64,000 bases of DNA from Brachypterus glaber (Eukaryota; Arthropoda; Insecta; Coleoptera; Kateretidae). The stretch covers positions 54,047,365-54,111,364 of the forward strand of contig OY294047.1 in assembly GCA_958510825.1 (NCBI GenBank), in the 5' to 3' direction. The notes beneath the pieces are model-generated. The model worked only from the letters and a program-made list of their open reading frames with translations, searched no databases and was not told the origin of the DNA. The position numbers were made by a program, and so were the translations under genes. Shown one piece after another: positions 1 to 64,000 of this stretch. Positions within the stretch are counted from its first letter, which is position 1; each line of letters starts with the position of its first letter.

Positions 1-184
1 TTAGTGCATGTTAAGAGTACGCGGTCGTTGTTGCTTTTAGAATAATTCATTTATGATTGTTCTAGATTTACATTTAAAGATAAACGTTTTCTAGGAAAAA
101 AATAAAATAATCTAGAAGAAGAAGATTCTTTGTTCTTTGAACTGCTCATTTATTATTAAGTGGCTAATAAAGTGCATAAAGTGT

Positions 185-311
185 GGAGTAGAGTTGTTAC
201 GGAGTAGAGATGTTATGGAGTAGAGATGTTACGGAGTAGAGTTGTTGTGGAGTAGGGATGTTATGGAGTAGGGATGTTAGGGAGTAGAGAAATTTAGAGT
301 AGAGATGTTAG
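185..311. repeat. 16-bp minisatellite, about 8 copies
   Basis: Tandem copies of a 16-base unit close to GGAGTAGAGATGTTAT run head to tail with one- to three-base differences; the last copies are the most diverged. I see no gene or other structure in the rest of 1-535, which is AT-rich single-copy-looking sequence. Confidence 0.85.
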
Positions 312-535
312 TCTGCCAGAATTTTAATTTAAAATATTTTTTCAAAATTAATGGTTTGGGAGCTGATTTGTAAACATAATATTTGGTTTGGGTGATTTGG
401 AGGGATATAAGAAGGTTGCAGGATTGAAGGAAGATAAGAAAGATAATGGTATCAAAATTTAAGTGTTAAAAATGTTTGGAGATTTTTGTTATGGTAGAGA
501 AGAGTAGATGTTAATAGTGAAGATTATCTATTCTA

Positions 536-949
536 AATGGAGCTCTCTACAACTAGAATTATGAAACAAAAGACGTCTACCCTATCTCTATCTCATTTGT
601 GCTACACTTTCCAGCCAACCAAATAAATACTGTATTTGTTTTTCATACAACAAATGCAGTATTTATTTGGTTGGCCGGAAATTGTAGCACTGAGCGGCAC
701 GAACGAACATAGCTAATGTGAATCTGTAAAATAAGATAATTCTACTAAAATTTAGATGGCGCCAGTAATTTCTTTAATCAAAATAATATAGTTACACTTT
801 TCGCCCGGCCAAGTAAATATTAAATTTGTTCAAAAAAGAACAAATACAGAATTTGTTTGGTTGGGTGGAAGTGGGAGTGTATGTTTGTCTTCTATCCTTT
901 TTGGGTAGAACTTTTGTCCCTGTCTAATCTAACGGGAGAAATCGCCATT
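536..949 (+). mobile_element. Family A double-hairpin MITE, copy 1
   Basis: A 414-bp non-coding element running from AATGGAGCTC to CGCCATT. It contains two successive hairpins. The first pairs CCAACCAAATAAATACTG with its complement, the second is built on a GGCCAAGTAAAT-like arm and a TTTGTTTGGTTGG-like arm. Two more copies are at 44679-45086 (opposite strand) and 54222-54635. No coding capacity is visible. The superfamily is unassigned because I could not find a clear target-site duplication. Confidence 0.85.
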
Positions 950-1017
950 CTTTGTAATCATTTCAGTCAATTATCGTGTAAAACACCTATACTAATAGGT
1001 CCGAGAAAGACTTTAAA

Positions 1018-1049
<32 letters not shown>
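950..1049 (+). mobile_element. Possible non-LTR retrotransposon 3' tail with (CTAAA)n
   Basis: A short stretch ending in AATAAA followed by five to six CTAAA repeats. The same AATAAACTAAACTAAA ending occurs at 9993-10025. Simple-repeat 3' tails of this kind are typical of some non-LTR retrotransposon clades. No reverse-transcriptase coding sequence adjoins it, so this is inference. 1050-1357 holds nothing recognisable. Confidence 0.4.
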
Positions 1050-1050
<1 letters not shown>

Positions 1051-1357
1051 GTACTATTTTGAATTTGGCAGCAGTAGTTTATAAAGTTTTACTCCAAAGC
1101 CCCCCAATACTTTCTTTTTGACAAGTCGACGAACGCAAGTGCATTGGAATGTTTTCAAACGACAGTAGAAAGTAAAAGTCGCACTTTTATTCCCAACTGT
1201 TTAGCCATTTCGCATGTTTATGCTTTTATAACATTCTGAGGATAACACTCGTTACAAAATGCAGTCATTTAATATTAGATAATACCAGCCCACAAAAAAA
1301 ATACATCAGTTACTCCGAACCACGCATATTTTTCTTACGTATTGTTGGGCGCAAATA

Positions 1358-1668
1358 ATAGTTATTTATGGTACTAGTGGGTAAAGTAAGATATTGCCCA
1401 TGAGAAGCAGGTTAATTTTCGAGAGGGCAATATCGGTTTACCCATGAGTGCCATACAAGGTTTTATCCAATAAATAGCTTAGAAATTCATATTTTTATTA
1501 AAAATTTTAATGACATTTACAAGAAAATTATTTGACAAGTGACAGTTGAGTGGGTAAAATAAATAATTATCCACTCAATATAGTAAAAGCCACGCGGGGG
1601 TTATTATTGAGTTTATCTATTTAAAATAAAGCTGGTAATTGTCTCATTATCTGATCTATTGGATAAAA
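1358..1668 (-). mobile_element. Family B element, copy 1 (internally deleted)
   Basis: Reverse-orientation copy of the ~335-bp family B. It begins AATAGTTATTTATGGTACTAG and ends near TATTGGATAAA. The terminal hairpin is reduced: one arm of the AGGTTAATTTTC palindrome is missing after CCCATGAGAA. See 57658-57995 for a near-complete copy. Confidence 0.85.
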
Positions 1669-1689
1669 GACTTTTGTTGTTGTTTAAAT

Positions 1690-1960
1690 TAAAGTCCCTG
1701 GAGACACTTTTCGTGTCCCTCTGTTTGTCAGTCTGTCTGTAAACTCGATAACTCCATCTATAGAAAAGATATCGACAAGCGGTTTCTTGCATATTGTTTC
1801 TTATCATTTTTCGTTTGGACTTTTAGATAATTAGAGTTTGGGGGTAAAGTGTTTGGGGTAAGGGGGTAAGAATGGGGTAAAACTCCTATTTTTTATCGAT
1901 AACTTGATTACGAATTATCGTATGAAAAATATAGATCTAAAGCTCAAATGATTATCTACA
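1690..1960. repeat. Diverged repeat G, copy 1 (GTCTGTCTGT motif)
   Basis: Contains TCAGTCTGTCTGTAAACTC, then ATAACTCCAT, GATATCGAC, GCGGTTTCTTGCATATTG and a GGGGGTAAG-rich segment in the same order as 38440-38640. Shorter relatives of the G-rich part occur near 44100-44300 and 52310-52750. It is old interspersed repeat with no coding content. 1961-2841 is AT-rich with no feature I can support. Confidence 0.6.
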
Positions 1961-2841
1961 AAAAATGTCCTAAAGTAAAGCACTTTCGAGCTACGACCAG
2001 AACTCTTTGAGATATAGGCAGGGATGCCAAAAAACAGAGTTTGTCCTTTGCTAAATAACAAATTATCATTTTTTTAAGTGAATTAATCAAGTCGAAGATT
2101 AAATGACGAATATATTTTAAAGTGGTACCACCTACAAATTTTTAAAAGTAGTACCAATGTCAGTGTTATTGGGTTATTGCCAAATTTTATTTAGGTTACG
2201 ATAAAAAAATCTTTTTTTCTGTTTTTTTTTTTATTTTAGACATTATTATATCAAAATATATTATTCTATTTATTATAATTTTACCTACCTCTATAGCTGT
2301 AAAAAAACATTTTTTCGAAAGCAAAAATAAATAAAACCCGTCAAATTTTCTATACGAAGTTTAAAATAATTAAATGTATTTTTTGACTTCTTCTCGAAAT
2401 TTTCTGAAGTTCTACAAAGCTTGTCGGACCCCCCAGATGACCGGGCCGGACCTATATCGATCCCCTAGCAAAGATTTTTTTATCCAAAACCAAAACTCAG
2501 TGAGTCAAACAGCCCAAAAACTGTTTTGTATGACAATTTTTGTTGTTGTAAAATGTCATTTTTTTGCTCATTTTTCTTTGATTTTTTTAGTTTTTTCTTA
2601 TTTTTTTTTCTAAATTCGCAATTTAACTCCGTCTACTTTTTGCAAAAATGTACCCACGTTATTCGATAGTATAATATCAGTTATAAAATTATGGTTGGCC
2701 CTGATTTGGCGGTCGATTATCATGGAATAATATTTCTTTCGACCTCAGAATGCTGGTTAATACTAAGGTCGCACGATGTGGATTTTTTTAATTCGTCGAT
2801 ACATTTGTATTAATATACCATGAATTTTTACTGTTTTAAAA

Positions 2842-2871
2842 TAGGTAGGTAGGTAGGTAGGTAGGTAGGTA
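2842..2871. repeat. (TAGG)n microsatellite
   Basis: About seven uninterrupted TAGG tetramers. Confidence 0.95.
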
Positions 2872-2946
2872 CTTATCACCTTTGTTACACAAAAAGAAAA
2901 AGGTCCGTAGTTCTAATGAAGACTATATACATATAGTATTCCTTGC

Positions 2947-3800
2947 AAGTACATAAAAATAACATACGAAGATGGGCCTTATTAAGATTAGTTCACGTGC
3001 AAAACCTCGTTGCTATATCTTAAAGGGTTCCTGAGTTATTAAACAAAAACCGATTTTTTTAGCCACTTTCAAAGGGGCTTAGCTCCCTTAGGAGTCCTAA
3101 GTTACGACGCCTTTTTAGACGTACGGATCGACTTGAAAATACCACAAAATGACCATTTTTTTTTTTTAATTAAGAAAAACTGATTTGGGACTTTTTCCTG
3201 CTTTCGTTTAAACTAATTTTTGTTGAAATAACGTTTTTAAAAATTTTAGGTGGCGCCAGATATCAGTGAAAAAGTTAAAAGTTTTCAGGTAAACTTACCT
3301 TTAGTAACAGATACAAAAAAAAGTTATTTAAAAAATAGATTTATAATCAAAAATAAGAGCCGCATGTCAAATTTTAATGATTTTAAATGGTAATAATTTT
3401 TTAAATAGTGTCAAATTTCCAGTGTTTGAATTTTTTTAATAAAAAAATTTTATGAAGTAAAAATATTAAATTTTGCCATGCCGCTCTTATTTTTCATTAT
3501 AAATATTTTTTTTCGTATCTTTTATGGACAGGTAAGTTTACCTGAAAATGTTTTACTCTTTCACTGATATCTGGCGCCACATATAATTTTTCAAAATTTT
3601 ATTTTGACAAAAATTAGTTTTTAAGCAAGCAGGGCAAAATTCCAAGGCAGTTTTTCTTAATTCGAAAAAGAAAGGTAATTTTGTGGTATTGTCAAGTCGA
3701 TCCGGGGATACACTGTATTTAGGGAACTTTTTGTCATATTTTATGACGTAGAATCGCGCTTTAAAATTTTGGAACCTATTTCAAATACACCCTGTATGTA
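2947..3800. mobile_element. Family C element, copy 1, split by a nested palindrome
   Basis: Shares, in order, AACATACGAAGATGGGCCTT, CAAAACCTCGTTG, GTTCCTGAGTTATTAAA, GGGGCTTAGCTCCC, GAACTTTTTGTCATATTTTA and TTTCAAATACACCCTGTATG with copies at 12174-12480 and 55338-55662. The TACAGGGTGT-like terminus, read in reverse, resembles the ends of Tc1/mariner-type elements elsewhere in the window. The copy is interrupted at 3122-3710. Confidence 0.75.
3122..3710. mobile_element. Palindromic MITE nested in family C
   Basis: Long inverted repeat with outer arms CGGATCGACTTGAAAATACC and GGTATTGTCAAGTCGATCCG, and inner arms around TGGCGCCAGATATCAGTGAA and CAGGTAAACTTACCT. Its two sides join family C sequence that is contiguous in the other C copies (GCATTTTTAGACATATGTTTA), so it inserted into C. 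Confidence 0.75.
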
Positions 3801-3823
3801 TGTAGAAAACTATTTAATAATTT

Positions 3824-3829
3824 AAAAAA
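3824..3829 (-). terminator. RNA polymerase III terminator of tRNA-Leu
   Basis: A run of six T on the minus strand, four bases past the tRNA 3' end, as expected for Pol III termination. Confidence 0.7.
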
Positions 3830-3833
3830 GTTT

Positions 3834-3950
3834 TGTCAGAAGTGGGATTCGAACCCACGCCCTCAGAGAGGACCAGAACGCTCATTCGCATCTACTTGGT
3901 AGACAAGGAAACCTTGAGTCTGGCGCCTTAGACCGCTCGGCCATCCTGAC
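3834..3950 (-). tRNA. tRNA-Leu(CAA) with anticodon-loop intron
   Basis: Minus-strand cloverleaf. The acceptor stem is GTCAGGA with TTCTGAC and discriminator A. The A box reads TGGCCGAGCGG and the B box GGTTCGAATCC. A long variable arm makes it a class II tRNA, as leucine tRNAs are. The anticodon stem CCAGA/TCTGG holds CAA at 3914-3916. A 34-nt intron (3879-3912, boundaries good to about one base) sits after position 37, the canonical site and a known feature of eukaryotic tRNA-Leu(CAA). All stems look intact and a T6 terminator follows, so it is probably functional. It reads TTG codons. Its neighbours are TE sequence on both sides. Confidence 0.95.
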
Positions 3951-4356
3951 ATATCTAACCAAATATTTAAGTACATTGAGTTGTGTAATAAAAGGGACTA
4001 AAACAACATTACTTTTCTCACTATCAACTATTTATTTTAGTAGGTAAGTTGACATTACTTAATCAAAAAGTTGACAGTGATGGAAAGTACTTTATCGAGA
4101 ATACCTAGTGATTGATGAAATCAATACAAACAAAACCGTAACTAAAGACAGAAAACGCCATTTTCCGCGCAAGGACACGAAGTGTCCGACACTTACCGCA
4201 GGGGGACATATGGACACAAGACTACTATTTTTAATTTTATAGTGATTAAAAAAAAAAACGATTTGTTGAATCGTCACACATATAAATGTCAAAAATATTA
4301 TTAATAAAATAAGGTTTTAACTCCTTGGTAGTGAGAAAAACGTAATGCGCTACTTT

Positions 4357-4446
4357 TAGGTAAGTTTTTTTCTGTATTCGGTCGTGTTTATGGACCTCAG
4401 CTCCACAAAATACGACCTCATACAGAAAAATTCACTTACCTAGAGC
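4357..4446. repeat. Short hairpin
   Basis: Arms TAGGTAAGTTTTTTTCTGTA and TACAGAAAAATTCACTTACCTA enclose a second inverted pair GGTCGT.../...ACGACC. Probably a small MITE. Confidence 0.6.
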
Positions 4447-4541
4447 TAGTGGGGCTACTAGGGCTGCAAATAACTATTTCCCTAATATAGCAGATAAAAA
4501 GAGGTCTCGTATTTTAAATTAAAAAAATATGCAGTGCATTT

Positions 4542-4970
4542 GTAAAGTCCGTCCCCCTTTAACTCTTAAACTGCTTAAGGTATCAACTTTAAATTTGGAA
4601 CACGTAAATAATATAACCAAAATAATTTGTTGGTATATATTTTCTATGTTTAGGCGGTACAGTGGTGGCAGGGGACAAGGTGGGGTTTTAAATAATGTAG
4701 GTTTTTTAGCAAAAAAAACTAAAAAATGAACACCTAAAAGAAAATACCCATATGGTCGAATAGAAAATTTTATGAGCTTTAAAATGATGTATCACACGTA
4801 CCCCTTTTCAATTTTAAAAAATGTTCCCCCTTGCCCCGGTCTCCATTGTGCCGCCTAAGCATATCAAATATACCAAATTTTTTTTTCGGTTATTTTATTT
4901 ACGTGTTACAAATTTCAAGTTGATATCTTAAGCCAGTCAAAAGTTAAAGGGGGGTAGGCGGACTTTTTAC
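4542..4970. mobile_element. Palindromic MITE
   Basis: Imperfect long inverted repeat. Outer arms are GTAAAGTCCGTCCCCCTTT and GGCGGACTTTTTAC. Inner matching blocks include TATCAACTTTAAATTTG with CAAATTTCAAGTTGATATC, and TTAGGCGGTACAGTGG with CCATTGTGCCGCCTAAG. No coding content. Confidence 0.7.
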
Positions 4971-4976
4971 GCTTCG

Positions 4977-5217
4977 TAGGGAACGTTCAAGTATTACGTA
5001 ACGCAAAATGTACCAAAATTCATACACTTCATACCTCGGTTCTCGCGTTATTCAAGGCTGTAGAGATTTCATATTTTGGCTACCCCCCCTAACACACCTC
5101 CTATTAGGAGGGTAGCCAAAATATGAAATCTCTATAATCTATAATAACGCGAGAACCAGGGTTTGAAGTGTATGAATTTTGGTACAATTTGCGTTACGTA
5201 ATACTTGAACGTACCTA
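4977..5217. mobile_element. Family D palindromic MITE, copy 1
   Basis: Nearly complete palindrome. TIRs are TAGGGAACGTTCAAGTATTA and its complement (TAATACTTGAACGTACCTA), followed by CGTAACGC. The loop has a C-run and a GTAGCCAAAATATGAAATC arm. Relatives are at 29619-29842, 32633-32820, 33279-33436, 34914-35402 and 39868-39987. 5218-5728 is AT-rich with long T and A runs and no feature I can support. Confidence 0.85.
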
Positions 5218-6067
5218 TAAGATATTTTTTAGAAGGTTTTTTTTTAACATTTCAAAAAACATTTTATTCATAAAATACTTTTTTTCTTTTTTTTTGTCAG
5301 TAGTCGTTATCTTATTGAAAGTAAAATTGGTTAAAGAAATCAATAGTCATAGTTTATCACTCATATATGAGTCATTAATAAATACGAACTGCGTTATTAT
5401 ACTATTCACAGCACGTAAGCGCTAGAATAGTATTGTACGTTAGTTTCGAATTTTACAAAATCGCCAAATAACGTCCTACCCAAAAAATTCTTAAATAAAA
5501 ATGTTTTGAAAAAAAATTAAAAACTAAAAATGTTCTTCTGTCCGTCTGATATCACGTTTTTTTGTGTACATTTATCGTTTTTCTCAAAAAGAAAATAAAA
5601 AAAAAATTGTTTGATTTTTTTTTTCAAAATTCTTTCGTTTTTTTTAAAAAAAAGATCTATCGTATTTAAAAAAAAAATGGTAAAACTTTTTTCGTTTTTA
5701 ATTTTTTATTATTTGCAAAAACGCAATATACAGGGTGTCCCATTAACTTTCCTACAGTCATTATCTTGAAAACTGTAAGAGATATCAAAAATCTAAAAAG
5801 CAAGTTAATTAGATATTTTTAGTAAGCTTTCTATTTATGTAATCAGTAAGGTTCTAAAACTCACCCCCTAACTCCCACCAACCCCAACTTTAAAATCTCA
5901 AATGGCAATATGGGTCATGTGATTCATTATTTAAAAGGTATTTTAATTTTGATTCAAATTCATTTTTTATTTTTAAAATCGGATAGGCCGTTCCGGAGAT
6001 ATCCATTAAAATAGTTTCAAAAAATTAAAAAAAGTAATATTGAAAAAAATCTTATATTTGAAAAATA

Positions 6068-6376
6068 ACACCGGCACACAAAAAAAAATTGTCTGTACAC
6101 CGGGCGCCACCTATCTACGGGCATGTTTTTCGACCCGCTGAATACGAATTTCAAGTCAGTTTAGGCCGTCCAGCCTTCAATTTCGAGTAAAAAATTTTTT
6201 TTCTTGCCAAAACATCGAATTTTCGCTATTTTTTGGGTTTTTTTGCAATTTACTCGAAATTGAAGGGTGGACGGCCTAAACTGACTTGAAATTCGTATTC
6301 AGCGGGTCGAAAAACATGCCCGTAGATAGGTGGCGCCCGGTGTACAGACAATTTTTTTTTTTTTGTGTGCCGGTGT
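6068..6376. mobile_element. Near-perfect 309-bp palindrome (MITE)
   Basis: Arms of about 110 bp match almost base for base. They start ACACCGGCACACA, continue through CCGGGCGCCACCTATCTACG and GGCCTAAACTGACTTG-type blocks, and close on a short AT-rich loop. Lies in the 3' part of the Tc1/mariner-like remnant. The high arm identity suggests recent insertion. Confidence 0.85.
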
Positions 6377-6402
6377 AATTTAATTGTGTTATTGGCCACA
6401 TT

Positions 6403-6519
6403 CTAACATTCACTATATCCATATGACATAAAATGCTCGAAATGACCACCATTTTCAACTATGCACTGTTCAAATCGTGACATTAAATTTCTTCTGCAAG
6501 CTGCATATACCATATCCGG
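6403..6519 (-). pseudogene. C-terminal fragment of a Tc1/mariner-like transposase
   Basis: The minus strand reads PDMVYAACRRNLMSRFEQCI, then VENGGHFEHFMSYGYSEC and a TAG stop. The pattern Arg-Arg, Phe-x-x-Cys-Ile, Asn-Gly-Gly-His-Phe-Glu-His is familiar from the C-termini of DDE transposases in insect IS630/Tc1/mariner-type elements. The catalytic DDE core is absent, so this is a broken relic. Family placement is from memory of the pattern, not from a search. Confidence 0.6.
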
Positions 6520-6540
6520 TTTAATAGTGAGAGGGCCTAG

Positions 6541-7084
6541 CTCAAAATTCAAAAATATTTTGAATCCCTGAGAGCGCCTCTGTACGCATTCAAGAACGAA
6601 AATGCGAATCCCCTGCTGTTAAGAGGGTGGAAGTAGCTTCTACGTTGAGACGCGACCCCCACTGTCGCCTCTCAGTCAGTCGAGGTCAGATTTTCGCTGT
6701 GGTGTGTTTTTGGAACTTTCCGGGTATGTGAGTTATAATTAAATCTTTAAGACTTATTTTCTAGTGTTTAGATAGTTACATTCGATTGTAATCATACGTT
6801 TTTCGTGTTAAAAAGTATTTCTATGTCTATTTGAGTAAATTTATGCTTTTTCGGGGCCAAAAATACCTATAAACTTTATAATTACGACTTAACTGTATTA
6901 GAAAAAAACAGGGGTTTTTACAGGATTTGGTAGTTAAAAAAGCTTGCTTTTTTAAGGGTTCTTGTACAGTTTGTTTTTTATATTTTTTTTGAGCGGCAAA
7001 AATATGTGACGTGTGATTATAACTGCTTATTTAGTTCAAAGCGCGCCAAAGTTGACATAGAGTTCCCGCTAGGGCAGTGCTGCC
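6541..7084. other. Unclassified, with a GC-richer patch
   Basis: 6560-6740 is less AT-rich and contains CTGTCGCCTCTCAGTCAGTC and a GTATGT that could be a splice donor at 6724. It could be an old 5' UTR of a gene or retroelement. No open reading frame supports it. Confidence 0.25.
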
Positions 7085-7262
7085 AAACTGTGAAGATTTC
7101 TCCAAATTTCGGAGATTTTAAAGCTTGGTGGGGATTTTGTGGAGATTTAAGAATTCTGGAGATTTTGCGGAGATTTGGGTATATTGTGACATTAAAAAAC
7201 AAATTGCATAATATTAGGTAAAAAGTAATTCGCGATGAACTTTAATATTAATTTCCTCATAA

Positions 7263-7342
7263 ATCTACATGAGATTTTATCAATCTGCATGAGATTTCGT
7301 CATTATACATGAGATTTCATCGATCTACATGAGATTTCATGG
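7263..7342. repeat. 20-bp tandem repeat, 4 copies
   Basis: Four copies of a unit like ATCTACATGAGATTTCATCG. They follow a GAGATTT-rich tract (7085-7190, GGAGATTTTAAAGC, GGAGATTTTGCGGAG), suggesting the array grew from a GAGATTT motif. 7456-7548 holds a small hairpin on GGAATGGAATAGGGAGGGGA. Confidence 0.7.
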
Positions 7343-7722
7343 CGTTTAAGAAATTCCACTTGAAAAGGGGACAAAGCTCTTAATTTTTAGTCATCAAAAT
7401 TTTTTCAGGGGTGAAGCGCTTTTTTTATAGACACAAAATAGTCCTCAAAATTTTTGCAGGGAGGAGGAGGAATGGAATAGGGAGGGGACAAAATATATCA
7501 TTCACAGCGTAGAATTATATATCTTCCTCCCCTCCCTATTCCATTTAAAACATTTACGAATAGTAGGTCAAGTTCGAACTTTCTCGATGAGATTTACCGA
7601 AATCCAAAAAAAATAGTATTTTTATGTGTTTATGCTTTTTATTTTCGCAACTGTGCATTTTGAGTAGAAAAAATAGCGTACATTACTCGAAAGAAAAGTG
7701 TTTTACAAGCTAGCATAAATAT

Positions 7723-8047
7723 TTTTATCGAATACATACAGAGAGACAATTACCAGCTTTATTTTAAATAGATAAACTCAATAATATCCCCCGCGTGGCT
7801 TTTACTTTATTGAGTGGATAATTATTTATTTTACCCACTCAACTGTCACTTGTAAAATTATTTTCTTGTAAATGTCATTTAAATTTTTAATAAAAATATG
7901 AATTCCTAAGCTATTTATTGGATAAAACCTTGTATGGCACTCATGGGTAAACCGATATTGCCCTCTCGAAAATTAACCTGCTTGGCTGACGCCAATTTTC
8001 TCATGGGCAATATCTTACTTTACCCACTAGTACCATAAATAACTATT
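7723..8047 (+). mobile_element. Family B element, copy 2
   Basis: Begins TTTATCGAATACATACA and ends CCATAAATAACTATT. All internal blocks are present in order, including CCCCCGCGTGGCTTTTACTT and ACCCACTCAACTGTCACTTG; the terminal hairpin is partly degraded. Confidence 0.85.
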
Positions 8048-8522
8048 TCCCATTTACTTTTACTTAAAAATTTTCTCAGTATATATTTAGATATTTGGAC
8101 TATGGATTTATCAGGTCAAAACCTTAAACTCCAAAATTAAAAATATATAAAATATTGTTTGTGATAGCGCATATGTTTAAATTGTATTATTTTAAGGTCA
8201 GATAATTAAATTATAATTTATTTAAAAATTATAATCTATCAAAAAATTCTGCATCTTTGGATCTAATTTTAAAGTTGCAGTAAACCCTATCACAACATTT
8301 GTTAACAGATAAAATGTGTGTACCTTTTCTAGACGGGTGGAAAAATGAGGAAGTTTATAAAAAAAGATATCAAACTGACCTTTTTTTCCTGTAGTTTTGG
8401 ACCATTTCCTTTTGTTTTTTCTTCGTAGCTTTATCGGATTATTTTTCTGGCCACGCCATTTTCATTAATAAAAGAAAAATTAATTAAAATAAATTTTACC
8501 TATGATTGAAATTTTACTTTGG

Positions 8523-8728
8523 TCTGTTTCATCAAGCAAGAGAGCAAATTAAAAATCGCACAGTAAATATTTTTACAACAGGTTTGAATAGTATATGTTT
8601 GTGTATAGAATATAGTTATGTTTTATAAAATAAACTACGCAGTGTATTCGCACATCCAATATTCGAATCTGTTTTGAAAATATTCACTGTGCGATTTTTA
8701 ATTTACTCTCTTGCTTGATAAAACAGAA
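8523..8728. mobile_element. MITE with 40-bp inverted ends
   Basis: Left end TCTGTTTCATCAAGCAAGAG and inward AAATTAAAAATCGCACAGT match the right end as a reverse complement with about three mismatches. No coding content. Confidence 0.75.
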
Positions 8729-8788
8729 ATGTCAAATGTCAAAAAATGTCAAAATTTGACATATAATTAAAAATGTAAAAATTTATTA

Positions 8789-9053
8789 AGGGCCACTTGC
8801 ACGAACTTTTGATCTGGGATTATCTCGACTAAACCGAGTTTATAGTTATTAAAGCTGATTTGAATTCGGCAGGCATGTCAAATAATTTAACTTCAGTTAT
8901 CCAAAAACTTTGTGTATTTCAGGGCCACTTGCACCAAAGATGGTTTAACTTTAAGCTTGGATTAAATGGACAGTCAACCAATCAGAATGCAGTAATTTTA
9001 ACTTACTGTTTAATTGAGATAATCCCAGTTTAAAAGTTGGTGCAAATGGCCCT
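8789..9053. mobile_element. Two adjacent GGGCCACTTGCAC-ended MITEs
   Basis: 8921-9053 is a 133-bp unit with TIRs AGGGCCACTTGCACCA and GGTGCAAATGGCCCT. 8789-8920 carries a second left end (AGGGCCACTTGCACGAAC) directly before it, so a solo end or truncated copy abuts a complete one. A related fragment is at 50345-50440 inside family E. Confidence 0.7.
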
Positions 9054-9993
9054 CAAGGGACTAAACACCTTGTAAACTAGTGTTATATGCTTGCATCAGT
9101 TCATCTATTTTAATTTAAAGTTATCGATAATAAATTGTTTTGTTCAACGAGATAAGCGGAGACCTTACAGAATTCAAAACTATGTAAAAAAATAGGTAAC
9201 AAAATATGAGTAACTATTAGACTGGTCCTTCTTAAAGGCCCTTTATATTTTGAAATTTACCAACATAAATCGTTGGTAATATTTGTGTTAAGTACTTAAC
9301 CAAAAAGTTAACAAATGACTGAAAAAATGGTTTAAGTAGAGAACTTAACTTGAAGTGTTTTTGAGTTATTGTGCAAATTTTTCCCAACAAACCAAAAGTC
9401 CAAAACTATTTTTTCGACAGTTTTGCTCACAGGTGCATTCAGATGAAGGAGGGGGTATGGAGCATGGCCCGCACGACTCAATATTTTAATAAGGGATGTA
9501 GCTCCGATGGAGCCGATGAACTTTTTGAGTCTTGAGTATATTATCTCCCCTGTTTACGTAAGATTAGATTAGATTTTTATTGATATCTAATTATTCGAGA
9601 TCAATAAAAATCTATTATAAACATTCTTAAAATGTGGTATGAGATAAGTCGAGATAAGTAATAAATAAATTAATAAAAAAGTACAATATCACAATAAAAA
9701 CCATTAAAAGAATGCATACATAAAAAATTTGGACAACAATTAAATGGAAAAAGCCACCCCCGTGTCTTTGTTTAAATTATAAAAAGATTTATCCAACAAG
9801 TTTTTTTTTACTTTTATTTTAAAAACATTTGGCTGCTGTAAATTTTTAATTTCGGGTGCTAAAAAAATAAATCATGTCTTTGATGAGTTGGTGAAGAAGG
9901 CAGTTATATCGTTACCCATAACAAAAATTATGTTTTATAATATATATATATTGTTTTTTACATTGTTAAAATTGTTAAAATGGAACTTCCGTT

Positions 9994-10024
<31 letters not shown>

Positions 10025-12173
10025 ATTACAGTTACTAATCGTTATTTCTATTATTAAAAAAAGTTAAACAATATGGGATAGGGGACAGCCTAGTATTTAT
10101 TCATTTGATTTATTTGAACTTTTTCGATCAATGTATTAAAGATATAAGTTTGTTTACTGAAATTATTGTTGAAACTATTCTAATAAAATTTCAGGGTCGC
10201 TAGATTTCCTTGGTCTGATGATTTTCAATAAATAATTTTTAATTTGTCTTAACAAATATATTTCAGAAAATTACTTATTATCTCGCTTATAATAATATAT
10301 TATAAATCTATATAATATTTTATTACATTTTAATTAATAATAATATTAATATTATTCTCGATTTTTACAAGAACGTTTTTTTCATTCGAATAACAAAAAG
10401 ATAACAAACAAACAAGTTTTTACCTATGGTCAGTTTCTATTGGACACTGGATTTTCTGTTTAAAAAAATTACGTTTTATTTCTTACTTCGGCATCAAAGG
10501 TGATAAAGTATTGCATCCAGCTCCCATTGTCAATAAAAATATTTCTTACCTTTATTCCTGCAATATCTCTGTCTGACAGACAGTGTCTGTCTGTCTCTAT
10601 AGATCTTTTTTCTATGGATGTTTTTTGATCTTATTTCAAACGGTTTCTTGTAGGTATATTGTTTCTTGTTTAAAAAGGGAATACTTGCTTACCTGAATAA
10701 TAATTATTATTTAAAGTATTATTAATTTGAACCATTTCGCCTCAATCATTATTTATATTGATAAAAAATCTAAAACAGAAAATAAAATTAAAATGTTCTT
10801 ATCAGGCGCACCTATCTCTAGATGCGCTGGTAAGGTATTGCGTTTAAAATAATACTTATCTGCTATATCTTCTTTACCTAACTAATATTATTAGTCAATA
10901 CCTTACCAAAGTTTAAAAATTTTGCCTAAATAAAGAATTTTTAATAAAATTCTTGATAAATCGTTAAAATAATTAAAAAAGAACGAAAAATTGAATAAAA
11001 GTTAACTTCTAACGTTTCTGGATCTGATCTGATCCCGTTTTCAGAGAAAATTATTAGTTTTTGAAAGAATTTTTGCCATATTTGGCTTTATTAATCAAAA
11101 TATGACAAATATCAAAATATGTCATTTATTTATTTATTTGTAATATACTACAAAGTCATTTCGAGGTAATTGAAACAAAGACACCTGTAACAATAAAAAG
11201 GTGTAGAGAAATTAATTTTGAAAAGGCGTTTTTGTTGAAAAAGTATAGAGAAGTTAATTTGAAAAAAACTTTTTTATTGAAAATTAATTATTATTTTGAG
11301 CAACTTTATTAAAAAAAAGTAAAGTCAGAGGCCAGCCTCAGAATCTAAAAAGAAGAGGTTATCAACTACACGTATGCTTTTCTTTGATATGTGATACTAA
11401 CTTTTGAATTTGACTGGAAACCTTCCAGCGAAAAGGTCAAAGCCTTCACAATTTTTAATTTTAACAATCAAAATACAAAATCAAAATAAAAAAATCTATA
11501 TCAAATAGTTTATTTAGAAAATAATCGCGGAAATAGATGAAATAATAATAACAAGCCATAAAAATATATAATGCTTCGAATTTCATTATATAATATTAAA
11601 ATTTTGGTTTTCAATAATTTAGTATTTAATTTTTCGTCCTCGAACCGTGATATTTCACCTTTAAATTATTTTTTTGCACAACCAAGACTAAAACCTAATT
11701 TTACGCTTTCATTTTCGGGACTAAACTTGCCGTTTTTCTCCCAAGGGAATAAAGATCACGGCAACCTTGATAATATTAAAATATTATACTTACTATGTGC
11801 TTTGCTGGTTCAAAAATTAGGTTTGGTGGTGTTTTGAAATAAATTAGCGATTCAAACCAATTTATTTGATTTAAACAAAGAAAACCTTTAAAAATAACAT
11901 TGTTATAACAATTTATACATAACTCAAAATTTATCATCTTCGTCCATTTTTTTGACGTTTGTGTCAACCATATTAAAAAACAATTGAAATCGCGATAGCC
12001 ATGAAACTGACTTTTCGCAATTTACAGGCATCTTGATTAAATTACGAAAATAAAACAACCGATTTTAGACGCGTGGTTTTTAATTTTAATTTTATCTACC
12101 TACCTAAATTATGTTTGGTCCTGCAAAAAATAGTGTATATACCTTAGGACTAAACTTGGCTGTTTTAGTCCCT
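9054..12173. other. AT-rich, gene-free tract
   Basis: No supportable gene. It holds small hairpins (9565-9612 on AGATTTTTATTGATCTC), a CTAAA tail (9993-10025), a GACAGACAGTGTCTGTCTGTC patch near 10575, and long A/T runs. Several short open frames here have no recognisable protein content. Confidence 0.5.
9993..10025 (+). repeat. (CTAAA)n tail, possible LINE 3' end
   Basis: AATAAA followed by five CTAAA units, the same ending as at 1015-1049. Probably the 3' microsatellite tail of a truncated non-LTR retrotransposon. Confidence 0.45.
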
Positions 12174-12480
12174 TGCAAAAAATTACACAGAAAAAAGTTT
12201 GGAACAAAAAACTGATAAGGCCCCCCGTTTCGCGCACCCCTGGTTAAAATAAGTCCATGAAAATAACATACGAAGATATGCCTTATTAAGATTAGTTGAC
12301 ATGCAAAACCTCGTTGCTATATCTCAAAAGGTTCCCGAGTTATTAAATAAAACCGAATTTTTTAGCAACTTTTAAAGGAGCTTAGCTCTCTTACGGCGCA
12401 TTTGTAGACATATGTTTATAGGAACTTTTTGTCATATTTTATGATGTAGAATCACCCTATTTCAAATACACCGTGTATAG
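12174..12480. mobile_element. Family C element, copy 2
   Basis: Matches 55338-55662 from TTACACAGAAAAAAGTTTGG through CGCGCACCCCTGG, CAAAACCTCGTTGCTATATC and GACATATGTTTATAGGAAC to TTTCAAATACACCGTGTAT. It is uninterrupted, and so documents the empty site for the nested palindrome in copy 1. Confidence 0.75.
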
Positions 12481-12858
12481 TATAAACTATTCTAGCACTG
12501 TGAATAGTATAATAATGATAAAGCACGCTTGAAATTGTTTATTTAGTTTAATGTTAAATTATATACTTTTACTTATTAATGTTTAATAAACGGAGCTTAT
12601 GAAGGATTGCTGGTGATCGGTAATTTTTTTTTTTAAGTTTACTTCCCTGTTTCTAATTAGAAAATGTTATTGATTTTATATTTAATACGTTGTAATAAAT
12701 TATTTAAAATAAAATATTTACTATAAAAGTTGTAATTTTAGATTAAAGAAAGTTGTGATTTTTGACCCACTAAAGTTCGCTACGGCCCTGACGACACATC
12801 ATTGAACTTGGGTTAGGTCAGGCTTAGGCATGTTCGACTAAAATTCAATAGTTCTAGG

Positions 12859-13790
12859 CAGGCTTGGACTGGCCAGGTCGGCTAGTCGGCGATCGCCGAG
12901 GGCCCCCGGTTCAAGGGGGCCCCGAAGGGGCCCCAAATAAAGTGGTTATATTTTCTATTACTCAGGTTTTTTTTAACTACACTATAAATAGTGCATTTGT
13001 GTTTCATCTGTACGTGTCTTTAAGAATATAAGGAGCCACAAACCGGCAACGCTGTTGTCAACACAGCCTGTTGATAATTTATAAACTAAAAAGGCTAAAA
13101 AGGTTTAATTACTTTTTTTATTTTATTTATTAAATTTCGTATTTTGTAATTTGTGAGGTAATTTGTATATTGCGTGCTTAAGTAGACCAGAGACCTTTAA
13201 ATTCATAAAAATTTTGGCCTGCGGCGCTAGATCTTTCTTACATTTTGGTGTAATTTGAAATTATAAAACTAATATTAAATATAAAAGTTTGTAAAAAAAT
13301 TGTTTGTGGCGCTAGGGCTTTCTTACGTTTTCTTTTTTACAGATTGTAGAACTTTTTAAAATAGACCATCAAGTTTTTAAAAATTTTCGCCTTTGGCAAT
13401 AGGCTTTTTTACGTTTTTCTCTATTTATGATTGTAGAACTTAAGCGTATAAGTCTGCGGCACTAGGGCTTTCTTACTTTTTTTATTTTGTACAATATAAA
13501 CGTGAAATTCGTAAAAATGTTCTTGCATCAACGTTGTAAACATTTTCGCCGGCAACGCTAGGGCGTTCTTTCTTTCTTTATTTAAGTTTCTTAAACTTAA
13601 ACCGAAAATTTGTAAAAATTTCCGCTTGTGGTGCGAGAGTTTCTTGCATTTTTGTTAAATTTTAAATTATGTTTTTCGTAATCAACGGTGCAAAAAATGG
13701 CACTATTACCGTGCCCCGGACCCCCTCTTGGTAAGGGGGCCCCTCTTTAGTCTCTAGCCGAGGGCCCCCAAAGGAGCCAGTCCGGGCCTG
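12859..13790. mobile_element. hAT-type non-autonomous element with 8-bp TSD
   Basis: The 932-bp element is flanked by the direct repeat GTTCTAGG (12851-12858 and 13791-13798). TIRs are CAGGCTTGGACTGGCC and the complement of GGAGCCAGTCCGGGCCTG; CAGG-type ends with an 8-bp duplication are the hAT hallmark. Subterminal regions are GC-rich (GAGGGCCCCC). The AT-rich interior has about six degenerate copies of a ~65-92-bp unit marked by GGCGCTAGGGCTTTCTTAC (near 13222, 13307, 13392, 13457, 13549, 13627). No transposase ORF. Confidence 0.85.
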
Positions 13791-14190
13791 GTTCTAGGTA
13801 CTGCTAAGGTGTGATTTCAATGTGATTTTTTCGTTCTACGTGCCTTACCGCCCATGAGAATAACTGTACCAACCATGATGTGGTACCAGTAATGTTCTGT
13901 TCAATACTTTTGAGCTAGTTGCAATTTTGAAGTAGGTAACAATGATTTTCTAAAAACTTACTAAAAAGTGGTAAAAATTTTACGTGGTTTTACCAGGATT
14001 CAATAAATTTTACTTGATAACTACTACAAGTCATAAAAGGTTAAACTAGGTAGTTTACCCGGAAAAAGTTTTTGTAAGATCATACATAATTATGTCTAAT
14101 TTTACCTAAAATTATTAGTTATGAATTTTTATTAAATAAAAAAATAAAATACTTATATTTTAAATCTTGAAGATTTTATAACATTTTTTT

Positions 14191-14430
14191 AGGGTTATTT
14201 GTGATAAACACTCGGAAATGAAGCAAATAAAAACTTTATTGCATTACATAATCATGCCAACGTTTCACCTAATATTTAGGCTTCTTCAGGGCTAAATATT
14301 AGGTGAAACGTTGGCATGATTATGTCATGCAATAAAGTTTTTATTTTCTTCATTTCCGAGTGTTTATCACAAATAACCCCAAATAAATTTCAAGAAGCAT
14401 CCTGTAGGAAATATTATGATTTTATAATAT
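14191..14430. mobile_element. Palindromic element with hammerhead-like centre
   Basis: Arms run from AGGGTTATTTGTGATAAACA through GCATGACATAATCATGCC to a central loop at 14281-14291. The right side continues into AAATTTCAAGAAGCATCCTG, also present in reverse at 45731-45759, so the full element is longer than the palindrome. A one-arm relative is at 45759-45860. Confidence 0.75.
14256..14292 (-). ncRNA. Hammerhead-like ribozyme motif (degenerate)
   Basis: The minus strand reads CTGAAGA, one extra A, a 6-bp stem II (GCCTAA/TTAGGT including one G-U) with an ATA loop, then GAAACGTT. A palindromic ACGT would form stem III in a dimer and U would be position 17. Stem I is only 3 bp (GCC/GGC). The extra A after CTGAAGA and the weak stem I make activity doubtful. 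Confidence 0.45.
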
Positions 14431-15326
14431 TTAAAAGCATAGATAGTATTTCAAGGGGGTCTCGGCCCCACTATTACGAGTCCAGGAGGGGCCCTAAATT
14501 AGATTGAAACTGAGGTGATGTGTGGGATAAAATTTGAATTAAAAAATTAGATAATTTTTGAAACAGATAGGTATTTTTTAAATTTCTGTGCAGTCCAGTC
14601 TGATGTCCAGTTTTGTAAAATTTTTGAATCACTGAATGAGAAAAATAAAAGGAAAATCCGCGATAGTTTCTGGTCGACCCGCGACTCTAGGGTCAGATTA
14701 GAAACGTTCGCGCTTCGAACATGAATCAACAACCTCTAAACAAAAGCCACTCAACCTTGCGATCGGCCATCTCCGCCACAGCTTTCGGTCATTTTCGCTT
14801 AAGTTTTCATGCATTTTACATTTCCGTTCGTTTGAAGAAAACTGTATGTTTTTTACTTTTCCCATACTTTAGGCACCGAGTACGCAAACCTAGGTTTGCG
14901 TCAAGGTATACACCTACTAGTTTTCCTACGACTTAAAACCTAAACATCATAAAAGGCAAAAATTGTCTTAAAATTAGTTTTAGACCGCTGTCATGGCAAC
15001 GGGTGCAACATGAAGACTAACTAACTTACCCCCCAATCCCCCCACCCCTAAAATTTAAAAAAAATCCATTTTTTACCCACATGAGATAATTTCAAACTAA
15101 AATTAGGTTACATATAATAAAATTTTAAAATAAATTTTACATCCCCCTTATCTCCCCATCACCCCCGATACGCGTATAAGGCAAAGTTTACTCCCAACCT
15201 ACCTACCCCTAAAATTAAAAAAAAAAATACCTTTTTAGCCACGTCTTTTAAGATGTGTCATCAAAATTTCTGTCAGTCAATCATAAACAAATATACATGT
15301 AAGGATTATCATTAAATAATACACAG
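14431..15326. other. Gene-free tract
   Basis: AT-rich with a slightly GC-richer patch at 14650-14900. 14870-15010 (CACCGAGTACGC, TAAAACCTAAACATCATAAA, GTCATGGCAACGGGTG) resembles 42346-42580, so an old shared repeat lies here. No gene. Confidence 0.4.
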
Positions 15327-15549
15327 GGCCGGCCTTTGCATTTCGGCGCCCTGAAGCAAGCTTCTGGTTCGGCGCCCCTATTTGAAAAAATGTTTGAATC
15401 CTACAAAATTTTGACGACTAAAAAAAGAAAAATAAATTAATAGTAAAAAAATATTTTTAAGAACAAGCTTTTATTTAAGTGCACTAAAAAGAAGAAAATA
15501 AACTTTCAAGTAAATCAAACCCATCATTTTGTTACATTATACAATTTTA

Positions 15550-16456
15550 TAGAGGAAAGTCGCCTAATTTCGGATACCATTTACAATGTATTCAATATTT
15601 AATACTCGGTATTACTTTTTGATATTTTTTTTATATAACCAGATACAACTTATTATAGCGAACCACGATTTATTATAAAAGCAATTTTATTACAGTTTAT
15701 TTTTTCCAAAAAACACGGTTAAAAAAAATCAGCGCATTTTTGTGCACTTGAAAAAGGGCTCTCAATTTCGGACATATCCGAAAAAATTTTTTCAAGAGTA
15801 GATCTGGATCCCATTGCTTATGTTTCTTGTTATTCCTTCACATTTAAGACGTAATTTAATCATAAAGCGATTTTCTACGAAATACTATAGGAACTATAAT
15901 TTTAGATTCCCAATTTCGAATATCTTAGTATCTTAGGTAATTTTCGTTTTTTCAAAATTGTTTATCTTAGTTTGTTGTATCATTATAAAAATAATAATTA
16001 ATGGTTGGTTATCCTGAATAATAATTACCTTGCGGATATCCGAAATTGGGAATCAAATGCACAAAAATGGTCTATCCGAAATTAGGCAACTTTCTGCTTT
16101 ATAGATTAGAAATTTGTAGAATGTTTACGTTTTCAAATTGCTTAATTATGAATAGTGGATCAACTTAACTAACATCATAACTTACCCAAGACAGAATCAC
16201 GAACTTTTATAACGATTATTTATAAAATAAACAAGCATAATAATGCAACTGAGCAGAAAACTGCCATTTGCAATATAAACGATTTGTGCTGCCATTTAAA
16301 GGGGAGAAGCTCTACCGTTATCATATTACAGGACGGATTTAGTTTGACTTTTGGCTTCACATAAAAGTAGGTTTCTGTTTACCTTTGCAGACAGTATCTT
16401 AAATACACTACTATCCGAAATTTGGAAACCATCCGAAATTAGGCGCATTTCCTCTA
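15550..16456 (+). mobile_element. Family E MITE, copy 1
   Basis: Ends TAGAGGAAAGTCGCCTAATT and AATTAGGCGCATTTCCTCTA are inverted repeats. Internal inverted blocks include TATCCGAAATT. A shorter copy on the other strand is at 50022-50609. No coding content. Confidence 0.8.
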
Positions 16457-16639
16457 TATATAAAAGCTTGTCGCGAGATTTTCCTGAGTAAATTTCTTTT
16501 ATAAAAACTCTCGCGACAAGCTTTTATATCGTATAAAATTGTATTATGTAACAAAATGATGGGTTTGATTTACATGTACTTGAAAGTTTATTTTTTTTTA
16601 GTTTACTTAAAGATTCAAGATTCAAGATATTTTATTCGT

Positions 16640-17300
16640 GTAGTATACATTAAAAATAAACCATAGAAAAAATGTTATCTCTCCAAAATATAAATTTATT
16701 GTCTATTAAACAAACATTAAAGCGACAATTGTTTCGACTTTTTTAACATAAAGTCATTTTCAAGCTACAAATAATGAAAAATTAGGTTGAAAATGGTACA
16801 ATTCCTTTTAGAAAAACTTACTTTTTAAATTTATAAACAAAATAACTTGAGTACACATTATTAGAAATGTCATACTGACCTTAACTCTATTATTTTTATA
16901 AAATCTTAAAAATTTAAACAAAAAGAAAACTACAATAAGTTAAAATAAAATAAATTAATGAAATCTAAAATTTTAAATTGAATAAAAATCTGGGACATCT
17001 ATCATAAAATAATCCAAACTATACTTCAAACAGACTAAAGGAATTATCTTTAAATTGCAAAAAAGGTAGATAAATATAAAAAAAGGAAAAAGATTAATTT
17101 ATATTTAACTTGGTAATTGGAATAAAATTGAAGAGGTGGCAGCAAATTCACATCAAAAACTCAAAAACAAACCAAAAAGGGAACAAATTTTTGGAAAAGT
17201 TTTTAAACAAAAATATTTACTTCAAAGATTAATGCTCTGTAAGGGGACAATAAATTTATATTTTGGAGAGATAACATTTTTTCTATGGTTTATTTAAATC
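16640..17300. mobile_element. Inverted-repeat insertion inside the composite
   Basis: Arms AAACCATAGAAAAAATGTTA with TCTCTCCAAAATATAAATTT match their complements at 17245-17300. It separates the two halves of the composite's right arm. Confidence 0.7.
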
Positions 17301-17583
17301 AACTCCAATATGAGTAAGGATCAAGAATTTTTTAATTTTTTTTAATTACATTAAAAATGTTTTACACATGTCATTTTGTAATAAATATAAATAAATAATA
17401 TAAATAAAAATAAATAAATAAAAACTTGTTCTTAAAAATGTTTTTTTACTATTAATTTATTTTGTTTTAAACCGTTTTTTTATTACTTGGTGTAAAAAAC
17501 CGTAAAATAATACAGTTTTTTCACTACTCAATTTTTTAGCAGTATTTTTTGTTTTGCAGGATTGCAAATACAGCTTTTTTTCC

Positions 17584-18387
17584 TAGTGCCGCAGTCACAG
17601 CCGCTTAGGATCCACCATGGCGCGCACAGCCTGCTTAGCTAAACTTGAGTAAGTTAGTGTTAAGCTCGGCGTGCGCAACAACTTGAAATTTCAGCGCCAA
17701 CACAGGATCGCTGCGAAAAAACACCGTTATTCATTTGTTTTTACGAATTCAACGCGGTCGCGAGTGCCGGATTTCGAAAATCCTGAAAAAAAACAACGCG
17801 CGTTATTTGAATGAAAATCGTACAGTGACATTTTTATGAATGTTTTCGCGAAAAACTAATTTGTGACAAAAATTTTTGTGACACTCTTGCAAAACTGAAA
17901 TAAAAAGCAATTAATAAAAATACTTTTTTGACTGTGACTTTTAAAAAAGTTAAAAAAAAACGTTTTTAATTTTTGAATGAAAATGTAACAGTGAAAATCT
18001 CGTATGACACTCTTGTGAAAAGTGAAATAAAAAACATGGAACATCGTCGGGTTTACTTATTGACTGTTTACAAGGATTTTTTGTGATACATTTGACGAAA
18101 AAAAAATTGTGACAATTTACTTTTTTGTGTAATTCTAAAATTTACTGGCGTGCGCGTGAATAAAAAAAAGTGTGACAATATTTTTTGTGTTATTTTGGAT
18201 ACAGCAATAAATACTTCAAATTTGACCCATTTCAAAGGATTACGTTCAAAATAATAATGTGATGTCAGTGAATTTTTCAAGTGTTGTGATTTTTTTATGA
18301 TTCTAGTGATTTAATTTACTTTTGTGACATTTTGGATTATTTCTACATTTTTTGGATTTATTTCTTCTTCTATGGAATGGATTTAAG
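17584..18387 (+). other. Candidate 5' exon and promoter of an unidentified gene
   Basis: 17584-17810 is dense in CpG against a CpG-poor background (GGCGCGCACAG, GCTCGGCGTGCGC, CGCGGTCGCG). It is followed by ~570 bp with many scattered GTGA/GTGAC and GTGAAAA motifs, a composition often seen in insect 5' UTRs. The stretch ends AAG|GTAAGAT, a near-consensus splice donor at 18387/18388. The last ATG (18377-18379) stays open to the donor and would give Met-Asp-Leu before the intron; the ATG five bases earlier hits TAA. I see no downstream exon in the window. Gene identity is unknown and the transcription start is not determined. Confidence 0.4.
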
Positions 18388-18834
18388 GTAAGATATTTTT
18401 TTTATTTTTTATACACTTTTTATTTTTTTTATAAGTCACGGTTCTCTAAAAATAAACCCTTTAAAATTTAAAACGGCTGTGGATAAAGTATAGTATTCTT
18501 CTCGCGTATAATAGCTAATAATTATTCGGGTGATTAGGCCACTCATCTATCGGCTCGTGTCCCAAAATTCACTCTCAATGATTAATAGCACTTTTTTACG
18601 CTCATTGAATAATATACTATTATTAAGGTTCTAATTAGTATTAAGCATACATTTGGGTTTATTAACGTCTACATTACAACACTAGTACTTTTTAAGGATA
18701 TGAACCCGAATGCTTTTGTTTTTCCATTTTGACAGTACTTTTTCTATTGTCAAATAAATATCAGTGCAGACCTGCAAGCACTTCCATACATCCATTAACC
18801 TGCTAACTTTGAATTTGTGATGCAATAAACGAAT
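18388..18834. other. Gene-free tract after the candidate donor
   Basis: T-rich sequence directly after GTAAGAT, then AT-rich single-copy-looking sequence. It would be intronic if the candidate exon is real. Confidence 0.35.
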
Positions 18835-18983
18835 ATATCGATGGCCTAGCGTGCAAAGGTGCTAAGTACCGGATGGCCTAGCGTAAAAATGTGCTAAGTA
18901 CCGTAATCGTTGCCGGTACTTAGCACGTTTTTACGCTAGGCCATCCGGTACTTAGCACCTTTGTACGCTAGGCCATCGATATA
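18835..18983. mobile_element. 149-bp palindrome made of a twice-repeated unit per arm
   Basis: Each arm contains two tandem copies of a ~34-bp unit (GATGGCCTAGCGT, a short A-run, GTGCTAAGTACCG), so the unit occurs four times, two in each orientation, around a short TAATCGTTGC centre. Ends are TATCGATGGCC and GGCCATCGATA. Arms differ at only about two positions. Confidence 0.85.
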
Positions 18984-19088
18984 GGATTACGTATGTGCTT
19001 TAGGCATTCTTGATTAGTGTATAAAAGTACGGGGTATAAGTATTTTAAAATGAAATTTTAAAATAACTCCCGTATGCGCGCAATATTA

Positions 19089-19421
19089 TTTATCCAATAC
19101 ATACAGATAATAAGACAATTACCAGCTTTATTTTAAATAGATAAACTCAATAATAACCCCCGCGTGGCTTTTACTTTATTGAGTGGATAGTTATTTATTT
19201 TACTCACTCAACTGTCACTTGTCAAATTATTTTCTTGTAAATGTCATTGAAATTTTTAATAAAAATATGAATTCCTAAGCTATTTATTGGATAAAACCTT
19301 GTATGGCATTCATGGGTAAACCAATATTGCCCTCTCGAAAATTAACCTGCTTGACTGACGCCAGGTTAATTTTCTCATGGGCAATATCTTACTTTACCCA
19401 CTAGGACCATAAATAACTATT
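19089..19421 (+). mobile_element. Family B element, copy 3
   Basis: Near-complete, from TTTATCCAATACATACAGAT to CCATAAATAACTATT. The terminal hairpin is intact: ATTGCCCTCTCGAAAATTAA pairs with AGGTTAATTTTCTCATGGGC across a GCTTGACTGACGCC loop. 19422-20277 is otherwise AT-rich with no gene. Confidence 0.9.
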
Positions 19422-20277
19422 ATTAAAATAATAATTAAATTTAATTGACAACTTCTTACTATAATTTAATATTTTTTATTATTATTATTATAGAGAATTA
19501 ATTAAAATAGATTTTACTCTCGCTTTTTAAAAACTTTCTTTAATTCTATTTATTATTTAACGTATTAAGCTTATACGCATCATTAAAAAGTTTGTCTATA
19601 TTTTTTAATTAACCAAAGCTTCCCAGTTTTATGGAAAAGCACATACTCTTTTTTTAACAGAGTACTTGCTTAAGGATTACTCCATTCAGCAGTGATTTTC
19701 AGGCGGAGTGACCATACTCGCTCAGCAACTCTCTTACAAGCAGTTCTTTAGTAAAGCCCCCCATCAGAAAACCCCCCGGTTCTTATAGGTGGATTTTTCT
19801 AAAGTAGTGGCTGGTGAAAACTATGTTCTTCTAAAAAATGCAAACTATGCAAACACTGTGTAAACTATGTAAACACAGATGTGTGTACGTCTAGTCACTC
19901 TGTTTGGAAAAACCCACCGCTAAAACCTATCAAAAACTCAATGGATACCAAAATTCCCGCCTCTGATAATAAAACATTTGTCAAAAATCAACAGAATTAT
20001 AATACTATAATAATACATATGTATATGTAGTAAACATATAAATTTTTCGTTTTACCACTTTCTCCCTCGAACAGCAGTTTGTAAGCGAAAGTCGTAATAT
20101 CCAAAAAATTCTTTCATTTAAATTTTACTTAAATTTAAAACTTATAGACCGTGTCGATTATAGTGGGCCATGAGAAAACACAAATTTGATTCAAACGGTG
20201 CAGTGAAAAAATGCATGCATTAGAATTCTAAGATATAAAAAATTACGATACAGGGGAATTCAAAAAGAGGTTACAAA

Positions 20278-20496
20278 ATTATAACCCTTAACCCGCGACC
20301 ACGGTCTTTCAGACCGATACGAATTTTAAAGCGATGTAACTTACGCAAAAGTTGGGTTTGATTCAGAATCGGGATCCGATTTTATTCAGACATGAACCTG
20401 AATTCACCTGAATCCATAAAAAAATTGATTCATTTCATGTTGGCCTTACAAATTTTTCAATATTTGAGGCAAATCTCGTCGCGGGTTAAGGGTTGA
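20278..20496. mobile_element. Probable piggyBac-type MITE
   Basis: Ends AACCCTTAACCCGCGAC and GTCGCGGGTTAAGGGTT are perfect inverted repeats of 17 bp. TTAA lies within both ends next to CCCGCGAC, so TTAA may be the target duplication, as for piggyBac-type elements. The outer ACCC/GGGT match is then coincidental or part of an older repeat. Confidence 0.55.
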
Positions 20497-20609
20497 AATT
20501 TTTTATTCTTTGCTCTTAAAACTACCGCATTTTTTGGTTCCTATGTTTGATACTCACGAAATAATCTCTTTAACTGCAGTTTCTGGAAAACGCTTGGCCC
20601 TACGGTGTT

Positions 20610-20950
20610 ACATAAAGGATATCTTTTTATGTATTTTTAATTAGGGAATCATATTTTACTGAGGAGAAAATATCAAAAAAACTAGAGACAAAAAAGTTTG
20701 GGCAGAAAAATAAAAACTGCCCCGCATTATGAACGCCCCTGGCTAAAGTTACCATATAAAAATTGAATAGGAAGATTGCCTATAAAGCTAATTATTTTTT
20801 TTTGCTTTAGTTTTCAGGGTTCCAGATATATTTAACAAAAAATTTTAAACGCACCATTAGCTCCGCAAGGGCGAATTTTTGGAACTATCTTTATAGGTAC
20901 TTTTATTATATCTTTGGGTGTAGAATCATCCCTTTAATTAATAACTTAAA
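20610..20950. repeat. Diverged family C relative
   Basis: Keeps AAAAAAGTTTGGGCAGAAAA, GAACGCCCCTGGCTAAA, a CAGGGTTCCAGATATA block, TTAGCTCCGCAAGGG and GTGTAGAATCATCCCTTTAA in the same order as family C, but much diverged. Confidence 0.5.
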
Positions 20951-21040
20951 AAAGTCCCTGTATTGATATAATAGCAGAAATTGCCAAAAAGTTGTGTGTG
21001 TTACCCAAATGCTAAGTTTCCCCAAATGGTAATGTTACAC

Positions 21041-22002
21041 TCCGGTCTGGAAACGATTTTTACCTCAACTTTTTACAACCCAAGTTTTTTTTTTTCATAA
21101 TTTAATTATTTAGAGCTTTGGCATTTTTTTAAGACCAAATTTTAAAAAATCCGTTGATGCGTTTTTAAGAAAAACGATTTTCATTTGTTTTAACAAAAAA
21201 AAATATGATACATTTTAAAACTATTTAAGATATTCAGATTTTACGTCAAAAAGTGAGAAAAAAGTTTGTATAGACGTTTGAGCTAAATTGCTTTTTAAGG
21301 GAGCTACCGTACTTTGAAAGGGCATTTTTAGAATATTTATCACATCATATCTCAGTAACGGTTTAACTTATTAACATGAAATTTTTACTGAACTAAAGAA
21401 CCAATAAATGTAAGCATTTAACGTTTTATTAAAATTAAATTTTTGACCAGTGTCGTAGATAATGGGTGCCTTATAATTGTAAGTCCGCCCCTGGTTATTT
21501 TTTTATGTCATAAAATGCATAATACAGTAAAAATTTCAAGTCATTAAGTTAAACCGTTCCTGAGTTATGAAGCGAATAATATTCTAAAAAGGTCCCTTAA
21601 ACGTCTTCTAGCTCCACTAAGAAGCCATTTAACACAAACGCCCATAGAACTTTTTGTCTCACTTTTTGACGTAAAATATGAATATCCAAAAAAAAATAAT
21701 ATTTCATATTTTTTTTTTGTTAAAACAAATGAAATTCGTTTGTCTCAAAAACGCATCGATAGATTTTTTTAAATTTGGCCTTAAAAAAATGCCAAAGCTC
21801 TAAATAATTAAATTATGAAAAAAAAACTTAAGGTTTGTTCGAGTTTCACTAAATATAGTTCTGAAATGTTGGTTATTGGCTATTTTAAGGCTAACAAAGA
21901 TTAAACCTCTATTGGTCAGAACCAGTTCTGAACAGTTCTTGACTCGAAACCCGAATAAGCCTTTAGATTATATGCAAGTTGAGCTAAAAATCGTTTCCTG
22001 AT
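21041..22002. mobile_element. Long inverted-repeat element with nested MITE
   Basis: TIRs are about GGAAACGATTTTTACCTCAA and TTGAGCTAAAAATCGTTTCC. Arms of ~380 bp match with divergence through CATAATTTAATTATTTAGAG, ATGCGTTTTTAAGAAAAACG and TTTTTACTG blocks. The right arm is interrupted by 21829-21963. The arms contain GTTCCTGAGTTATGAAG and CTAGCTCCACTAAG, echoing family C. Confidence 0.75.
21829..21963. mobile_element. Small MITE nested in the right arm
   Basis: Ends AAGGTTTGTTCGAGTTTC and GAAACCCGAATAAGCCTT are inverted repeats with three mismatches, with an internal CAGTTCTGAACAGTTCTTGA. It separates parts of the surrounding arm that are contiguous in the left arm. Confidence 0.7.
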
Positions 22003-23829
22003 CGGGGTGGTTAATTGGTAATAGTTCTAAAACAGTTTTCTAAGTGCGAGTGGAGTAAGGGTTTGTAGATTATGACGGCAGTATAATTTTGATATTTTAA
22101 TATTCATATTATAGTCGAGGTGGCATTGCTTGGTACAACAACAATATCATAAAATTTACTACTAATACATAAAGAGCGTGAAGGTAAAAACAATTAGTTT
22201 TTAGTTCTAGAATATCATTAGTGTTCAAACAAAATTTGGAAATCAAGATTTCTCTTGTTGATATTAGACAAAAATTAAGATTTTAAGAAAGGCTGGTAAA
22301 ATAATTCAGTATTTGGGACCCGGAAAACAGGAAATAGGTATAGGGTAGGGTAGGGTAGTAGCATAGACAAGGAAAGACCTCCAAAGCCGTTGCGGAATAC
22401 TGTGATAAATGTGCCTAGCGCATCTGAGATAAACTTGCACGTGCGCACTACTATTGTTGTTTTTGACGAGTATTTTTAACCTTAGTTTTGTGTGTCAAAA
22501 AAAAATTGTAAAAAATCAACAAAAAACAATAAATATCTACGAAGAAACGTCGAAATAGTTTTTTAAAATTATTTTATAAGAATTTTTCGAGGTGTGTTTG
22601 AGTTTCGGGATTTTATAGATCTACTTTGAGTACACCAGGGATTGACCCTTTGCTCTTCATAAAGCAACAATACAGATTAGGTTTAAAGTTATAAACAAAA
22701 AAACAAAAAAACAATTAAAACACAGTACAAACGACGACCTGACAGTACTGACAGTATAAACAAACTACTAATAATTCGTCACCCGAGTATTGGTTTGCCA
22801 TATCTCTATTTTTGGACATTTTAAGATTTTTACTGGGGGATTTTTGGAGATAAGACAAATGAATACTGGGGTGATGAATTGTTTTACGACCGACAGCATT
22901 TCACAGCTGATAGAGATGCGTACTGCGCAAGGTCAGATATATTGCGTTACGTCATTTCGCTGCCCCGTTCTGTCACAAAATAATCTTGCGCAGGCTGGAC
23001 TAATGGTTCTCTTTCCATCTCTATGGGTAGTAGGTAATTTTGGAAAGAAGATCCGGTAAAATAGCCTGTTTTTGGCATTAAAAAATACACAAACAAAAAA
23101 CTTATGATATTATTATAAATTTTTATTATTTTATTTTCTGATAAAATTTAATAAATAAACAAAATAAATTATATATTTACGATTTTCTAGCAGGGTGGGC
23201 TCATTCATATAAATAAAATAAACAGTGATTTATTATAATTAAACATTTTCTTGAAACTTGATTTATTTGTAAATATCTATAAAAACTGTTTTAATTTTAA
23301 TTTGTGTATAATTTTATTATCAGTTTTTTCTTTTGAAAATTGAGTTTTCTTTAAAGATTATTGCATTTTATTTTTTATTTTAATGGATTTTTATTTAGGT
23401 GATATACGTAATTCATTTAGGCTTAACGTTACAGGGGGGACAAATAAAAACTGTTTGTTTTTTCACCCAAAAATGTTTTTAGGGGTTCTTGGCTACTAGC
23501 GTTACGTATTTATAGGGGGTAAATCTTAGGGGGGAGGGGGAGTCGAAATTTACAAAATTTTGCGTTTTTTCGCACATTGTGTTACGGCTCTGAGTACCTA
23601 TAATAATATTTTTAGAATACACAGTTATTTGCATTTATCTTTTTAGATCTCCATACTATCGTAAACCAAGTTATAAAATAACAAGCCACGGATGTCTTTA
23701 ATGCATGCAATGTAAAATTAAAGGGTTATTAAATAATAATAAAATAAAAAAAAATTAAAAATATTTGTTCAAAAACTACTCCCTTACTTTAAGAAATCGT
23801 GAGATTTTTTTAATAGGTTTTTTAAATAA
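22003..23829. other. Gene-free tract
   Basis: Contains a short GGGTA microsatellite (about 22342-22360) and a slightly GC-richer patch at 22880-23010. The 89-residue open frame over 22790-23059 has no recognisable features. 23060-23829 is AT-rich with a G-run at 23510-23545. Confidence 0.4.
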
Positions 23830-24412
23830 TGATATATCGTCTTGTTAATTTCAGAACGTCGTATCTTTCAAAATACAACTTTGCAGGAATGAGAAATAAT
23901 AATAATAGGCTGAAAATGTACTTTTTTAATATAAACTTAATAAATTTTTAATGATTAAGTGTTTAAAATAAATAAATACAAATAAAAACCTCAAAATTAA
24001 TATATTTTTTTTTTAAATACGAGCTTTGAAATATTATTATATTAATATTTTAACAAAATATAATTAATTATTATAATAATATTATTAATTATTGAAATAT
24101 TTAAACTTCAACAAGTTTTATAACATGCGCATAAGATGTAAAAAAAGCTTCGCCAAATGCAAAAAGTGCGTTCCAAAATAGTCAGTTAACTAGAATTAAG
24201 AGATACGAGGTTTAAAAATTTATCAATTTATAATCATGTAAGATACGACGTTACTATTTTGCTTATATTTTTGTTATTTAAAAAAAAAATAGCAGGTGAA
24301 ACTTATTTTTTAGATGTAAATTGATATTATAAAGCGTTCAAGTCCAAAATCTCAAAATCGAAAAAAAAATGAGATACGACGTCCTGAAATTTACAAGACG
24401 ATATTCCGCTTA
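23830..24412. mobile_element. Inverted-repeat element (CGTCGTATCT arms)
   Basis: ATATCGTCTTGTTAATTTCA with GAACGTCGTATCT on the left matches AGATACGACGTCCTGAAATT with ACAAGACGATAT on the right. A further internal AGATACGACGT near 24242 shows additional internal repetition. The interior is very AT-rich. Confidence 0.65.
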
Positions 24413-24886
24413 AGTCACCCCGATATTTAACAAAAACATTCCAAAGCAAGAACTTTGGATAAGAATCGCAGGGGCCATATTTTAAGTCTTTAACTTAAAA
24501 CGTTCTCCAGTGATTTTAAACAGTTTGATATCTAGCAAACAACATTTTTGTTATCTAAAACGTCGACTAACTTAAATTAGCAATATATTTCTTTTTTATG
24601 TTTTTTGCAAATTGCAAGATTTTTCCTTTTATGTTTTATGACAGGGGACAGTAAAATGTTATTATTAAAGTTTTAAGTGGTTAGGATCGTAACTGCCTTG
24701 AAATAGTGACACATCATAGCAACCCAAGGTTCTGTTTTATTCAGAAAAAAATTAGAACATACAATTTAAAATTGTTATTCATAAATATTTTAGTACGCAC
24801 TGAAATTGTATACCTACTACATATTGCGTAGTATCTGCAAAATATAATTATTTTTTATTGGATTTACTATACTGTATAGTATACAG

Positions 24887-25092
24887 TGCGATTATAAGGT
24901 GCCGAACAGTTTTAAAAGAAAATACTCTTTGTTTGAAGCCAAGCCTCTGTTAGAGTTGTGCGCGACAAGCCCATGTGATTGCTACGTACAACAGCTCGGT
25001 GGCCAGTAAAACGCACACAGCTTTCTTGCATTTTGCTCATCGCTAATGCCAGTTTTGCATTAAAAAGGTCGTCACTTTATAATCGCACGGTA
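24887..25092. mobile_element. Short TIR element (GCGATTATAAGG ends)
   Basis: ACAGTGCGATTATAAGGTG on the left and CACTTTATAATCGCACGGTA on the right form the ends. The ~205-bp interior is less AT-rich than its flanks and contains TGTGCGCGACAAGCCC. TA-rich flanks would suit a Tc1/mariner-type MITE, but the duplication is not clear. Confidence 0.6.
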
Positions 25093-25379
25093 TAGTCTAT
25101 ACATAATTAGTATTTGTCGGTAATAAAAATAAGTATATGATAAAAATACTAGTACCAACAAAACAATACTTACCAAGAACTAGAAACCCAGGATCGAAAT
25201 TTGAAGTCCCTATAGTTATAGAGTTCAAAAATGTTTCGGATAGATCGACCGACGCAACTTTTTAAAAGTAGGTTTTTAAAGTAAAATATTTTAGGTTTTG
25301 TAACAAACATTTATTATACGATATTATAAATTATGATTTATAATAACAATAATAATAATAATATCTATTAAAAATAATG

Positions 25380-25467
25380 ATTTTCGTCGTTTTCGAACAG
25401 AGAATTAAAGCTAAAGATTAGTCATTGTCTTGGCTTTAATTCTCTGTTCGAAAACAACAAAAACCTA
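25380..25467. repeat. Hairpin
   Basis: GTTTTCGAACAGAGAATTAA and TTAATTCTCTGTTCGAAAAC are perfect 20-bp inverted arms around a ~30-nt loop, flanked by TTTCGTC-type bases. Confidence 0.75.
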
Positions 25468-25741
25468 TCGTCGAAACGTCACAGCAAAATTAGATAACAA
25501 TTTTAGTCAGATCCAAGGCCCTATTCCCCAAAAATCAAAAAGCTAAATTATACAAATTGGGCAAAAACTTTCAATTTATTAAAAATAATAATCATAATAA
25601 TAGATAATAATAATTTTACGCACTTACAAAAATAAATAAGGTAATTCACATATTCCCAAATAAACGAACGTTCTGAGAATTTAAAAGGAAACAAGAAGGA
25701 GTAATTCACTCATTCATAGTAGGTGTACATATTCGAAGTAC

Positions 25742-25908
25742 TTAACACGTTCGCTGCCGCCCATATAAACATATACTCATCCCAGATGCCAGACTTATTT
25801 TGTGCAATATTATTCAAATCTACAGTGAACCCGCCAGGTGAGCTCTCGGCATGGAATATGAGTCATTGATGGACCCACCAGGTGGGTTGTCGGCAGCGAA
25901 CGTGTTAA
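25742..25908. mobile_element. piggyBac-type MITE with TTAA duplication
   Basis: TTAA at 25742-25745 and 25905-25908 flank perfect 14-bp TIRs CACGTTCGCTGCCG and CGGCAGCGAACGTG. Further imperfect pairing follows inside (ATACTCAT with ATGAGTCAT). The 159-bp interior is non-coding. TTAA target specificity with C-initial TIRs is diagnostic of the piggyBac superfamily. Confidence 0.85.
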
Positions 25909-26003
25909 AGCACCTACTTACCAAAAAAGTCCTATATTACAATGTACTTCGAAGTAGTAGAAGCAGCTGACAAAATCCTGAGAGTGAACCACCCACCATA
26001 TTA

Positions 26004-26987
26004 TACAGGGTGTCCCAGAACTCGCGTCCATCCTTGAAGGTATAAATACTACATCAAAAAATATAAAAAAAGTTTATATAAACGTAGACCCGCAAATCGG
26101 TCCTAAGGGAGTTCTGGCCCATTAAAGGGGATACCAAAAATAGGGTTTTTATTTAATATCTCTGGAGCCCTTTGAGCTAGAAGGACGAGATTTTGCATGT
26201 GACTTAGTATTATTAAGAAAAATTATTTTAAGTTATTTTAGTCTTCAAAGTTTACTGGAGGCACGCCTAGACGTACGAAATTTCTGTGGCTTACCACATT
26301 TTTGCTCAAAACTTTTTCGCATTCTTTTTTAAAATTCTTTGAGTCAAAATACATGAAAAAGATACTCACAATATTTCCGAGAAAAATCAATTTAAAGGAA
26401 TGCCCCTGAAGAGTGTTACTGTTTAAAGAGTCTCACTTAATATTTATTTTTGGGCCAGGGTGTAAAAAACTTCTTTATCCAATACATACAGATAATGAGA
26501 CAATTACCAGCTTTATTTTAAATAGATAAACTCAATAATAACCCCCGCGTGGCTTTTACTTTATTGAGTGGATAGTTATTTATTTTACCCACTCAACTGT
26601 CACTTGTCAAATTATTTTCTTGTAAATGTCATTAAAATTTTTAATAAAATTATGAATTTCTAAGCTATTGGATAAAACCTTGTATGGCACTCATGGGTAA
26701 ACCGATATTGCCCTCTCGAAAATTAACCTGCTTGGCTGACGCCTCGCAGGTTAATTTTCTCATGGGCAATATCTTACTTTACCCACTAGTACCATAAATA
26801 ACTATTTTCTTAGTTTTTAATGTGGATTCGCCCTGCAGTGTTAAATTATATTATTAGCGCTTTTTTTGGGCCCTATTAAAGAGACCTACATTCAATAGTG
26901 CGTAAATCCATTAGGCCATATGTTTATATGACTTCTTTTTTATATTTATTGATATATTTTGTGTCGCGAGTTCTGGGACACCCTGTA
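26004..26987. mobile_element. Tc1/mariner-type non-autonomous element with TA duplication
   Basis: Perfect 23-bp TIRs beginning TACAGGGTGTCCCAGAACTC are flanked by TA (26002-26003 and 26988-26989). The interior has no ORF and is interrupted by family B copy 4; without it the element would be about 650 bp. The TIR start is shared with the remnant at 5729. 26988-27601 holds nothing further that I can support. Confidence 0.8.
26474..26806 (+). mobile_element. Family B element, copy 4, nested
   Basis: Near-complete copy with intact terminal hairpin. It lies inside the TACAGGGTGTCCC element, so it inserted later than that element. Confidence 0.9.
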
Positions 26988-27609
26988 TAATTCTTTAAAA
27001 TATTATATTTAGATCAAGAAAAAGTACTTCCCACTTATTCTAGTGTTATGTCACCCACATATCTTATAAAAAAACGTTATCACACGAATGTATATGATAT
27101 TTATCTACAGTGTTTATGTTTATAATATTAACTTTCTTTTACACTTTGAGGTTATCAACCTCTTCTTTATTTGATATCTTTGCAATCTGGTTTATTATCT
27201 TTAACACATTTTATAGGTGATTTTAAATATATTTACGAAAAATAATAATGCCTCTACGCTGACAATATGAGGATCTAAACACTCACAAAATACAAAAAAC
27301 TTTTTAGAAAAAATATTTAGAAAAAAAAAATTAAAATATAATAACACCCCTAATACGCTGCATTTTTAAACGCTCTTTTCTCTTAATTTAATAATACTAT
27401 CGTAACCACATGTTCCCCTCTAAGCAGAACCTGGTCCAATTTTCTTTGACAGGTTTCCATATGTTTTGTCCTTTTAATTATTTCAATTGTTGGTGGTACT
27501 AGGGATTTTCGAACTCTTGCAGGTACTTCGACAGTGTCTGCAAAAAATATCTATATTATTTGAAATGTGGTGCTATATGAAAATGGTTAAGATAAAATGG
27601 CCTCAAAAT

Positions 27610-27863
27610 CAACGAACTAATAACTCTTCTCTCTAGAATAGACATTTCATTCGTAAAAACTGACAAAAACGTCGGCAACATAAACATTCGTCTGTCTTAC
27701 TCGCACATCTTTGTTCTAACAGAGACAACAATACCAGTTACTGGTAATTGTTATTGTTCAGACCTGAATATACCTACTATTTGTTTACAAACAAACCGAG
27801 ATGCTGGCGATACTTTATTTTAACGGTATGCGTGTTCTAGAAAGAAGAGTTGTTAGTTCGTTG
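27610..27863. mobile_element. hAT-type MITE, copy 1, 8-bp TSD
   Basis: The 254-bp element has ends CAACGAACTAATAACTCTTC and GAAGAGTTGTTAGTTCGTTG. It is flanked by CTCAAAAT at 27602-27609 and 27864-27871. A copy of identical length with a different 8-bp duplication is at 46923-47176. 27872-28194 is AT-rich with no feature I can support. Confidence 0.85.
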
Positions 27864-28201
27864 CTCAAAATACATAGGAATTGACTAGTCGAGTCCGTCG
27901 GAGATCTTTTTTGTGCGGCTGTGCAACAAGCAGTTTTATTAATAAACATTTATTTACCATATCGGGCCAAAAAGACAAGGTAATCTACAATGTTATTTTG
28001 TAGGATATATTTGTTATTATTAATTTGAGAAATTCTATTCAAAAAAATAATTTAAAATAATAATTAGCTGCTGATTTTAATTAAATTCTTCAAGGATTAT
28101 GTTTAAAAAATTTAAAGCCTTGCTAATAACTACTACATTGACGTTTGTATATTAAGTAGTAGGTAATACACACAAAAAAGTAAACATCAAAATATTAACG
28201 C

Positions 28202-28280
28202 AGTCGTCCCTCCGAAGTGACTGATCGATTTCGTGCTTTTTAGCACTCTTCAGAGCCACATATCGGTAGTAGGGACAACT
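28202..28280 (-). ncRNA. Type I hammerhead ribozyme motif, inverted copy
   Basis: The 79-nt sequence is identical on the minus strand to 28465-28543, with the core at 28217-28259. All catalytic-core bases are retained: CTGAAGA, stem II GTGCT/AGCAC, GAAA, and C as the cleavage-site nucleotide. Confidence 0.8.
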
Positions 28281-28464
28281 ACGAAAACCAAACCCTTTCC
28301 ATATATCTCTATATAGAGTTTAAAAATCCTTCCTTCCTTTTTTGGACTTTTTTGGTTTATCCAGTCTCTGCTTTTAGCAGTAGATGTCGCTAGCTGTTTT
28401 TGCTTTTCCTTGTAACGATTTTTAAACTCTATATAGAGATATATGGAAAGGGTTTGGTTTTCGT

Positions 28465-28543
28465 AGTTGTCCCTACTACCGATATGTGGCTCTGAAGAGT
28501 GCTAAAAAGCACGAAATCGATCAGTCACTTCGGAGGGACGACT
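28465..28543 (+). ncRNA. Type I hammerhead ribozyme motif
   Basis: Core 28486-28528. CTGAAGA (28492-28498) is the C3-A9 box. Stem II is GTGCT-AAAA-AGCAC, 5 bp with a tetraloop. GAA (28513-28515) is G12-A14. ATCGAT (28516-28521) is self-complementary, giving a 2-bp stem III alone or 6 bp in a dimer. C28522 is position 17 and cleavage is predicted after it. Stem I pairs GTGGCT with AGTCAC (6 bp, one G-U) next to the core. It continues past a TAT/T internal loop with CCGA/TCGG, then past a 4-nt bulge with a 10-bp helix (28465-28474 with 28534-28543). Activity is not demonstrated. Confidence 0.85.
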
Positions 28544-28900
28544 GCGTTAATCAAACAAAAGTCGTTTTAAGGAATAGTAAAATGTTTTATATAGATCTTT
28601 TAAATTTGTAAATATCAAACAATTTAATTTAGTTTATTAATTCAGATACCACTGTAAAAGGTGACCTCTTAGCGTTTAGGATTCAATTGGCGGCAATGTC
28701 CACCGTGGCATTGATTAATCTGCCCCCTATCGACAGCGTGCAATAGGTTCTTGAAACCAATAACTGCTTCCTTTTTTGGACTGTCGATAGGTTTATCCAG
28801 TCTCTGCTTTTAGCAGTAGATGTCGCTAGCTGTTTTTGCTTTTCCTTGTAACGATTTTTAAACTCTATATAGAGATATATGGAAAGGGTTAGGTTTTCGT

Positions 28901-28979
28901 AGTTGTCCCTACTACCGATATGTGGCTCTGAAGAGTGCTAAAAAGCACGAAATCGATCAGTCACTTCGGAGGGACGACT
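28901..28979 (+). ncRNA. Type I hammerhead ribozyme motif, direct-repeat copy
   Basis: Identical to 28465-28543 and exactly 436 bp downstream; core 28922-28964, predicted cleavage after C28958. Confidence 0.85.
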
Positions 28980-29272
28980 GCGTTAATCAAACAAAAGTCG
29001 TTTTAAGGAATAGTAAAATGTTTTATATAGATCTTTTAAATTTGTAAATATCAAACAATTTAATTTAGTTTATCAAAATATTAGTCTCAAGTCTGATTGC
29101 GGCAACGTTTTAGTCCTATCAACCTATCAATAACTCATCCTTTTATTTCCCTAACATTATTACACTCTACATCCTTTATGAATTGTGAGCGGTATTCCAT
29201 TCTAGGGCTGTCTACCTTTCTTCTAACTCTCAGGTCGCTCCCCAAAATATTTTTTCTCTTAGAATATAAAGG

Positions 29273-29487
29273 TGAAGTTTGCAACGTTTTTTTGCATCGA
29301 AAATTCAAATAGTATATTAAAGCACTTACTCCATAACACGTTTTTAGCGCACTAGTACTTTAGAAAACTCGCCGCAGGCGGCTTGTTTTCTAAACTTGTA
29401 CTCGTGCGTTAAAAACGTATGTTATGAAACTAGTACTTTAATATACTATTTGAATTTTCGTTGCAAGAAAAACGTTGCAAACTTCAG
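29273..29487. mobile_element. Family F hairpin module, solo
   Basis: Outer arms GAAGTTTGCAACGTTTTTTT and AAAAACGTTGCAAACTTCAG; inner arms ACACGTTTTTAGCGCACTAG and its complement, and GAAAACTCGCCGCAGGCGGC. The same hairpin ends the longer F copies at 30645-31175, 31757-32285 and 33999-34510. Confidence 0.75.
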
Positions 29488-29618
29488 CTTCATTTTAGAA
29501 TGTGGACCACCATTTGATCGCTTCTTCTAACTATCTCCTTCCACAAAATACTATTTTCCCAATACTCTCTAATACTCTCTTGTTTGTAACTCTATCTGAC
29601 TATTTTAAATAAACAAGC

Positions 29619-29842
29619 TTGGGGTAAGGCGCTGTCTATATATTACGTTACGCTAATTGTATCAAAATTCATACGTTATTAAAGGCTGTAGAGATGTAAT
29701 ATTTTGGCTAACCCCCCCCCCCCCATTTTGGGGGTAGCCAAAACAGGAAATCTCTACAGCCTTTAATAACGCGAGAAACGGGGTATGAAGTGTATGAATT
29801 TTAGTACAATTTTCGTTATGTAATATATGGACAGGCCCCAAT
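29619..29842. mobile_element. Family D palindromic MITE, copy 2
   Basis: Ends TTGGGGTAAGGCGCTGTC and GACAGGCCCCAA, then TATATTACG and AATTCATAC blocks and a C-run loop with GGTAGCCAAAACAGGAAATC. It resembles copy 1 inside but has the GGGCTGTCC-type end of copy 5. Open frames over this element and 29843-30146 have no recognisable protein content. Confidence 0.75.
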
Positions 29843-30146
29843 TTGAGGTTAACATCAAGTAAGAATTTAAGTGAGTACACAACCGAAGAAGGAGGAGGAA
29901 AAATAAGAAGAAAAATAAGAATAAGATATATCGATAGTATGGTGAAAAAAGTGTCAAATCAAAAAGGATAGCTATTATTTTCTTACCCAAGGCTGGCACT
30001 TTAGGCCTTTTCTTTCTTGTCCATACTTCTTCTACTTCTTCTAAGGCCATATTCCAATATTTGTCAAATGCCACTACATAGCCCGTACAATAACCTCTTA
30101 TTCTACTGGCACCTCTATTCCAAATCTGGAACAAAAGAAAATATAC

Positions 30147-30413
30147 TTTATCCAATATATACAGATAATAAGACAATTACCAGCTTTATTTTAAATAGAT
30201 AAACTCAATAATAACCCCCGCGTGGCTTTTACTTTATTGAGTGGATAATTATTCATTTTACCCACTCAATTTTCACTTGTCAAATTATTTTCTTGTAAAT
30301 GACATTAAAATTTTTAATAAAAATATGAATTCCTAAGCTATTTATTGGATAAAACCTTGTATGGCACTCATGGGTAAACCAATATTGCCCTCACTAGTAC
30401 CATAAATAACAAT
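30147..30413 (+). mobile_element. Family B element, copy 5 (hairpin deleted)
   Basis: Begins TTTATCCAATATATACAGAT. It lacks the second half of the terminal hairpin, jumping from AATATTGCCCTC to ACTAGTACCATAAATAAC. Confidence 0.85.
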
Positions 30414-30644
30414 TAACCTACCAACAAATCATGAAATTATCTGTCCTAAGTAGGGTTGCCAAACGTCCTTTATTTTAAAGCACAGTCCTTTGTTTTCCAC
30501 TTATGTCCTTTTATAAAACCCTTAAAGGACGCCAAATGTTGAATTTACAAACAATCTTAAAAAATGGGGGACACTTTGAAAATCTTGAAAACCGCGATGC
30601 ACCGGTCTTATGAAAAAGTATAGTAAATATAGACTGGTTAATAG

Positions 30645-31175
30645 TTTTTTTCTATTTTGCGACTCTTATAAGCTCATAATCACACGCATTTTGCGTGTTC
30701 TTATAGGACCATAAGAGATCTATACTTTTTTTTCTTTTGGATTGGCAACAGACAAAAGTCTATCTCTTGACGTTTGCCGTGCAATTGTGAACGTCGCTTT
30801 AAAGTTTAATTTTCTACAAAATTTTGTGTTTAGGTTTGGTTTACGGTGTTAAAATTGTGGCTTGGTTACTTGCAGTGGAAAAGAGAAGAAATGACTATAA
30901 AATATATCAAAATAATATTCGTTCTTAGAATTTTAAACATGGCGAAAACTGCAATGGCAATTCGAAACAAAAATCCCTAAATCAGTCATCAATTTAAATG
31001 TAAGTTTTTTTTAAATTTTAGAGCAAAATAGAAAAAATTGTATAAAGCACTCGTTTCATTACACGTTTTTAGCGCACTAGTACTTTAGAAAACACACCGC
31101 AAGCGGCTCGTTTTCTAAACTTGTACTCGTGCGCTAAAAACGTATGTTATGAAACTAGTACTTTAATATACTATT
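30645..31175 (+). mobile_element. Family F element, copy 1
   Basis: Starts TCTATTTTGCGACTCTTATA with a CTTATAAG/ACACGCATTTTGCGTGT hairpin. The non-coding body includes TCGCTTTAAAGT, TTCTACAAAATTTTGTGTTT and AATCCCTAAATCAGTCATCA. It ends in the AGCGCACTAGTACTTTAGAA hairpin and ACTTTAATATACTATT. No ORF. Confidence 0.8.
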
Positions 31176-31618
31176 GACTATTTTTTTCTTTTTTTGTGGT
31201 ACTACTATGGTATATATGGTACTAGTAAAAGAACTGGAGTGTGAAAATTAACCCAAGAGGCCACATTCTTAGAAGTACCCTTACCACGCAGACTTTTTTG
31301 TGTGTAGAAATCTGTTACTTGAATAAATCATAGGTAATCGATACTTTAAACGTTTTGCTTAAAATGCCCGTAGTAAAATTTATTGTTTTCTTCGAGTACC
31401 GTACTTTCTCTCGATCAGTAAAAGTGAATGTGGTCAATTTTCTAAACATCTGTGAGGCAGAAAAGAGTACTTTATTATGCACTTTACTATCGCGTTTATC
31501 TACACAAATAAAGCTATAATTTTAATTGTAATAGTAATAATAATAATAATAATATACTCCCAATAAAACAAAACTTTCCCTTAGTTTTATTTTTTTTTTG
31601 TTTTGATTCATTCATGTA

Positions 31619-31758
31619 ATGCCAATCCAAAACAAAAATCCCTAAATCAGTCATCAATTTATGTGTTTTTTTTTTAATTTTAGAGCAAAATAAAAAAAAA
31701 TGTATGAAGCACTCGTTTCATAACTCGTTTGTTATGAAACTAGTACTTTAATACACTA
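31619..31758 (+). mobile_element. Family F 3' fragment, copy 0
   Basis: Only the last ~140 bp of family F is present (from GCCAATCCAAAACAAAAATC), with most of the terminal hairpin deleted. It abuts copy 2 head to tail. Confidence 0.7.
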
Positions 31759-32285
31759 TTTTCTATTTTGCGACTCTTATAAGCTCATATTCACACGCCT
31801 TTTGCGTGTTCTTATAGGCCCATAAGAGGTACTGGTACTTTTCTTGTTTTGGGTGGCAACAGACCTTGCCCATCGCTTGACGTTTTCCGTGCAAATGTCA
31901 ATGTCGCTTTAAAGTTGAATTTTCTACAAAATTTTGTGTTTAGGTTATTTTTACCATGTTAAAATTGTTGCTTGGTTAATTGCAGTAAAAAAGAGACGAG
32001 ATGACTATAAAATATATCAAAATATCATTTGTTCTTAGAATTTTAAACATGGTGTAAACTGTAAATGCCAATCCAAAACAAAAATCCCTAAATCATTTAT
32101 CAATTTAAATGTAAGTTTTTTTAAATTTCAGAGCGAAATAGAATAAATTGTATAAAGCACTCGTTTCATAACACGTTTTTAGCGCACCAGTACTTTAGAA
32201 AACTCGCCGCAAGCGGCTTGTTTTCTAAACTTGTACTCGTGCGCTAAAAACGTATGTTATGAAACTAGTACTTTAATAAACTATT
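31757..32285 (+). mobile_element. Family F element, copy 2
   Basis: Full-length relative of 30645-31175 in the same orientation. Directly downstream, GCAAAAAAACGTTGCAAACTTCAG matches the outer arm of the solo module at 29273-29487. Confidence 0.8.
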
Positions 32286-32632
32286 TGACTTTTCGTTGCA
32301 AAAAAACGTTGCAAACTTCAGCTTCATTTAAATTCAACAAAAAAATTCCAAACGTCAAAAACAGGTAAAAGAAATCATATTTTGGAACTAATATACAGGA
32401 AAAACGCAATATACTATCCACTTTGAAGAGTATAATATGAAATGCGTAGCATTAAATGTATTCACGGCTTGTTATAATTATAATTTCAAAAAATCTATTT
32501 ATTAATGAGTATTTATTTATATCTGTTAAGTAGATATAGTAAATCCACCAAATGCCAAGTACATCTTAAAGCAAACATAACCCATTAAATTAAAATTAAA
32601 ATACTTGAAATATTATTTATTATTTCCTACAT

Positions 32633-32820
32633 TAGGGCACGTTCAAGTATTACGTAACGCAAAATGTACCAAATTTCAAACACTTTATACCTCGGTTCTC
32701 GCGTTATTCAAGGCTGTAGAGATGTCATATTTTGGCTACCTCCCTAACAGGGGGTATGTTAGGGGGGGGGTAGCCAAAATATGAAATCTCTATAATCTAT
32801 AATAACGCGAGAACCGGGGT
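32633..32820. mobile_element. Family D MITE, copy 3 (right end lost)
   Basis: Matches copy 1 from TAGGGCACGTTCAAGTATTA through CGAGAACCGGGG, then diverges abruptly, so the right TIR is missing. 32821-33278 is AT-rich, unclassified sequence. Confidence 0.75.
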
Positions 32821-33278
32821 CACGGTTGGCTTTAAGCTTACGGAGATGAAAATATCGAACACCCCATAACTGACAACGGGATATTGTGTCTCATGCTTTC
32901 AGAATTACATGTTCGTTGAGAACAAAATCATAGGTGTAGCCGTTTTTTATTCCATCAAAAATTAGTATATTAGTATATATATGACCCAAAAAAAATTTTA
33001 AATTCAAAAGTTTGAGGTCTCACCCCTTAAATTTGTTTATTGGGGTAAGAGTATCATCCCTAATTGTTTGGACTTTTAAAAATTTTGAAAAAATCTAGAG
33101 GTCGTTCAAAGCCATTTTTCAAAAAATATGTTTGCTTAGCTTTTTTTATTTATTTTTTTTGTATTATGTCAAGTTTCCAAGCAATTTACTTATTTGCGTG
33201 ATAAACATGCCGCCCCTCACGAAAGACCCCTATTTTACAATAGTTTTTTTTTCATTATTTTCTGTCTTCGTCAATCGA

Positions 33279-33436
33279 TTCGTTCAAGCATTACGTAACG
33301 CTCCTAGGGGGGGTGGGGGTCATTTTGGAGTGTTTGGACCCATGTTAATGGTATAGGAAAATAGCGTTACAGGGGGGGAGGGGTGGGGGTCCAAAATGAT
33401 CAAAATTTGCGTTACGTAATACTTGAACGTTCCCTA
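33279..33436. mobile_element. Family D MITE, copy 4 (G-run type)
   Basis: Ends CGTTCAAGCATTACGTAACG and CGTTACGTAATACTTGAACG. The interior has GGGGGGGTGGGGGTC and its near-repeat around CCCATGTTAATGGTATAGGA, a block shared with 39868-39987. Confidence 0.8.
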
Positions 33437-33998
33437 AAGCCAAAACAGATTAGAAAAGAGCTCTTTTTAACCCTTGCTTAAAAAATATAACTTGCTAAAA
33501 AGTAAACAGCAGTAATATACTGCAACTTTTTATAATGCACAAAAATAAAATTTTATTGTAAAATTTTATTGTAAAATTTTATTGTGAATAAACAATATTT
33601 CTCAAAAAATTATAGGGAAAGCAGTCTAGAAATAGTTTTTAATTATAATTAATTATTTTAGAAATTAATCTGTCTCTAATTAAATTATTATTAACTATCT
33701 TGAAAATAAAACTACAGTTAAAATTTTATTATCTTCTTTAATAAATATTAATTATTAAATTTTAATTGTTATAATAAATTCGTTGCAATGGAACGAAATT
33801 AATAAATCAATTTGTTATTAAATAATTAACTTAAGAAAATTCTCGTTCATTTCTCATATTACAATAAAAGGACTGAGATTTGCATAATAAATAATAATTA
33901 TAAGGTAAGACTGTCTGCCCCAGTAATTGACATAAACATTTCATAAATAAAAAGGTTTTAATAATTACAAATACCTTTATGCTAGCTAAAACTTTTTT
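33437..33998. other. AT-rich tract
   Basis: Includes three tandem AAAATTTTATTGT units at about 33545-33582. No gene. Confidence 0.5.
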
Positions 33999-34510
33999 TT
34001 TCTATTTTGCGACTCTTATAAGCTCATAATCACACGCATTTTGCGTGTTCTTATAGGCCCATAAGAGGTCTTTTTGTTCTTTTGGGTTGGCAACAGACCT
34101 GGCCTATCGCTTGACGTTTTCCGTGCAAATGTCAATGTCGCTTTAAAGTTGAATTTTCTACAAAATTTTGTGTTTAGGTTATTTTTACCATGTTAAAATT
34201 GTGGCTTGGTTAATTGCAGTAAAAAAGAGAAGAGATGACTATAAAATACATCAAAATATCATTTGTTCTTAGAATTTTAAACATAGTGTAAACTGTAATG
34301 CCAACCCAAAACAAAAATCCCTAAATCAGTCATCAATTTAAATGTAAGTTTTTTAAATTTTAGAGCAAAATAGAAAAAATTGTATAATGCACTCGTTTCA
34401 TAACACGTTTTTAGCGGACTAGTACTTTAGAAAACTCGCCTCAAGCGGCTCGTTTTCTAAACTCATGCGCTAAAAACGTATGTTATGAAACTAGTACTTT
34501 ACTATACTAT
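33999..34510 (+). mobile_element. Family F element, copy 3
   Basis: Starts TTTCTATTTTGCGACTCTTA and ends ACTTTACTATACTATAATG. The terminal hairpin has a ~9-base deletion on its right arm compared with copies 1 and 2. 34511-34913 is unclassified, with an unusual GGTCCTGTGCGAGGTCGAG patch. Confidence 0.8.
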
Positions 34511-34913
34511 AATGAAGGCGAACTTGCCCAGTTAAAAATTTTAAAGGGTCTTAGGGTTCGTTTCCGGATCTATGTTCCTATGCTGGTTTTTCATATTTTG
34601 TGATATAGAAAAGACTGCAAACACCTTGTGGGTAGTATCTAAAGGCAGACAGACTTAAATAAAATGGACTTTATTGAAATAAAATGAAATAAAATAAAGC
34701 CAATACACAATATCCCGTTAACAAACAAAATAATTGTACTGCTATAAAAACTCCTAAACATGGTATATCTTGCTATAATAATTGTCAGGACCTTGGTTGG
34801 AGGTCCTGTGCGAGGTCGAGCGCCTACTCGACAAGGTTGTCATTTCTAGCTGCGACTGATCCTCCATAATAAAGAACCTAGTATGTACCCAATATATACA
34901 ATTATCAATTTAT

Positions 34914-35402
34914 GGGGCTGTCCATATATTACGTAACGCGCCTAAGGGGGGGGGGGTGTCAGAGAAATTGTTACAGTTTGTGACAGGGGGGAGGGGGGGT
35001 CTAGGTAAACGTTACTTAACGGAATTTAATAAATTTAATTTTTATTTCCTAAGCTTGGCAGATATATTTTTTTTTCAACATAAATTACTATTTAGTGGCC
35101 CATAATTCCCTTTTTCACAAAAAAATTGACGAAACTATGCATATTTAAATAATATTGTAATCAGTAAAAAAAAACTGTTAACATTAATATTAAAAAAATC
35201 TTACGGCCCTGTTCTTGCGTGATCTTGCCGATTAATCATCAGCGATGATACATTTTCGCGCGGAATGTGTACTCACAGAATTTTTATATTGTTACTGGTT
35301 ACACAGGGGGGGGGGGGTGTTGGTAAATGTGACAGTTTTTTACACAGGGGAGGGGGGTCAATTTTTTTGAAAAATTGCGTTACGTAATATATGGACAGCC
35401 CC
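34914..35402. mobile_element. Family D-like element, copy 5
   Basis: Ends GGGGCTGTCCATATATTACG and CGTAATATATGGACAGCCCC are perfect 20-bp inverted repeats. Next to both ends are long G-runs (GGGGGGGGGGTGTC near 34950; GGGGAGGGGGG near 35350). The interior is AT-rich and non-coding. Confidence 0.85.
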
Positions 35403-38389
35403 TATCAGTACCGAGGTTAGTTTGAGGTAGCTCGTCATCCCGCCGTGTTCCTAGCATATACTCACATTCTCCTAAAATACTTATAGTAGACGCCAGATAT
35501 ATAGTAGAATGTTTATTTTTGAGAGAGATTAATGTGGGACAGGGGCGTAATTAAATTTTACTATGTCGAGAGCTTCATAACATAGGGGCGTATCTCAATT
35601 AAAAAAAAACACACTGAAGATACGTCCCTATGTTTGAGACACGGTTTTAAAACTATCGAAAGAATGTGAAGAATGTATGTGTATTAAAATAGTGTTTTTT
35701 CTAAACCCACCCCCTGAGGGGCGGGGAGTAGTTTTCGTGAAAATTGGTATATTGGGGTTTTTGAGGTTGCTGAAAGTGAATCTGATAATAAAAAAATCCA
35801 TTTCACGCGCGGAGGTGAAAAATGGGAAAACTCTTTCACTGGGCAGTGTATTTTTCTTCAAAATTATTTCAAACTGCTGTTTGTTATGCAGGCAATGCAC
35901 GCCCTGTCGACCACCACGGTCGGCCGGCCGGTACTACTCGCCCGTCAAGGGTAATCGTGGTGTGCGGCGATCGTAGCACCTATCTAGTCACCTGGGATTG
36001 ATTCATGGCCATCTAGGAGAGATCTAAGATGACAGCTTATCTATCCGATTTCTGACTTTTACACAAACAAATCTTAATTTTTTAAGGTTTGTTTTTGTTG
36101 TAGAAACTGAAAAAAAAGTCCTAATTTGCTTTTATAAAAGCTACGATATTTATAATGCTTTAAATTTTGTTTAATACTAATTGCTTCCCATTTTGAAAAT
36201 TTTCAAAATTTCGGAAAGCCTCGTATTTTTAACGATTTAACTAAAATGTCAAGCGAAAGCGACAACGAATACACATTAGATCATATATCCCCTCCTAGAT
36301 GCGCCTTGAGTCCACGTCAAACCGAAATGTTTTGATTGCTATATCCAGGTAGATATCACCTTCCCGCTTCTGGTCACCACCCACCGCTATAGTGGTATGT
36401 TAACAAATATGTTATACTTCACCTCCTCGCAACCTCACCGCTATAGTGGTTTATTTACAATTGACTTTGTATATGTTCTACATAAAACAAATCAACATTA
36501 ATGCCATATCTATGTATATATGATCTAATGAATACACAACTAGAATATTTGAACAGGCCAAGTTCCCCATAGAAAATATTATACAATAGTATAATAATGA
36601 TAATAATAATAATAATCAAAATATATAATTGTACAGTGGTGTTTTGTTTAAAAACAAATTGTTTTTTAGATTTAGATTTATTAAATTTTCCAGACAGATA
36701 TTTTGTTTGTTTTTATGGTAGTAAAAAAGTAAAGTACATTACTCGAGTTGTAAAACATATACATATCAAGTAATAACCTTTCCATGTCTGCGTAACTGCT
36801 CATTTCCAACTCGTGTTATGTCATATAGTATTTTAAAACCAATAAATACAGCAAAATGTACGTAAAATTTGAAAATAAGGTAGTCTTAAAATTTTTTTTA
36901 CAAAATTTTGAGAAATAACGTTATTTGTTGAACAATAAATTATTCAAAATTATGCAGTGGGATAAAAACACCGTCTGATCAAAGCCTACTACCGTATCGC
37001 AACAGACAGGTAGGTTGTGCAACTTGACGGCCGGAGACTAAAAAAAAACTAGTACCATTGTCAATGTTTTGAGGTTATTGCCGAATTGCGACATGTTGCC
37101 GACGAGAACTTGACACACTTTGAAAGAGATAGATGTGGAATTTTTAATGACCTACCTCGATCATGGCTTTTATGATTTTATATAAATTAATTTTATTTAA
37201 TTTTAATAAAAATCTAAATTTATAGTATGTATTCGAAAAAATCTCAAAATACATTTTTTTATTAAAAATTCATAATTAAACAAAAAAGCATATGCATACT
37301 TTTTAAATTTGTTGAATATAACAGGGCTGGACATTGGGTTTAATACAGTTTTAAAGAGCCTCTTACAAAAATCACCCGGTGAAAAACTAACTCGAGTGTT
37401 ACTATCCACAACTACCCTTTAAAATATCAGCCCGTGTACATTTATTGCAATTTAACATAGGAGTTTTTCGTTTGGCTGGACTAAATATAATTTTACATGC
37501 TTCAGACTATGTTTATAAATATATGATAAAAATATATAGTACTCTGTTCCTCGGTATGGCAGTTGCTTTAAACCATTGCAAACAGTTTTCTAGATAATAG
37601 TTAAAACTAGTCAAATATTTGTATAGAATTTTTTTGGTTTAAATATTGATAAAATAGATAAAATCGACCATAAAATGTTAAGAAATAAAAAAGTGCATTT
37701 AAAAAAAAAAGTACTGTAAAGATAACAAATTGTTTTTTATTATAGTATATTAAACAAAAGATACTGTGAATTTTGTGGGTGTAACTATTGACCAAAATTG
37801 ATCACGGAACTTATAAGTATGCTCCAGCTTTTGTTTTGGGTTTCCATGAATTTAACGGCATTCTATGAGATGACGTTTCCATTAATTGGCATTAAATTTG
37901 AAAAAATCAACTATGGCAATTAAAAAATAAAAATATTGGACGGGCCTAAACGAAACGCTTCATTTTATTCAAATTCTACTGTGTTAGAGAAAGCTGGCTT
38001 AAGCATTAGACTAAAAAAATGTAGTCTGATCAATTTTTTTTTTAAATAAAAGTCTTAAACAATAATGATATAAATACTTAATAAGAAATAAATATAGCTA
38101 GTAAAATGTTTTAAAATTGTAAAATTTAAAAGTTTATTTTCTTTGAATTAAAAACCACGATGTTTGTTGTAAATGCCAAAAGCATCAACAAATAAAAACG
38201 AATATATAAATAAAAAATAAACACATAAAAACTTGTGAGATAACGATAAGTGTTTAATAACAAACAAATTGTAAATTATTTTTTAAATTTGGGTTAGTCA
38301 AAATTATTAGTTTATTCTTCGCATCTCTACTACAGAAGAGTTATATAGGCATACTTTTAAATTAAATTAATTTACAATTTTACATCGAC
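35403..38389. other. Gene-free tract
   Basis: 35580-35650 holds a hairpin-like pair (CATAGGGGCGTATCT / AGATACGTCCCTATG). 35690-35990 is GC-richer (ACCCACCCCCTGAGGGGCGG; GGTCGGCCGGCCGGTAC), with overlapping open frames on both strands and no protein I recognise. 36385-36450 repeats CACCGCTATAGTGGT twice. The rest is AT-rich with microsatellite-like TAA/AAT runs. Confidence 0.4.
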
Positions 38390-38640
38390 ACTTAGTGCTA
38401 CTAAGAGTGCTGATGTATTGAAACCTTCGCCGAAAAGTTTTAGACCAGAGTCGAAATCAGTAAAAATTTTTGCGTCCGTCTGTCTGTCTGGGTGTAAACT
38501 CTCTAACTCCATTTCTACATGAGATATCGACTTGCGGTTTTTTTGCATATTGTTTCTTATCGTATTCCGAAGAGCTAATTAGATTTTGGGGGTAAACGAT
38601 TGGGGGTAAGGGGGTAAAAATAGGGTATAACTCCTATTTT
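38390..38640. repeat. Diverged repeat G, copy 2
   Basis: Contains GTCCGTCTGTCTGTCTGG, TAAACTCTCTAACTCCATTT, GAGATATCGACTTGCGG, TTGCATATTGTTTCTTATCG and GGGGGTAAGGGGGTAA in the order seen at 1690-1960. 38641-39867 is AT-rich with no gene. Confidence 0.6.
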
Positions 38641-39867
38641 TAGCGTTTTTTGTTTATAATTAAGGCAATTATTATTGTATTTGGTTAATTTAGCACTTAT
38701 ATAAAAGATAATTTTAAATTGGTCAAAAAATGTTATAAACAACGTTTTCCTAAAACGGCGTTTAAAGCAGTAAAAGGTTTTTTTAGCATATCTCACATAT
38801 TTATAACCCGATTTCAAAAAATTATATTTTAAATAAAAGCTCTTTTTAAGCCCTATAAAAAATGATATACAGTTTTTTGCTAGAATATAATGTTTTAAAG
38901 ATACAGAATTTAAAATGAAACAAAACACCTAGTCTGAAATTTGCAAACTAGATGGCTCTAGTGTACAATAGTGCCGATGTTTTGACAGGGTGCTTGCAAC
39001 GTTTCATCTAGTTTAATAATAAAATCTAAAAAAACAAACTACAATATAATAAACAAATATTTGGGTTCTAAGAACTAGATAGTTCTGTATACGCAACTCT
39101 GTATACAGATTTCGAAAATCAGTTTATTTTTTTTTCATTTCGTTAAGATTTTTCTTATTTTTTAAACAGTTTACAAAAACCAAGGTGATAAAAAACATCG
39201 AGTTTATTTTTAAAACTAAAATTAAAATTGAAAATACCGTTTAACAGTTTAATTTAGTCATTTTTTTTTATTTTCACATGCAATTTGTAATTTTGTTGTT
39301 CTTGTTTCTGGTACAATCGGAAGAATCAGATTTCTAAAAGTCCAAACAACTTTTGATAACCTTCACTTTGAAGATATGTTTTCATAACAAAATGGTTCAA
39401 ATAAAATTCTGAATAACTTTAAAATGGTTCATCCATCTTTGATTTAGTCCACATCGTTTTTTTATCGACAATAACACCCAAAAATATTGTGATATATATA
39501 AAGTTTAAAAGGACGCCAATTTTCGAAAAAAGAAAAAACAAAGTAGGCAAAAAAATCAAAATTGGAGAAAAATCTAATCATATTTTTTATTGTTTTAAAG
39601 AGAAAATACACAGAGTAAACCACAAGATGCGTAGCTTTATATTTCTTCACGGCTTTTAACTTTAAACGATTATATGTAAGTGTTTTGGTTGTACTTTCTT
39701 CATGGTTATAGAAATAATTATACAACGGGGACCAAAATATTTGTCTACTTTCACTTACATTTATTTAGATTTTAAATTCTAAATTTAGAAATTCGGTTTT
39801 AATCCATGTAATTTATTTTAGGAACATTTTATTATACACAAAATGTATAAAAAACAAGCCGTGCAGA

Positions 39868-39987
39868 TAGGGAACGTTCAAGTATTACGTAACGCTCTAG
39901 GGGGGGGGGTCATTTTGCGCCCATGTTAATGGTATAGGAAAATAGCGTTAAAGGGGGGGTGTCCAAATTGCAGTTTCCTAAATACTT
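39868..39987. mobile_element. Family D MITE, copy 6 (right end degraded)
   Basis: TAGGGAACGTTCAAGTATTA and CGTAACGCTC are followed by GGGGGGGGGTCATTTTG and CCCATGTTAATGGTATAGGA as in copy 4; only CTAAATACTTGAA remains of the right end. 39988-40245 includes a GC-richer patch (GAAAGTCGCCGACGTAGGGG) that I cannot classify. Confidence 0.7.
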
Positions 39988-40245
39988 GAAAAAAAAAACT
40001 TAATTTATATGATATAGTTCTCCGCATGAAAGAAAGTCGCCGACGTAGGGGGGAGGAATCATTCGCGCTCTCTTCTTTCCGTCAAGAGCGTTACAAGGCG
40101 TGCGTGCCTACATCGGGCCTCCCACTTGCACACACATTCCAAACATATTTCCCACAGCCACAGATCTGTGCGTCAAACTATATAAATTATATCCAAGAAT
40201 TTTTTTGTCCAGAACGGTTTTCGAACAATTTTGAAATTTTGAAAC

Positions 40246-40399
40246 TACACAGAATAAAAAGGATTCTTTGAACCAAAGTTAATGTCTTTAAAAGAAGAGC
40301 TCGGATATTCATTTAAAAACCCGTGCTCTTCATTCAAAAACCCGTGCTCTCCATTCTAGGACATTAACTTTGGTTCAAAAAATCCTTTTTTTCTGTGTA
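40246..40399. mobile_element. Short palindromic MITE
   Basis: TACACAGAATAAAAAGGATT with TTTGAACCAAAGTTAATGTC on the left matches the right arm as a reverse complement. The centre repeats AAAACCCGTGCTCT twice. 40400-41129 contains a weak inverted pair (ATTATGCGAACTACGTCT / AGACAGTTCGCATA) and nothing else supportable. Confidence 0.75.
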
Positions 40400-41129
40400 A
40401 CGCGATACCGTTTAATACTATTCTAGCGCAAGCGCTGTGAATGGTATAATAAAAAAAGGCCAAAATAAATAGTATATTATGCGAACTACGTCTTTAGTGT
40501 TCAAGACTGAAGTTTTTTTTTGTTGAGACGGAGTCGAGCCAAAAAATCAGTCGAGAACACTTAAGACAGTTCGCATACGTGGTGCATATACTATATTTTC
40601 TACTCCCTAAAGCTAGTAACTACAAATATTAGTTACTAATGTAGTTTAAAAACTATTTTTGACATAGCTGTCAGTTTGACAAGTAAGGTTGAAAAAAGTT
40701 ATCTTAATTTTTTTCATTATTGACCGTCGTCAATAAACAATGCTTAACAGCGGTCAATAATAAATGAGTTCACTGATTTTATTGGTTGCCAACAAGCCTT
40801 GACAAGGGTAGATAATATGTAAGCTAGCACTTAATGAGGTAGTAGAAAAACAATGTTTTCTGGTACTAGTAGCTTCACTAATAATTTGTTACCATATTAA
40901 ATATAATATTTATTACAGAATTATTTTATTACTATTAACGATGGGACATTGTTGTGCATGACGTCATATTATTACAAATTTAAACGAGATATTAACTTTA
41001 TTATTCCCGTATTGATTTATGTTAAATTTGAGATAATAGTTTCTAATATTTATGTAAAATTTTGAAAATTAGACAATGTCAACGTCCTCATTAGTGGAAT
41101 TGGCAAACATAAAAATAAAACGGATGCCA

Positions 41130-41880
41130 AATCATTGCAAAAAAGTGACAACATTCTGTTTTTTTGCATAGAGCCATGTTTTGCACCGCTAATTACGAAA
41201 GAAAATAGTGAAAAATCTGAAAAAAAATGCGACATTAAGGTGGTTCTAAATTTTTGAAAAAGGTCCGATTTAGCTGAAATTTGGTATAAAGGCTGCTTTA
41301 AGTAATATTAATGCGAACCAGTAACAAAAAACTCAAAATTTAAAATGGCGGAATAAATATGGCCGATTTATTTTTTAAAATTTTGCCACAATCAAAGAAA
41401 CCTACCCTTTTCTTATTTATCTTGTAACTATTTTAGGGTAATAATGTTTAATATAGAAACGATTACTTATATTTTGTCAAATTTTTAATATATTTTTTAA
41501 AAATTAAATTAAAAAAAAAAAACGGGCCAGTATAAAATCATTAAATTTTAACAGTATTTACTAGTACATATAAGGAAATTAAATCATAACAAAATGAGCC
41601 GGACTGTCACATTTTTTTGTTTTGTACCATATTTTCTTTGATTTTGGCAAAATTAAAAAAATAATTCGGCCATATTTATTCCGCCATCTTGAGTTTTTGG
41701 GTATTGATCCGCATTAATGGTACCAAAAGAAGCCTTTATACCAAATTTCAGCTAAATCGGACCTTTTTCAAACATTTTGAACCACCCTAATGTCGCAAAT
41801 TGTTTTTTTTAGATTTTTTACTATTTTTTCTGCATAAGGGGTGTAAAATATGGCCCTATACAAAAGAAAACATTGGTTTT
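41130..41880. mobile_element. Large palindromic element
   Basis: Inner arms AAAGGTCCGATTTAGCTGAA and TTCAGCTAAATCGGACCTTT, with AAATATGGCC blocks. The complementarity continues outward through TGCGACATTAAGGTGG / CCACCCTAATGTCGCA to about 41130 and 41880. AT-rich and non-coding; total near 750 bp. 41881-42729 is AT-rich; 42346-42580 resembles 14870-15010 (GCACCGAGTACGC, CAACGGGTG). Confidence 0.75.
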
Positions 41881-42729
41881 TAATTAATTAATGTAATTAT
41901 TTAAAAAAAAAACTTTTTAACTATCTTATTCATTTTTGGGTCATTTAATTTTAAATTAATCTAAACACCATACGGAGATTATTTTAATGAAACATTAATT
42001 TAATTTTCATTAAATGCCATTCATTTCATTCATCTCCTATTACTATTATAGTAATGTTATTTATTATTGTATTAATAACATTAACATATTAATATTTAAA
42101 TTAAATTTATATTAGTGTGGTTCAGAAAAGATAGATTTATTAAAATTTATTAAAAAACATTTCATCGTCATCCTCAAGTTATTATTCTCAAGACTGAGTA
42201 GTCCTCCATCTCACCATATTACTAGTAAATTCGTTTATTTCCTTAAAATTTCTACACCTACATCCTTTTTATTTTGTGAGCAGTATTCCATTCTATGGCC
42301 TGTCTGCCACCTTGCACCCAGTTCACTGTTCAATAGTATATTACGCACCGAGTACGCGAAACTAGTTTTTAGTGCACGAAAGTGCTTTTTTTATGAGGCG
42401 TAGCCACCTACGACCTAACACCTAAACATAAAAAAAAAAACACAAAAATTATCTTAAAATAATTAGTTTGTCAATTTGAGGTTTGTGTTTGACGTTTACT
42501 ATTTTTTGACAGCAGATATGTAAAATCAGCTGATTGTCACTTCCCAACCGTTGTCATGGGCAACGGGTGGGAAATGGGCACTAACTACTAACTAGGTCGT
42601 AGGAAAAAAAAAACAATTTTTGAGTAAGCTCTTATGGATTGTGATCCACCATTAAATTTTGTTCCTGTCTGATAAGATCCTACAAATTTTACATATATTT
42701 ATATTTAACCTTCCCCTATTATAGGTCTA

Positions 42730-43986
42730 TAACACAGCCCCACAAAAAAAAAAAGTCCGGATCTCTAGACCAGACATGTGTATCCTTATGTATTTTGGCC
42801 CGCTGAATCCGAATCCGAGGTCAGAAAAAGCCCTACACCCCAGGAATTGGCCCCAGAGGCCGAAAATGGCCGCTGAAAGGTGTGAAACGGGAATTCCGGC
42901 ATGACGGATGCTCAGGGCAGGTTGAGATTGCATTCTCAAGGCAAAGTCGAATTAGTGGGTAACCGAGCTTAGATCCGACAGGCATCGCGGCCCCTGAGGC
43001 CGGAAAATGGGCCCCTGGGGGCCGAAAAATCGAGATTTTCACGTCGGGATCGCAGCACTTCGATTTTCTTGTAACTTCAAATTGCAGCAACGTAAAGAGG
43101 CTGGAACCTCTTCCAGGCCCATTGAAATTCACACCCAGGGTCCGAAAAACGGGCCCTCAGGGCGGGAAAATCAAGATTTCCACGTCGTCATCACGGCACT
43201 CAAATTTCTATGGACTCTAAAACTCACGGAAACACTGGCAATGTAGCAACATTTCGAGGCCCATTGTAATTCATGCCCGGGCCCAGAAAATGGACCCTTA
43301 GGACCAGAAAATCAAAATTTCATGCCGGCATCACGGCGCTCGGGTTTCTACGGACTTTTAAAGTCCATATAAACTTGAGTGCCGTGATTCTGACATGGGA
43401 TTCTCGATTTCCGGCCCTTCAGGCCCATTTTCTGGGCCTCGGGCATACATTCCAATGAGCCACGAATTGTTCCAACATCGTCAGTGTTTCCTGAGTTTGA
43501 AAGTCCATAGAAACGTCAATGCCGTGATGACGACGTGGAAATCTTGATTTTCCTGCCCTGAGGGCCCATTTTCCGGACCCTGGGCGTGAATTTCAATGGG
43601 CCTGGAAGAGGTTCCAGCCTATTTACGTAGCTGCAGTTTGAAGTTTCAAGAAAATCCAAGTACTGCGATCCCGACGTGAAAATCTCGATTTTTCGGGCCC
43701 CAAGGGCCCATTTTCCGGCCTCAGGGGCCGCGATGCCTGTCGGATCTAACCACCGTTAGCCACTAATTCGACTTTGCCTTGAGAATGCAATCTCAACCTG
43801 CCCTGAGCATCCGTCATGCCGGAATTCCCGTTTCACACATTTCAGCGGCCATTTTCGGCCTCTGGGGCCAATTCCTGGGGTGTAGGGCTTTTTCTGACCT
43901 CGGATTCGGATTCAGCGGGCAAAAATACATAAGGATACACATGTCTGGTCTAGAGATCCAGACTTTTTTTTTTGTGGGGCTGTGTA
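42730..43986. mobile_element. GC-rich foldback palindrome with internal repeats
   Basis: 1257-bp inverted repeat with arms of ~620 bp closing near 43355. Ends TAACACAGCCCCACAAAA and its complement. Inside each arm a ~138-bp unit recurs about three times, marked by GGCCCATTGNAATTCA, GAAAATGGGCCC and CATCACGGCACTC. It is far more GC-rich than all surrounding sequence. Flanks ATAGGTCTA (42721-42729) and ATAGGCCTA (43987-43995) suggest a 9-bp duplication with one mismatch, as for Mutator-like and foldback elements. Open frames here run across the palindrome in both directions and are not genes. Confidence 0.75.
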
Positions 43987-43995
43987 ATAGGCCTA

Positions 43996-44678
43996 GTTTC
44001 ATTAAAACCAAAAAACAAAACAAAAATAACGGAAAAAAAAGAAATTTTTCAAAAAAATTCGAAAAAAAAAATAAAAAAAAATAAAACAATTGTTTTTACC
44101 TCATTTTAACCCCTTACCCTAACCCGATTTTTATCAACAACAATCCCAGCCTAGAACTTTGAGTAATCAACCTATGGTCCAAATTTAAAGTCTTTAGCTC
44201 GAAGCGTTCTTGGGTTATCGTGGTCAAAAAAATTTCCGACAGACAGATCGGCCGTCAGAAAGATATTTTTTACGGAAATCATTTTTTTGGATATAAAACG
44301 TCGAGAAACGTAAAAAAAGCAATACAAATGTTTACAATTTTTTTTTACTTTTTTTTACAAGACTTTCCTCAGGAAAAGTAAAAGAGTTATGGTAAATTAT
44401 AATTATTTAAAAAAAGATTACCTATTAAAAATTAATTTTTATTTAAATGTTAAAATTTGGGTCAAGTTTAGGCTTTCACGTGGTCTTGAGAGATTGATTA
44501 AGGGGACCTTCAAAAACAATTTTTAAATTAATTTCTTAACGCGTTAAGTGAAAGTATTTTGTAACAAATGTAAACACTTTCGATGCAACAAATATCCACA
44601 AACAAACACATCTTAAAATTAGGCACTTTTTTTTCGAAAATATTTTCTAAATAAATTAATATTTATTTGACACATAAT
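43996..44678. other. A-rich tract with diverged repeat G
   Basis: A-runs at 44005-44090, then CCCCTTACCCTAACCC and a block (AAGTCTTTAGCTCGAAGCGT) similar to 52700-52740. No gene. Confidence 0.4.
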
Positions 44679-45086
44679 AATGGCGATTTCTCCCGTTAGA
44701 TTAGACAGGGACAAAAGTTCTACCCAAAAAGGATAGAAGACATACATACACTCCCACTTCCACCCAACCAAACAAATTCTGTATTTGTTCTTTGTTGAAC
44801 AAATATTTACTTGGCCGGGTAAAAAGTGTAACTATATTATTTTTATTAAAGAAATTACTGGCGCCATCTAAATTTTAGTAGAATTATCTTATTCTACAGA
44901 TTCACATTAGCTATGTTCGTTCGTGCCGTTCAGTGCTACACTTTCCGGTCAACCAAATAAATACTGTATTTGTTGTATGAAAAACAAATACAGTATTTAT
45001 TTGGTTGGCTGGAAAGTGTAGCACAAATGAGATAGAGAAGGGTAGACGTCTTTTGTTTCATAATTCTAGTTATAGAGAGCTCCATT
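44679..45086 (-). mobile_element. Family A double-hairpin MITE, copy 2
   Basis: Reverse-orientation copy, from AATGGCGATTTCTCCCGTTA to ATAGAGAGCTCCATT; both hairpins are intact. 45087-45758 is AT-rich with repeat-like T/A runs and no gene. Confidence 0.85.
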
Positions 45087-45758
45087 GAGGCAAAATCAGC
45101 ATTTTTACAATAACTTTTGAAGGCTAGAGACAAACATTACGGTTTGAACTTTGCCGATCGCTGGTATAGAAATAGAGCTGAAATAACTTGTCTACAGGCA
45201 GACAGACATACGTACTATTTTACTTTCTCATAAAGTATTGTTATAGAAAAAAAAAACATTTTTTTTCCTAAAACTTCGAGAAAAATCAAAATAAGCAACA
45301 AAAAAAATGATGTCGATCTGTTTGTATCCACGATAACTTAAGGGGGGTTAAATTTTTGTTTTAGTCGTAATTTTTTTATTATTTACAACAGAAGAACAAT
45401 TTGAAAAACACATAAAAGGAAAAATAAAATTACACAAAACTTATTATAATTTTTTTTTCCAGCGCCCCCTCTCCCTAAATAATAATTAAAATAATTGGTG
45501 ATTAAATAATGAAACAAATTAACATAAATGTTTGACTTTTTAATCGAGTTAATAATTTTTAACAATAAACAACAATAAAATAATAATTATTATTATTATA
45601 ATTAAGATAAAGCGGCAGTGTTTCAAATCTGTATAACTTTCTCTACTTTAAATATTAAATATTTGTTTTAATAAAACATATATTCCATAATAAATAATAA
45701 AAAAAGTTACTTATTATTATGATAATATTTCCTACATGATGCTTCTTGAAATTTATTT

Positions 45759-45860
45759 AGGGTTATTTGTGATAAACACTCGGAAATGAAGCAAATAAAA
45801 ACTTTATTGCATGACATAATCATGCCAACGTTTCACCTAATATTTAGCCCTGAAGAAACC
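45759..45860. mobile_element. One-arm relative of the 14191 palindrome
   Basis: Carries GGGTTATTTGTGATAAACAC through CCAACGTTTCACCTAATATT and stops in the loop region (CCCTGAAGAAACC). The upstream flank CTACATGATGCTTCTTGAAA matches the 14380-14410 flank in reverse. The hammerhead-like strand is not complete here. Confidence 0.7.
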
Positions 45861-46340
45861 CAAATTATTATTATTATATAAAAGTTTATTTGTACTGAGT
45901 GATCAAAAAATAATACCTAAATACCATCGTAATTTCCACCCGTTTTACCATGTTGCGGATTATCGGTAATAGCAAATAAATAGCTTTACGCTTATGACTC
46001 TAGTATCAATTTCCTAATTTTTAATAGAGCTGTAATTCCTTTTTTCGCCGTTTCCACCTCTTTTCCCCGATTCCCTAAGGCGCTCTTCTTTTAAACTCTA
46101 TAGATAGATAGATAGATCTATCTGACCGTTTTATTTTTAATATTTTGCTATAGCATCAAATTTCAAAGGAATTTTTCCCATTTGCCTTCCATATTTTCTA
46201 ATGGACTGCCGCCTATTTAGATTAGATAAAGAGAGAAGTTCTACAGAAAGAGATAAAAGTATAATTATTATTGTTTTAAAATAAAATTATGCATATTTTA
46301 GGTGAAAATAACATTTATATTTTAAATCACATGAAGTTAA

Positions 46341-46605
46341 GATGGGAGGCATAGCGTAGTGGCTAGCGCGTATGTATAGCAAGTCTACTATCGTGAGTTC
46401 GATTCTCACTGGCGCCGATTTACCTTTTTCAGTTAATTAATAATTGAAATTTGGCGAAGGCGCTAAGTGAAACGGACACTCCCTAGAAACTGGTTCGAAA
46501 GTCAGTATAAGCCGGTGGTTCCCTCTACTACTAGCCCACACAAGTCCTGGACTTAGAGGATGCTTGATTAAGTAGAATAGTACGAGGTTAAACAAAAAAA
46601 AATAT
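46341..46605 (+). mobile_element. tRNA-derived SINE
   Basis: The tRNA-like head has an A-box-like TAGCGTAGTGG and a perfect T-arm: GTGAG, loop TTCGATT, CTCAC, with B-box-like AGTTCGATTCT. The acceptor ends (GGGAGGC and TGGCGCC) do not pair and no sound anticodon arm forms, so it is not a working tRNA. A ~180-bp unrelated body follows (GGACACTCCCTAGAAACTGG; AGCCGGTGGTTCCC), then an A-rich tail near 46594. This is the standard SINE layout. The tRNA of origin is not determined, and I see no clear target-site duplication. Confidence 0.65.
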
Positions 46606-46922
46606 ATATTTGTTTTTTTAAGTAAAAAAACTATTTTTTTTAAATTTTTATAACACAGCTATGTGTACGGTAGGTCTAACGTTTCCTAGGGAACGTATGA
46701 CCTACTCCTTAATTTGACAGTCATTGATAATACCCCGTTTTGTGTGAATATTTTGTACTTGTTTTTGTGTTTAATAAGCTGTTTTATGTATTCTTTAATA
46801 ATTTTGCATATCATGCACATTTTTTGTTGCACTGTGATAAAATCCAAATATAATATTTTTAGGGAATTTTCTTTTTGGGTTGGTATTGAAGCCCTAAATT
46901 TATGTTGCCTACGTATTGGACT

Positions 46923-47176
46923 CAACGAACTAATAACTCTTCTCTCTAGAATAGGCATATCATTTGTAAAAACTGACAAAAACGTAGCCAACATATACAT
47001 TTTTCTGTCTTACTCGCACAGCTTTGTTCTAACAGAGACAACAATAACAGTTACTGGTAATTGTTATTGTTCAGGCCTGAATATACCTAATATTTGTTTA
47101 CAAACAAACCGAGATGTTGGCGATACTTTATATTAACGGTATGCGTATTCTAGAGAGAAGAGTTGTTAGTTCGTTG
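46923..47176. mobile_element. hAT-type MITE, copy 2, 8-bp TSD
   Basis: 254 bp with ends CAACGAACTAATAACTCTTC and its complement, flanked by ATTGGACT at 46915-46922 and 47177-47184. Open frames crossing it run from unique sequence into the MITE on both strands and are not genes. 47185-47662 has no feature I can support. Confidence 0.85.
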
Positions 47177-47662
47177 ATTGGACTGCTGTCCATTAATCTT
47201 TTATTTTTATTTTTTTACACTATGTGTAAAAAGTTTTTACCATAAAAAACCTTCACTTTTTAATACGACTAGGTATAGAAAAAATGCATTCAATATAAAT
47301 CTGTACCGGTGTATTAGACATGACCAAATAGAGAACCGTCAATGGCAACTGGTGCACATAAAAATCACAGATGGCCTCTTGTATATCATTTAGTGTTGCG
47401 AAACAAGGAAAACGGTGCCAGAAGGTTACTGGGCATTTTATTTCTTGTATTACTGCTGCTCGAAAGAAAAATGACGCATATCTATTATGGCTCAGTACGA
47501 GGGGTGAACCGCTGAGGAATTCAGGTGTACAAATTGGAGGAAATCTAAGGAAATCTCATCCTTACGAAACGTGGGAACTTTTTTAGGTGATTTTCAATAT
47601 TTTTTGAGGTAATCTTGAGGAAAATTGATGTAATCTTGAAGGCAATCTCGAGGAAATCTTAA

Positions 47663-48537
47663 TAGTCAGAGAGCTGGTGACCATTTTTATTTCATTATTT
47701 GCTCCCGGCTATATTTTATATGTGTCTTAAAGTACATTCAGATTAAGCTATTTTCAAATTGCTAGACTCCGGATCCGGTTCCTTTGGGTGGTAGAAGCTC
47801 CAAAAGCTATGTCTATGCCTTTGCATTATGTAATAATTACTTTTTTAAAGAAATGAGAATTTATAAAATGACATTTTGATTAAGTGAAAATTATTTAGAG
47901 TTTTTAGTGTTGATAAAGTTTTTAAAGAATATTTTTAACCTTTAGCCTACTAAATAATTGTGTAAAACTGTGAAAATAGACTAATCTAAATGTAATAATA
48001 ATTATTTATGGTACTAGTGGGTAAAGTAAGATATTGCCCGTGAGAAAATTAACCAAACCTAGCGAGGCGTCAGACAAGCAGGTTAATTTTCGAGAGGGCA
48101 ATATCGGTTTACCCATGAGTGCCATACAAGGTTTTATCCAATAAATAGCTTAGAAATTCATATTTTTATCAAAAATTTTAATGACATTTACAAGAAAATA
48201 ATTTGACAAGTGACAGTAGCTTGAATAAATAATTATCCACTCAATACAGTAAAAGCCCCGCGGGGGTTATTATTGAGTTTATCTATTTAAAATAAAGCTG
48301 GTAATTGTCTTATTATCTGTATGTATTGGATAAATGTAATTTGTTTGACTCGGTAAGTTAAATATATATTTTTCGGGGACCACATTTCACCACCTTTTCG
48401 AGGCTTCTAGCATCCAAAGGAACCCGATCCAGGACCTGGCAATTTGGAAATAGCCTAATTTGAATGTACTTTAAGACATAAAAAAATACAGTTGGGAGCA
48501 GATAATTAAATAAAAATGGTCACCAGCTTTTAGACTA
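47663..48537. mobile_element. Inverted-repeat element hosting family B copy 6
   Basis: Ends TAGTCAGAGAGCTGGTGACC and GGTCACCAGCTTTTAGACTA. Arms continue through ATTTTTATTTCATTATTTGC, TCTTAAAGTACATTCAGATT and GGATCCGGTTCCTTTGG on the left with matching complements on the right. The centre is occupied by 47998-48334. Confidence 0.75.
47998..48334 (-). mobile_element. Family B element, copy 6, nested
   Basis: Reverse orientation with an intact terminal hairpin; a small deletion replaces the GAGTGGGTAAAA segment (GACAGTAGCTTGAATAAATA). Confidence 0.85.
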
Positions 48538-48542
48538 TAAGG

Positions 48543-48591
48543 GAATAGAATAGAATAGAATAGAATAGAATAGAATAGAATAGAATAGAAT
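48543..48591. repeat. (AGAAT)n microsatellite
   Basis: About nine to ten uninterrupted pentamers. Confidence 0.95.
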
Positions 48592-50021
48592 ATTTACTCA
48601 ATTTGTTTACAATAATGTAGGGTTGTTTAAACAATAAATTGTTACACGATACACAGTGTATAATACAGAGACGTCAAAAATTTTTTTGATAATACAAATA
48701 CAATAAAATTACAATTAATCATTAAAATTCAGTCATTTAAAAGTTCATTAAGGGAATAATAGGATTTGTTTATTAAGAAAAAATTTAATTTTCTTTTAAA
48801 TAATTTTTTGCTGTATATTATTTTATCTATTTGAAAACACAAAAGTACTCGTTACGAAATAGTACTATATATTTATTGAGATAAAGCTCGCAGGAAAAAA
48901 ATAAAAATCCAACAAACTTCCTGAATTTTCTAGGTAATTCAGATTTTCCAGACTAGAGTAGCTATATCCTGCACAGAAAAAAAACAAAAAGTCGCATTTT
49001 AAGCATTAAAACTGACATCTATTAATCGAGGTAAAACCACTCTGCCTAGAATTAACATTCCACCGTCTCCTATTTGGTTGACTGACAACCATGGTCAACG
49101 CCATGGCCAAATCCAATAGAAACTGATTAAACTCCTCGCAGTCTAACAGTTTAGGGAGAAATTTTAAAAAGTTCATATAAAGAGATTAACCCTTTCGGGA
49201 CCACCGCCGTTTATATACGTCACAAATTAAATTAGTCCCCAAGACCACTGGCGTATATATTTATTTATACGTCACTGGTCTTGGGGACCAATTTAAGCAT
49301 GTTTTTCAACAGGAAGTCTATATTTAGGACCACGAAGTTTTCAATGCCTTCGCCATTTTTTTTTAAATGTATTTTATTTTGTAGAGCTGTGTTATTAATG
49401 AATCTTGAAGAATTTTTCGAATGTTGAAATCAATCAAAATAGATAAGTAAAATAATCTAGAATCCTGATAGAAAAAAGTATATTTATAAAACGGTTTTAC
49501 GGAGAAACTAAGGACGAATTTCAAGGATTCTACGGTATGCGGAAATGCAATAAAGTGGCTACAGTAGCAGTCATAAAATTAGAAATATCATCCAAAAATA
49601 TTCTTAATTTCTTAAAGAGAAAATTTAAATGACAAGCCGACTTGCCCCAAAACCCAACTACAAAAAATGCGCGATGAAGACAATAAATAAGCCGAAACGT
49701 GGATGATTCAAATTCTATTTTTAAATTGAACATGGATTGGGTGATAGCGAATTCGCTAGGGTAGGATGAAGAACTGACTCCAAAAGGTCTTGCGACTTAA
49801 CCAAATTCGTAGAGTCAAAAATTTTGCGATATATAGGTCAATATGACTGCATTTCTAAACCTTAGGGAAATAATTAACTTAAGTTTCCTTATTACAAAGT
49901 TTTGATAAAAACCGGTTGAAATACACGCATCAAAACACACGAAATGTCATGAATTTTCATATGGAAATTCCAAAAACCGCATGAAATTATCATCAGAAAT
50001 TTAAAATTTACAAAATCCATG
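48592..50021. other. Gene-free tract with a piggyBac-like end
   Basis: At 49186 TTAACCCTTTCGGGACCACC resembles piggyBac-type left ends. It is followed by a strong hairpin (TCCCCAAGACCACTGGCGTA / TACGTCACTGGTCTTGGGGA, 49235-49293). No matching right end was found. The rest is AT-rich and unclassified. Confidence 0.4.
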
Positions 50022-50609
50022 TAAGGGAAAGATGCCTAATTTCGGATAGTTTCTTAATTTCGCATAGTAGTGTATTTAAGATACTATCTGCAAAGGTTAA
50101 CAGAAACATACTTTTGTGTGAAGCCAAAAGTCAAACTAAATCCGTCCGTAATATGATAACGGTAGGGCTTCTCCCCGTTAAATGGCGGCACAAATCGTTT
50201 AAATTGCAAATGGCAGTTTTGGTTTGGATAACGAACCATTAATTATAATTATTATAGTGATACAACAAACTAAGATACACAATTCTGAAATAGAGAAAAT
50301 TACTAAGATACTAAGACTAAATGTCAAGGAATAATAAGAATCCAGATGTTTTAACTTTAAACTTGGTTTAAATTGACAGTCAACTTAAACTCAGTTTAGT
50401 CGAGATAATCCCAGTTCAAGAGTTGGTGTAAGTGGCCCTTAAATGCACAAAAATGTGCCAAGTTTCTTTAAATGTGCTTTCATAATAAATCATGGTTCGT
50501 TATAATAAGTTGTGTGTCGATATATAAAAAAAATATCAAAAAGTAACACCGTCTGTTAAATATTGAATACATTGTAAATGATATACGAAAATAGGCGACT
50601 TTCCTCTAT
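50022..50609 (-). mobile_element. Family E MITE, copy 2, with nested MITE
   Basis: Reverse-strand relative of 15550-16456. Ends TAAGGGAAAGATGCCTAATT and ATAGGCGACTTTCCTCTAT. Shared blocks include ATACTATCTGCAAAGGTTAA and TCAATATTTAACAG read in reverse. It contains the insertion at 50345-50440. Confidence 0.8.
50345..50440. mobile_element. GGGCCACTTGCAC-type MITE fragment
   Basis: GATGTTTTAACTTTAAACTT through CGAGATAATCCCAGTTCAAG and GTTGGTGTAAGTGGCCCTT match 8921-9053. The extreme left TIR is missing. Confidence 0.7.
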
Positions 50610-52075
50610 TCTTATGAAAAAACATATGTATTTTTTCTAGACTTATTCTTAAACTTACCTTAACTTTAATGTGTTCATTTACACATTTGTTCAACAGTGA
50701 CAGAGGTCCCTGCATTTCTTGCATCCTCGTAAAGACATTTCTTCGTACCTTTTTCTTTTCATTTTGTACTGGTACTGCAACAAAAATATTAATAAGGACA
50801 GGACTTTTTTAATTTTAATCAAAATTATGACAATTTTAATTAAACATCCTACAAAAGCAAATGTTTTAAAAACTGGCACAAAACTAACAAACTGTTGGAT
50901 TGAAAATTTGAAAATATTTACCAAGAATTTAATCATGAACTTCTAGTGAATGTAATTATGCATTACTCATTACCTAATAATACATATAACGTAATGTAAT
51001 AATAATATTACATTTGTATTTACATAAATACATGAATTTACTATTATTTATAGATACGCTTATCAGTGGTCAATACATTAATCGATAGTTTAGAATACTT
51101 TCCTTCTTTTAACTGTAGGATATTATTAATAGAAAGAAAATGAAAAGCATAAATAAAAATGTTAAGCTAGATTTACTTTGCGCGATATTTCTGCAAAATT
51201 TGGCAATTCAATATGAAGTAGAAGTAAATAAAACAATCGCGCACGCGGCAGCTGGCGTGGCGTGCAATGAATTGCAATGGACCGTTATATAGAAATATTG
51301 TCACATTGTTGTCACGTGCGTTTGTTTACACTTACTTCATTTTGAAGAACGGTTGCTAAAATGTGTAGACTCAAATTCACATTATTTTAACTTTAAATAA
51401 TGTGAATTTGAATACGAAGTAAGTATACCTCGTATAATTAAAATAAAATAAATAATTTTCAATGTTTACCTACATTGAAAATTATTTATTTCAAGTTTAT
51501 TACATTGCACTTTCTAAGGTAATGATCGCACTTGTTAATCATAAGCAACATAACCTTTAATTTTTTATGTAATTATAATCATTCTTTTAACTGTCAAAAT
51601 CACGGCCAACTTGTATAAGCCTGTTTTATTTAAAATAATATCGCTACCCTTGGAGTGATACAAGGTTCGGTTATGAGGCCTTTCTGAGGGGAAAAATCTA
51701 TAGGTGATTTTAATATAAAGTGTTTCTTTATTTGATTTTATTTAATTAATTATCGGAATACATGTTTATGTTTGTTTACCCGAATTAAACGTTAATTATA
51801 CGTATAATAAACGTTTAATAAGCAGACATTTTAACAAAAAATTAACCTTTCTGTTAACTGGAAAACAAGGAAAATTATTTTGTTAGTATACATTTTTTAT
51901 ATGCAAAACAATTTTGTCCTACGTTAGGGACATCTGTTTGCTTTCCCAGGAAACTTACAGCCACGATAACTCGAGAACGCCTTGAGTTGAAAACTTTAAA
52001 ATTGGACTATAGTTTCCTTACCCAAAGTTCTTGATTGGAATCATTAAAAATCTTAGGGGGGATTCATTCTACACA
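50610..52075. other. Gene-free tract
   Basis: Small hairpins at 51371-51412 (CAAATTCACATTATTT) and 51459-51497 (TTTTCAATGTTTACCTACAT). A slightly GC-richer patch lies at 51235-51330. No gene. Confidence 0.4.
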
Positions 52076-52083
52076 AAGTACTT

Positions 52084-52226
52084 CAGAGCCGTAACTAGGG
52101 GGGCAGGTTTTGGTTGAAACCGTCACGGACAAAGCTTTTTTCTTGGGGGTGCCACCCTGGGGGCTTAGCCCCCCTAGATTTTTTTCTGGTTACGGCCCTG
52201 AAGTCCTTTTCCTGGTTACGGCCCTG
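52084..52226. mobile_element. hAT-type MITE, 143 bp, 8-bp TSD
   Basis: Ends CAGAGCCGTAACTAGG and CCTGGTTACGGCCCTG are flanked by AAGTACTT at 52076-52083 and 52227-52234. The right end is tandemly duplicated (CTGGTTACGGCCCTGAAGT at 52187 and 52212). No coding content. Confidence 0.8.
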
Positions 52227-52234
52227 AAGTACTT

Positions 52235-53022
52235 AAACATTAGCCTTTTTTTAAACTACGTAGAGCATAGGCTGCGTCACTTCTTGCTCTTAATGTGCTT
52301 GGGGGTGGGGTAAGGGGGTTAAACGGGGTAAAAACTTGGTAGCATGAAATATTATTGTAAATGGCTTGATTATTATTTTAAGTAAATCCTTTTTATCCTT
52401 TTCTTACGACTGCAAATTACCATAATCAAGTAGCCTAATGCGGTAGATCCTAAAATGATTATCTCATATAAATTTTATTAAAAAAACGCTTTAGTTGCCC
52501 AAGGTTAATGTTGTTTTTTATCTCATTCAAATACTTATTTTATTTCGCGGACAGTTATGCAACAAAGAACTAAAATAGAGACACGGAAGAAGAAAACAAA
52601 TGAAAGAATAAAAATATGAGTATTTTACCGTAATGAGCTAAAGCAAAAATAAATAATTTTACCCCATTTGATTCCCTTACCCCACCGTGATTTTTACAAA
52701 AAGCAAGTCTTTAGCTAGAAGCATTCTCCAGGGTATCTATTCGAGAGAACGTGAACAATTTTCGTAGGAAGGGAACTGATCACATCATATCAAACTTCCC
52801 CAAAGTTAAAAAATGCTATTCTTGAAGAGCAGGGAGCGTGATGGGATCTCTGCAGCCGGCTGCAGCGTTGCCAATAATTTTAGCTGATTTTAACCAATCA
52901 GATTATGCGACACGAGTTTGCGTGCGCAGGCTGTCATTATTTTCATTATTTGTAAACAAGTTGCTGGGGTTTAAATATTGTTTTAATTAATATATAGAAG
53001 TATAATATATTATTAGTAAGAA
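52235..53022. other. Gene-free tract
   Basis: 52300-52340 and 52660-52760 carry repeat-G-like GGGGTAAGGGGG and AAGTCTTTAGCTAGAAGC. 52840-52960 is GC-richer (CTGCAGCCGGCTGCAGCG; GAGTTTGCGTGCGCAGG) and may be the left subterminal part of the element described next. Confidence 0.4.
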
Positions 53023-53166
53023 ATGACTGAAAATAAAACCAGAAAAAGATCTGCGCCAACTAGCAGTCAGCAAAAAAAAATCCTTCTAAATTTTCACCAT
53101 TTGGTCTTCCGCATCTTGCAGATCTCCCAAAAGGGCAACAGCCCCCACAATTTCCAAATCATCCAT
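53023..53166. pseudogene. Fused N-termini of two transposon ORFs (PIF/Harbinger-like?)
   Basis: On the plus strand from 53023 an ORF starts MTENKTRKRSAPTSSQQKK, then ILLNF. The basic Lys-Arg-Ser stretch and Ser-x-Gln-Gln-Lys pattern resemble starts of Myb/SANT-like proteins. On the minus strand from 53166 a second ORF starts MDDLEIVGAVALLGDLQDAE and reads 26 codons before a TAG at 53086-53088, resembling acidic N-termini of Harbinger transposases. Two inward-facing starts meeting with nothing between them fit an internal deletion of a two-ORF PIF/Harbinger element. Family recognition is tentative and element ends were not found. Confidence 0.4.
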
Positions 53167-53238
53167 CGTTATATTATTATTATCATAATATGTATAATAA
53201 AATATAAATATAAAAAATCTTTTATTAATTACGATTAA

Positions 53239-53744
53239 CTATTATAAAACAAAACGGTATACAAATTAACAACACAAAACCAAAGCAAAAATAGGGTTAT
53301 GTTCGAATGCGCGCGACTAACTTATATGTCAAAATTTCCGTGAAAGACCGCTTCTCACGATCCCGAGTAGTAGAAGTAAAGTTCCTCAATTTTCGTGCGA
53401 AGTGAAGTTCAAGAATAAGTAGTTTTGCGTTTCGAGAGAAAGAATATGCAACCCACAGTACCTCGAGCCCGAGAATACATACCCAGTTGTCGCAGTCAAA
53501 AGTTTTCCTAAACTGACGATTTTTTTCGCGAAAAGCAACTAGATATTTATTCTGGAATACTATTCGTCCATAAAAATTAAAAAGAAAAATATGAAAAAGG
53601 GATGTAAACCGCATTTGTTTACTATCTTCGTTCAAAAAATGCCCCCCTCCATCGAAGTCGAGCTATTTTAACTTTAAAATAACGAAGAAAAAAACATGAA
53701 GTCTTCTGGCAACATACTTTCTTCATAATTTTTGGTAATTTTTA
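53239..53744. other. Unclassified, less AT-rich
   Basis: CpG-containing stretches (ATGCGCGCGACTAAC, CTCACGATCCCGAGTAG, CCTCGAGCCCGAG) stand out from the background. The 112-residue minus-strand frame here has no features I recognise. Confidence 0.3.
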
Positions 53745-53905
53745 TGAACTTATGTGCTACATAGAGAAATGCTTTAAGGCATATCAACATAGTACATAAG
53801 TATACGGTACTGTGATTGGCTTACAAGATACATGGCACATCAAGCCAATCACGGCATCGCATTCTTATGTACTATGTTATTATGCAAGCCTGTGGATATG
53901 CCCTT
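53745..53905. mobile_element. Inverted-repeat MITE
   Basis: AAGGCATATC, AACATAGTACATAAG and GTGATTGGCTT on the left match AAGCCAATCAC, CTTATGTACTATGTT and GATATGCC on the right. Confidence 0.65.
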
Positions 53906-54221
53906 ACCCATTTTTTTTTTTGCTAAAAGGGCTTATAAAAAAGATCCGTATGTAGCATTAGGGTGGACCTTATATTTTTTTATTATCTTAAAATGTTCAT
54001 TTAGGTGTAACTAGAAATTAAACGGTAAACAATTCAAAACAAACGGATTTTCGGCACAGGTTAGAATCTTTTGATCATTTTGAAACTTGGCACATAACTT
54101 TATATGCTCAAACGGAAAAAAATAGGATTTCAAACCCTTTTATTTTTTTTTATACAAAAATTACAGACAATTTTCAACGATTTTTTACGATTTATAGGAA
54201 TTTTACGAATTTTAGCGTCCC

Positions 54222-54635
54222 AATGGAGCTCTCTACAACTAGAATTATGAAACAAAAGACGTCTACCCTATCTCTGTTTCATTTGTGCTACACTTTCCAG
54301 CCAACCAAATAAATACTGTATTTGTTTTTCATACAACAAATACAGTATTTATTTGGTTGGCCAGAAAGTGTAGCAGTGAGCGGCACGAACGAACATAGCT
54401 AATGTGAATCTGTAGAATAAGATAATTCTACTAAAATTTAGATGGCGCCAGTAATTTCTTTAATTAAAATAATATAGTTACACTTTTCGCCCGGCCAAGT
54501 AATTATTGTATTTGTTCAACAAAGAACAAATACAAAATTTGTTTGGTTGGGTGGAAGTGGGAGTGTATGTATGTCTTCTATCCTTTTTGGGTAGAACTTT
54601 TGTCCCTGTCTAATCTAACGGGAGAAATCTCCATT
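54222..54635 (+). mobile_element. Family A double-hairpin MITE, copy 3, nested
   Basis: 414 bp, the same length and orientation as copy 1 and nearly identical to it, from AATGGAGCTC to ATCTCCATT. Both hairpins are intact. Confidence 0.9.
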
Positions 54636-54704
54636 AGGACTTTCATATTTTAAGAAATTTCTAGTTCCACCTAAATGAATATTTTAAGATATTAAAAAAA
54701 TATA

Positions 54705-54766
54705 CCCAGCAAAACTTTACCGACGGGCCATCACTCGGCGATCACACGGGTTGTTGTTTTGCTGGG
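54705..54766. mobile_element. 62-bp TA-flanked micro-MITE
   Basis: TIRs CCCAGCAAAAC and GTTTTGCTGGG are flanked by TA at 54703-54704 and 54767-54768. Removing the element and one TA restores CCTTATATTTTTTT, exactly the sequence of the opposite arm at 53968-53981. The duplication is therefore confirmed by a paralogous empty site within the same palindrome. Confidence 0.85.
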
Positions 54767-55038
54767 TAAGGTCCACCCTAATGTATCATAAATAAAATAA
54801 AATAAATCTATTGTTTAGTTACTTTTTGCATAACATCCTAATTTATTATATTGCTAATAACAATAATAAATAGGATTTTACTATGCTGGCCTTACTACAC
54901 CACTTCAACGTCATATTTTCAACAAAAAAATTGTATAATTAATTATTTGGTTACATTCCAAGGCCACCTAAATCTTTGTATTTTTTGTTTGTCAAATTCG
55001 CGGTATCTTACAATGCCAAGCGCGTGTAGGAGTACACA

Positions 55039-55239
55039 GNNNNNNNNNNNNNNNNNNNNNNNNNNNNNNNNNNNNNNNNNNNNNNNNNNNNNNNNNNNNN
55101 NNNNNNNNNNNNNNNNNNNNNNNNNNNNNNNNNNNNNNNNNNNNNNNNNNNNNNNNNNNNNNNNNNNNNNNNNNNNNNNNNNNNNNNNNNNNNNNNNNNN
55201 NNNNNNNNNNNNNNNNNNNNNNNNNNNNNNNNNNNNNNN
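55039..55239. other. Assembly gap (N)
   Basis: About 200 N. The open frame that appears to span it is an artefact of reading through N. Confidence 0.99.
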
Positions 55240-55337
55240 AATGAATTTTTCTCGAAAACGGTTAATCCTACAGTATTACAACAAGAGTAGCTTTTTTATG
55301 TATTTTGACCTGAGAAATCATATTTTAAAAATAAAAT

Positions 55338-55662
55338 TGCAAAAAAGTTACACAGAAAAAAGTTTGGGACAAAAAACTGATAAGCCCCCCCGTTTCGCAC
55401 ACCCCTGGTTGAAATAAGTACATGAAAATAACACATAAAAACGGGCCTTGGTAGGATTAGTTGATGTGCAAAACCTCGTTGATATATCTCAAAGGGTTCC
55501 TGAGTTATTAAATAAAAACCGATTTTTTTAGCCACTTTTAAAGGGGCGTAGCTCCCATATGACGCATTTTTAGACATATGTTTATAGGAACTTTTTGTCA
55601 TATTTTATGATGTAGAATCATCTGTTAAAATTTCCTACGCTATTTCAAATACACCGTGTATG
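55338..55662. mobile_element. Family C element, copy 3
   Basis: From TGCAAAAAAGTTACACAG through CGTTTCGCACACCCCTGG, CAAAACCTCGTTGATATATC, GGTTCCTGAGTTATTAAAT and GACATATGTTTATAGGAAC to TTTCAAATACACCGTGTATG. It probably extends left into the gap. Confidence 0.75.
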
Positions 55663-57014
55663 TTAAATGATAAGTAGATGAGAGATGAAATTTAGGCATG
55701 TGCATCAGCTAATATTAATTAGAAATGGCACTAACCTATTTTCGTAACAGTAGGGGGAGATACCCATTAATGGGGCACTTTTCTTTAAACGGCTGCCAAA
55801 ATTTTATTTTTGATCTTCTATACGTATTTTTATTTTAGTTTTCATATTTTGAAGTAAAAGAACATAGTCCACACGGAATGAAATTAGTGGGCTCTGCGCT
55901 ATACATTATAAGATATTTGGTAACAGTGGCAAATTATAGGGATTTAAGCTATAGATTATAAGGGACACAATAACTAATAATGTTAAAAATAAATTGGAAA
56001 CGATTATATATATTACAGACACGATTATATTTATTACAGGCACTATTATAAATTTACAGAAATTTTATTATATTATAAAAATTATTAGCACGGACAATAA
56101 TTAAATCTATTTAAGCTATAAATGCCATACTATTTGTTATATTTTATTATTCACTAAACAATTAAAGTATTTCATATAAATTTTTACACTGACTGCCATA
56201 ATTGTAAGAGAAAGCCTTGTATTTATATAATAAGCGATTATAATTTGCTTGGTATAGCTATAATTTTTTTTTCCGTGCAAGTGTTAAACCTGAATAACAT
56301 TTATTTTTACCAAAACTAAAAGCATTTTAAGAAAAAACGCAACTTGTCCCATTCAAGAACACGGTATTATTGATTGGGACAAAAACACAAAATTGCTATT
56401 AAAGATATCATATCGTGAAAATTGCTATTATTATCACTATTACTAATAACAATAAACCTATAACGTCGTTACATAACAAAAAAATTGCTGTTAAAGTGTT
56501 ACACTCTTGTTTTTACCTAGAATTTACTTTAAATAATTTGAATTGATTCATGTTTTCTTTTACATCTTAGTTTGTTTTGAGCTCCAACTGTTCCAAATTG
56601 TTGTATGGGTAATACCCTAGACACTTCTGTCCTTTTAGATTTATTTCTTATTTAAAAGAAATGAATAGTAAAGAAATATGCCATGAAATAGTTGTCCCAT
56701 TCAAGGAAGCGAAATTTTTTCCGTTCAAAAATACTAACAATACTAACTTTAATAATATAATTTTACAAGCAGAATCTAGCATTCGAAATTAAACCGCAAC
56801 AAATTTTAAATAGCAACGCAACAATTTTATAAATATTATGTTGCTTAGTTTTTTTATTGCACTCTTTATTTGTGCTTGTTTTTAGTAATACTTTAGGAAA
56901 ACTTGTAAAAAAAACAAACTTTTTTTGTATTATTTATTTATTTATAATTATATGTGAAATCTTCTTAATAGAACAGTATATAGCAAAAATTTAAATTTAA
57001 AAAAAAACTATATT
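55663..57014. other. AT-rich, gene-free tract
   Basis: GAGATACCCATTAATGGGGC at 55756 and repeated TGTCCCATTCAAG blocks (56346, 56695) hint at an old inverted or dispersed repeat. Otherwise A/T-rich. No gene. Confidence 0.4.
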
Positions 57015-57060
57015 TCTTCCAACGTTTCGAGTATTATTGTGTACTCTTCTTCAGGGAGAT
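57015..57060 (-). ncRNA. Hammerhead-like ribozyme motif (degenerate)
   Basis: The minus strand reads CTGAAGA, one extra A, a perfect 5-bp stem II (GAGTA/TACTC, 8-nt loop), then GAAACGTT with palindromic ACGT and U at position 17. Stem I can form TCTCC with GGAAGA if one A is bulged. It shares CCTGAAGAA and GAAACGTTGG with the motif at 14256-14292, while the stem II sequence differs and pairing is kept. The extra A and short stem I leave activity uncertain. Confidence 0.5.
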
Positions 57061-57657
57061 TAAAAATTACAAAATTATAAATTAAAAATTATAGACATTT
57101 GATAAAATATTATGACAATGTCAAAAAAAGGTATAAAGGTAAAGGTGTGAAAATGTAAAAGATAGTAAGATTTGTATATGTGTATTAAAGAGTGAATTAA
57201 AAAACAAATAAATATAACAAAAAATGCAATAATTATAAATAAACACTAAAAATACATATGTGCACAAATACATACAATCACATATAACCACATACAATTA
57301 CATACAACTACATGTACATATATACATACATACAAAAAATCATTCACTAATGTCAACATATACAGAAAATTGTACACATATATACTCACAGTATCATTCA
57401 ATTATGCTATTGTACACTGAATTTAAATTTTGAGTATCTGTTCGAAAGTTCAAAGCATTTGGAGTAATTTTTATGTGGATCATTTCCAAAATATTTATAA
57501 TAAATATTATTCGGGTAATATAACCTTAACCTATAAAATATGTGTTAATTATGATCTTTTGACAATAGATTATCGTAGTTAATAAACATAATTAAAAATA
57601 AACAGTAAGTCTTTAACAATATTTAAATTTATAAAAGTACATAAGTTTAAAAATATA
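57061..57657. other. AT-rich tract with degenerate ACATA microsatellite
   Basis: 57250-57390 is a degenerate ACATA/CATACAA repeat. The sequence before it (57061-57250) directly follows the hammerhead-like motif and could belong to the same element, but no coding remnant is visible. Confidence 0.4.
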
Positions 57658-57995
57658 TTTATCCAATACATACAGATAATGAGACAATTACCAGCTTTAT
57701 TTTAAATAGATAAACTCAATAATATCCCCCGCGTGGCTTTTACTTTATTGAGTGGATAATTAATTTATTTTACCCACTCAACTGACACTTGTCAATTTAT
57801 TTTCTTGTAAATGTCATTAAAATTTTTAATAAAAATATAAATTCCTAAGCTATTTATTGGATAAAACCTTGTATGGCACTCATGGGTAAGCCGATATTGC
57901 CCTCTCGAAAATTAACATGCTTGGCTGACGCCCCGCTGGTTAATTTTCTCATGGGCAATATCTTACATTACCCACTAGTACCATAAATAACTATT
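57658..57995 (+). mobile_element. Family B element, copy 7 (near complete)
   Basis: Best reference copy, 338 bp. It begins TTTATCCAATACATACAGAT. The middle has CCCCCGCGTGGCTTTTAC and paired ACTTTATTGAGTGGATAA / TTTTACCCACTCAA. A 3' hairpin pairs TGCCCTCTCGAAAATTAA with GGTTAATTTTCTCATGGGCA, with GGGTAA-type outer arms. It ends CTAGTACCATAAATAACTATT. No ORF. The terminal hairpin and lack of TIRs argue against a simple TIR MITE; superfamily unassigned. Confidence 0.9.
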
Positions 57996-58274
57996 ATCCA
58001 ATTCCTTATTATAAGTCCCCGTTTACTTCATTTATTTTAAATAAGTAAACTAACTGTTTTTCTTTTGTTATTACTTTACCCTACGTTGCTATAGGCAACG
58101 GGGTAAAAAATAGTAACTCACTCGTTTGGAGAAATATAATTGAAAAAGCTACTAAAATAAATATCTATAAAGAAACTTTAAACTATGACCGTCCTAGTCA
58201 TAGTATAACGTCTAAATTTTGTAAAATGTTATATAATCTATTAAAAAAAAATATTTTCAGCAGAATAAACAGGC

Positions 58275-58400
58275 GCTAGATAAAACAATGTATGGTACAC
58301 GTGAGTTAAGTGACATTACCCACTCAGTCCTAGCGTGACTCGTCAATTCTTCTTGTGGGTAATATCACATTTTTCTCACTTATACCGTAAAAGAACTATT
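58275..58400 (+). mobile_element. Diverged family B 3' fragment, copy 8
   Basis: Keeps GATAAAACAATGTATGGTAC, GACATTACCCACTC, a CGTGACTCGTC loop, TTCTTGTGGGTAATATCAC and TACCGTAAAAGAACTATT in family B order, but is much diverged. It lies ~280 bp after copy 7. Confidence 0.55.
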
Positions 58401-58619
58401 ATTATAATTATAATATAAAAAATAAGTTAATAAGATGAATACATTTCTGGAATAAAAACTAATTAAAAAGAATTAAAACATCTAATTTTCATCCTTTCAA
58501 CCAATGGCATTTAATTTACAGCAACAAAAGAAACAGTTTTTTTTTACTAAGGCTTTTCTCAGGGGAAAGTAAAATAAAAACGTTGCTATTGAAGCTACAA
58601 TGCAAAAACATAATTAAAA

Positions 58620-59471
58620 TGCGGATTTATTCAACGTAGGTGTGCGCGCGTTGGTAAATCATAATTATCGGCGGCGGCGAGGTCACTCACGCCGATCAAC
58701 TTTAATCGGCGGCGCAAAATATGTCGGCGTCGCGCTTTCTAGTGCGGTTTTTCTCGAAGCGGCTCATTTAACGCTGAAAACGACCATCCCCATTAAAACG
58801 CTACGCTACGTTTATGACAAAGAACTTTTACCACAAGAAGTAATTTCAGACCAATTTTTATGAAGTTGTCATCTTTTTTTTGTTTATTTACTAACAGAAA
58901 CGCGATACAGCTTTCTGGTGTAAAATGTAGTCGACTTTCAGGCTACCTAGTAGCGATGTTGCGTAGTTTCCACCTTATCATGAATTTAAATCATTATACT
59001 TAAATTAAAAATGTAAAAAACTGTACTGTGTATACTATAATTATGTTTAATAATATAGTATATTTAAATCTATTAAAATTAAACTACTAGTTCATATAAA
59101 ACAGTACAGAACTAATGTTTCTTAAAATTTACAATAAAATATCCAAAGTATATGTTTCCAATCGGCAACACTGTACCCCTGTCAGTCATTTTACGAGATT
59201 AGACTGTGTGTTTACACATTCTTTCTCTCTCTTTACGCGTACTAAGTGTAAACAATAGTCACTCCCCACCAGCCCCTCACCGTAGTTGGTTCACGCTTCA
59301 AACAAAGCATACGGTAGATTTTATCATGCTCCTTCTTGAGTTAAAAGTTCTTCGGTCTATGATTACACGTCGCGACGCGTCGGGAGGTAGCGATTATTCG
59401 AAAGTTTTAGTTGATCTATTTCAGCGACATAAATAAGTTTCTTTGTCAAAGCAGAGCTCAGTCATGAATCG
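58620..59471. other. CpG-rich single-copy islands, function unknown
   Basis: 58642-58760 is very CpG-rich for this window (GTGTGCGCGCGTTGG, CGGCGGCGGCGAGG, AATCGGCGGCGC, GTCGGCGTCGCGC). A plus-strand 73-residue frame (58642-58863, Arg-rich start) spans it but matches nothing I know. 59160-59440 is a second patch (ACGTCGCGACGCGTCGGGAG). No repeat family from the window occurs here. It could be the promoter or first exon of a divergent or downstream gene, or 3' flank of the zinc-finger gene. I see no polyadenylation signal for the latter close to its stop. Confidence 0.3.
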
Positions 59472-62400
59472 CTAGCTGTCGCTTTCTGATGATAATTGTT
59501 TATCTGCGTGTGTGTTTTTCTTATGTGAGTATAAACCAGATCTCGAAGAAAACTTAATTTTACAAATATGACAGGAATATGGCTTAACTCCACTGTGACT
59601 TTTAACGTGGGTATATAACGATGAATTAGCAGTAAACGATTTTTGGCAAATATGACACGAATATGGCTTAGTTCCACTGTGAGTTTTAACGTGAGTCTGC
59701 CACCCTGAATAAACAGTAAACGATTTTTGGCAAATGTGACAAGAATATGGCTTTTCACCGGTGTGTATTCTTTTGTGCAATGTTAAGCTCCATTTCAAAG
59801 TAAAAGTTTTCGAACACACATCACACGAATAGGCTTTAATGTTGGAATGTATAACTTGGTGTCTAGTTAAAGTACATTTGCGACCAAATGATTTTTGACA
59901 AACTTCGCAAGTAAACGGTTTTTGATTAGAGTGAGTTTTAAGGTGCTTATTAAGTCTCGATTTTGTAAAAAATGCTTTTTCACAAACTTGACAATCATTA
60001 CATTTGTCTAATTTCATGTGTTTTGTTTTAATGTGTTCGGTTAGACTATATTTTTCTTTATATGATTTTTCACATGCACTACACGTGAATGGTTTTTCGC
60101 CTGTATGGCTCATATTGTGTACAATTAACTTATGTTTTTTATAAAAAGCTTTGGGGCAATGAGAACAGGTAAATGGCTTGTGGTCTATATGGGTTTTTAA
60201 GTGTTCTCTAAGGTAAGGTTTAAACGAAAATGATCTGTCGCAAATTTTACAAGTAAAGGGTTTTTTAGCTGTATGCACCTGAATGTGTCGGATCAAATCT
60301 TGTTTAGAAGCAAACCCCTTTGAGCATGTAGAACACAAATACGGTTTTTCAGCATAATGGAACGCCATATGCTTTTTTAAACTTATTTTATAAATAAATT
60401 TTTTTAGACAAACATTGCAACTGTAAAGTGTCATACCCAAATGGGCCATACTGTGTTTTTTTAAATTAATTTTACTCGTATAAGTTTTTGGACAAACAGA
60501 ACATGAATACAGTTTGACGCCAGTATGCATGCATGCAGTATGCGCATTTAAAAGTTGTTCGGAGCTAAAACTTTCCTTACAAATATGGCAATTATGTGAA
60601 TTTTCACCTGTGTGTATTAGGTTGTGTTCTAACAAATTCTTCTCGAGTAAAAATGATTTTGGGCAAACCGAACATCGAAATACCTGATCGTGTGCTCGAA
60701 CGTGATATTCTAGGGACAGCTTACTAGTGAACGATGTTTGACATATATCGCACGTGAATATTTCTTTTTCCGCGTGATTTTCTATATGTTTATTCAATTG
60801 ATATTTGTGGGGGAAAGATCTATTGCAAATTTTACACGTGGGCATTTTTCCCATGTGTTTTTTTCGGTGCTCATAAAGCAAGCTTCGACTACTCAATATT
60901 TGCTCACAAAAGTTACAAGGATATGGACGCCTTGTATCTGTATGTGTTTTTTTAATGTGTTCTGTAAGATACCATTTTATTTTAAACGATTTTTCACATT
61001 CACTACATGTATATGGTTTTTTACTTGAATGTGTTTCAATGTGCTTCCTTAAAAGATACTTTTGTGTAAATGATTTTTGACACTCATGACATTTGTACGG
61101 TCTTACGCCCGTGTGTATTCTTAGGTGCAAGTTTAACTTTTTTTTACTAACAAAGGCTTTTTGACAAACAAAGCACGAAGTTTTAGTGTGCAAAATTTTG
61201 TGTGTGTCCAAATCACTTTTAGAGGGAAATAATTTTTCGCGATTGTGGATAGCATTTTGCTTTTTGAGATATGTTCTTCTAGAAAATGATCTTTTGCAAA
61301 TATCACAGGCGCATTTGTGAACCTGTATGTGCGACGCCAGAGATGTTGTTGTGAAAAACAATTTTTCACAAACAGTGCAAGAAAATTGTTTTTTGACTTG
61401 TTCAATTTTAAAACTTCTATCGAGAAAAACGTAAAGTTCCTTTTCAAATTTTGTGCATTGAACAACTCGGTTTGGTGAAATTTTTGTTTTTTTAAGATAT
61501 GTTCTTCTTGAAAATGATCTTTTGGAAATATCACAGGCGCATTTGTGAACCTGTATGTGCGACGCCAGAGATGTTGTTGTGAAAAACAATTTTTCACAAA
61601 CAGTGCAAGAAAATTGTTTTTTGACTTGTTCAATTTTAAAACTTTTATCGAGAAAAACGTAAAGTTCCTTTTCAAATTTTGTGCATTGAACAACTCGGTT
61701 TGGTGAAATTTTTGTTTTTTTAAGATATGTTCTTCTTGAAAATGATCTTTTGCAAATATCACAGGCGCATTTGTGAACCTGTATGTGCGACGCTAGAGAT
61801 GTTGCTGTGAAAAACAATTTTTCACAAACAGTGCAAGAAAATTGTTTTTTGACTTGTTCAATTTTAAAACTTCTATCGAGAAAAACGTAAAGTTCCTTTT
61901 CAAATTTTGTGCATTGAACAACTCGGTTTGGTGAAATTTTTGTTTTTTTAAGATATGTTCTTCTTGAAAATGATCTTTTGGAAATATCACAGGCGCATTT
62001 GTGAACCTGTATGTGCGACGCCAGAGATGTTGTTGTGAAAAACAATTTTTCACAAACAGTGCAAGAAAATTGTTTTTTGACTTGTTCAATTTTAAAACTT
62101 TTATCGAGAAAAACGTAAAGTTCCTTTTCAAATTTTGTGCATTGAACAACTCGGTTTGGTGAAATTTTTGTTTTTTTAAGATATGTTCTTCTTGAAAATG
62201 ATCTTTTGGAAATATCACAGGCGCATTTGTGAACCTGTATGTGCGACGCCAGAGATGTTGTTGTGAAAAACAATTTTTCACAAACAGTGCAAGAAAATTG
62301 TTTTTTGACTTGTTCAATTTTAAAACTTTTATCGAGAAAAACGTAAAGTTCCTTTTCAAATTTTGTGCATTGAACAACTCGGTTTGGTGAAATTTTTGTT

Positions 62401-63152
62401 TTTTTAAGATATGTTCTTCTTGAAAATGATCTTTTGGAAATATCACAGGCGCATTTGTGAACCTGTATGTGCGACGCGAGAGATGTTGCTGTGAAAAACA
62501 ATTTTTCACAAACAGTGCAAGAAAACTGGTTTTTGACTTGTTCAATTTTGAAACTTCTATCGAGAAAAACGTAAAGTTCCTTTTCAAATGTTGTGCGTTG
62601 AACAACTCGGTTTGGTGGAGTTTTAGGTTTTTTAATTTGTGAATTTTTCTCAGTCCTATTTTCTAAAATATCCAATAAGGGTTTACTCTCATTATCTGAA
62701 CACAGTTCATTTTCTTCTATCTGAATTATACTGCTTTTAATTTCGTCTTCAGAATCTACTTTATCATCTTCTATTTTATCTCGACCACTTTCTTTTTCTA
62801 AATTAATTGTTTTGGCAACTATTTTATCGGTAATTTCCTCAATTTCAACTATTATACTTCTATTTTCATTTTCTAGATCCGATTCAGCTTTTATTTCTTC
62901 ATTTGGCCAGCCTGTTTTTTCATTTTTTAAATAAAACTCATCATCAATGACCCTAACTTCTTTAATAATATTGTCTTCAGTGAAATCCATGTTTCCTGCT
63001 TCCCTTTTGATTTCAGTATTTTTCCAGGGAGTGGAACTTTCTTCATCTGATTTTAATTCACCAGAACTACCATCAGCTTCTTGGATTTGGAATTCTTCTT
63101 CGTCCTCTTCTTCTGGTTTACCAGATCTTTTAACAGGTTCTTTGTTTGCCAT
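59472..63152 (-). CDS. C2H2 zinc-finger protein with 76-aa tandem units
   Basis: Single open frame of 1226 aa starting MANKEPVKRSG. Residues 1-173 are acidic, rich in Glu, Asp and Ser, with no ZAD, BTB or KRAB domain visible. Residues ~174-631 are six tandem 76-aa units, each with one intact C2H2 finger (Cys-x2-Cys-x12-His-x3-His; the first at ~210). A second, truncated finger start follows whose second Cys is Ser in four units and Cys in two (units 4 and 6). Residues ~650-1215 hold about 20 further C2H2 fingers, a few joined by TGEKP-type linkers; the tail ends HADKQLSSESDS. A nuclear, sequence-specific DNA-binding role is expected for the family; target and partners are unknown. ATG at 63152 is the first in frame and follows an A-rich stretch. 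No coding intron is needed. Confidence 0.93.
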   Translation of the reverse strand: MANKEPVKRSGKPEEEDEEEFQIQEADGSSGELKSDEESSTPWKNTEIKREAGNMDFTEDNIIKEVRVIDDEFYLKNEKTGWPNEEIKAESDLENENRSIIVEIEEITDKIVAKTINLEKESGRDKIEDDKVDSEDEIKSSIIQIEENELCSDNESKPLLDILENRTEKNSQIKKPKTPPNRVVQRTTFEKELYVFLDRSFKIEQVKNQFSCTVCEKLFFTATSLASHIQVHKCACDISKRSFSRRTYLKKTKISPNRVVQCTKFEKELYVFLDKSFKIEQVKKQFSCTVCEKLFFTTTSLASHIQVHKCACDISKRSFSRRTYLKKTKISPNRVVQCTKFEKELYVFLDKSFKIEQVKKQFSCTVCEKLFFTTTSLASHIQVHKCACDISKRSFSRRTYLKKTKISPNRVVQCTKFEKELYVFLDRSFKIEQVKKQFSCTVCEKLFFTATSLASHIQVHKCACDICKRSFSRRTYLKKTKISPNRVVQCTKFEKELYVFLDKSFKIEQVKKQFSCTVCEKLFFTTTSLASHIQVHKCACDISKRSFSRRTYLKKTKISPNRVVQCTKFEKELYVFLDRSFKIEQVKKQFSCTVCEKLFFTTTSLASHIQVHKCACDICKRSFSRRTYLKKQNAIHNREKLFPSKSDLDTHKILHTKTSCFVCQKAFVSKKKLNLHLRIHTGVRPYKCHECQKSFTQKYLLRKHIETHSSKKPYTCSECEKSFKIKWYLTEHIKKTHTDTRRPYPCNFCEQILSSRSLLYEHRKKHMGKMPTCKICNRSFPHKYQLNKHIENHAEKEIFTCDICQTSFTSKLSLEYHVRAHDQVFRCSVCPKSFLLEKNLLEHNLIHTGENSHNCHICKESFSSEQLLNAHTACMHTGVKLYSCSVCPKTYTSKINLKKHSMAHLGMTLYSCNVCLKKFIYKISLKKHMAFHYAEKPYLCSTCSKGFASKQDLIRHIQVHTAKKPFTCKICDRSFSFKPYLREHLKTHIDHKPFTCSHCPKAFYKKHKLIVHNMSHTGEKPFTCSACEKSYKEKYSLTEHIKTKHMKLDKCNDCQVCEKAFFTKSRLNKHLKTHSNQKPFTCEVCQKSFGRKCTLTRHQVIHSNIKAYSCDVCSKTFTLKWSLTLHKRIHTGEKPYSCHICQKSFTVYSGWQTHVKTHSGTKPYSCHICQKSFTANSSLYTHVKSHSGVKPYSCHICKIKFSSRSGLYSHKKNTHADKQLSSESDS
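61262..62630 (-). repeat. Six-copy 228-bp coding tandem array
   Basis: The marker CACAGGCGCATTTGTGAACC recurs at 61304, 61532, 61760, 61988, 62216 and 62444, exactly 228 bp apart each time, so the reading frame is kept. Copies differ at only a few sites: Cys/Ser (TGC/TCC), Lys/Arg before SFKIEQ, and Ala/Thr in FFTATS. Units 2, 3 and 5 share the same variant set. This looks like recent unequal exchange. Confidence 0.95.
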
Positions 63153-63166
63153 TTTGAAAAAAAAAT

Positions 63167-63208
63167 CTGAAATTCAAAATTTCAAGTTAGGGGCGTTTTT
63201 ACCTTTAC
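63167..63208 (-). other. Possible 42-nt intron in the 5' UTR of the zinc-finger gene
   Basis: On the minus strand, ACGTG|GTAAAGG provides a donor, CCCTAACTTG a strong branch-point-like CTAAC, and GAATTTCAG|ATTTT an acceptor 15 nt upstream of the ATG. At 42 nt it is near the lower size limit for insect introns. Confidence 0.35.
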
Positions 63209-63292
63209 CACGTTCCACATAATCTAAGCGGCATCGTCGCGTTTTTATTCAACCGTTTGTTTTCGTATTATTTTGTTTTGAATAAATACTCT

Positions 63293-63434
63293 TAGGCCCA
63301 GTTTATCAGTGTACAGTTAAAACTTTATCTAAAAGATAAAGTCTCAGTTAAGAGCAAATTCTGGAATTTGGTTGGAGTTGCTATGGTTATTACGTGTCAG
63401 CTTAATTTAGCTGCACTTTGATAAACTCGGCCTT
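63293..63434. mobile_element. Short TIR element (AGGCCCAGTTTATCA ends)
   Basis: AGGCCCAGTTTATCAGTG and CTTTGATAAACTCGGCCTT are imperfect inverted ends of a ~142-bp non-coding element just upstream of the zinc-finger gene. The style resembles the AGGGCCACTTGCACCA elements. Confidence 0.55.
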
Positions 63435-63482
63435 ATTCAGTCTGACTAACCGGCACAAGTGGGTGTGTCTAAATTATTTTTC

Positions 63483-64000
63483 CTATTAAAATTATTGGAG
63501 CTTCCACAAAATATTAGTTTTGTAACTGAAACAAAGTTTTTGGGGACCTTCATTGATGCAAATTTAAGTTGGGAACCACACATTGATAGTTTATGTAAAA
63601 AAATAAACAAAGCGTATTTTGCTATACGTCAGCTCAAAAGCTCGCTACACAAACCAGCCATTCTTAATGTATATTACTCACTTGCCTATTCACATATCTC
63701 GTATAACATTTTAGCTTATGGTTCTGCGGTCTCCATTTTAAGAGTTTTTATATTACAAAAGAGACTGATTAGATTAATTTTTAACCTTGACTATAGGGAA
63801 ACATGCAGAGATACCTTTAAATTGAACAAATTGTTAACTGTACCATCAATCTATATTTTAAAATGTGTGCTTTACGTGAAAAATAATTTCTCTAATTTTG
63901 ATCAAAATTGTAAGTGGCACACGTATAATACAAAGAACAAGGACATGTTAATGGTTCCTCGTCATAATACTGCAAAATTTAAAAGATCTCCTTTTTATAA
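63483..64000 (+). CDS. Non-LTR retrotransposon reverse transcriptase, partial
   Basis: Open frame without stops from 63483 to the window end. It reads TKFLGTFIDANLSWEPHIDS, then LCKKINKAYFAIRQLKS, later YYSLAYSHISYNILAYGSA and LQKRLIRLIF. The order LG-x-x-I-D, L-x-W-x-x-H-I, K-x-N-x-A-x-x-x-I-R, YG and QKR-x-I-R-x-I is the region just after the RT palm in Jockey/CR1-like LINEs. The catalytic YxDD palm and endonuclease are absent upstream, so it is 5'-truncated. It may continue beyond the window. Clade assignment is by motif only. Confidence 0.8.

Follow-up and report, generated by a model that had tools for sequence, protein, structure and literature searches.

What kind of element carries the hammerhead ribozyme motif found in this beetle DNA, and which enzyme placed it there? 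Type I hammerheads occur in animal non-LTR retrozymes, which have been described as non-coding, multi-copy tandem units of 150-450 bp with low GC and TSDs longer than 4 bp (Cervera and de la Pena 2020, PMC7229834). For the carriers of such animal elements, a Penelope-type reverse transcriptase (RT) is suspected: Penelope-like elements (PLEs) have been named a strong candidate carrier of retrozymes (PMC7229834), and the carrier is not indicated by any conserved motif according to PMC7761336. The LTR retrozymes of plants are likewise non-coding, hammerhead-bearing, non-autonomous retroelements, but they have LTRs, PBS/PPT, 4-bp TSDs and a type III hammerhead, unlike the type I motif here (PMC7761336). 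In this study we analysed a 64,000-nt stretch, hereafter the window, together with the genome from which it comes. We propose, with a probability of about three in four, that the window ribozyme is part of one insertion of a young non-autonomous retrozyme that was mobilised by a Penelope-type enzyme via double target-primed reverse transcription.

Results

The window holds three copies of a type I hammerhead motif

The motif lies on the plus strand at 28465..28543, with a predicted cut at 28522/28523. Direct reading gives the core CTGAAGA (28492-28498), a stem II of GTGCT/AGCAC (28499-28503/28508-28512) with an AAAA loop, GAAA (28513-28516), the palindrome ATCGAT (28516-28521) and C17 at 28522, directly 3' of which the cut is predicted. 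Stem I pairs GTGGCT with AGTCAC (28486-28491/28523-28528), continues in a second helix, CCGA/TCGG (28479-28482/28530-28533), and ends beyond an ACTA bulge in a 10-bp helix, AGTTGTCCCT/AGGGACGACT (28465-28474/28534-28543), which is 3 bp longer in the computed fold. The preliminary description had named these elements, and they match the sequence base for base; its statement that all conserved core positions are present was borne out by direct reading and by a layout scan. The motif thus has the type I core CUGANGA...GAA, the A15.1-U16.1 pair, H17 and stems I and II, and is open at stem I. Its stem III is a single A-U pair capped by the palindromic loop UCGA, A[UCGA]U, and two molecules could share a 6-bp AUCGAU stem III helix. 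The axolotl motif HHR_Amex1 resembles it in having a stem III of one pair and a palindromic tetraloop, and axolotl motifs with this kind of stem III show weak cleavage as monomers and far stronger cleavage as dimers (PMC7229834).

When both strands of the 64-kb window were scanned for the full layout, exactly three sites were found, with cores at 28492(+), 28928(+) and 28253(-). Since 200 Markov-1 windows contained a mean of only 0.02 such sites per window, the motif is not a product of chance. The second copy (28901..28979, plus strand) is identical to the first and has its predicted cut at 28958/28959. The third lies on the minus strand at 28202..28280, with a predicted cut between 28223 and 28222; it mirrors 28465-28543 through a 138-nt inverted repeat that surrounds the motif (28194-28331 / 28414-28551), and both a cmscan match at 28201-28271 and the alignment agree with this placement. 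A 106-nt stretch around the motif folds at -45.9 kcal/mol (z -7.57), in a minimum-energy structure that pairs the core UGA with UCG and so is not the active fold.

The covariance check suggested in the preliminary description gave a divided answer. Hammerhead_HH9 (RF02275) was the best covariance match, with core and stems aligned, and it was found at all three sites with a significant E value of 9.4e-5 (cmscan, 1-kb search; three overlapping hits within that clan scored lower and are omitted). Its 28.4 bits, however, lie below the Rfam gathering score of 52, and cmscan at the gathering threshold reported no hammerhead in the window. Unlike HH9, the window motif is without the stem III loop. 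Viral contigs contained no exact match to the 37-nt ribozyme core.

The motif belongs to a young dispersed 436-nt repeat

A direct repeat with 436-nt spacing surrounds the motif (28354-28640 / 28790-29076), and the window copy carries two same-strand hammerheads with this 436-nt period. The expected monomer RNA of 436 nt spans 28523..28958 on the plus strand, between the predicted cuts 28522/28523 and 28958/28959. Unit positions are counted from the predicted cut, with 28523 as nt 1, so that the monomer comprises nt 1-436. The window copy has no ORF of 100 aa and hence no RT plus GIY-YIG ORF.

We searched the window's own genome (648,179,424 bases in 842 contigs) with two parts of the unit. 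The query 28440-28560 gave 41 matches, comprising 40 full-length ones at 98-100% identity and a partial one at 91% (60 candidates, 40 scored), and the query 28560-28789 gave 43, of which 40 extended over 229-230 nt at 99-100% (1333 first-look candidates, 40 scored). The 436-nt unit is a young dispersed non-coding repeat. The core pattern is kept in 92 of 99 near-complete hammerheads, and at least two near-complete hammerheads lie on one strand in 21 of the 41 insertions described below. The unit is non-coding and within the ~150-450 bp range, has a type I hammerhead and occurs in tandem; its copies are multiple, dispersed and flanked by TSDs longer than 4 bp. Since unit length, hammerhead type, tandem copies, dispersal and TSD all fit, the family is of the kind called non-LTR retrozymes, and it shares low GC with those of animals (PMC7229834). 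The preliminary description had likened the motif to the type I hammerheads with tiny stem III of PLEs and retrozymes. Such a motif, its stem III self-complementary, is present, and it lies in a dispersed repeat. Beyond what was described before, the analysis adds the two further hammerhead copies, their inverted arrangement, the element itself and its two fixed ends.

Most insertions are mirror images with two fixed, unlike ends

We classed 43 distinct insertions after merging same-place loci by hand, and dropped two that run off their stretch (L049, L064), leaving 41. They comprise all 26 places of the 28440-28560 search and 17 of the 28560-28789 search, with 10 further places left out; drawn from top-scoring matches, they form a biased, young sample. 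Two outward-pointing arms were present in 34 of the 41 complete insertions, mostly within one TSD, while the remaining seven have one arm or arms all in one direction. A flanking duplication of at least 11 nt accompanied 34 of the 41 insertions, compared with 30 of 1640 mismatched flank pairs. TSD length was 12-14 nt in 30 insertions and 9-10 nt in three, and four had none. The flanks are 77% AT, against 69% for the window.

The outer ends of the two arms follow a simple rule. Counted from the predicted ribozyme cut, one arm ends at a site A, around nt 109-120, and the other at a site B, around nt 67-77 once the TSD is removed (raw blast ends 67-91, and 104 in L031). In the window these start sites correspond on the plus strand to 28631..28642 for A (unit nt 109-120, AGTTTATTAATT) and 28589..28599 for B (unit nt 67-77, in GTTTTATATAGATCTT), each being the outer end of one arm elsewhere in the genome. 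One A and one B end were found in 32 of the 34 two-arm insertions, with no A/A and no B/B case, where 31 were labelled by script and L031 by hand, under class limits fixed after the data had been seen. If the two ends were equally likely and independent, the chance of this pattern would be about 2^-32. Among the seven single-direction insertions, six have an A end and one (L041) a B end. Folding gave no sign of structured RNA at sites A and B, since the retrozyme folds no better than its shuffles, and the same holds for three PLE families.

Both exceptions to the rule have an A end. One is L029, with ends 137/A, whose left flank resembles by eye a repeat at 27610-27863 of the window; that repeat has 36-nt inverted arms, and its letters seem, again by eye, to recur in the frame 46690-47136. 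The other is the window copy itself, with ends 29/A. Its left arm (28194..28331, minus strand) is outward-pointing and contains unit nt 328-436 followed by nt 1-29, where nt 29 is the atypical, non-canonical outer end. Its right arm (28333..29076, plus strand) runs from unit nt 245 to 436, makes a full 436-nt lap and continues from nt 1 to about nt 114-118, an A-type end at 29072-29076. The TSD ATCAAAATATTA is present on the left at 28186..28197, with its final 4 nt common with the arm end, and on the right at 29072..29083.

Several other repeats lie around this copy. Direct repeats of ~220 nt at 26500-26715 and 30173-30392 (96-98% identity, 3.67 kb apart) bracket the retrozyme region and are possibly copies of another transposable element. 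Foldbacks at 29263-29496, 29632-29834 and 29674-29771, with arms of 29-52 nt, adjoin the insertion and are perhaps MITE-like, and 29300-29450 recurs at 31025-31175 with 88% identity.

The inner joints vary. Arms in the two-arm class measure 63-1958 nt; they are separated by no more than 45 nt in the 33 simple insertions and by 262 nt in L038. In raw counts, taken without a chance control, 25 of the 33 simple two-arm insertions have an overlap of at least 1 nt at the inner joint, 1-4 nt long in 18 of these 25. The inner arm ends lie more than 20 nt apart on the unit in 26 of the 33. In addition, L069 has four alternating arms (-+-+), outer ends B and A and a 13-nt duplication, as if two rounds of joining had taken place.

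Taken as a whole, an insertion has inverted terminal copies in one TSD and a tail on one side only. This mirror-image anatomy is the new element here. The animal retrozymes in PMC7229834 are tandem, whereas 34 of our 41 insertions have mirror-image arms with two fixed ends, and the words 'inverted' and 'head-to-head' do not occur in the main text of that paper. A literature search, judged on titles and abstract openings and excluding subscription papers, returned no report of mirror-image retrozyme insertions.

Paired arms mostly derive from one RNA lineage

We compared the arms at seven diagnostic sites; site 366 contributes a large number of the variant cells, and the cells depend on one another. 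Agreement was seen in 40 of 58 variant cells for opposite arms within an insertion and in 36 of 50 for same-strand laps, whereas different insertions agreed in 1228 of 7621. Because the agreement between arms exceeds the level between insertions, both arms of an insertion are as a rule copied from one RNA lineage. Arms of one insertion nevertheless differ at diagnostic sites in L004, L008, L033 and others. Same-strand laps differ by a base in five of 15 informative insertions (L027, L039, L044, L056, L058) and by a gap in L052 and L062. A circle of a single sequence as the sole template is contradicted by these five of 15, and the lap differences indicate that the template is not always such a circle: it was sometimes a multimer of unlike units, or there was a template switch or later mutation.

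PLEs with similar end distances reside in the same genome

We surveyed the genome for PLEs with the GIY-YIG profile. Pfam GIY-YIG gave 31 matches over the cut-off among 150 scored of 419 first-look candidates, and 14 loci were read. One of them (L072, G000:C556:3500-9700, minus strand) contains a PLE in a ~3-kb (3000 bp) tandem unit, with RVT_1 (E 6.2e-10) and GIY-YIG (E 4.4e-5) in a single ORF and a hammerhead-like stretch with the core TTGAAGA. Such motifs, with core, stem II, GAAA and a palindrome ACGT or ACTAGT, lie downstream of the PLE endonuclease in four families: P1 (L072, L075; core TTGANGA), P2 (L078, L079), P3 (L077, L080, L082 and, by eye, L084; degraded in L081) and P4 (L074, by eye, with a weak stem II). 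Stem II is preceded in them by an additional base, which only a looser scan allows. The strict hammerhead scan found none in 12 PLE loci (L072-L083), and Rfam at E up to 1 reported no hammerhead in any of the 11 loci searched out of the 14. True hammerheads in the PLEs of this genome are thus unsupported by the strict scan and Rfam, and we call the motifs hammerhead-like.

Taking the point at which copies diverge from one another as their end, the PLEs end at nt 51/86 (P1), 94-95 (P2) and 65-67/98 (P3) after the inferred cut, as judged by eye from few copies, and the two ends of the retrozyme fall near this range. No significant similarity was detected between the 3' region of the retrozyme and the 3' regions of the four families, and the 14 of 419 candidate loci read yielded no autonomous partner. 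A TTTTATATA-like motif common to retrozyme site B and family P3 was set aside, as it may be an AT-rich coincidence. L085, taken up as a PLE, looks by eye like a host gene instead, presumably of the SLX1 type. A long foldback in L081 (169-303), adjoining the PLE 3' end, gave weak Rfam miRNA-precursor matches below the cut-offs and is probably a simple inverted repeat.

Other features of the window

On the minus strand, 59472-63173 is a 1233-codon open frame with many C2H2-like zinc-finger motifs (by eye). It contains a 228-bp repeat in six copies with 97% matches (61261-62635), and is perhaps a recently expanded zinc-finger gene. Two tRNA matches exceed the Rfam threshold, at 46345-46417 (+) and 3834-3950 (-), the latter with an intron-like insert of ~45 nt in the anticodon-arm region. 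The window includes 200 N, and a stop-to-stop frame at ~54842-55417 is broken by masked bases.

Discussion

Since ends A and B are fixed and never alike, the two cDNAs appear to be initiated at fixed positions within the RNA, one position for each target strand. Double target-primed reverse transcription is the simplest account, because it explains two fixed unlike ends, on opposite strands, within one duplication.

Comparable anatomy has been published for EN-containing PLEs. Penelope of Adineta vaga has inverted pLTRs, a TSD of 8-10 bp and an optional 31-bp tail on one inverted pLTR (PMC3846280). For the Anolis Poseidon element PAc, purified protein cut and extended both target strands, and RT started at two adjacent internal sites, with the tail being the stretch between them (PMC11167929). 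Frangieh et al. further reported in vitro that the start site did not differ between strands and that ribozyme cleavage was not needed, and left the final PLE integration steps for later validation (PMC11167929). Subtracting the 26 given there, the PAc start at ORF position 111-118 lies 85-92 nt past the hammerhead cut. The retrozyme shares with these elements the inverted terminal copies in one TSD and the one-sided tail (PMC3846280, PMC11167929), as well as AT-rich targets and an apparent RT start at an internal RNA position beyond the hammerhead cut. It differs in that the window copy is without an RT/GIY-YIG ORF, in its TSD of 12-14 nt in 30 of 41 insertions versus 8-10 bp in Adineta (PMC3846280), and in its tail of ~46 nt versus 30-40 (PMC3846280, PMC11167929). 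The strict rule that each insertion combines an A end with a B end is unlike the strand-independent start seen in vitro for PAc, and is not stated for EN-containing PLEs in the excerpts of PMC3846280 and PMC11167929. The anatomy of inverted arms with a one-sided 'tail' matches the published PLE signature. Because of this match, and because PLEs with similar end distances share the genome, we conclude that a Penelope-type enzyme probably mobilises the retrozyme by double target-primed reverse transcription.

LINE-1 twin priming also gives inverted arms, TSDs and microhomology joints, and these features of our insertions would fit a LINE-type enzyme that inserts the element and forms inverted arms by twin priming at a chance internal place on the RNA. 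However, twin priming leaves one outer end variable, whereas both are fixed here, ~46 nt apart, in 32 of 34 insertions; moreover, the flanks inspected by eye have no poly(A) or shared 3' tail, and we regard a LINE-type origin as unlikely. Alternatively, a single cDNA could fold back and copy itself, and the hairpin would insert as a head-to-head repeat. Self-priming on an antisense template was proposed for the head-to-head Penelope copies of Adineta (PMC3846280), and in seven of our 33 simple insertions (L002, L006, L031, L033, L054, L056, L057) the inner arm ends are at most 20 nt apart, two of them with overlaps of 14 and 25 nt. Yet in the other 26 they are farther apart, the two arms finish at different start sites, and arms differ at diagnostic sites in several insertions, such as L004, L008 and L033, all of which makes fold-back of one cDNA quite improbable.

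A short duplication flanking inverted arms would also be left by a foldback DNA transposon or MITE moving by cut-and-paste. The termini here are unlike sequences, sites A and B, and the arms of 63-1958 nt, which can hold several 436-nt laps, meet at variable inner joints; already disfavoured on these grounds, such a transposon is scarcely credible. The unit could instead be a pseudo-LTR, with these same 436 nt forming part of an autonomous PLE as yet unseen, rather than an independent retrozyme. PLE pLTRs with such hammerheads have been reported (PMC7761336), and only 14 of the 419 first-look GIY-YIG loci were read; against this, gaps no longer than 45 nt in the 33 simple insertions and of 262 nt in L038 leave no room for a PLE ORF, and multi-lap arms show that the 436-nt unit closes on itself. 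We consider a pseudo-LTR very doubtful.

Returning to double target-primed reverse transcription, we infer an order of events from the observed ribozyme motif, repeat family, arm geometry, A/B rule, duplications and resident PLEs. Transcripts with two same-strand hammerheads would be cut into 436-nt RNAs, probably by paired ribozymes that share the AUCGAU stem III, and these RNAs may be ligated into circles. A protein, presumably of the Penelope type, would then cut the two strands of an AT-rich target at points ~12-14 bp from each other. Each DNA 3' end would prime RT, at site A on one strand and at site B on the other. Reverse transcription would proceed toward the RNA 5' end beyond the position of the ribozyme cut, and in some insertions would go round more than one unit. 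Joining of the two cDNA 3' ends, frequently with a short overlap, and fill-in would follow. The product would be two outward arms within one TSD.

A broader reading, which we offer tentatively and rate at somewhat less than even odds, is that animal retrozymes are SINE-like parasites of PLEs, that a paired enzyme usually starts at A on the first strand and at B on the other, and that PLEs owe both their one-sided tail and their inverted pLTR to this one cause. The single-arm insertions would then represent failed B starts, and A would be the first-strand site, as the A end in six of the seven suggests. The ends of insertions in this family supply a pointer to the carrier enzyme. In addition, the A and B ends bear on how PLE integration is completed, and double priming predicts products that can be tested. 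If the SINE-like reading is true, retrozyme insertions record how PLE integration works.
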